Virus record (IMG/VR): IMGVR_UViG_3300042564_001291
Coordinates: 1-31,070 of that record
DNA from: a virus
Direction: 5' to 3' (one strand)
Length of the DNA stretch: 31,070 bases
This document shows positions 1 through 31,070 of this stretch, piece by piece. The notes beneath the pieces were generated by a model that saw only the letters and a program-made list of their open reading frames with translations, ran no database searches and was not told the DNA's origin. The translations under genes and the position numbers were made by a program. Position 1 is the stretch's first letter; every line of letters begins with the position of its first letter.

Positions 1-2
1 CA

Positions 3-362
3 ATGAAAGTATCTAAGAATTCTAGCGAAAAATTAATGGATAAATTATCTGATTTAGAAGCTAGGTTGACTAGAATGGATTCTGTAGCGGATAAAATTGA
101 AAATTTGGAAAAAGAAATCGTTAAGAGAAACCCAACACCAGTTGAAAAATTGGAAATGCGTTCATTAAGTTCATACCCTTATAATATTAAATTAAGTGAT
201 TATTGGTCAGAAAAAGAAGGTCCTTATGATGTTATGGATAAAAAAGAAAAAGAATACGTGTTAACCAATGATGATATAGATTCAAATTATAATTATTCAC
301 AAATAAAAGACACTTTCGATAAACCATTAGAAGACCAAGGTTATGAAGAAGAAGAAATGTAA
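3..362 (+). CDS. Unidentified small acidic protein with N-terminal coiled coil
   Basis: I do not recognise this 119-residue protein. Residues about 5-45 have the charged heptad look of a coiled coil (SSEKLMDKLSDLEARLTRMD, then an IENLEKEI stretch). A more globular segment with SSYPYNIKLSDYW and EKEYVLTNDDID follows, and the tail is acidic (EEEEM). The start at base 3 is the first ATG in the window. Only two bases precede it, so the true start could lie further upstream and the gene may be 5' partial. It ends ten bases before a strong terminator, so it is the last gene of the upstream transcription unit, not part of the replication operon that follows. A structural or scaffolding role is possible but nothing in the sequence proves it. 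Confidence 0.75.
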   Translation: MKVSKNSSEKLMDKLSDLEARLTRMDSVADKIENLEKEIVKRNPTPVEKLEMRSLSSYPYNIKLSDYWSEKEGPYDVMDKKEKEYVLTNDDIDSNYNYSQIKDTFDKPLEDQGYEEEEM

Positions 363-371
363 AAATAATAT

Positions 372-399
372 AAACCCCTAAGAAATTAGGGGTTTTTTT
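372..399 (+). terminator. Rho-independent terminator
   Basis: A 10-bp perfect stem AAACCCCTAA / TTAGGGGTTT closes a GAAA tetraloop and runs into a T tract. It lies just after the stop codon of the first gene and before the tandem promoters, so it separates the upstream unit from the gp32 operon. Confidence 0.93.
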
Positions 400-425
400 A
401 TTTATAAAAAAAATATCATAAAAAT

Positions 426-456
426 TTGTTATATTGTTATTTTTTTAGTATATTTG
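426..456 (+). promoter_or_regulatory. Bacteroidota-type promoter P1 upstream of gp32-like gene
   Basis: TTG at 426-428, 20 bases, then TATATTTG at 449-456. This matches the Bacteroidota housekeeping consensus (TTG near -33, TAnnTTTG near -7). It shares the 16-mer TTAGTATATTTGTATA with the second promoter about 98 bases downstream. Expected transcription start is around 463. It drives the + strand toward the ssDNA-binding protein gene. Confidence 0.8.
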
Positions 457-523
457 TATATAAAAGAATTTAAAAATATAAAAAAACGTATAAAATAACG
501 ATAAAATTTTTAATTGTAAACAC

Positions 524-554
524 TTGACTTTTATTATTTTTGTTAGTATATTTG
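524..554 (+). promoter_or_regulatory. Bacteroidota-type promoter P2 upstream of gp32-like gene
   Basis: TTGAC begins at 524, and 20 bases after the TTG comes TATATTTG at 547-554. The spacing is identical to P1. Expected transcription start is around 561, giving a leader of roughly 40 nt. The -33 part (cacTTGACtttt) is the better of the two, so P2 is probably the stronger promoter for the replication operon. Confidence 0.85.
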
Positions 555-599
555 TATAAGTTTAATATTAGTAAATAACGTAAATTATATATATTTAAA
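555..599 (+). promoter_or_regulatory. Almost pure A/U leader of gp32-like gene
   Basis: The 45 bases between the P2 -7 box and the start codon contain only four G or C bases and no stable hairpin that I can see. T4 gp32 represses its own translation by binding an unstructured AU-rich leader, so a similar autoregulatory role is plausible here; this is inference. The end (atatttaaaATG) is the A/T-rich ribosome-binding context used by Bacteroidota instead of GGAGG. The segment AAATAACG occurs here (573-580) and also downstream of P1 (493-500). Confidence 0.4.
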
Positions 600-1496
600 A
601 TGAGTGAACAAATGAATGCTTTAGACGCTATGTTAGCACAGTACGAGAAGAATAATGCTCCTAAGTACGAAAAACAAGAAGCGAAAACCTATGATTTGAA
701 GAATTACTTCAACACTTACATTCCAGAAGGTGTTAAAAGTGGTACTAAAACAATCAGAATCTTACCAACTAAAAATGGTAGTCCTTTTGTAGAAATGTAT
801 GGTCACAAAGTAATGGTTGACGGAGAATGGAAAACATTCCCATGTCTTAAACATGAAAAAGGTGAGGCTTGTCCTTTCTGCGAAGCTCGTCAAGAATTGT
901 TAGCGACTGGAAAAGACTCTGACAAAGAATTGGCAAAAAAATACAATGCACGTTTAATGTACGTTGTAAAAGTTATCGATAGAGATAAAGAAGAAGAAGG
1001 TGTTAAATTCTGGAGATTTAATCACGACTACACTAAAGGTGGTGTTTATGACAAATTATTTGCTATGATTAGTGCCTTGAAAAAAGACGTGACTAGTCCA
1101 GAGACTGGTAGAGACATTGTGGTTACTATTTCTAGAAACCAAAACAATGTTCCTGTAGTTTCAGGAATCCAAGCGTTAGACCCTTCTGTATTATCTGAGG
1201 ATGAAACTAAGACTAGCGATTGGTTATCTGACGAAAGAACTTGGGAAGATGTTTATTCAGTTAGAACTTATGATTATTTAGCTATCATCGTAAGAGGTTA
1301 CACTCCAGTATGGGACAAAGATGAAAAATGTTTTGTTGCCAAAGAGTTAATCAACGAAAGTGAAGCTAAAAACAAATTAGAATCTGAGTTGACTATGGGT
1401 ATTGAGAATGTTAAATCTAACATTCAAGCTCAAGTAGCTACTGAAACATCAACACAAGCTTCTACTGAAGAAGATGACGATGATTTACCTTTCTAA
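600..1496 (+). CDS. 32: gp32-type single-stranded DNA-binding protein
   Basis: This 298-residue protein is a T4 gp32-like ssDNA-binding protein, which coats single strands at the fork and organises replication and recombination enzymes. The diagnostic zinc site is present: H69, C82, C91 and C94, spaced 13, 9 and 3, against 13, 10 and 3 in T4 gp32 (H64, C77, C87, C90). Length is close to T4 gp32 (301). The N-terminal residues 1-45 would hold the cooperativity arm. The C-terminus is acidic and ends DDDDDLPF. That resembles the bacterial SSB tip (DDDIPF, or DDDLPF in Bacteroidota) more than the T4 gp32 tail. It is the first gene after two promoters and before uvsX, as expected for a highly expressed replication protein. 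Start: ATG after atatttaaa, the only sensible choice. Confidence 0.93.
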   Translation: MSEQMNALDAMLAQYEKNNAPKYEKQEAKTYDLKNYFNTYIPEGVKSGTKTIRILPTKNGSPFVEMYGHKVMVDGEWKTFPCLKHEKGEACPFCEARQELLATGKDSDKELAKKYNARLMYVVKVIDRDKEEEGVKFWRFNHDYTKGGVYDKLFAMISALKKDVTSPETGRDIVVTISRNQNNVPVVSGIQALDPSVLSEDETKTSDWLSDERTWEDVYSVRTYDYLAIIVRGYTPVWDKDEKCFVAKELINESEAKNKLESELTMGIENVKSNIQAQVATETSTQASTEEDDDDLPF

Positions 1497-1514
1497 TCTA
1501 AGAAAGTGTATTAA

Positions 1515-1547
1515 CCAAAATGGAGTGAGAAATTGCTCCATTTTTGG
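1515..1547 (+). terminator. Hairpin, probable (partial) terminator after gp32-like gene
   Basis: Arms AAAATGGAG and CTCCATTTT flank a 10-base loop. CC and GG at the ends extend the stem to CCAAAATGGAG / CTCCATTTTTGG with one bulge. The T tract lies inside the 3' arm, not after it. A leaky terminator here would let gp32 be made in excess of UvsX and the downstream enzymes. Confidence 0.6.
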
Positions 1548-1580
1548 TCTAAAATAACAAGGGAATAATAATATTTAAAA

Positions 1581-2690
1581 ATGGCGGTAAAACCTACCAA
1601 AACAAGTAAAACAACAATTGCAAAAAAAGAATTTAATTTAGATGATTTTAAAGAAAGTGAAGGATTAGACAATGTTGTCAAAGACAAAGAATTATCATGG
1701 ATTCCATTATCAGAAGCATTCCATGACGCATTAAAGATTCCAGGTATTCCAATTGGATTCTTTACCAGTTTTAGAGGTTATTCGAACACTGGAAAATCAA
1801 CTGCAATGTATGAAGGTGTTGCTGGTTGTCAAAAATTAGGTATCCTACCTATTATCTACGAAACAGAAGGTAACTGGAACTGGGAACATGCTAGAAACAT
1901 CGGAGTTAAATACGAAGAAGTTGTTGATGAAGAAACAGGTGAAATTATAAACTATAAAGGTGATTTTATCTTTATGAGAAATAAAGATTTAGTAAAACGT
2001 TATCAAAATTACGACCACCAACATAGTAAAATGGGTACTAAACCTCTTAGACACGAGCCAGTAGTTGAAGACATTTCAACACATATGCATGATATCTTAG
2101 ATAAACAACAAGAAGGTGTATTACCTAGAGATGTTGCTTTCTTTTGGGATTCAGTTGGTTCAATTAACTGTTTCAAAGGTGCTATATCTAAAACGACAAA
2201 CAACCAATGGACAGCTGGTGCTTTGGCAACTTGTTTTAAATCACTTATCAATTATAGAATTCCAGCGTCTAGAAACGAAGATTCACAGTATACAGCTACA
2301 TTTGCTGTAGTACAACAAATTTGGCTTGATAACGAAAACAAAGTTATCAAACATAAAGGTGGTGAAGCGTTCTTTTATTCTCCAAGACTTATTGTTCACT
2401 TTGGTGGTATCCTTACACACAGTACTGAGAAACTTAAAGCTACATTAGGTGGTGAGGAATATGAATTTGGTGTTGAGACTCGCGTTAGATGCGAAAAGAA
2501 CCAAGTAAATGGTGTTGTTCAGAAGGGTAAAATTGCTTCTACACCACATGGGTATTGGGCTCCAGATAAAATTAATGATTACAAAGACCAACACAAAGAG
2601 TTTATCAAAGCTCATTTGAATACTGAGTATGATGATTTTATCATTGAGAAAGAAGAAATTGGGTTAACTGGCAAAGACATGTCAGCTTAA
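1581..2690 (+). CDS. uvsX: UvsX-type RecA recombinase
   Basis: This 369-residue protein is a RecA/Rad51-superfamily strand-exchange ATPase of the T4 UvsX type, which forms filaments on ssDNA in recombination-dependent replication and repair. Walker A is GYSNTGKST (residues 66-74). The glutamate segment YETEG (93-97) follows at the RecA-like distance. Walker B is VAFFWDS (185-191). A loop at about 200-212 (AISKTTNNQW) fits the DNA-binding L1/L2 region. The first 60 residues form an N-terminal domain typical of UvsX. It sits 84 bases after the gp32-like gene and just before the 5' nuclease, a T4-like replication grouping. No UvsY mediator is visible in this window. Start: ATG after aatatttaaaa. 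Confidence 0.93.
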   Translation: MAVKPTKTSKTTIAKKEFNLDDFKESEGLDNVVKDKELSWIPLSEAFHDALKIPGIPIGFFTSFRGYSNTGKSTAMYEGVAGCQKLGILPIIYETEGNWNWEHARNIGVKYEEVVDEETGEIINYKGDFIFMRNKDLVKRYQNYDHQHSKMGTKPLRHEPVVEDISTHMHDILDKQQEGVLPRDVAFFWDSVGSINCFKGAISKTTNNQWTAGALATCFKSLINYRIPASRNEDSQYTATFAVVQQIWLDNENKVIKHKGGEAFFYSPRLIVHFGGILTHSTEKLKATLGGEEYEFGVETRVRCEKNQVNGVVQKGKIASTPHGYWAPDKINDYKDQHKEFIKAHLNTEYDDFIIEKEEIGLTGKDMSA

Positions 2691-2712
2691 TAGTATTAAC
2701 ATTTAAAAAGAA

Positions 2713-2721
2713 ATGTCGTGA
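2713..2721 (+). other. Minimal ORF ATG-TCG-TGA overlapping a GTG start
   Basis: The A-rich leader (atttaaaaagaa) that normally precedes start codons in this genome leads to an ATG at 2713, which reads only Met-Ser-stop. Its TGA (2719-2721) overlaps the GTG (2718-2720) that opens the next gene. This could give reinitiation-based or weakened translation of the nuclease. It could equally be chance. Confidence 0.4.
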
Positions 2722-3770
2722 ATAAAAGACCACCTAAGAATGGTGAAATAAGACAAAAAATACAAAACACTTTATTGGTAGACGGAAATGCCCTGTTCAA
2801 ATCAGGGTATTTCGGCGCCAAAGGTGAGTACAACTACAAAGGAGAACATATTGGTGGTATTTACCAATTCCTAACCATGGTAAGAAAATTATTAACTGAG
2901 AACATGTATCATAAAGTATATGTTTTTTGGGATGGTAATTTTAGTGGTAAATTAAGATATGAAATATATAGCCCCTACAAGAGCAGTAGAGGGAAAGACT
3001 ACTTAAATGGCACGCAACCAATAGACGAAGATGAACTTCGCGAAAGAAGAGTTGTGATGCAATATCTAGAAGAATTATTTATTAGACAATTAAAACATGA
3101 GGTCGTTGAAAGTGATGACTTCATAGCTTATTATTGTCTAAACAAAAAACAAAATGAAAAAATAACAATATGTACCAATGATACGGACATGGCGCAATTA
3201 ATTTCTGAAGATGTTAGAATTTATTTCCTACGTTTAAAAAATTATGTTGATAATGTCAATTTTTCTTCGTATTTTTGTTATCATTTAGAAAATGCCGCTT
3301 TGGTAAAATCAATGGTTGGAGATAATTCAGATTCAATCAAAGGTATTAAGAGTTTAGGTGAAGATACGTTGGTAAAACACTTCCCAGAATTAAAAGAACG
3401 AAAAGTAAGTTTAACCCAAATAATTGAAAGAGCAAAAGAAATACAAAAAGAAAGAGCTGAGCAAAAAAAGAAACCTCTAGCTGTATTAGACAACATTATC
3501 AATAGAGTAACGGATAGTGTATTGGGTGATAAAATCTATGAAATAAATTATAAATTAGTAGATTTAAAAAATCCATTTATGACAAAAGATAGCGAAAGAG
3601 AGTTAGAACTTCTAATTGAAGGTGATTTAGACCCAAATGGTCGAAGCATCAAGAATGTTCTTAGTTACATGGAAAAAGATGGTTTAAGAAAATTGATAGG
3701 TGAAACTAGATATGAAAACTACCTTATACCATTTAAAGAATTAATTACTAGAGAAACAAAAACAATTTAA
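2718..3770 (+). CDS. rnh: FEN-family 5' nuclease (T4 RNase H-like)
   Basis: This 350-residue protein is a 5'-3' exonuclease/flap nuclease of the T4 RNase H/FEN family, which removes RNA primers and flaps from lagging-strand fragments. Acidic metal ligands line up in the family order: D22 (LLVDGNA), D72 (VFWDGN), E131, D133 and D134 (VVESDDFIAYY), D155 and D157 (CTNDTDMAQL), D202 and D205 (GDNSDSIKG). The GDNSDSIKGIKSLG stretch is the helix-3-turn-helix DNA-binding motif. KLRYEIYSPYKSSR (79-92) matches the family's YKxxR segment. The start is GTG: an in-frame stop lies at 2697, and the next in-frame ATG (residue 54) would remove the first catalytic aspartate. It lies between uvsX and an unknown protein in the replication operon. 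Confidence 0.88.
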   Translation: MNKRPPKNGEIRQKIQNTLLVDGNALFKSGYFGAKGEYNYKGEHIGGIYQFLTMVRKLLTENMYHKVYVFWDGNFSGKLRYEIYSPYKSSRGKDYLNGTQPIDEDELRERRVVMQYLEELFIRQLKHEVVESDDFIAYYCLNKKQNEKITICTNDTDMAQLISEDVRIYFLRLKNYVDNVNFSSYFCYHLENAALVKSMVGDNSDSIKGIKSLGEDTLVKHFPELKERKVSLTQIIERAKEIQKERAEQKKKPLAVLDNIINRVTDSVLGDKIYEINYKLVDLKNPFMTKDSERELELLIEGDLDPNGRSIKNVLSYMEKDGLRKLIGETRYENYLIPFKELITRETKTI

Positions 3771-3773
3771 AAA

Positions 3774-4289
3774 ATGAGCGATTATAATAAAAACGAAGAA
3801 TTGAGATATCAATTCATTTTATATATCAATGACCATATTGTGTGTCAAAGATATTTTAACATTTTTGATTTTAATGAAGAATCATTAGAATCTATGGAAT
3901 TAAAAGAATTAATGGCATCTATTGCTGGAATGAATAACGGACAACATGGTTCTTTAGGAATCATACCGCGTTATTTACAAAAAAAGTCATTAACTTATTT
4001 GTGGGACAATTACAACCCATATATGCAACAAACCGAAGACAACATTAGAAATGTTGTTGATAGAAAAGACAACTTTCAATTTGAAATTAAAATTGATGAT
4101 AAGTGTGTTGCTAAAACTGAATTTAGTGGAAACAATTTTCCACCTAAAATTAGATACGCTGTCGATGTTAGAGAAATAATCCCAGAGATTATGAGTGAAA
4201 TCAGAACGTATTTAAGTCAAAAAACTTATACGATTGACAGTAAAACAAAGCCTTGGAAAAAATCTCAAAAAGAATTTTTGGTAAAGTAG
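3774..4289 (+). CDS. Unidentified replication-operon protein with an internal domain duplication
   Basis: I do not recognise this 171-residue protein. It contains two copies of one unit. Residues 12-50 (YQFILYINDHIVCQ...) and 101-139 (FQFEIKIDDKCVAK...) align without gaps over 39 positions. They share the pattern [YF]QF..x.I[ND]D..V....F....F and end in an acidic-hydrophobic helix (MELKELMASI against DVREIIPEI). Each unit looks like a beta hairpin followed by a helix. The linker (51-100) holds PRYLQKKSLTYLWDNY, and the C-terminus is lysine-rich. It starts three bases after the nuclease stop and ends in a hairpin before the helicase, so it is co-transcribed with the replication genes. A replisome accessory role is only a guess from position. 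Confidence 0.8.
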   Translation: MSDYNKNEELRYQFILYINDHIVCQRYFNIFDFNEESLESMELKELMASIAGMNNGQHGSLGIIPRYLQKKSLTYLWDNYNPYMQQTEDNIRNVVDRKDNFQFEIKIDDKCVAKTEFSGNNFPPKIRYAVDVREIIPEIMSEIRTYLSQKTYTIDSKTKPWKKSQKEFLVK

Positions 4290-4308
4290 TTATTCATACT
4301 ACTTTACC
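4280..4308 (+). terminator. Perfect 11-bp hairpin spanning the stop codon
   Basis: GGTAAAGTAGT (4280-4290) pairs perfectly with ACTACTTTACC (4298-4308) around a 7-base loop. The TAG stop of the preceding gene lies within the 5' arm. No T tract follows, so it is not a standard terminator. It may protect or define an mRNA 3' end, or be a processing site before the helicase gene. Confidence 0.55.
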
Positions 4309-4321
4309 ATATTTATAATTA
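4308..4321 (+). promoter_or_regulatory. Recurrent intergenic motif CATATTTATAATTA before helicase gene
   Basis: CATATTTATAATTA lies 24 bases before the start codon at 4346. The same 14-mer occurs at 29717-29730, and CATATTTATAATAA at 23916-23929, both in short intergenic gaps. Its function is unknown. It could be a phage-specific promoter element. Confidence 0.4.
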
Positions 4322-4345
4322 CACAGTTTTAAAAACTATATATAA

Positions 4346-5794
4346 ATGGCAAAACAATTAAGAGAAGATTTTTCATATTTAGGTAACGAATACCAATACA
4401 AATTAATATTACAATTACTAACGGACCGCAGGTTTGCTAACTCAATTATAGACATTATTGACCCAAAATACTTTAAAGATACAAATTTAAGTTTAATAGT
4501 TTCTACTATAATTGATGCAAAAGAACAAGACGATACGATTATAGATAAACAAGGTTTAGAATATCGTTTATTGGAAAAAATTCCAGACGAGTTAAACAGA
4601 AGAGCCTTGATTTCAGAATTGAGAAAAATAGAAAACTCTAATTTAAATGATAGTATCTATGTTCAAGAATCAGCTATGAAATTCTGTAAACAACAAGAAT
4701 TAAAAAAATCAGTTGGTGAAATTTCTAGAATTATTGAAAATGGTGATATTGACAGTTATGATGAATGTGAAAAAATACTTAGAAAAGCTTTAGAACATGG
4801 TGATTCTAGAGATGATGTAGTTGATGTTTTGGAAAATGTTGATAATGTTTTAGTTGATGATTTCCGTAACCCTATACCAACAGGAATTGAAGGTTTAGAT
4901 GAAGTTATGGATGGTGGTTTATCTAAGGGTGAATTGGCGGTTATCTTAGCACCTTTTGGTGTTGGAAAAACAACAATGATAACAAAAATTGCTAACACAG
5001 CTATGAATTTAGGTAAAAATGTATTACAAATTTTCTTTGAAGATAATCCAAAAGTAATTCAAAGAAAACATTTAGCTTGTTGGTCTGGTTATGAATTAAA
5101 CGATTTGTCTTTACATAAAGACAAACTTAAAGAAATGGTTGAACTTATGAAAAGTAAACAAGGTGTTCTTAAACTTAAAAAGTTTTCAAGTGATGGAACA
5201 ACTATACCAGTAATAAGAAATTATATAAGAAAGCTTTCAGCTCAAGGGTTTAGACCAGATATCGTATTATTAGATTATATTGATTGTGTTGAACCATCTA
5301 AAAAATTTACAGATGCTAATGTCGGTGAAGGTAGCGTAATGAGACAATTTGAATCATTATTATCCGAATTTGATATAGCTGGATGGACAGCCGTTCAAGG
5401 TAATAGAAGTTCAATTAAAGCCGATGTTGTTGAATCTGACCAAATAGGTGGTTCAATCAAAAAAGGTCAAATTGGTCACTTCATAGTATCGATAGCTAAA
5501 TCATTAGACCAAAAAGAAAGTGGTACTGCTACAATGGCAATACTAAAATCTAGATTTGGTAAAGACGGTATTGTTTTCCAAGACATTAGATTTGATAACG
5601 CTAGAATTCAAATTGACATGGGTGAAAACAAAGGCGGTAGAACGTACTCAGAGCAAAAGGAACACAAGAAGGTTAGTGAACAACAAAGGGTTAGAGAAAT
5701 TTATGAACAAAAACAAAACAGAGATAACATCTTGAATAAAGAGGTTGTTTTAAACACATTAATTAACGAGAATTTAAACAAAGAAGAAATTTAA
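4346..5794 (+). CDS. 41: Replicative DNA helicase (DnaB / T4 gp41-like)
   Basis: This 482-residue protein is a hexameric 5'-3' replicative helicase of the DnaB/gp41 family. Residues 1-150 form the N-terminal helical domain. The RecA-like motor starts near 178 (PTGIEGLDEVMDGGLSKGEL, typical DnaB_C entry). Walker A is APFGVGKTT (202-210), the catalytic glutamate is in FFEDN (E232), and Walker B is IVLLDYID (306-313). The H4-like segment WTAVQGNR (347-354) corresponds to the DnaB QxxR region that contacts DNA and sensor residues. The tail (from about 425) is charged and rich in Q, K and E, and could bind the primase or loader. It lies immediately before nrdB, with only two bases between stop and start. 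No primase or loader gene is visible in the window. Confidence 0.92.
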   Translation: MAKQLREDFSYLGNEYQYKLILQLLTDRRFANSIIDIIDPKYFKDTNLSLIVSTIIDAKEQDDTIIDKQGLEYRLLEKIPDELNRRALISELRKIENSNLNDSIYVQESAMKFCKQQELKKSVGEISRIIENGDIDSYDECEKILRKALEHGDSRDDVVDVLENVDNVLVDDFRNPIPTGIEGLDEVMDGGLSKGELAVILAPFGVGKTTMITKIANTAMNLGKNVLQIFFEDNPKVIQRKHLACWSGYELNDLSLHKDKLKEMVELMKSKQGVLKLKKFSSDGTTIPVIRNYIRKLSAQGFRPDIVLLDYIDCVEPSKKFTDANVGEGSVMRQFESLLSEFDIAGWTAVQGNRSSIKADVVESDQIGGSIKKGQIGHFIVSIAKSLDQKESGTATMAILKSRFGKDGIVFQDIRFDNARIQIDMGENKGGRTYSEQKEHKKVSEQQRVREIYEQKQNRDNILNKEVVLNTLINENLNKEEI

Positions 5795-5796
5795 AC

Positions 5797-6750
5797 ATGT
5801 ATTTAAAAGACAGTACCGTAAAAAAAAGATATTCTATTTTCCCAATCATACATAATGATTTGTGGCAAATGTATAAAAAAGCTGAAGCCCAGACTTGGGT
5901 AGCTGAAGAAATTGATTTAAGTAAAGATGATTTCGAGGGTCTAAAAGACGCTGAAAAAACATACTTAAAAAACATATTGGCATTTTTTGCCATATCGGAT
6001 GGTCTAGTTATTGACAATCTAGCAACTAACTTCTTAAACGAAGTTGAGTTGTTAGAAGCTCAGTATTTCTATGGTCATCAAACATTTATAGAACAAGTCC
6101 ATGCAAATGGATATTCACTATTAATTGAAACTTATATTAAAAATTTAGTCGAAAGAGAAGAGTTATTCGATGCTATGGAAACTAACCAAGCGGTTGCTAA
6201 AAAAGCAACATGGGCTGAAAATTGGATTCACCATCCGTCTTTTGGTCATAGATTAGTTGCATTTGCTTGTGTAGAGGGTATTTCATTCGCGAGTGTATTT
6301 TCTGGAGTGTTTTGGTTTAGAAGTAAGAATAAAATGCCAGGTTTAGGTGGTATGAATGAATTAATTTTAAGAGATGAAACATTCCATTATGAGTTTGCGC
6401 TTAACTTGTATAAAAATTATTTGAAAGATGATTACAAACTTTCAAAAGAGGAACTTAGAAACATAATTTTAGGTTGTTACGAAATAGAAAAAGTATTTGT
6501 TGAAGATAGTATGCCAGATGGGTTACAAGGAATGACAAAAGATGATATGGTTCGTTACGTACAATATGTAACAGATATCGTTCTTAATGATTTTGGTTGT
6601 GATGTGGAATTCAATGTAACAAACCCTTTAGATTATATGGCTAGAATTGGTTTATCGGCTAAAAATAATTTCTTTGAAAAAAGAGATGGTGAGTATACTA
6701 GAGTTGAAATACCTACAACCACTGAAGGAATGTTTGACGCAGATTTTTAA
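5797..6750 (+). CDS. nrdB: Class I ribonucleotide reductase beta subunit
   Basis: This 317-residue protein is the small (R2) subunit of class I ribonucleotide reductase, which holds the di-iron centre and tyrosyl radical used by NrdA to reduce ribonucleotides. Metal ligands appear at D68, E99, H102, E160, E194 and H197, with the same spacings as E. coli D84, E115, H118, E204, E238 and H241. The radical tyrosine is Y106 (E. coli Y122), in EQVHANGYSLLIE. The context resembles eukaryotic R2 (HSEMYSLLI) more than E. coli. The C-terminus FDADF is like the FTLDADF tail by which eukaryotic R2 docks on R1. The protein appears complete. It is followed 13 bases later by nrdA, so beta comes before alpha. 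Confidence 0.95.
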   Translation: MYLKDSTVKKRYSIFPIIHNDLWQMYKKAEAQTWVAEEIDLSKDDFEGLKDAEKTYLKNILAFFAISDGLVIDNLATNFLNEVELLEAQYFYGHQTFIEQVHANGYSLLIETYIKNLVEREELFDAMETNQAVAKKATWAENWIHHPSFGHRLVAFACVEGISFASVFSGVFWFRSKNKMPGLGGMNELILRDETFHYEFALNLYKNYLKDDYKLSKEELRNIILGCYEIEKVFVEDSMPDGLQGMTKDDMVRYVQYVTDIVLNDFGCDVEFNVTNPLDYMARIGLSAKNNFFEKRDGEYTRVEIPTTTEGMFDADF

Positions 6751-6763
6751 TTGATAATAAAAT

Positions 6764-8920
6764 ATGAAAATAGTAAAAAGAGACAAAACGACACAGGCGT
6801 TTACGCCTAACAAAATTCTAACTAGAATTAAAACACAAGCCAAGGGGTTAAAAATTGATTCTGATGTGTTATTCCAAGAAGTAATTCCGTTAATTACAGA
6901 TAATATTACAACAACTGAAATTGACGAAGTCATTGCTTTCAAAGCTGCTGATAAAATTATACAACACCCAGATTATTCGTTATTAGGTGGTCGTATATTA
7001 TTAAGCCGCCAATCAAAATTAATAGGTAAAGAACTACAACCAGTAGACTTAACTTATGATTTCTTTGCAGCAACAACATTCTTGAGTAAATACTCAATGA
7101 GAGATGAAAAGAAAACACCATTGGAATTACCGTCATGTATGTACGAAAGAGTAGGCATGCACTTACACGGTGATAATGATATTGACAGAGAAGAATTATT
7201 AGAAGAATTAAAATCTAAAAGAGGTAACTTTGCAACACCAACATATACAAATGCTGGTATTGAAAAAAGAGGTGGTATGATTAGCTGTAACCTTACACAT
7301 TTAGAAGATGATTCTTTCGAAGGTATCGAAGAAACGCTTAAGAAGATTTCTGCGGCATCTAAAGAAGGTTCTGGTATTGGTTTATTAATTGACCCACTTC
7401 GTAGCAAAGAGAGCATGGTAGAGTCATTTCAAGGCAACGCTGGTGGTGTTGTAAGACTTGCCGATATGGTTCAATCTAAAATGAGATTTTATAAACAAGG
7501 TTCTCGTTCTGGAAGTTGCGCGTTATATATATCTTTATGGCATAGAGATATTATGGATTTTTTAGAATTAACTTTACCAATTGGTTCAGCTGAATTAAGA
7601 ACCAAAGATTTATTTACATCAATCATTGTAAATGATTTGTTTATGGACAAATTGGAGAAAGGTGAAGATTGGTATTTATTTTGTCCTAATGACATTAAAA
7701 AAGCTGGTTTAAAACCATTATATAATTTACATGGTGAAAAGTTTAATGCTGAATATCAAAAAGCTGTTAATTTAGGTATAGGTAAAAAAGTTAATCCTAA
7801 GGATATTTTTGACGCTATCATTAAATCACAAGTTGAAAGTGGTAGACCTTATGTTATGTTCAAAGACAACGCTAACAAACGCAACATGCATGATAATATC
7901 GGGCCTATAAAACAATCAAACTTATGTATTGAGGTAATGCAAGCGTCTAAACCAAAATACACACCACAATGTACATTAGCATCTGTTAACTTAGCTGAAC
8001 ACGATACGTTAGAAACTATCGCGCAAACAACTAGAGTTCTTGTTAGAGCACTTAACAAAGTGATTGACAAAAACAAATGGAGTGATAATTGGAGCGAGAA
8101 AGCTGGTTTAGACCAAAGAGCGTTAGCTATTGGTGTTGCAGGTTTAGCTGATTTCTTTGCTAAAAAGAAAATATCTTTTGAGAGCGAAGAAGCTAAACAA
8201 TGGAATAAAGATATATTCGAAACAATGTACAAAACAGCTGTTATTGAATCTATGTTATTGGCAGAAGAAAAAGGTGAGAATTATCCAGCATGGGAAGGTA
8301 GTCGATACTCTAAAGGTGAGACATATATTGAAGGTTGGTCACCAAAACCTGAGGGTGAACCAATTCCTATGTATAACAGTTTGTTATTAGGTTTGATGCC
8401 AACAGCTTCATCAGCAATTTTGTTAGGTGTGTTTGAATCATTTGAACCAGCAACTGCAAATTTGTTTACCAGAAGAGTTGGTCAAGGGGAATTTTTAGTT
8501 GTTAACAAATATTTGGTTAATGAATTAATTGAAAATAATCTTTGGGATTCAACCATAATTGATAAAGTAATTAAAAATCAAGGTAGTGTTCAAAACATTG
8601 TTGAAATTCCAGAAGAGATTAGAAATAGATATAAAGATGTTTGGGAAATTCCACAAAGAGTATTGTTAGATTTATCGATAATTAGAAATAAATATGTTGA
8701 CCAATCTCAATCACTTAATGTTTATCATTCTGATGCAAAATACGGTAAAATAGCCAGCGCGCTTATGTACGCATGGAAAGGTGGGCTTAAAACTGGTGTT
8801 TATTACACTAGAACTAAATCTAAATTAGAAGCGAATTCTAAATTAGCTAGTAATCAAATAGCAAACCAAGTTGAAAAACCAAAAGATTCTCAATTTGAAT
8901 GCTTTGGGTGTTCAGCTTAA
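6764..8920 (+). CDS. nrdA: Class I ribonucleotide reductase alpha subunit
   Basis: This 718-residue protein is the catalytic (R1) subunit that converts ribonucleoside diphosphates to deoxy forms. Residues 1-90 form an ATP-cone allosteric domain (VKRDKTTQAFTPNKI start). Active-site residues are visible. The redox pair is C175 (GGMISCNLT) and C403 (PQCTLASVNL), the catalytic triad is N386, C388 and E390 (SNLCIE), and the radical-transfer tyrosines are Y680 and Y681 (TGVYYTRT). The swivelling C-terminal pair is C713 and C716 (ECFGC), here CxxC rather than E. coli's CxxxxC. The region after the specificity loop (FYKQGSRSGSCALY, about 242-255) carries an extra cysteine at 252. It is the last gene before a strong terminator and is translated after nrdB. 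No thioredoxin or glutaredoxin gene is present nearby, so host reductants are likely used. Confidence 0.95.
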   Translation: MKIVKRDKTTQAFTPNKILTRIKTQAKGLKIDSDVLFQEVIPLITDNITTTEIDEVIAFKAADKIIQHPDYSLLGGRILLSRQSKLIGKELQPVDLTYDFFAATTFLSKYSMRDEKKTPLELPSCMYERVGMHLHGDNDIDREELLEELKSKRGNFATPTYTNAGIEKRGGMISCNLTHLEDDSFEGIEETLKKISAASKEGSGIGLLIDPLRSKESMVESFQGNAGGVVRLADMVQSKMRFYKQGSRSGSCALYISLWHRDIMDFLELTLPIGSAELRTKDLFTSIIVNDLFMDKLEKGEDWYLFCPNDIKKAGLKPLYNLHGEKFNAEYQKAVNLGIGKKVNPKDIFDAIIKSQVESGRPYVMFKDNANKRNMHDNIGPIKQSNLCIEVMQASKPKYTPQCTLASVNLAEHDTLETIAQTTRVLVRALNKVIDKNKWSDNWSEKAGLDQRALAIGVAGLADFFAKKKISFESEEAKQWNKDIFETMYKTAVIESMLLAEEKGENYPAWEGSRYSKGETYIEGWSPKPEGEPIPMYNSLLLGLMPTASSAILLGVFESFEPATANLFTRRVGQGEFLVVNKYLVNELIENNLWDSTIIDKVIKNQGSVQNIVEIPEEIRNRYKDVWEIPQRVLLDLSIIRNKYVDQSQSLNVYHSDAKYGKIASALMYAWKGGLKTGVYYTRTKSKLEANSKLASNQIANQVEKPKDSQFECFGCSA

Positions 8921-8939
8921 CGATTAAAAATAAAGATAT

Positions 8940-8968
8940 AAAAAGGAGCTTATAAGGCTCCTTTTTTT
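8940..8968 (+). terminator. Rho-independent terminator closing the replication/nucleotide operon
   Basis: AAAAAGGAGC pairs with GCTCCTTTTT around a 7-base loop and runs into a tract of seven T. It lies 20 bases after the nrdA stop codon and separates the replication module from the virion module. Confidence 0.93.
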
Positions 8969-8974
8969 ATTTCA

Positions 8975-9012
8975 CATATTTACTAATAAAAATAGTTTAT
9001 TATAATATTTAT
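8975..9012 (+). promoter_or_regulatory. Candidate start region of virion operon with ATATTTAT-type motifs
   Basis: The gap between the terminator and the gp25-like gene must contain a promoter for the virion genes if the terminator is efficient. No TTG-N20-TAnnTTTG is present. Instead CATATTTACTAATA (8975-8988) and TATAATATTTATGA (9001-9014) are seen. These resemble the CATATTTATAAT motif found before three other genes, so a phage-specific late promoter is possible. Confidence 0.35.
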
Positions 9013-9027
9013 GAAATAAAGAACATT

Positions 9028-9414
9028 ATGGCCAACGGAGTATACATAAACATTAATTACCCCTTCAAAGATAGTCCTAAAGGGTTTTTCTTAGACTTAA
9101 CGGAAACTGATAACAAAGCGGTTAAAGCTGATTTGTTACACTTACTATTAACTAGAAAAGGACAAAGACTCTATAACCCAGAATTTGGGACTAGTTTATT
9201 AGAATACATATACGAACCCTATGACGGTTTAACATTTAATGATGTTAAAAACGAAATAGAAACATCGGTTAAAAAATACTTACCACAAGTTAGGTTAAAT
9301 GATTTGACAGTAGAACCATCACCTTTGAATGAATATGCTGTTTTAGTTACAATAGATTACACAATAACAGATGATATATTTGAATCATCTGACTTAATAC
9401 AAATAAATTTATAA
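9028..9414 (+). CDS. 25: gp25-like baseplate wedge protein
   Basis: This 128-residue protein matches the gp25/GPW family of baseplate wedge proteins in contractile tails, which join the sheath initiator region to the inner baseplate. The family hallmark is in residues 36-64: LLHLLLTRKGQRLYNPEFGT followed by SLLEYIYEP, corresponding to the usual LxTxxGxRxxxPxFGxxLxxxxFEP. Its length is similar to T4 gp25 (132). A C-terminal beta region (YAVLVTIDYTI) follows. It is directly followed, one base after its stop codon, by the gp6-like gene; the same gp25-gp6 adjacency exists in T4. It opens the virion operon after the terminator at 8940-8968. Start: ATG after gaacatt, the first in frame. Confidence 0.9.
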   Translation: MANGVYININYPFKDSPKGFFLDLTETDNKAVKADLLHLLLTRKGQRLYNPEFGTSLLEYIYEPYDGLTFNDVKNEIETSVKKYLPQVRLNDLTVEPSPLNEYAVLVTIDYTITDDIFESSDLIQINL

Positions 9415-9415
9415 A

Positions 9416-11236
9416 ATGGCAAACCAAGGAATAAATTACGGTTACAGAAACTTTGCAGACATAAGAAGCGGTTTAGTCGATATGGCTAGACAATATTACC
9501 CAGATATTTTTAATGATTTTAATGATGCGTCTGTAGGTATGATGTTATTAGAATTAAATGCAGCTGTTGGTGATATGCTTTCTTTTAACACTGATAGAAT
9601 GTTTCAAGAAACTCAAATAGATTATGCACAGCAAACTAAATCCGTTTTATCTATGGCTAGAACGTTTGGTTTAAAAATTCCTGGTAAAAGACCATCTGTA
9701 ACAATAGTCGATTTTAGTGTTACAGTTCCAGTTCTAGGTGATTCATTTGACATTTCATACGCACCAATCATTAACGCTGGTTCTCAAGTTACAGGTGCTG
9801 GTAAAATATTTGAAAATTTATACGATATAGATTTTTCAAATCCATTCAACACTAATGGTATACCTAACAGATTAATTATACCAAACTTTAATTCAAATGG
9901 AACTCTTATAAATTATACTCTAACTAAAAGAGAAATAGTTACAAATGGTTTTACTAGAATCTTTAAAAAAGTAATCAATATTTCAGATGTAAGACCATTT
10001 TTAGAAGTAATTTTACCAGAAGATAATGTTTTATCAATAGATTCAATTATTACCTTAGATGGTACTAATATAAACACAATACCATCATTAAGTCAGTTTT
10101 CAAACCAAAGTCTTAGATGGTATGAAGTTGATGCGTTAGCTGAAAATAAAGTTTTTGTTGAGGATTCTAATAAAATAACTGATAATTCAGGTGTAAAACC
10201 AGGTAAATGGATTACAGTTGATAAAAAATTTATTACTGAATATACCGATTTAGGTTTTACAAAAATAATATTTGGTTCTGGTACTAAAGACACTAGTAGT
10301 TTATGTGATTTTGATTCAAACATTCCTTTAGTTAATCAAATAGGTGATTTTATAAATAATTTCTCTTTAGGTCAAACACCAACAGCAAACACAACGATGT
10401 TTATTAAATATAGAGTTGGTGGTGGTTCAGATACAAATGTTGGACCTAATGTTTTAAAGAGTGTTGGTTTATTAAACTTTACAATAAATGGTGCTAATAA
10501 AAATACAAATTTAGCTGTTAAAAACTCTTTAACTGTAAATAATTCATTCCCAGCACTTGGTGGTAGAAATGCACCTAGCGTTGATGAAATTAGATACATG
10601 ACAAAATATAACTTTGCATCACAAAATAGAGCGGTTACCATTAAGGATTACCAAGCTATTATTTCTAAAATGCCGAGTCAATTTGGAGTACCATTCAGAA
10701 TGGGTGTAATGGAAGAACAAAACAAAATTAAAATTTACACAATAGGTTTAGACCAGTTTAATAAATTGAATAACAATTCAACTAGCGCACTAAGAGATAA
10801 TATGGCAACATATTTATCAGATTTTAGAATGATGAATGATTACGTTCAAATAACTGATGGTAAAATCATAAACTTAAGTTTTGAAATAGATTTATATATC
10901 GATAAAAAACAACCTCAAGCACAGATTATTTCTGAAGTTATTAACAATGTTACTACTTATCTAGATGTCAATAAATATGATATGGGTGATAATGTTTATT
11001 TATCTCCTATGATTGAAACAATTAATAATGTTGGTGGTGTTTTAAACGTAATTGATGTAAGGGTTTATAACAAAGTAGGTGAGGGTAAATATAGTTTAAA
11101 TGAAATTTCACAACCATATTTAGACACTGAAACTAGACAAATAGATATCAGTGGTGAATATACATTATTCGGAGAACCGACTTCAATGTTTGAAATAAAA
11201 TATCCAACAACAGATATTATGGTTAGGGTTAAATAA
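9416..11236 (+). CDS. 6: gp6-like baseplate wedge protein (baseplate J family)
   Basis: This 606-residue protein resembles T4 gp6/baseplate J, the wedge protein that forms the inner ring of contractile baseplates. The N-terminal segment at 34-60 (DFNDASVGMMLLELNAAVGD then MLSFNTD) and the following ARTFGLKIPGKRPS (81-94) are typical of the T4-like gp6 entry domain. Near 386-425, PSVDEIRYMTKYNFASQNRA and VTIKDYQAIISKMP match the baseplate-J segment that usually reads xEIKxxAPxxFxxxxRAVTxxDYxxLV. The C-terminal part from about 470 (INLSFEIDLYIDKKQPQAQI, then LDVNKYDMGDNVYLSPMIE) matches the closing beta-alpha domain of this family. It is close in length to T4 gp6 (660). Its place right after gp25 supports the call. 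Confidence 0.87.
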   Translation: MANQGINYGYRNFADIRSGLVDMARQYYPDIFNDFNDASVGMMLLELNAAVGDMLSFNTDRMFQETQIDYAQQTKSVLSMARTFGLKIPGKRPSVTIVDFSVTVPVLGDSFDISYAPIINAGSQVTGAGKIFENLYDIDFSNPFNTNGIPNRLIIPNFNSNGTLINYTLTKREIVTNGFTRIFKKVINISDVRPFLEVILPEDNVLSIDSIITLDGTNINTIPSLSQFSNQSLRWYEVDALAENKVFVEDSNKITDNSGVKPGKWITVDKKFITEYTDLGFTKIIFGSGTKDTSSLCDFDSNIPLVNQIGDFINNFSLGQTPTANTTMFIKYRVGGGSDTNVGPNVLKSVGLLNFTINGANKNTNLAVKNSLTVNNSFPALGGRNAPSVDEIRYMTKYNFASQNRAVTIKDYQAIISKMPSQFGVPFRMGVMEEQNKIKIYTIGLDQFNKLNNNSTSALRDNMATYLSDFRMMNDYVQITDGKIINLSFEIDLYIDKKQPQAQIISEVINNVTTYLDVNKYDMGDNVYLSPMIETINNVGGVLNVIDVRVYNKVGEGKYSLNEISQPYLDTETRQIDISGEYTLFGEPTSMFEIKYPTTDIMVRVK

Positions 11237-11299
11237 GTATTTCCTTATATTAAAAAAATCAATATATTTAACCATAATATTAAATAAAATAAATGAAAA

Positions 11300-11647
11300 A
11301 TGAGTTGTAATTGTAAAACAAAAAATTATCCAACAAATCAAAAATCTTTAAATAAAACATTAACTAAAAATAATACAAATATTGTTCTTAGAATATTTGC
11401 CTTCAGTTTAGGATTATTGTTATTACCAATAATAATGATGGCTGTAATATGGTTTATGTTTGAATTATTAATGTTGAACAAAGAAATTGATATGAAAAAA
11501 ATAGCCAATATCATGACTTCAAAAATAAAACCATTTAACGAAGATTATGAAGACGATTATGATGAAGAAGATGATGATGATGAATTTACAGAAGAAAACT
11601 ATGAGATGTTAGACGTAGAAGAAATAACACCAATAACAAGCAAATAA
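11300..11647 (+). CDS. Small membrane protein with acidic C-terminal tail, in baseplate operon
   Basis: I do not recognise this 115-residue protein. Its N-terminus has a CNC motif (MSCNCKTK) and is basic. One strong membrane helix spans about residues 30-57 (LRIFAFSLGLLLLPIIMMAV then IWFMFELL). The C-terminal half is very acidic (DYEDDYDEEDDDDEFTEEN, 82-100). The positive N-terminus suggests an N-in, C-out topology, but this is inference. It sits between gp6-like and the giant 1488-residue protein and ends one base before the latter's start, which suggests coupled expression. A tail or baseplate protein with a membrane helix is unusual; it might instead act at the host membrane during assembly or entry. 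Another ATG at 11293 is out of frame and stops after five codons. Confidence 0.8.
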   Translation: MSCNCKTKNYPTNQKSLNKTLTKNNTNIVLRIFAFSLGLLLLPIIMMAVIWFMFELLMLNKEIDMKKIANIMTSKIKPFNEDYEDDYDEEDDDDEFTEENYEMLDVEEITPITSK

Positions 11648-11648
11648 A

Positions 11649-14600
11649 ATGTCAAATAACAGTATAAGAATAAGAACAACAACAGACAATAAGGATAAAT
11701 TTGTCAAAGTAAAATTAGACCAAGAATTTGATTTTATTGAAGTTTTATCACTTAAAATCACACAAGAAGAAGTTTATAGAAATTTTTGTGCTGATTATGG
11801 TGTTGTTGTTGGTAGAGTGTTTATAAATAATGGGTTTGGTATCCCTAATGCTAGGGTTAGTATTTTTATACCTATAGATGATATAGATAAAAATGACCCA
11901 ATACTAAAAGGGTTGTATCCTTATGAGCTAGTTACCGATAAAGATATAGATGGTAAAAGATATAACCTTCTACCAAAAAATAGTGAGACTGATAATGATT
12001 GTTTCACACCAGTTGGTACTTTTCCAAACAAAAGAGAAGTTTTAGACGACCCAGAAATGGGCCATGTTTATTGTAAATATTATAAATTTACCACATCGAC
12101 AAACTATGCTGGTGATTATATGATATTTGGTGTACCAGTTGGTAATTATACTGTTCATGTTGACGCGGACATTTCTGATATAGGTATAGCCTCACAGAGA
12201 CCTTACGACAGCATTAGTCAAGGAGCACCTATCCAAATGTTTGATAGTCCAACAAAATTTAAAGGCGGTACTAATTTAGATAAACTAGTACAAGTAAAAA
12301 CAGTAAATGCTGGTGTTAATGTTCAACCATTTTGGGGTTCTGTTGAAAATTGTGAAATCGGTATAAGTAGAATAGATTTAGACTTAAATTACACTATAAC
12401 ACCTTCAGCTATCTTTATGGGTGGTGCCTTTGGTGATAGCGATAAAAATAGTGTTAACAAAAATTGTAGACCTAGAAAAAGCATGGGTAAAATTTGTGAA
12501 CAAAACACTAGCGAAGGAACTATTGAAATGATACGAAAAACCCTAGATGGTAAAATAGAAAAATTAGATATTGAGGGTGGTCGTTTAATGGATGAAAATG
12601 GTTCATGGGCCTATCAAGTACCTATGAACTTAGATTATTATTATACAAACGAATTTGGTGATTTAGTATTATCAGAAGACCCAAATAAAGGTATACCTAC
12701 TAGAGCTAATGTTAGGTTTAAAATTGCTATGGATGAAAGTGGTGGTTTAGGTAGACTTAGAACAAAAGCGAATTATCTAATCCCACACAACCCAACAGCT
12801 GGTAAACCAGATGAGATTGATTATGAATTTGGTGAATTAACCAAAGACAGTAGTTTTAGAGATTTATATTGGAATAAAATTTATTCAGTTTCTAACTTCA
12901 TATCTAGATATCAAAAAAATAAAAGTTTTAGCGCAGTTAAAAATAGAAATTTTGTTGGGTTAAAAGATGTTGATGATTGTGTTGGAGATAAATTACCTGT
13001 ACCTTTTAATAGGGTTAATACAGTGTTTAACCCATTGTTTTTTATTATATGTTTAATTATGAAGATTATCGAGTTTATAATGTTTATTATAAATTCGACT
13101 ATTATTGTTATAGTAAATGCAATTGTAAGTGTAATTAGAAGTATTTTAGGTCTTTTATGTAGTGCGCATAGAAAATTAAAGAAAATTGGTATTAGATTTT
13201 TTAAAATTTTCTGTACTTTATATGATAGGGTTAACTATGTCCCATGTTTATACGCTAAATGTCCTTATGAGGAATCTTTTGTTTATTACTTTGCGCCAGG
13301 TTGTTCAGGAAAAGGTAAAGATAGAATAGATGACGATGGCGTACCAGTAAAAACAACTTTAGGGTTATTATCTAATTGTATTGCTGCTTCTATGGCAGAA
13401 GCTCTTAACTTATTTCAATTTGATTTTTATAATGATTGGTTAAATGGTTCGTTATATTATTATTTAATAAAATTTAAAAAAAGACGTAGACAAGAAAAAT
13501 ATTGTAATTATGATTGTTCTGGTGGTGATTGTAAATCAAGTATGCTTATAGACACATGTTATACCGATGAAAATAGTTATAAGAGTACAAGTTTTAGAGA
13601 AGGTGTTGTTAAAAAATACAACAACGAATTATTCTACGCCCCATCTAACAAAACAGCAACAGTTAAATTATACGCAACTGAAATTATTAATCTAGGTTCT
13701 GTTTTTAATTGTGATTGGCAAGGGGTACCTAAAATTCAAAATTATTTGGTACCAACAACATATATTATCCCACCAATAATCGATGAATATTCTGATGAAG
13801 ACCCTAGTTGGACAGAAACTAGTGGACAAGTAGATATTGGGCGTGGTTTTGGTGGTGTATTTTTTGATATATCATGTGCTGGTTTATCTTCAGATAAACA
13901 ACAATGCTTAAATATAAGACATGCATGTGAATTTGGTGTTGACTTAGACGAAATAGATGAAACTGATAATGGAGTGGTTTTACAACCAAATCACATTATA
14001 GGTTCTGCTGAAATAAATTCAGAATATGGTAAATACGTTAGAGATGTTTTCTTTTTATTAAATAATGTGACAAATAATATAAACGTAAATTTAAACCCAT
14101 CACCAACAACTAATTTTAATACAAATAATGTGGGTGACTACAATTTCGCATTAAGTAGCGACAATGGTAGTGATTATGTTAATTTTAGAGGTTATTTGGA
14201 TAATAGTTCGTTTTCGCAACCTAAACATTCTTATTATTTCTATTTTGGGTCAACTCCAGGTTCAACTGGTTTAGACAAAATGAATAACAATTTTTTCACT
14301 AAATGTTTTCCAACATTAACCGTTGAATTTTTTATTCGTATTGATAATACTGATGCTATTAGTGCTAACAATGTTAATGATGGTAGTGCTACTTTTACAA
14401 TAGTATCTGGCGTTGGTCCGTTTACTTATATTGTAAGTGGTCCTAATGGGTATAATTCTAGTGGAATATTAACAGAACCAAATCTAACACAATCGTTAAA
14501 TGGTTTAGCACAAGGTTCTTATATCATTAACGTTACAGACTCTTCTGGCGTTTCTATTTCACAATCATTTGAAATTTCAGGACCAACACCTTTATATGCA

Positions 14601-16115
14601 TCGGCAATTGTTAGTGAAAATAACACAGCAATTTCATCACCGTATAATGGGCAAATAACAATAACATCTGTTGGTGGTGGTAATGGTACTTATACTGCAT
14701 CGTTATACAATTCTAGTAATTCATTAGTATCGATAGGAACGTGTCAAGCAAACGGTGCTTCATCAAACCCGACTTCAGTTACCCAAACACCTATAAGTTT
14801 TTGTGGCTTACCTTCGGATATATTAACAAATACTAGTTCAACACATAGTGGTCATACTGGTTACTATATTATTGTGAAAGATACAAGTTCACCACAACAA
14901 CAATATATTATATACGATTTAAATGTTGGTGGTGTTACTGGATTAAATATTGTAATAACTTCTATAAACCCAACTTGTTTTGACTCAAGTAATGGTAAAA
15001 TAACCATGGCAATTACAGGTGGTATTGAACCATATTTAATTGAAACAACATTAAATAACGAACCATTGTTCAATGGTTTAACTTCTAATATTTTAAGTCA
15101 AGGTATTTACACAACAACTGTTACTGATAGTTCATCACCTGCTCAAATAGTGACAAGAACCACAACTCTTTTTCCTACTGAACCAGAAATGAAACTTGAA
15201 CCAGACTTAGTTTTATTACCACAACAGTGTGACCCTAATAATTACACAATCTATTTAGATGTAATTAACGGTGGTCAAAATAATCTAAATCAAAATTACA
15301 CACAAGTAAATGGTGTTACTCGTTGTTATTTACAATTTAATAATGATGGTAATGAAGATAGTAACGGTAACCCAATTTGGACTACACCACAACCGTTTAC
15401 ATATTTAAATAACCCTACAGCTTCTGGACCTTTTAGAGTTAAAGTGACAATACCTAGAAATAGTATAACAGCAGGTGTTGCTATTAGGTTATCTAACTCA
15501 CAAGGTACATGTGGTAGTAATTATAGTGAAGATGGGACAGATTTTGATGTTTCACAAATGAAATTACCACCAAACGTATTATCTGTTGATGTTAATAATG
15601 TGGATAATACTAGACAATGTGAGATTAATTTTGTTACATTCAAATTTAATATAAGTCATTTAAATGTGTTTGCAACATATAGAGCACCATATATTTTGGA
15701 ATATCAAATAGCTGGACAAACTGGTGTGTTCGGAACACCGACAATATATCAAACATCTATAACACAAAACCAACAACCTATTAGAATTTCGGTACCAAGA
15801 AATTCATCAAATTTACCAAGTAATAGATGTAGTATTAAATTTAGAGTAACAGATAATGTAAATTGTCAATCAACATGGTTAACGATAAGTAGTATAACTC
15901 TACCAACAAATTCAATAACACCAAACTGGTCTCAAAGTACTGTAAGTGGTCAATGTATTAGAAGTTATACGTTATCTGGAGGTATCGCACCATACACGGT
16001 AACTAATGGTTTCTTACCAAACACACCATACGTAGTGTCATGTCAACCAAACGCTACTAGTGTTAGTGGATTAGATAATGTTGGTTGTCCATTTAATTTT
16101 ACATATACACAATAA
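11649..16115 (+). CDS. Giant baseplate/tail protein with internal membrane-like segment and SprB-like repeats
   Basis: I cannot assign this 1488-residue protein to a named T4 gene; its position after gp25 and gp6 is where T4 has gp7. N-terminal residues 1-150 look like an Ig/carboxypeptidase-regulatory beta sandwich (VVVGRVFINNGFGIPNARVS, then DYMIFGVPVGNYTVHVD). Residues about 463-505 are strikingly hydrophobic (LFFIICLIM, then FIMFIINSTIIVIVNAIVSV) and are followed by basic HRKLKKIGIR, like a membrane or pore segment. Cysteine clusters follow (CNYDCSGGDCKSS). From about 899 there are SprB-like repeats with the GG-x-x-P-[YF] motif at 921-925, 1009-1015, 1124-1129 and 1444-1449. The third copy has the typical NPTCFDSSNGKI and YTTTVTDS features. 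A wedge, hub or fibre-network role is probable. Confidence 0.82.
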   Translation: MSNNSIRIRTTTDNKDKFVKVKLDQEFDFIEVLSLKITQEEVYRNFCADYGVVVGRVFINNGFGIPNARVSIFIPIDDIDKNDPILKGLYPYELVTDKDIDGKRYNLLPKNSETDNDCFTPVGTFPNKREVLDDPEMGHVYCKYYKFTTSTNYAGDYMIFGVPVGNYTVHVDADISDIGIASQRPYDSISQGAPIQMFDSPTKFKGGTNLDKLVQVKTVNAGVNVQPFWGSVENCEIGISRIDLDLNYTITPSAIFMGGAFGDSDKNSVNKNCRPRKSMGKICEQNTSEGTIEMIRKTLDGKIEKLDIEGGRLMDENGSWAYQVPMNLDYYYTNEFGDLVLSEDPNKGIPTRANVRFKIAMDESGGLGRLRTKANYLIPHNPTAGKPDEIDYEFGELTKDSSFRDLYWNKIYSVSNFISRYQKNKSFSAVKNRNFVGLKDVDDCVGDKLPVPFNRVNTVFNPLFFIICLIMKIIEFIMFIINSTIIVIVNAIVSVIRSILGLLCSAHRKLKKIGIRFFKIFCTLYDRVNYVPCLYAKCPYEESFVYYFAPGCSGKGKDRIDDDGVPVKTTLGLLSNCIAASMAEALNLFQFDFYNDWLNGSLYYYLIKFKKRRRQEKYCNYDCSGGDCKSSMLIDTCYTDENSYKSTSFREGVVKKYNNELFYAPSNKTATVKLYATEIINLGSVFNCDWQGVPKIQNYLVPTTYIIPPIIDEYSDEDPSWTETSGQVDIGRGFGGVFFDISCAGLSSDKQQCLNIRHACEFGVDLDEIDETDNGVVLQPNHIIGSAEINSEYGKYVRDVFFLLNNVTNNINVNLNPSPTTNFNTNNVGDYNFALSSDNGSDYVNFRGYLDNSSFSQPKHSYYFYFGSTPGSTGLDKMNNNFFTKCFPTLTVEFFIRIDNTDAISANNVNDGSATFTIVSGVGPFTYIVSGPNGYNSSGILTEPNLTQSLNGLAQGSYIINVTDSSGVSISQSFEISGPTPLYASAIVSENNTAISSPYNGQITITSVGGGNGTYTASLYNSSNSLVSIGTCQANGASSNPTSVTQTPISFCGLPSDILTNTSSTHSGHTGYYIIVKDTSSPQQQYIIYDLNVGGVTGLNIVITSINPTCFDSSNGKITMAITGGIEPYLIETTLNNEPLFNGLTSNILSQGIYTTTVTDSSSPAQIVTRTTTLFPTEPEMKLEPDLVLLPQQCDPNNYTIYLDVINGGQNNLNQNYTQVNGVTRCYLQFNNDGNEDSNGNPIWTTPQPFTYLNNPTASGPFRVKVTIPRNSITAGVAIRLSNSQGTCGSNYSEDGTDFDVSQMKLPPNVLSVDVNNVDNTRQCEINFVTFKFNISHLNVFATYRAPYILEYQIAGQTGVFGTPTIYQTSITQNQQPIRISVPRNSSNLPSNRCSIKFRVTDNVNCQSTWLTISSITLPTNSITPNWSQSTVSGQCIRSYTLSGGIAPYTVTNGFLPNTPYVVSCQPNATSVSGLDNVGCPFNFTYTQ
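14343..15179 (+). repeat. Tandem SprB-like repeats encoded in the giant tail protein
   Basis: Three consecutive units of about 80-120 residues (about 899-980, 981-1097, 1098-1177) each contain a [G]xxx[P/T][YF]T core and end in a xxY.I.V.DSS-type strand: GSYIINVTDSSG, TGYYIIVKDTSS, QGIYTTTVTDSS. This is the layout of the SprB repeat found in Flavobacterium gliding adhesins (CxGxxNGxIxVxxxGGxxPYxYxW...GxYxVxVTDxxG). A further partial copy lies at the C-terminus (GGIAPY, bases 15978-15995). The units are diverged at DNA level. Confidence 0.65.
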
Positions 16116-16121
16116 TATAAC

Positions 16122-17909
16122 ATGAGTACAGAAAGAACAAAACAAAGATTAGGTAATCAAACATCAAAACAATCGGTAAATACCGATACATACCTCAATA
16201 TAAACATTGAAGGTAAAGAAAGGTTATTACCAACGAATCAAATAAACCATATTTTAAATGTTGCTGAACAATTTAATAAAGAAAGACAATCTTGTAGTTT
16301 TTATAAGGTTTTAGGTACCATTAACTCTACGGTTAGTAATTGTTTGTTTAATCTAACTGACACTAGTATAAACAATTCATTTACATATGCTGCGTTTAAC
16401 ACATTACCATTTTTAAGTAGGTCATATCCTCAAGATTTAGATTTAAATGATGAGGAAGACTTAACTTATTCTAAATCTATTGATTATTATTTAAAAGAAA
16501 GAGATGGTTGGTTTGGTTATTATGACCCAGATGTTTCTAAAAAATCATTGTGTAGTTTTTTTGATATGGAACCAAAAAGAGAAAGGTTTTCATTTTTATT
16601 AGATTATAACCCATATAAGAGCACAAATAGCTCAGATAGTGTTAAGAACTGGGAGTTAACAATAACATACCCATCTTCATCAGACACAGGACATACCATG
16701 GTAAGAAATGGTTTATTAGTTGTTGATTCTAAACCAATAATCCTTTCTGAAAGACAAATGGTTTGTTTTGCAGTTACATGTAAACACAATTTATCTTCTG
16801 GTGATGTAATTGAAATCACTAACACTAATGGATATAATGGTGAACATGTTGTTTATAGTGTAGGTTTAGAAAATGGTGATTTAAAAGATTATTATTTTGT
16901 AATAGACTTACCAGCAAACGGAACTATCAGTAATAATTCTAGAATAACTAAAATAGTTGATAATGTTAAGGTTAATTATTATTTTAGAAAATTTTCTAAA
17001 ATAAAAACTAAAAATTCAAATATAATAGAAACGGATGATTATGAGACTTACCAAGCTGGTTTTAGTGAGAATTTTTACAATGACCCTATTATCCAATTTG
17101 TTTTTAATGAAGAAATAGATGTTTCTGGATTAAAAGATAATTTAGGGAGACCATTATCTGAATTTTTTCTAACGATTTTTAAAACAAATAGTAATAATTT
17201 ATTTACTAGTGTTAAATCTGGTATAGAAGCACCTTTCATTTCTAATTTGAATAATAGTGATGTTTTAACATATTTGAGAGATATTCCAGTAATACAAAAA
17301 ATACATAATGGTGGTAATTTACCTTATATTTCACATAACCCATTAGAAACATTAAATGGGTTACCAGATAGTTTTTATGGTGATATTGTTGAATATAACA
17401 ACACAACATTATTAGAAACTGTTTTAGCTGACGTACAACATAGGTTTAATACAATTAATAGAGAACAAATTAATAATATTCAAGAATATTATTCAACAAC
17501 AACTAGTTCAACTCAATTAGCTCAAACTAGGTCTTTAAATTTAGGGCCTAGACAAGAAGGGTATTTTTATAAACCTCACCATTCTATTAAAATAAGAAAT
17601 TTTTCTAATTACATAGAAGAAGCCGATAGTTTAGTAGACGGTATTCCAACGTATGCAACACTTAGAAATGATGGTAAATACGTTTGGAGAGATTTACTTT
17701 CAATAGGTTTTAATGATGGTGATGATAATAGTTTAGATTACCCATTCTTAAATGGTTCGCATTATAGATATCAAAATTATTGTTTTAATTTAAAAAGACA
17801 AGACCCTTACGCGCAATGGGGTTTATTATATACAAAATTCCCTTCAGACGCGACAGGTGATAGAATAACAGATAGATTCACAGTAAAAAGTTCAGACGAT
17901 GTTTGCTAA
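16122..17909 (+). CDS. Unidentified virion-operon protein (595 aa)
   Basis: I do not recognise this protein. It has no signal peptide or membrane segment. The sequence is mixed beta with many N, S, T and Y residues, as in the other proteins of this operon. Notable stretches are a central beta-rich part (DVIEITNTNGYNGEHVVYSV, about 227-246), an EEIDVSGLKDNLGRPLSEFF segment near 328-347, and a conserved-looking C-terminal part with SLNLGPRQEGYFYKPHHSIK (about 471-490). It lies six bases after the giant protein, and its last 11 bases overlap the next gene, implying translational coupling and a shared particle. A baseplate wedge or tail-fibre attachment role is inferred from position only. Confidence 0.8.
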   Translation: MSTERTKQRLGNQTSKQSVNTDTYLNINIEGKERLLPTNQINHILNVAEQFNKERQSCSFYKVLGTINSTVSNCLFNLTDTSINNSFTYAAFNTLPFLSRSYPQDLDLNDEEDLTYSKSIDYYLKERDGWFGYYDPDVSKKSLCSFFDMEPKRERFSFLLDYNPYKSTNSSDSVKNWELTITYPSSSDTGHTMVRNGLLVVDSKPIILSERQMVCFAVTCKHNLSSGDVIEITNTNGYNGEHVVYSVGLENGDLKDYYFVIDLPANGTISNNSRITKIVDNVKVNYYFRKFSKIKTKNSNIIETDDYETYQAGFSENFYNDPIIQFVFNEEIDVSGLKDNLGRPLSEFFLTIFKTNSNNLFTSVKSGIEAPFISNLNNSDVLTYLRDIPVIQKIHNGGNLPYISHNPLETLNGLPDSFYGDIVEYNNTTLLETVLADVQHRFNTINREQINNIQEYYSTTTSSTQLAQTRSLNLGPRQEGYFYKPHHSIKIRNFSNYIEEADSLVDGIPTYATLRNDGKYVWRDLLSIGFNDGDDNSLDYPFLNGSHYRYQNYCFNLKRQDPYAQWGLLYTKFPSDATGDRITDRFTVKSSDDVC

Positions 17910-18753
17910 TAAATACAAATTAAATATAAATAATTTCAATACGGGTAGTACTGAACAATACATAACAATCCCAATTGGGACTCAATTTCAAATTGTTGAT
18001 AATTCAGAATTGATTGACAGGGTGTTTGTTGCAACAGAAGTAGAAAATTCTATTAACAAAATATTGGATTATGATAGAGTTAGATACATGCCACTAACAC
18101 AAAACGATGAATTAGTTTCAGAAATAACTTATGATTTAAGTTTATTAGATTCAAACAATACATACACTAGTTTTTATGGTGGTATTGGTTTTCAATATGA
18201 TGATGTTAAATTTAGAAAGAATGCTTTTAGCAACAGTTTTTTAAGGTTAGCTATTTATGATACTGATGACCCTATGACACAAAATTTAGTGGGTTATACT
18301 ACATTGTATAGTAGACTTAGAACGGTTGATTTGGAAAGTGGACCTACGACTACGATAGCTGGTTTACCTAAACCAATAAATCAAATACCGATTAATTTTA
18401 CGGTTGAAAACCCTATTATTAATAAAAGAGGTTTTTCAGAAGGTTTCCACATTTATTATTATAAAGATTCTTTAAATATTGGTGAAAGTAAATATTTATA
18501 TATAAAAGCTAATTTTAATAATGCCAAGACAGGTAAGTCAGTTAATTTAATGGTTAAAAACGCGCCACAAACAGTTAGCAACTTAGTGCATGAATTATAT
18601 ACTAGAATAATAATAACTAGAACAACAACTGGTTATTATTATAAATTTGATGAAACATATCAAGGTAATACGACAACACCAAACATAACAAACAATATAA
18701 CAATAGACGGTAATAGTGTTACTGTTAAATTATACCAAGTAGCTGCATTGTAA
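17899..18753 (+). CDS. Unidentified virion-operon protein (284 aa)
   Basis: I do not recognise this protein. It begins inside the end of the previous gene (ATG within gacgATGttt) and ends by sharing one base with the next start (TAATG), so three consecutive genes are translationally coupled. The sequence is predicted mostly beta: TEQYITIPIGTQFQIVDNSE near 17-36, DTDDPMTQNLVGYTTLYSRL near 119-138, and KSVNLMVKNAPQTVSNLVHE near 214-233. No membrane segment, signal peptide or catalytic motif is seen. Coupled stoichiometry suggests a baseplate component. Confidence 0.8.
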   Translation: MFANKYKLNINNFNTGSTEQYITIPIGTQFQIVDNSELIDRVFVATEVENSINKILDYDRVRYMPLTQNDELVSEITYDLSLLDSNNTYTSFYGGIGFQYDDVKFRKNAFSNSFLRLAIYDTDDPMTQNLVGYTTLYSRLRTVDLESGPTTTIAGLPKPINQIPINFTVENPIINKRGFSEGFHIYYYKDSLNIGESKYLYIKANFNNAKTGKSVNLMVKNAPQTVSNLVHELYTRIIITRTTTGYYYKFDETYQGNTTTPNITNNITIDGNSVTVKLYQVAAL

Positions 18754-19622
18754 TGGAAGTAATAAAAAGAAAAATATTATTAGAAGAAGGGATTGATAGA
18801 AACTATGGTAGTAAAACATGGGGTACTGTCACAGCTACTACTTTTTATTTAAACATTCAACTAAATCAAACTATAGATGATATGGGAATGTTTACTGATT
18901 TACCTTTTATATCTAAGGATGGTAGTTCTGTTAATTATAATTTGTTGGTTGATAAATTAAATGAAGAAGGTATATCGTTCACGTTTATGAATGGTGTTAT
19001 TCCAATAAATGTTGATAGCTTATTATCACCAACCGATAAAGTTACATTAAAATTACCACAAAAAACATTACCACAATATTATTTATATGGTAACAACCCA
19101 TTAACTGGTTCTACAGATTCAAAAATAGATGATGTTCGTTCCTATAAACAAAATCAACCATACATAGTTGGTTTTGATATCAAAAAAGAAATATATTCTA
19201 ATTACTTAGGTAATTCAATAAATGGTGTTAATAGAGTCACTAGCGTTGGTGAACCTAAAATATATGTCTTTGACGCAGTTAATGATTTAAACATAGGTAC
19301 GGACAATCAAATTTATGGTATTCAATATAGAGATTTTTCTGCGGCAACAACAACAATATTAAACAGTGAGGGTATTGACTTTCCAACATCATCTTTTAGA
19401 TTTATAACACAAGGTTGGAACCAAACAAATACATCATTAGCGGCGTTAACTAAAGAAGAGTTTTTATTAGGAATAATTTCTCGTCCAGAAGTTGAAAACG
19501 ATGTATTTATTGATAGAGGTGTCACACCAGTATTAGATTATCATTTGAGGTTATCTGAAATAAAGAATTTAGGTCAATTACAACAATACGGAAACGGTTA
19601 TTATAGAATTGATACGATATAA
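18753..19622 (+). CDS. Unidentified virion-operon protein (289 aa)
   Basis: I do not recognise this protein. The start ATG shares its A with the preceding TAA, a classic stop-start overlap. No A-rich leader of its own is present, so translation probably depends on the upstream gene. Residues 20-40 (SKTWGTVTATTFYLNIQLNQ) and about 72-106 (ISFTFMNGVIPINVDSLLSP, then TDKVTLKLPQKTLPQ) are beta-rich. YIVGFDIKKEIYSNYLGNSI (about 137-156) and PVLDYHLRLSEIKNLGQLQQ (about 260-279) are the most distinctive segments. No catalytic motif is seen. Probable baseplate or tail component by context. Confidence 0.8.
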   Translation: MEVIKRKILLEEGIDRNYGSKTWGTVTATTFYLNIQLNQTIDDMGMFTDLPFISKDGSSVNYNLLVDKLNEEGISFTFMNGVIPINVDSLLSPTDKVTLKLPQKTLPQYYLYGNNPLTGSTDSKIDDVRSYKQNQPYIVGFDIKKEIYSNYLGNSINGVNRVTSVGEPKIYVFDAVNDLNIGTDNQIYGIQYRDFSAATTTILNSEGIDFPTSSFRFITQGWNQTNTSLAALTKEEFLLGIISRPEVENDVFIDRGVTPVLDYHLRLSEIKNLGQLQQYGNGYYRIDTI

Positions 19623-19643
19623 AATAAAAATAAATACAAAAAA

Positions 19644-20579
19644 ATGGCAACAGGAACATACGGAATAGTAAGACCAGCAGACGTTTTACCAGAAGACGTG
19701 CAAATATTTTATAGTTTTTCTCCAACTAGAGAATCACAAGGTACGGAATTAAGGGAGTTAAACCCAAATGAGGTTTTAATACCAATAAGTAACCCTAATT
19801 ACAGAAACCCTGATTTAAACACTAATACAAACACTGGTTTTGAAATATTTGGTGGGTTATACACACTTAAATTACCAGTAAATACTTTTGGTGTTAAAGG
19901 TTACTATACTATTATGATTAAACCAGTGGAAATAAGAACAACTATTGTAGATGTGGGTGTATTATCTGCTTACCCAGACATTAAAGGGTTAGTTTTTGAT
20001 TTATCAACAGTTGAGTCTAGATTTTTACCTAAATTTGAAAACAATGGATTGGTTGGTTATAGAATAGAATATATTAACCCAAACCCTACTGGGGACAACA
20101 TAAAACTTAATAATTTTTTTAGAGTAATCACATCTAATAATCGTTCAGAACCTGTAAACCAAAATTTAACTGATACGGTTCAAAAAGCTATTAGATATCG
20201 ATTTAACGATAATTCAACTTTAACTTTTTGTACTGTTTCACCAGCATCTGCTTCAAATGTTAAACCTAATGTATTACCGTTTATCGGTCAACCAAACCAA
20301 AATGTTATTATAACAAATACATACTTCAACCCAATTATGATTGAAGTTGAAATGGTTGAGCACGATATTGAAACACTTGCATTTGCATTATTTGGAAATC
20401 AATCGAAATCACTTGAAGACGGTATTTATACTATATACAACTTCACTAATCAAATTTATAAACAATACAATTTATACGAAGTTAAAGACCAATTTACTGG
20501 GAAACCATTATTTGAGGTTAGAGAACAAAGAAACAATATTGATTTTTCTAAAAATTTTAATAATATATCACAAGTTTAA
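19644..20579 (+). CDS. Unidentified virion-operon protein (311 aa)
   Basis: I do not recognise this protein. It starts MATGTYGIVRPADVLPEDVQ, and the first 25 residues look like an ordered leader into a beta domain (YTLKLPVNTFGVKGYYTIMI, about 73-92). It has few charged surfaces and no membrane helix. The C-terminal 60 residues contain LEDGIYTIYNFTNQIYKQYN and KPLFEVREQRNNIDFSKNF. The start follows 21 bases of A-rich sequence (acaaaaaaATG), the Bacteroidota-like context, so it can be translated on its own. It lies between the coupled trio and the 1105-residue gpI-like protein. It is close in length to T4 gp8 or gp9, but I see no residue-level support for either. Confidence 0.78.
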   Translation: MATGTYGIVRPADVLPEDVQIFYSFSPTRESQGTELRELNPNEVLIPISNPNYRNPDLNTNTNTGFEIFGGLYTLKLPVNTFGVKGYYTIMIKPVEIRTTIVDVGVLSAYPDIKGLVFDLSTVESRFLPKFENNGLVGYRIEYINPNPTGDNIKLNNFFRVITSNNRSEPVNQNLTDTVQKAIRYRFNDNSTLTFCTVSPASASNVKPNVLPFIGQPNQNVIITNTYFNPIMIEVEMVEHDIETLAFALFGNQSKSLEDGIYTIYNFTNQIYKQYNLYEVKDQFTGKPLFEVREQRNNIDFSKNFNNISQV

Positions 20580-20587
20580 TATAAAAA

Positions 20588-23500
20588 ATGGCTAACGAAA
20601 ACATAAAAGTTGCTGGGTATGTTAAAAAAACAATATACAACGGTAACATAGAATATAGAAATTACAATCCAGACCTTGTAGGTTTACAACTTACTAGCGA
20701 TGGTGGTACTCCATTATTTACAATGGGTAATTTCAATATTACAACTAATGTAGACCCTAAGACAGATAAGAATTTTATAACAAAACAATTTTCTGATTTT
20801 GTAACATTAGATGGGTTAAACTTGACAGTTAGCCAAAGTGAAACATTATTAAATAATAACGCGACAGTTTTTTTAAATGTTGATAAATCAAAATTATCAT
20901 ACTACGCAACATTTGGTTCATTAACTGAATTTATGCGTGTTGGTTTGGAAAATATAATAATTAACTGGCCAGCATCTATTTATACGTCACCAATTAAAAC
21001 CTTAGACACTGGTTTTGAAATAACTGGTAATACTTATGAAAATTATTCTTACAATGAAATAACAAACGTAGCATCATTTAGAATACCTACTAATTTTATT
21101 GTTAATCCATACAATATAAATTATTTAACAAACGGTGATATTAGCGGTACTTTTAACGAATCAAACACGTTAAGAAATTTGGTAACAAACTATGATTCAT
21201 ATGCGTTATTATATAATACAGTAGAATATGATGTAATTGGTTTTACTGGTACAACTAGTACTGTAAATGACTACATATATTTTGAAATTAAAAACAACCC
21301 ATTTACCGCAACCAGTAGTACGTTTAGTTTTCACATTAAACCAAAAAGTATAATTTGTGATAACTTTTTTAACACGTTAGATGAATTTGAATATTATTTA
21401 TTAAATAGACAATCATTACCTATATACACTGCAACATTTAAATATCCGTTAAGAACTGATTTTGGTGTTTTGTTATACACAGAAACTTCTCTAACATGGC
21501 CTACAACGGATGGTTATAACTTAGATTATTCAACCGATTATTACGAAACGTATGCTACTTCATTATTTAATTTAGCTAATGACAGTGATTTAATCAACAG
21601 TAATTTAATGACTAGATTTTTAGTTAGTGAATCTATTACTGGTTTTGATACGATGCCATATTATTTATCTGACGAAGACCAAGATACTTCTGGTGGTAAA
21701 GTTAATAAATTACTTAACATTTATGGTGTTTCTTACGATGATTTAAATAGATACATTGAAGGTATTTCATTTGCAAATACCGTTACATATAATAAATTAG
21801 ATAACACACCAGATGTTTATTTAAAAAACATAGCTAGAGTTATGGGTTGGGAGTTAATAGAATCGGTTATAAGCAACGATTTATTAACAGACTATATAAA
21901 GTCTAGTGAATCATCTTTTAGTGGCCAATCGGTAGGTTTAACACCAGTAGAAGCTGATATTGAATTATGGAGAAGAATAATACTAAACACACCATGGATT
22001 TGGAAATCAAAGGGTACTAGAAAAACTATTGAGTTTTTACTTAGATTTATAGGAACCCCAAATGGTTTGATTACATTCAATGAACATGTATATAAAGCAG
22101 ATAAACCAATAGATATGGAATTGTTCTTAACAATTTTGGAATTAAATGGTTTAGATACTGATATTACAAATTATCCAGTTGACAGTGAAGGTTATCCTAG
22201 ATTTTTCGCTGATACAAATGACATGTATTTTCAAGGTAATGGTTTATGGTATAGAGAAACCAGTGGTGTTAATTCTGTTTTAGATATTACAGCTGGTAAT
22301 AACCCACATATAGGTCCTTATGATAGAGGTTATAAATACTTTAATCAATTAAGAACACTTATCCCAAATTTTACACCAGTAACAATAACATCAAATACCG
22401 TTAATACAACATCTCAAGATTTGTTTACAAATTATAACACAGGTGAGATTACTGATTATGATGGGCCTATATATGTAGATGTTCAAAATTTAAATGGTTC
22501 TAATTTATCTGATTGTATAACATACACAACAGAAATAATTAAAGACCCAAAACCAGAAGATATAATAACTGAATGTGGTTGTCCATGTGAATCTATAAAA
22601 GATGAATCTTTAAGTGTTTGTTTAAAAACAGAAAAAACACCAATAGTTGAAGATGAATGTTATGCTAGTTATACTGAAGACCCAAAAACAGGTTTATATG
22701 TATTTGTACAATATTATGAAGACAATCAAGGTAATAATACAAATACTATCTATAAAACAGAATTTATAGATAGGGACTGTTGTTCAGCACCACCAATTGA
22801 AGGTTTCTCTATGTATAATGATGTTTATAATAGTGTTGAAGATACTATTTCTTCAGGTTATGTATGTTGTAAAAAAGGTGTCGATTGTGCGTGTAATGTT
22901 GCTAAAGATTGGGTTATTTCACAATCTCCAATACAAATAAATGGTGAAAATTATTTAAAATTTATAACACTTAACGGTTTTGGAAATAATGTTGTTGTTG
23001 GTGCTGACCCTAGTCTTTGTCCAAATGTTTATTCAGCAGGTTACGGTCAACTATGGGCAACACGTGTAAATAATATTATAGACCCATACACTGGTTTAGT
23101 TGGTTTTGGTTGTAAATTAACACAATATGGTTTAGCGAATATTAATATATTATATACAGCTTATCAAGACAAAATTAAAAAAGACGCAGGGTGTGGATAT
23201 GTTTTCCCAGATGTAGAATCAGAACCAGAACCAGTATCATGTATAGCTCCAACATTAACCCAAGTGGCATGGCAAGACTATGGTGGTTATAGATATATAT
23301 GGACACTACAACAAAGACCATGTAATAGAGGGACACTTAGATTACAATATTCTTTAAACGGCATTGATTTTAGCGATTTTGAGATTGAAACCAGCACAAA
23401 CCCATCAATCGATGGTTCATTAGCTTATACAGTTTCAATTGATGATAATCTTTTTGATGGTTTGTTTGTTTATTTTAGATTAAATGTGACATATGAAATA

Positions 23501-23905
23501 AGTAGCGACTGTAACGAACCGTTTATTGATTGTACAGTATCTTCAAATATATTAACAATTGATAATAGAAAAGAAAAAGACTACGTTTTAATTCAGAGAA
23601 GTGTTACTGTTGTACTAAACACAGAATGGGGTATAACAGGAAATGATGTTCCTACTACTAATCAAGCTGATTTTATATGTGTCAACACAATAGATAACGG
23701 TTATTCAGATATATATGTACAAGAAGAAATCCCTAATCAAATTACTGTTGGTGATAGGTTGTTTCTTTTAAACCGCCAAACAGGTGCGTTTATTCCATAT
23801 TTTGGTAGTGCTAGATGGATGATTATAAAGAACCAATATTATCAAAGAATTTGTAAAGTAGAAAACAGTTATATAACAAACGTGACACAATATTCATGTC
23901 AATAA
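20588..23905 (+). CDS. Large baseplate protein with gpI-like tail domain and cysteine clusters
   Basis: This 1105-residue protein contains a region reminiscent of tail protein I (P2 gpI) and related baseplate wedge proteins. At about 372-425 comes NKLLNIYGVSYDDLNRYIEG and later PDVYLKNIARVMGWEL; at about 455-500 comes EADIELWRRIILNTPWIWKS then KGTRKTIEFLLRFIG, equivalent to the family's RRxxLxxxxxxxxxKGTxxALExLLxxLG segment. The N-terminal 370 residues are beta-rich. After residue 660 come tight cysteine clusters (C663, C665, C667; C731, C732; C760, C761, C767, C769), possibly metal-binding. Residues about 875-1000 look like a fibronectin-type beta domain (RLQYSLNGIDFSDFEIETST). It is separated by eight bases from the gene before and probably links baseplate wedge to fibre. 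Confidence 0.78.
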   Translation: MANENIKVAGYVKKTIYNGNIEYRNYNPDLVGLQLTSDGGTPLFTMGNFNITTNVDPKTDKNFITKQFSDFVTLDGLNLTVSQSETLLNNNATVFLNVDKSKLSYYATFGSLTEFMRVGLENIIINWPASIYTSPIKTLDTGFEITGNTYENYSYNEITNVASFRIPTNFIVNPYNINYLTNGDISGTFNESNTLRNLVTNYDSYALLYNTVEYDVIGFTGTTSTVNDYIYFEIKNNPFTATSSTFSFHIKPKSIICDNFFNTLDEFEYYLLNRQSLPIYTATFKYPLRTDFGVLLYTETSLTWPTTDGYNLDYSTDYYETYATSLFNLANDSDLINSNLMTRFLVSESITGFDTMPYYLSDEDQDTSGGKVNKLLNIYGVSYDDLNRYIEGISFANTVTYNKLDNTPDVYLKNIARVMGWELIESVISNDLLTDYIKSSESSFSGQSVGLTPVEADIELWRRIILNTPWIWKSKGTRKTIEFLLRFIGTPNGLITFNEHVYKADKPIDMELFLTILELNGLDTDITNYPVDSEGYPRFFADTNDMYFQGNGLWYRETSGVNSVLDITAGNNPHIGPYDRGYKYFNQLRTLIPNFTPVTITSNTVNTTSQDLFTNYNTGEITDYDGPIYVDVQNLNGSNLSDCITYTTEIIKDPKPEDIITECGCPCESIKDESLSVCLKTEKTPIVEDECYASYTEDPKTGLYVFVQYYEDNQGNNTNTIYKTEFIDRDCCSAPPIEGFSMYNDVYNSVEDTISSGYVCCKKGVDCACNVAKDWVISQSPIQINGENYLKFITLNGFGNNVVVGADPSLCPNVYSAGYGQLWATRVNNIIDPYTGLVGFGCKLTQYGLANINILYTAYQDKIKKDAGCGYVFPDVESEPEPVSCIAPTLTQVAWQDYGGYRYIWTLQQRPCNRGTLRLQYSLNGIDFSDFEIETSTNPSIDGSLAYTVSIDDNLFDGLFVYFRLNVTYEISSDCNEPFIDCTVSSNILTIDNRKEKDYVLIQRSVTVVLNTEWGITGNDVPTTNQADFICVNTIDNGYSDIYVQEEIPNQITVGDRLFLLNRQTGAFIPYFGSARWMIIKNQYYQRICKVENSYITNVTQYSCQ

Positions 23906-23915
23906 TTAAATTAAT

Positions 23916-23929
23916 CATATTTATAATAA
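23916..23929 (+). promoter_or_regulatory. Recurrent intergenic motif CATATTTATAATAA
   Basis: This is the same core CATATTTATAAT as at 4308 and 29717. It lies only 10 bases before the ATG at 23940. If it is a -10-type element the transcript would be almost leaderless; it could also be an RNA processing signal. Confidence 0.4.
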
Positions 23930-23939
23930 AAAGAAAAAA

Positions 23940-26900
23940 ATGCCTTTAACAAAACAAGATATTACTGATGTAAATGATAAATGTACTAAGATTTGGAGTA
24001 ACATATTAAACTATGGTGGGAATATAGTGTATGTACCAGATGGTACAATATATGCTGATATAGCTAATGGTAATGGAACGTTTACTAATTACGAAATAAC
24101 ACAAACGTGTTGTAAAATATTAGCAAAATCAGTTACTGATAACCCAAACACACCTAGCAATGTTAACCCACAGAATATATACTTTGATTTAGATGAACAA
24201 AAATGTAGATGGTCAGAAAAACCTAAAAATGCATGCTCAACTGAAAACACACCAATTAAAATAGTGTTAAACCCAGTTGGTAATGATGGCGCGTTTTTTA
24301 CATTAACTGAAAACGATACATGTTCTTTAAAAGTTAAATTTAATTATTTATTTAAAATAAAATGTGAAGATTTAGTAAATGTTATAAAATTTGCTGAAGC
24401 GGTAGGTCTTACCTCTAGTTCTGGTGCTGCTTCAATTGCCGCTAGAGATATTTATCAATCAAAATTTGAATTAGAATCAAATTCTTTTGATATAAATAAC
24501 GAATTAGATAATTTAGTACAACAAAACGCTAAATTAAATTATTCTATTGTATGTAATGAATTCCCAACAAACGATGAAGTTCTTCAATCAACACCAGAAA
24601 CAAAAATAAGTGCTTCACAAACTTTACCGTTTACTAACACTGGATTTGGTTCATTAACAAACACAACCGATTTATCGTTAACAAATACTAAAGTAGGTCC
24701 AGTATACAAAACAAAAACTGTTAATTTTTGTTTAACTGAAATTGGCTTAGATAGTTGGAGACAAGTAATTGGTGAAGATAATTATTCAGGTTTTATAAAC
24801 GGTATTGCTGATAGTTACACATGTTTAGATGTGGTGTCTATATATGAGTTAAACAAAACTGCTGTATTAAACAACCAACCAGAATTATTATTTGAATGTA
24901 ACACACCTTTCGGTGAAAAAACTAGAACATTAAATAGAATTGAAGAATTATCTAAACTTAAAATAGAAAACAAAACAAAACAAGACAATGTTGATGTTAA
25001 AATTAAAAATATAACAGATATAAAAGACACAAACGTTTGCTCAACGTTATTAGGTCAATTTGAAAATTTAAGCGCAACAGTAACCTTAGACTTAGTAAAT
25101 GATAACGGTACAACAACTCAAATCAATTCAGAAACTCTTTTTAATCGAATAGGTAACTTATATAATTATTTAAGTGAAAATACAGATAACAGTGGGTTTC
25201 TTGTATGTGGTGAAGCGTCAGAAACAGAAACATGGGCATCTGGGTGTACTGGTTTAATTTATCCAGAATTTACAAATGGTGTTTTAACCGTTGACCCAGA
25301 ATCAGACAATATAAATGTGTCTATTTGTCAAATAGTTAAAGACATATTATATAGTGAATTATACAATAACTCAGGGTTAGTCTCAACATCTGATTTCAAT
25401 CAATCATTATCACCAAATGCGTTTAATTCAAATTGGTTAACATATGAAACAACAATTGATGACCAAGCTATAATAACTGGTATCACAAATAATCAAATAA
25501 AATTAAATGTGATAATCAACAGTTCATGTGGTAATTTTTGTTTATTGGTTGACCAAATTAATATGACAAAAGTTTGTGAAGACGCTAATAGAACAAATAT
25601 ATTTATTAGCCAATCACCAGGGTTTAATTTAACTAGAGTTATCGATAATAAAAAATCTTGGCTTCAAGCTGACTCATATACCGAAAGAGATTTCCACATT
25701 GGAAATTATAACGATGCTAATCAAATTCGTCAAACAGAATACACTGTTGATGAAGAAAGGTTAATATTAAACACTAAAGAAATAGATTTAACCATGAATA
25801 TGGCGTCAGCTATTGAAAATGATGTTTGGTGTTATTTGGTTGATAACCCTAATTTATTAACAGGTCAAACATGTAGTTCAAACACAAGTTTAACACCAAC
25901 AGATATTTATGGTAACCCAATCATTTTACCTACTGCGCAAACATTAACAGATGTGTCGGTGATTATAGGGGATGCTACAAACTATTTAGATAGTTGTATT
26001 GCGGCGACTTATCCAAAAATAGATATATGTTATCCAGAGATAGAAAACCAAGTATGTGGTGATACTTTAAAAATTTTATTAGATAATGGTAATAAAAGTC
26101 TTTGGGTTACATGTCAGGATGGGCAATTAGGTTTTTATTATATAAGCGCAAATACAAACACACAAAACACTATTTTTAATATAACACAATCTACCTTAGA
26201 CCCAATAAGTTTAAAAATAGATTTATTTAAATTGCGTGTTAGTGATGATGGTGGTGTATTTTATTCTGAAGATTGTTTAAGTGATATTTTAGTTAATTTT
26301 GTATTTAATGGTTCTAGTTTAGGTGCTTTAACTTCTTATATAGAAGTTATAAATGATTTTATCGTTCTAACTAAATCAGACCATCCGTTATATGAAGCTT
26401 TTTGGAACTCAGATGGTACGTGTAATTTTTGTAATAATACATGTGGTGATAAAAGGATTGATTTCTCTGGATTTATGTCAACAAATATATCTGAAATTAA
26501 AACGTTAGAATCATTTGATGATTTAATGACATCAGAATTAATTGATGTTAAAAATAGAAAAACACTTTCTAGCTACCCATCGCTTAGAGCAGTATATGAT
26601 AGGTATATGGATGCTACAGAATATGGTTTAACAAATAGTAATGAATTTGATTACTATAAGATGGACCAATTTACTAGTCTTGTAAAAACATATTGGGATG
26701 ATTTGATTGAACAAGTTGTTCCATCAACAACTATTTGGGGTAATGTTAAAGTTTATACAAACACCCTATTCGACCAACAAAAATTCAAGTATAGAAGTTA
26801 TACTACATTGTTATGTAACAGCCCTTTAAACTTTACAACATTACCAAGTCCGATAAATGGTTCTGACGGTGAATGTAAAGATATTGAAATAATAGTTCAA

Positions 26901-27611
26901 AATGTACAAACAACGTCAGGTGTTACGTCTTACACGTCAAATAAACAAACGTTTAATAGTGTTTGTATATCACAAATGAATTGGGGTTCTGAGTTTGTTG
27001 GTAATGTTGATATAAGAGATGGTAGTAATAATTATATTAATAACGATACTTTTTGTAATACCTGTGATAAAAATATTAGGTGGTATAACATGGTTGATAG
27101 ACCAGAATTTATAATGGAAGCTTTAGTGTGTTACCCTATTGGTACAACAGCAGTTACGTTTTCAATCAGTGCTTTAACAGTAAATGATACATCCTTCGTA
27201 ACTACACCTTTAAGTTCAACAACAATAACGCCTAATAATGTTAATTTTGTCAGAGCTGAAAATAACATCATATCTGGTTGTACTAGCGGTGGTATAACTG
27301 GTTGGACATACACTAATTTTGTTGATTTCTTAAACGACACTTTTACTAATTTAGATTTAACTGAATATAAAGCAATAATTTCCTTAAAAGAAAAACAAGG
27401 TGTGGGTAATGAGTGTAGTATGAATGGTTTTTATATAAGTTATCCTAAAAATGATACTTTTTCAATTGTAATTCAGAGTGATAGTGATGTTAGTACAATA
27501 TGTAATTATACAAATATAGGTCTTTTTCTTATAAAAGGTAATAAAAATTATTATTGTAGCACTGCCGACAATATAGGTTATGACTGTTTAAAAAATATCG
27601 TAAATGAATAA
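23940..27611 (+). CDS. Very large cysteine-rich virion-operon protein (1223 aa)
   Basis: I do not recognise this protein. It is exceptionally rich in cysteine (about 40) for a phage structural protein, with knuckle-like arrangements C828-x2-C831-x3-C835 and C1039-x2-C1042. Residues about 325-365 (TLNRIEELSKLKIENKTKQD) look like a coiled coil. The rest is mixed beta with many N, T, S and Y. The N-terminus (MPLTKQDITDVNDKCTKIWS) shows no signal peptide. It sits between the gpI-like gene and a minimal nucleotidyltransferase gene that overlaps its last eight bases. Size and position suggest a long peripheral baseplate or fibre-network protein. Cysteines may bind zinc or form disulphides once outside the cell; neither is shown by the sequence alone. 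Confidence 0.8.
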   Translation: MPLTKQDITDVNDKCTKIWSNILNYGGNIVYVPDGTIYADIANGNGTFTNYEITQTCCKILAKSVTDNPNTPSNVNPQNIYFDLDEQKCRWSEKPKNACSTENTPIKIVLNPVGNDGAFFTLTENDTCSLKVKFNYLFKIKCEDLVNVIKFAEAVGLTSSSGAASIAARDIYQSKFELESNSFDINNELDNLVQQNAKLNYSIVCNEFPTNDEVLQSTPETKISASQTLPFTNTGFGSLTNTTDLSLTNTKVGPVYKTKTVNFCLTEIGLDSWRQVIGEDNYSGFINGIADSYTCLDVVSIYELNKTAVLNNQPELLFECNTPFGEKTRTLNRIEELSKLKIENKTKQDNVDVKIKNITDIKDTNVCSTLLGQFENLSATVTLDLVNDNGTTTQINSETLFNRIGNLYNYLSENTDNSGFLVCGEASETETWASGCTGLIYPEFTNGVLTVDPESDNINVSICQIVKDILYSELYNNSGLVSTSDFNQSLSPNAFNSNWLTYETTIDDQAIITGITNNQIKLNVIINSSCGNFCLLVDQINMTKVCEDANRTNIFISQSPGFNLTRVIDNKKSWLQADSYTERDFHIGNYNDANQIRQTEYTVDEERLILNTKEIDLTMNMASAIENDVWCYLVDNPNLLTGQTCSSNTSLTPTDIYGNPIILPTAQTLTDVSVIIGDATNYLDSCIAATYPKIDICYPEIENQVCGDTLKILLDNGNKSLWVTCQDGQLGFYYISANTNTQNTIFNITQSTLDPISLKIDLFKLRVSDDGGVFYSEDCLSDILVNFVFNGSSLGALTSYIEVINDFIVLTKSDHPLYEAFWNSDGTCNFCNNTCGDKRIDFSGFMSTNISEIKTLESFDDLMTSELIDVKNRKTLSSYPSLRAVYDRYMDATEYGLTNSNEFDYYKMDQFTSLVKTYWDDLIEQVVPSTTIWGNVKVYTNTLFDQQKFKYRSYTTLLCNSPLNFTTLPSPINGSDGECKDIEIIVQNVQTTSGVTSYTSNKQTFNSVCISQMNWGSEFVGNVDIRDGSNNYINNDTFCNTCDKNIRWYNMVDRPEFIMEALVCYPIGTTAVTFSISALTVNDTSFVTTPLSSTTITPNNVNFVRAENNIISGCTSGGITGWTYTNFVDFLNDTFTNLDLTEYKAIISLKEKQGVGNECSMNGFYISYPKNDTFSIVIQSDSDVSTICNYTNIGLFLIKGNKNYYCSTADNIGYDCLKNIVNE

Positions 27612-27912
27612 AACAATAATAAAAGGTAGAGAAAGGTTAAATAGAGGTAAACTTAATAGTTTTGCTGAATTACCTATTGATAAACAAGAAATTTTTAAAA
27701 AAATAAAAGAAAGTTTAAAAAAATATTTAACTACTGAAGTTTTTGTTTTTGGTAGTTATAATCATGGTTATTGGGATGAAGAATCTGATTATGACGTTAT
27801 TGTATTTAATGAAATACACACCGACATTAGAGATAAAATTAGAGAAGAAGTTGGTGTTAAAGTGGATGTAATGTTTGGTAAAAATAACATAGGATATATT
27901 CCAATACCATAA
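27604..27912 (+). CDS. Stand-alone minimal nucleotidyltransferase (MNT/MntA-like)
   Basis: This 102-residue protein has the minimal nucleotidyltransferase fold of the DNA polymerase beta superfamily. The signature is VFVFGS (46-51), ten residues, then D62-Y-D64 (SDYDVIVF), which is exactly GSX10DXD. A third acidic residue follows at D88 (VKVDVMFG), completing the metal triad. Known members are MntA antitoxins, which AMPylate the HEPN toxin HepT, and small KNTase-like enzymes. Residues 1-40 are a basic helix region (IIKGRERLNRGK, DKQEIFKKIKESLKK). No HEPN gene is adjacent: both neighbours are large or unknown virion-operon genes. It overlaps the upstream gene by eight bases and so is made with the tail proteins. 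The substrate is unknown; a counter-defence role or modification of a tail protein are possibilities. Confidence 0.8.
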   Translation: MNKTIIKGRERLNRGKLNSFAELPIDKQEIFKKIKESLKKYLTTEVFVFGSYNHGYWDEESDYDVIVFNEIHTDIRDKIREEVGVKVDVMFGKNNIGYIPIP

Positions 27913-27921
27913 TATTTATTA
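27908..27921 (+). promoter_or_regulatory. Variant of the recurrent intergenic A/T motif
   Basis: CATAATATTTATTA ends two bases before the ATG at 27924. It contains the same ATATTTAT core as the motifs at 4309, 9005, 23917 and 29718. Being this close to the start it would imply leaderless translation or an RNA-level role. Confidence 0.3.
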
Positions 27922-27923
27922 GT

Positions 27924-28166
27924 ATGATACAATTAATACAAAACATACAAGGTAATTTTATAACCGAAATAAAGGGTGAGATAACTTATGCAAAAAGTAT
28001 TGAAGCTGATATACAAAGAGAAGATTATATAAATATATACGCTTTTACCGCTTTTTTACAAAATTTATCACAAACACCAATCACTAATAGATTAGCTAAA
28101 CCGTTTACGTTTGGTTACACTCCACCAATTGGTATAACAGAACAAAACATAGACATCAATTATTAA
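27924..28166 (+). CDS. Unidentified small protein (80 aa)
   Basis: I do not recognise this protein. It begins with alternating hydrophobic residues (MIQLIQNIQGNFITEIKGEI) and a helix-like segment (TYAKSIEADIQREDYINIYA). The C-terminal third, with the segment RLAKPFTFGYTPPIGITEQN, looks extended. No signal peptide, membrane helix or catalytic motif is apparent. It lies between the nucleotidyltransferase and the fibre-like gene, with 11 and 5 bases of spacing, and follows the same codon preference. It could be a small connector in the fibre region, or a partner of the neighbouring nucleotidyltransferase; the sequence does not decide. Confidence 0.65.
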   Translation: MIQLIQNIQGNFITEIKGEITYAKSIEADIQREDYINIYAFTAFLQNLSQTPITNRLAKPFTFGYTPPIGITEQNIDINY

Positions 28167-28171
28167 TTAAA

Positions 28172-29701
28172 ATGAGATATCAAGAAAGAATATACCCACA
28201 AACAAATGTAAGTGCTTTGAGAAACAAAGATATAACCATATTTAATATGAGTTCAGATATCTGTGTTTTCAATGCACCATCATATTATATTAGTGGTGCA
28301 ACAACCTTAGATTGTACTGTATTAAGCGCAACATCTGTTAGTGGATACTCTCATATAATTTCAGGTGAAACTCAAAACATACCATTAAAAATTACTTTTA
28401 CCTCAAATACTGAAAGCTTTACAATTAACAACGCAATTTTTAATTATAAATTATATAAATTTGAAGAAAATAATAATAGTTTTACTGCAATACCTAGTTA
28501 TTCGTCAAACAATATATATTATTCTTCATTAACCGCTAGTGCGACAACACAATTAATTCCATCATCTGGATTAACACTAGATGCTGAATATATGATAAAA
28601 GGGTTCTATAGTTTTTCAGCATGTACTGATTACATGGGTAAATTAGGTTATACAATAGATACATCTAAATATGTTGGTGGTTCAGAATACGGTATCTATA
28701 ATAAAAATTTTGATTATTATTTTGCTGTTATTGAAGCTGCTGCTACACCACAATTCAGTTATAACGCTAGTAATAGTGTGGCCAACAGTTCTTTACAACA
28801 ATCTTACTTACCAATAAATTATTATACAATTTATCCTGACATTGACCAATTAAATATTAATTTTGATGAAGAAGAATTTGAAGATGGTAACGAATTAATA
28901 CCAGAACAAAATAACACAATGATAGGGATACCTGCTCAAATAGACACACCTTTTATATTAACTTTAAATGGGTTAGTTCTAGCACCAAATGCTGATTATA
29001 CTTATTCTGGTAATAGTATTGTCTATTTAAATGCACCTTTGGACCCTGAAGATGTTGTGACTATAATATATACTTCATCTTCACCAAACACGTTAAAAAA
29101 TGACATTATTGAAATAAACAGTGTGATACCTAGTGGAGCAACAAATGGACAAGGGGATTATTTAGTATACTACAACACCACTACCAACAGATACGAATTA
29201 TTTACATCGGCTAAACCAATAGATTTTAGCAAAGTTTTACTTATGATTAATGGTGTTATGTTGGCGAATGGGATTGATTTTTACCAATCAACATCAAACC
29301 CTAGAAGAATAATACTTAATGGTGATGTTGTTTTAAATGACATCATAACTATATCTTATTTTCCAGATGGTGTTGTTGGTGATATAATAACTGAAAGCCC
29401 ATCAGCTTCATGGTCAGTCACACCAACACCAAATAAAGTTAACGGATATTTTACATTACAATTATCTACAGATGTTGATTTTAAAAATATTGTTTATTCG
29501 TCAATAACTGACTATTACGTTGGTTCACCTTTTTATAGTGTTGATTTCCCAGTTTCTGGTTACACTTATGGTGATAGGTTATTTTATAGAGTTAAAAATG
29601 ATAAAAATTATGAGACTATTTGTGGCAACTTCATCAATAGTTATTCATATAGTGATATAATACCAATAACAATTGCAACGAATTCGATAAATTCATATTA
29701 A
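28172..29701 (+). CDS. Fibre-like structural protein with duplicated beta module
   Basis: This 509-residue protein looks like a tail-fibre or baseplate-peripheral protein. Residues about 258-305 (DTPFILTLNGLVLAPNADYT...) and 351-398 (DFSKVLLMINGVMLANGIDF...) are two copies of the beta module widespread in phage fibres, with the pattern xxLxxNGxxLxxxxDYxxxxxxIxLNxxLxxxDxIxIxYxx. The N-terminal half is rich in S, T, Y and N with a SprB-like feel but lacks clear repeats. An acidic insert (NFDEEEFEDGNE, about 230-241) separates halves. The C-terminus (SVTPTPNKVNGYFTLQLSTD, about 413-432) resembles a fibronectin-type domain. No signal peptide. Its start follows attaattaaaATG, and its neighbours are an 80-residue unknown and another fibre-like gene. 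Confidence 0.78.
   Translation: MRYQERIYPQTNVSALRNKDITIFNMSSDICVFNAPSYYISGATTLDCTVLSATSVSGYSHIISGETQNIPLKITFTSNTESFTINNAIFNYKLYKFEENNNSFTAIPSYSSNNIYYSSLTASATTQLIPSSGLTLDAEYMIKGFYSFSACTDYMGKLGYTIDTSKYVGGSEYGIYNKNFDYYFAVIEAAATPQFSYNASNSVANSSLQQSYLPINYYTIYPDIDQLNINFDEEEFEDGNELIPEQNNTMIGIPAQIDTPFILTLNGLVLAPNADYTYSGNSIVYLNAPLDPEDVVTIIYTSSSPNTLKNDIIEINSVIPSGATNGQGDYLVYYNTTTNRYELFTSAKPIDFSKVLLMINGVMLANGIDFYQSTSNPRRIILNGDVVLNDIITISYFPDGVVGDIITESPSASWSVTPTPNKVNGYFTLQLSTDVDFKNIVYSSITDYYVGSPFYSVDFPVSGYTYGDRLFYRVKNDKNYETICGNFINSYSYSDIIPITIATNSINSY
28943..29365 (+). repeat. Two copies of a fibre beta module within one gene
   Basis: Protein-level duplication: residues about 258-305 and 351-398 both read [FV]xLxxNGxxLxxxxDxYxxxxxxIxLNxxxxxxDxxTIxYxxx. 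They are separated by a 45-residue linker. The DNA copies are diverged, so this is an old duplication. Confidence 0.6.
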
Positions 29702-29716
29702 TATTCTTTACAATTG

Positions 29717-29730
29717 CATATTTATAATTA
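29717..29730 (+). promoter_or_regulatory. Recurrent intergenic motif CATATTTATAATTA before partial fibre gene
   Basis: CATATTTATAATTA is identical to 4308-4321. It lies 28 bases before the ATG at 29759, in a 57-base gap. This spacing would suit a promoter -10 element with a short leader (aaaataaagataaaag...). Confidence 0.45.
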
Positions 29731-29758
29731 AAATAAAGATAAAAGACAAAACAAAATT

Positions 29759-31070
29759 ATGAGTTATATAATACAAAGTACTAGCCCGTTTGTTAGCATT
29801 AAATTAACACAAAAAGGTAGAGAACAATTAGCACAAGGTAAATTAAATTTTACATATTGGGCTGTTGGTGATTCTGAATTAAATTATGTTAGGGAAGCTA
29901 ACGTAGACGCAAACCCAACAGATGTTTCATTATCTGCAACAAGTGTTGTTATGAGACCAGTAGATAGAGAACCTAACCTTAAATATTTTGTTAAACCTAG
30001 CAATGCGTCTAGTCCTTTAAACACTATAGACGCAAGTGTTTTAAATGTTATTAAAGCACAAGTAAACAATGCTGCAACAGAAAGAGGGTTTTTCTCTAAT
30101 TCTAGTGGTACATATACAACTTTAACTGGTAGTACTTATACACCATTCACAACCACTGTGTCAAATAATGTATTAACTGGTGGCACTGTATTAAACATAA
30201 CAATACCAACTGGAAGCACAATTAACGTTGGTGATTTAATTTTGTTAAAATCGTCTAATACTAGTGCTGGTAACATAACAGTTAACGCGAACACAAAACC
30301 ACTACCTAATTTATGGTATAAGGTTCAATCAGTAGGTACGAATACTTTAACTTTAGATAGAAACTTACCTAATTTTTCTTCACAAACAACCACTAATCAA
30401 GTTATTGTTTATAGAGGTGGTGAGGTTTATAATACAATAGCAACTGGTAATACAACAGCTTATTGGGATACTGGTACTTTATCTTTTGATTCAGCTAACA
30501 ATGTAACATGTTCAGATGTTCCCGTTTGGAATATGAATAATGTTTGGTGTGAAAATATAGCTGGTATCACTGGTTTAACATCTACAAATTTATATGAAGA
30601 TTACACTAAATTTGGTTCTTATAATTTCTTAGGACAAAAACAACCATATTTTGAAATTGATTGTGAATCTGATAGCACAACAGGTCCAGCAACATGTGAT
30701 GGTGTTGGCTTAAGTTATTTAGACGATGTAAGCAAATCTATATCAATAGTTCATTATACAAATAACACAATTTCTAATTTATATGGTGAATATTTTTACA
30801 CCGATTTAACGTCAGGTAAATATTTAAACATTACATTACCTGACTTGATGTATCATAGAACAACAGGTGCCACTGCTAGTGGTACTAGTATGGGTATGAA
30901 TTTTATAGGGTCTGGTAGTACTAAATACATAACAAATACTGATATTGAATATATTGATTTAATAGAAGACCCAACAAAAATAAACACTGGGTTAACAGCT
31001 AATGTTGTTGGTAAAGTATTCCCACAACTAAAAACAGTTGTGTTTACTGATGATGAAATTGTTTCAGCTA
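29759..31070 (+). CDS. Fibre/collar-like structural protein, 3' end outside window
   Basis: An open frame of 437 codons starts at ATG 29759 and runs off the right edge without a stop, so it is partial at its C-terminus. The N-terminus (SPFVSIKLTQKGREQLAQGK then LNFTYWAVGDSELNY) recalls the first domain of tail-collar and fibre proteins (LTxxGxxxLAxxxxxxxLNxTxxAVGDG). The body is rich in S, T and N, with beta-strand stretches and a GGTVLNITIPTGSTINVGDL segment near 140-159. It follows the CATATTTATAATTA motif and an A-rich leader. It is probably a fibre or a baseplate peripheral protein acting in host recognition; the assignment rests on weak motif similarity and position. Confidence 0.75.
   Translation, partial: MSYIIQSTSPFVSIKLTQKGREQLAQGKLNFTYWAVGDSELNYVREANVDANPTDVSLSATSVVMRPVDREPNLKYFVKPSNASSPLNTIDASVLNVIKAQVNNAATERGFFSNSSGTYTTLTGSTYTPFTTTVSNNVLTGGTVLNITIPTGSTINVGDLILLKSSNTSAGNITVNANTKPLPNLWYKVQSVGTNTLTLDRNLPNFSSQTTTNQVIVYRGGEVYNTIATGNTTAYWDTGTLSFDSANNVTCSDVPVWNMNNVWCENIAGITGLTSTNLYEDYTKFGSYNFLGQKQPYFEIDCESDSTTGPATCDGVGLSYLDDVSKSISIVHYTNNTISNLYGEYFYTDLTSGKYLNITLPDLMYHRTTGATASGTSMGMNFIGSGSTKYITNTDIEYIDLIEDPTKINTGLTANVVGKVFPQLKTVVFTDDEIVSA

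Follow-up and report, generated by a model that had tools for sequence, protein, structure and literature searches.

MNT genes are best known for encoding antitoxins against HEPN RNases. MntA uses the motif GSX10DXD to attach three AMPs to a HepT tyrosine, and its D71 is a Mg2+ ligand (PMC7641770). Pol-beta nucleotidyltransferases are also described as prevalent in jumbo phages, among them RlaP, which is described as acting alongside RNA ligases (PMC7824862). Another group of phage proteins, the tail-fibre chaperones T4 gp38, Mu Tfa and V22 gp27, is reported to be encoded directly downstream of the fibre gene (PMC7289586). The minimal MNT-type enzyme described here is linked instead to a tail-region domain of phages, which occurs on several carriers and in loci whose genes are otherwise unlike.

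The window, i.e. the whole stretch of DNA that was analysed, is a virus record of 31,070 bases. It carries genes like gp32, UvsX, DnaB and ribonucleotide reductase, and then baseplate wedge genes (a gp25-like gene starting at 9028 and a gp6-like gene at 9416). Since contigs of 306 and 205 kb are among its close relatives, the window probably represents part of a large T4-like phage. A SprB repeat and a wedge protein of a Flavobacterium phage point to a host in Bacteroidota: a 1488-aa protein of the baseplate region (11649-16115) matched PF13573 with 31.9 bits (cut-off 28), and Flavobacterium phage immuto has a baseplate wedge protein with 27.5% identity. The features used below are as follows.

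23940..27611, + strand: tail-region structural protein, 1223 aa, ending in X (assigned to the tail by synteny only)
27045..27608, + strand: domain X, 188 aa, the C-terminal part of the 1223-aa protein (profile and alignment; beside the enzyme or one gene away in 24 of 27 contigs)
27604..27611, + strand: overlap of the X-carrier stop with the enzyme start, 8 nt (ORF coordinates; presumably couples translation)
27604..27912, + strand: nucleotidyltransferase gene, MNT-type, 102 aa (motif, Pfam profile, alignment and dN/dS)

An earlier note on this DNA had reported a complete 102-residue gene with GSX10DXD and a further acidic residue, overlapping a large upstream gene by 8 bases within a baseplate operon. 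Both the gene and the overlap were confirmed. The ORF at 27604-27912 (+) is complete, and its ATG start lies inside the last 8 nt of the 1223-aa ORF (23940-27611). The protein contains G50-S51, ten residues, D62-Y-D64, and D88. The words "baseplate operon" were apt, given the gp25- and gp6-like genes, while the label "tail gene" for the 1223-aa neighbour rests on synteny, because the Pfam scan of this protein gave no match and its PHROG matches were at chance level only.

The window enzyme matched PF01909 (NTP_transf_2) with 36.3 bits (E 7.6e-9), above Pfam's curated cut-off of 21, and PF18765 with 29.8 bits (cut-off 26.9); PF01909 was also matched at E<=0.001 by 14 of 15 diverse members of the enzyme family. 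Judged by profile, these results show the enzyme to be a member of NTP_transf_2 with a predicted Pol-beta nucleotidyltransferase core. In four pairs dN/dS was 0.15, 0.10, 0.08 and 0.28, and one further pair differed by a single synonymous change, with no change of amino acid. This pattern of codon changes shows purifying selection on the enzyme gene. A chance ORF or a pseudogene was ruled out by the Pfam matches together with the low dN/dS.

Membership of the MntA type, which the earlier note had assumed, did not hold at the level of the curated model: the NCBIfam MntA model NF047752 scored 19.4 bits against the window enzyme, below its cut-off of 60. Of 17 family members, 12 were matched by this model at E<=0.01, the best with 3.3e-5. 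The comparison with MntA structures that the note had proposed, made here by sequence profile, gave Shewanella MntA as the closest solved structure (E 2.3e-4), in a match that begins at profile position 29. The PADLOC PDC-S09 models gave weak matches only, the best for the window enzyme being 26.2 bits. The structure model of the enzyme was shallow (4 sequences; pLDDT 58.5, pTM 0.52), and its S3/KH-like and other structure matches were set aside because the model was poor.

To place the enzyme among its relatives, viral contigs were scanned with the enzyme, its neighbours and successive alignments. Homologues were found in 26 contigs beyond the window, so that the window enzyme is a member of a phage enzyme family of 27 contigs. 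At the tabulated positions of an alignment of 20 sequences, with copies from near-identical contigs left out, R11, F20, L23, F31, G50, S51, G55, W57, S61, D64, I101 and P102 were invariant. The motif GSX10DXD was present in the window and 19 of 20 aligned sequences, the exception being locus L121 with NxD. The active-site residues proposed by the note were thus kept in part: G50, S51 and D64 in 20/20 and D62 in 19/20 (Asn in one), while position 88 was Asp in 14/20 and Asn in 6/20, five of the six Asn sequences coming from loci that bear X. Read from the alignment, position 88 appears equivalent to MntA D71. All 18 aligned sequences from X-bearing loci had GSX10DXD intact and the sole D62N came from an X-less locus; the intact motif speaks for catalysis, and D88N in 6/20 weakens the catalytic reading. 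The family also has an N-terminal segment, K.R.R..RG.L..F..LP...Q..F..IK (KGRxRxxRGxLxxF..LP...Q..F..IK in the window), and a C-terminal IP. Across the 20 aligned sequences both are about as conserved as the enzyme core, and by alignment they set the family apart from MntA.

No match was found when six enzyme queries and two X queries were run by tblastn against 50,697 phage records, and pattern-based scans of bacterial and archaeal genomes, which have limited sensitivity, gave no enzyme homologue. In the open-access PMC literature we found no paper on a tail-linked phage MNT or on the enzyme-X pair. Larger nucleotidyltransferase-like proteins occur elsewhere in two jumbo contigs, in both cases far from the tail genes: one of 284 aa in L010, a near-identical relative of the window (contig 3300032268_000832, near 22446-22595), and an open frame of 288 aa in L035 (contig 3300042502_001233, near 249402).

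Domain X is conserved, unnamed and previously undescribed. Its structure model was confident (pLDDT 83.2, pTM 0.84, 19 sequences), and comparison of this model with PDB and BFVD (Foldseek, VIA-align) gave no usable match, which is not taken as proof of a new fold. Two tyrosines, Y14 and Y89, are present in all 15 aligned X domains, and Y108 and Y130 in 14 of them.

The enzyme and X were found to be closely linked. In the 24 of 27 enzyme contigs mentioned above, window included, X adjoins the enzyme or lies one gene off, usually at the C-terminus of the preceding protein. An iterated HMM search covered 91 loci, each from a separate contig and many of them not long enough to span the site; it detected X in 21, 20 of them with the enzyme, and the enzyme occurred without X in 3. 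The site is spanned in 44 of 80 loci, where both were present in 13, X alone in 1, the enzyme alone in 0 and neither in 30. Dereplication to 32 spanning loci left 9 with both, 1 with X alone, 0 with the enzyme alone and 22 with neither (Fisher P 3.6e-7, kinship uncorrected). As for the conservation of the gene at this locus, which the note had proposed to look for, copies of 98-100% identity occupy this locus in four further contigs, but the gene is missing from most related phages, as the 22 loci with neither and the one with X alone illustrate. Thirty chosen contigs, three of them larger than 300 kb, were searched whole and gave X in 18, the enzyme in 20, both in 17 and neither in 9; these contigs were partly picked for bearing the pair, so the counts describe physical linkage and not prevalence. 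Each enzyme-bearing contig among them had one enzyme copy, which adjoined X or lay within ~1.3 kb of it where X was present. The X HMM had been built before the enzyme-only scan, which therefore served as a held-out check: the scan revealed two new lineages, L153 and L162/L163, and X lay directly upstream in both (E 1.5e-48 and 3.7e-38). A scan of contigs with X only gave 12 matches, all known before, 11 of them with the enzyme.

This near-constant neighbourhood suggests that the enzyme serves a tail protein and is not a free-standing anti-defence weapon. The earlier note had favoured the silencing of host HEPN toxins as one role. In line with its statement that no HEPN gene is adjacent, the four neighbouring proteins that were scanned gave no match to HEPN families. 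The HEPN family PF05168 was found in 0/4 and 0/15 phage records (overlapping sets) and the HepT-like family PF01934 in 0/10. A free-standing anti-HEPN role is therefore not supported, as searches of these records for two HEPN families found neither and the gene tracks a virion domain. A modified form of the idea is that the enzyme AMPylates HEPN RNases of the host and travels with X since HEPN sensors recognise X. It can draw on MntA being the nearest solved relative by sequence profile, on the patchy presence of the enzyme, as seen for arms-race genes, and on the existence of Tha, a HEPN RNase reported to be activated by minor tail proteins (PMC11087260). We consider it improbable: the two HEPN Pfam families are missing from the phage records searched, it is hard to see why a diffusible antitoxin should stay by one virion domain across several carriers, expression with the tail genes would presumably come late for defence, and nothing in the present results requires a HEPN sensor that recognises X.

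The other role raised by the note, action on a tail protein, was strengthened, with a change of target: the likely partner is X of the upstream protein and not the 80-aa protein encoded downstream. Among loci that span the site, the latter is encoded in 26 of the 31 that lack the enzyme and in 8 of the 13 that have it, and it was rejected as a special target.

The proteins that carry X are diverse. After X had been removed from 16 carriers, BLASTP at E<=1e-3 left six unconnected groups; the short carriers retain only 69-91 residues without X, so remote kinship among them may be missed by BLASTP.

Group 1: the 1223-aa type, 10 rows
Group 2: fusion with the 80-aa protein (L028)
Group 3: 1123-aa protein with a proline/threonine-rich linker (L153)
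Groups 4-6, short carriers: L127; L128 with L129; L130

Within the fifth group, the match between the carriers of L128 and L129 is 34% over 44 aa. The genomic settings also differ. L124, L126, L153 and L162/L163 have other tail genes in common with the window, whereas in L121/L122 and L127-L130 only X or the enzyme match window proteins (tblastn E<=1e-3, stretches of 9-12 kb). L130 seems to lie near packaging-type genes from a reading of its ORFs, of which Pfam named neither of the two tested. In L153 and L126, the region homologous to the middle of the window's 1223-aa protein comes to its end within a shorter gene, and the protein after it, a different one, carries X in L153; X thus seems to have switched carrier within one group of tail genes. 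The gene directly after the enzyme in L128 (6322-7569) encodes a GlcNAc-type glycosyltransferase (PF11397, 221 bits), near a glycine-rich protein (PF21722), and modification genes may cluster at tail adhesins. In L028, an ORF at 9644-10261 that we take, from its motif, to resemble an HNH-type endonuclease is inserted among the tail-region genes.

The spacing of the genes was more uniform. The X carrier lies directly upstream in 15 of 19 loci, and in each of these the enzyme gene begins either 1 nt past the carrier's stop or with an overlap of 1-13 nt (the 13-nt overlap presumes a GTG start). In L057 and L076, X stops ~45 residues short of the carrier's end. The remaining layouts were as follows. 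In L030, from the contig that also contains L112, X is missing from the upstream protein, the gap is 11 nt, and X lies just downstream, fused to the 80-aa protein. In L129, a 428-aa gene stands between X and the enzyme, with a gap of 2 nt. In the X-less loci L121 and L126, gaps of 15 and 34 nt precede the enzyme. The upstream protein of L030 (1531-4890) is a homologue of the 1223-aa protein in which another C-terminus, with repeats that read as resembling a beta-propeller, replaces X, and the enzyme still adjoins it. X copies fused to the conserved 80-aa protein were found at L028:5231-6001 and L112:17319-18089; through this fusion L028 has X twice and L112 has X on the far side of the enzyme.

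A C-terminal domain followed by a small overlapping gene, with the C-terminus of the upstream protein exchanged in one relative (L030/L112), recalls polymorphic toxins, in which case X would be an effector and the downstream gene would neutralise it during assembly. We regard such an effector and immunity pair as highly improbable. No set of catalytic residues is obvious in X, and searches of X against Pfam, PHROG and PDB sequences gave no toxin match, although divergent toxins could escape them. X is moreover duplicated in L028, L057 and L076, and it survives deletion of its partner.

The deletion was seen in contig 3300008450_000557 (L015/L026/L046), the one locus with X alone. This contig keeps the enzyme start overlapping the X carrier, followed by a 34-nt match to the enzyme 3' end with its stop. 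What is left is the start, about the last ten codons and the stop, and none of 5000 mononucleotide shuffles scored as well. The 34-nt remnant indicates that the enzyme was once present and was lost by internal deletion; X can thus persist without the enzyme, at least for a time. The converse, the enzyme without detectable X, was found in L121, L122 and L126 (three contigs, two with identical sequence), and in L121 and L126 X was missed also by an unfiltered HMM run and by hhalign. A strict one-to-one pair of enzyme and X is ruled out by these three contigs and the one with X alone. The variable site, the patchy presence and the one clean deletion would also suit a passenger, a moron or selfish gene that hitchhikes with an often-exchanged end of a tail protein. 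This is quite improbable in our view, for the enzyme is under purifying selection and is linked to X on several carriers, also where the other genes show no match to those of the window.

Distances of enzyme and X correlated (r 0.55, P 2e-4, n=15). In the subset with a marker (n=7), correlations were 0.72 for enzyme and X, 0.75 for X and the marker and 0.48 for the enzyme and the marker. X tracks the marker about as well as it tracks the enzyme in these seven loci, so that distances alone do not separate co-transfer from shared descent. On the best marker tree the enzyme changed 6 times, of which well-supported branches force 2 only.

A non-catalytic role in assembly accounts for the gene position equally well and is a serious rival, which we nevertheless hold to be rather unlikely. 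The enzyme fold would here be reused, perhaps binding a nucleotide but not transferring it, and would help the X end to fold or trimerise, or would cap it, in the manner of gp38 or Tfa. A site directly after the C-terminus of the protein suits the known fibre chaperones (PMC7289586), D88N in 6/20 and D62N in 1/20 suggest relaxed catalysis, and the family-specific N-terminal segment and C-terminal IP are conserved to the degree of the core. The invariance of G50, S51 and D64 and the near-invariance of D62, however, are more than a pure chaperone would need. There was no known tail chaperone family among the Pfam or PHROG matches of the enzyme, and X persists without the enzyme in one contig.

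Taken together, the enzyme gene overlaps or abuts the gene of the X carrier, co-occurs with X on several carriers and diverges in correlation with X. Our preferred reading, held with a probability of roughly 0.4, is that enzyme and X together make up a mobile virion cassette of two parts, with X as the target of the enzyme, which may attach a nucleotide to it. Against it stand the X-less enzymes in three contigs, X alone in one, the layouts of L030/L112 and L129, the two forced enzyme changes only, and the fact that X follows the marker as well in seven loci. The more specific proposal, that a phage protein nucleotidylyltransferase covalently decorates the tail domain X during assembly as part of a mobile adhesin-plus-modifier cassette, is tentative and somewhat doubtful. 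The enzyme itself is of a known minimal type, a PF01909 protein; the two-part unit with X is new.

Under the cassette reading, X is normally the C-terminal end of a tail-region protein, and the minimal Pol-beta-type enzyme is encoded directly after it. Translation of the X carrier and the enzyme would be coupled, the carrier would be part of the phage particle, and the enzyme would bind X. With NTP and Mg2+, it might then modify a conserved residue of X with one or more NMPs, for which Y14 and Y89 are candidates; since MntA AMPylates a tyrosine of HepT, transfer of a nucleotide to X is proposed by analogy. The modification may mature or alter the tail protein late in infection. To our knowledge, no phage tail protein is known so far to be modified enzymatically with nucleotides, so that this would be a first case.

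If the enzyme modifies X, phage tails would bear an unrecognised post-translational mark, with possible effects on assembly, on receptor binding or on escape from host sensing. A chaperone role would mean that a nucleotidyltransferase had been turned into a tail-assembly factor. Either way, an uncharacterised enzyme of large, uncultured bacterial viruses gains in X a specific and directly testable partner.

Compared with known systems, the unit resembles the type VII toxin-antitoxin system HEPN/MNT in that the enzyme, like MntA, is a minimal single-domain Pol-beta nucleotidyltransferase with GSX10DXD and the small partner in a two-gene unit. It differs in that the linked partner is a domain of the virion region while a HEPN partner was not found among the neighbours and records searched, in its extra conserved N-terminal segment and C-terminal IP, and in the third Asp, which is Asn in 6/20. 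Tha ties HEPN RNases to phage tail proteins (PMC11087260), but it is a prophage-encoded defence of another kind than the enzyme, and HEPN was not seen in the phage records searched. RlaP belongs to the same superfamily as the enzyme, but the gene described here has its place in the tail region, and its product is far smaller than the other nucleotidyltransferase of L010 (284 aa). With T4 gp38, Mu Tfa and V22 gp27 the enzyme shares its place as a small gene directly after a tail-protein gene (15/19 loci, the tail role of the carrier being assigned by synteny), but it differs from them by its nucleotidyltransferase core with an almost invariant active-site motif.
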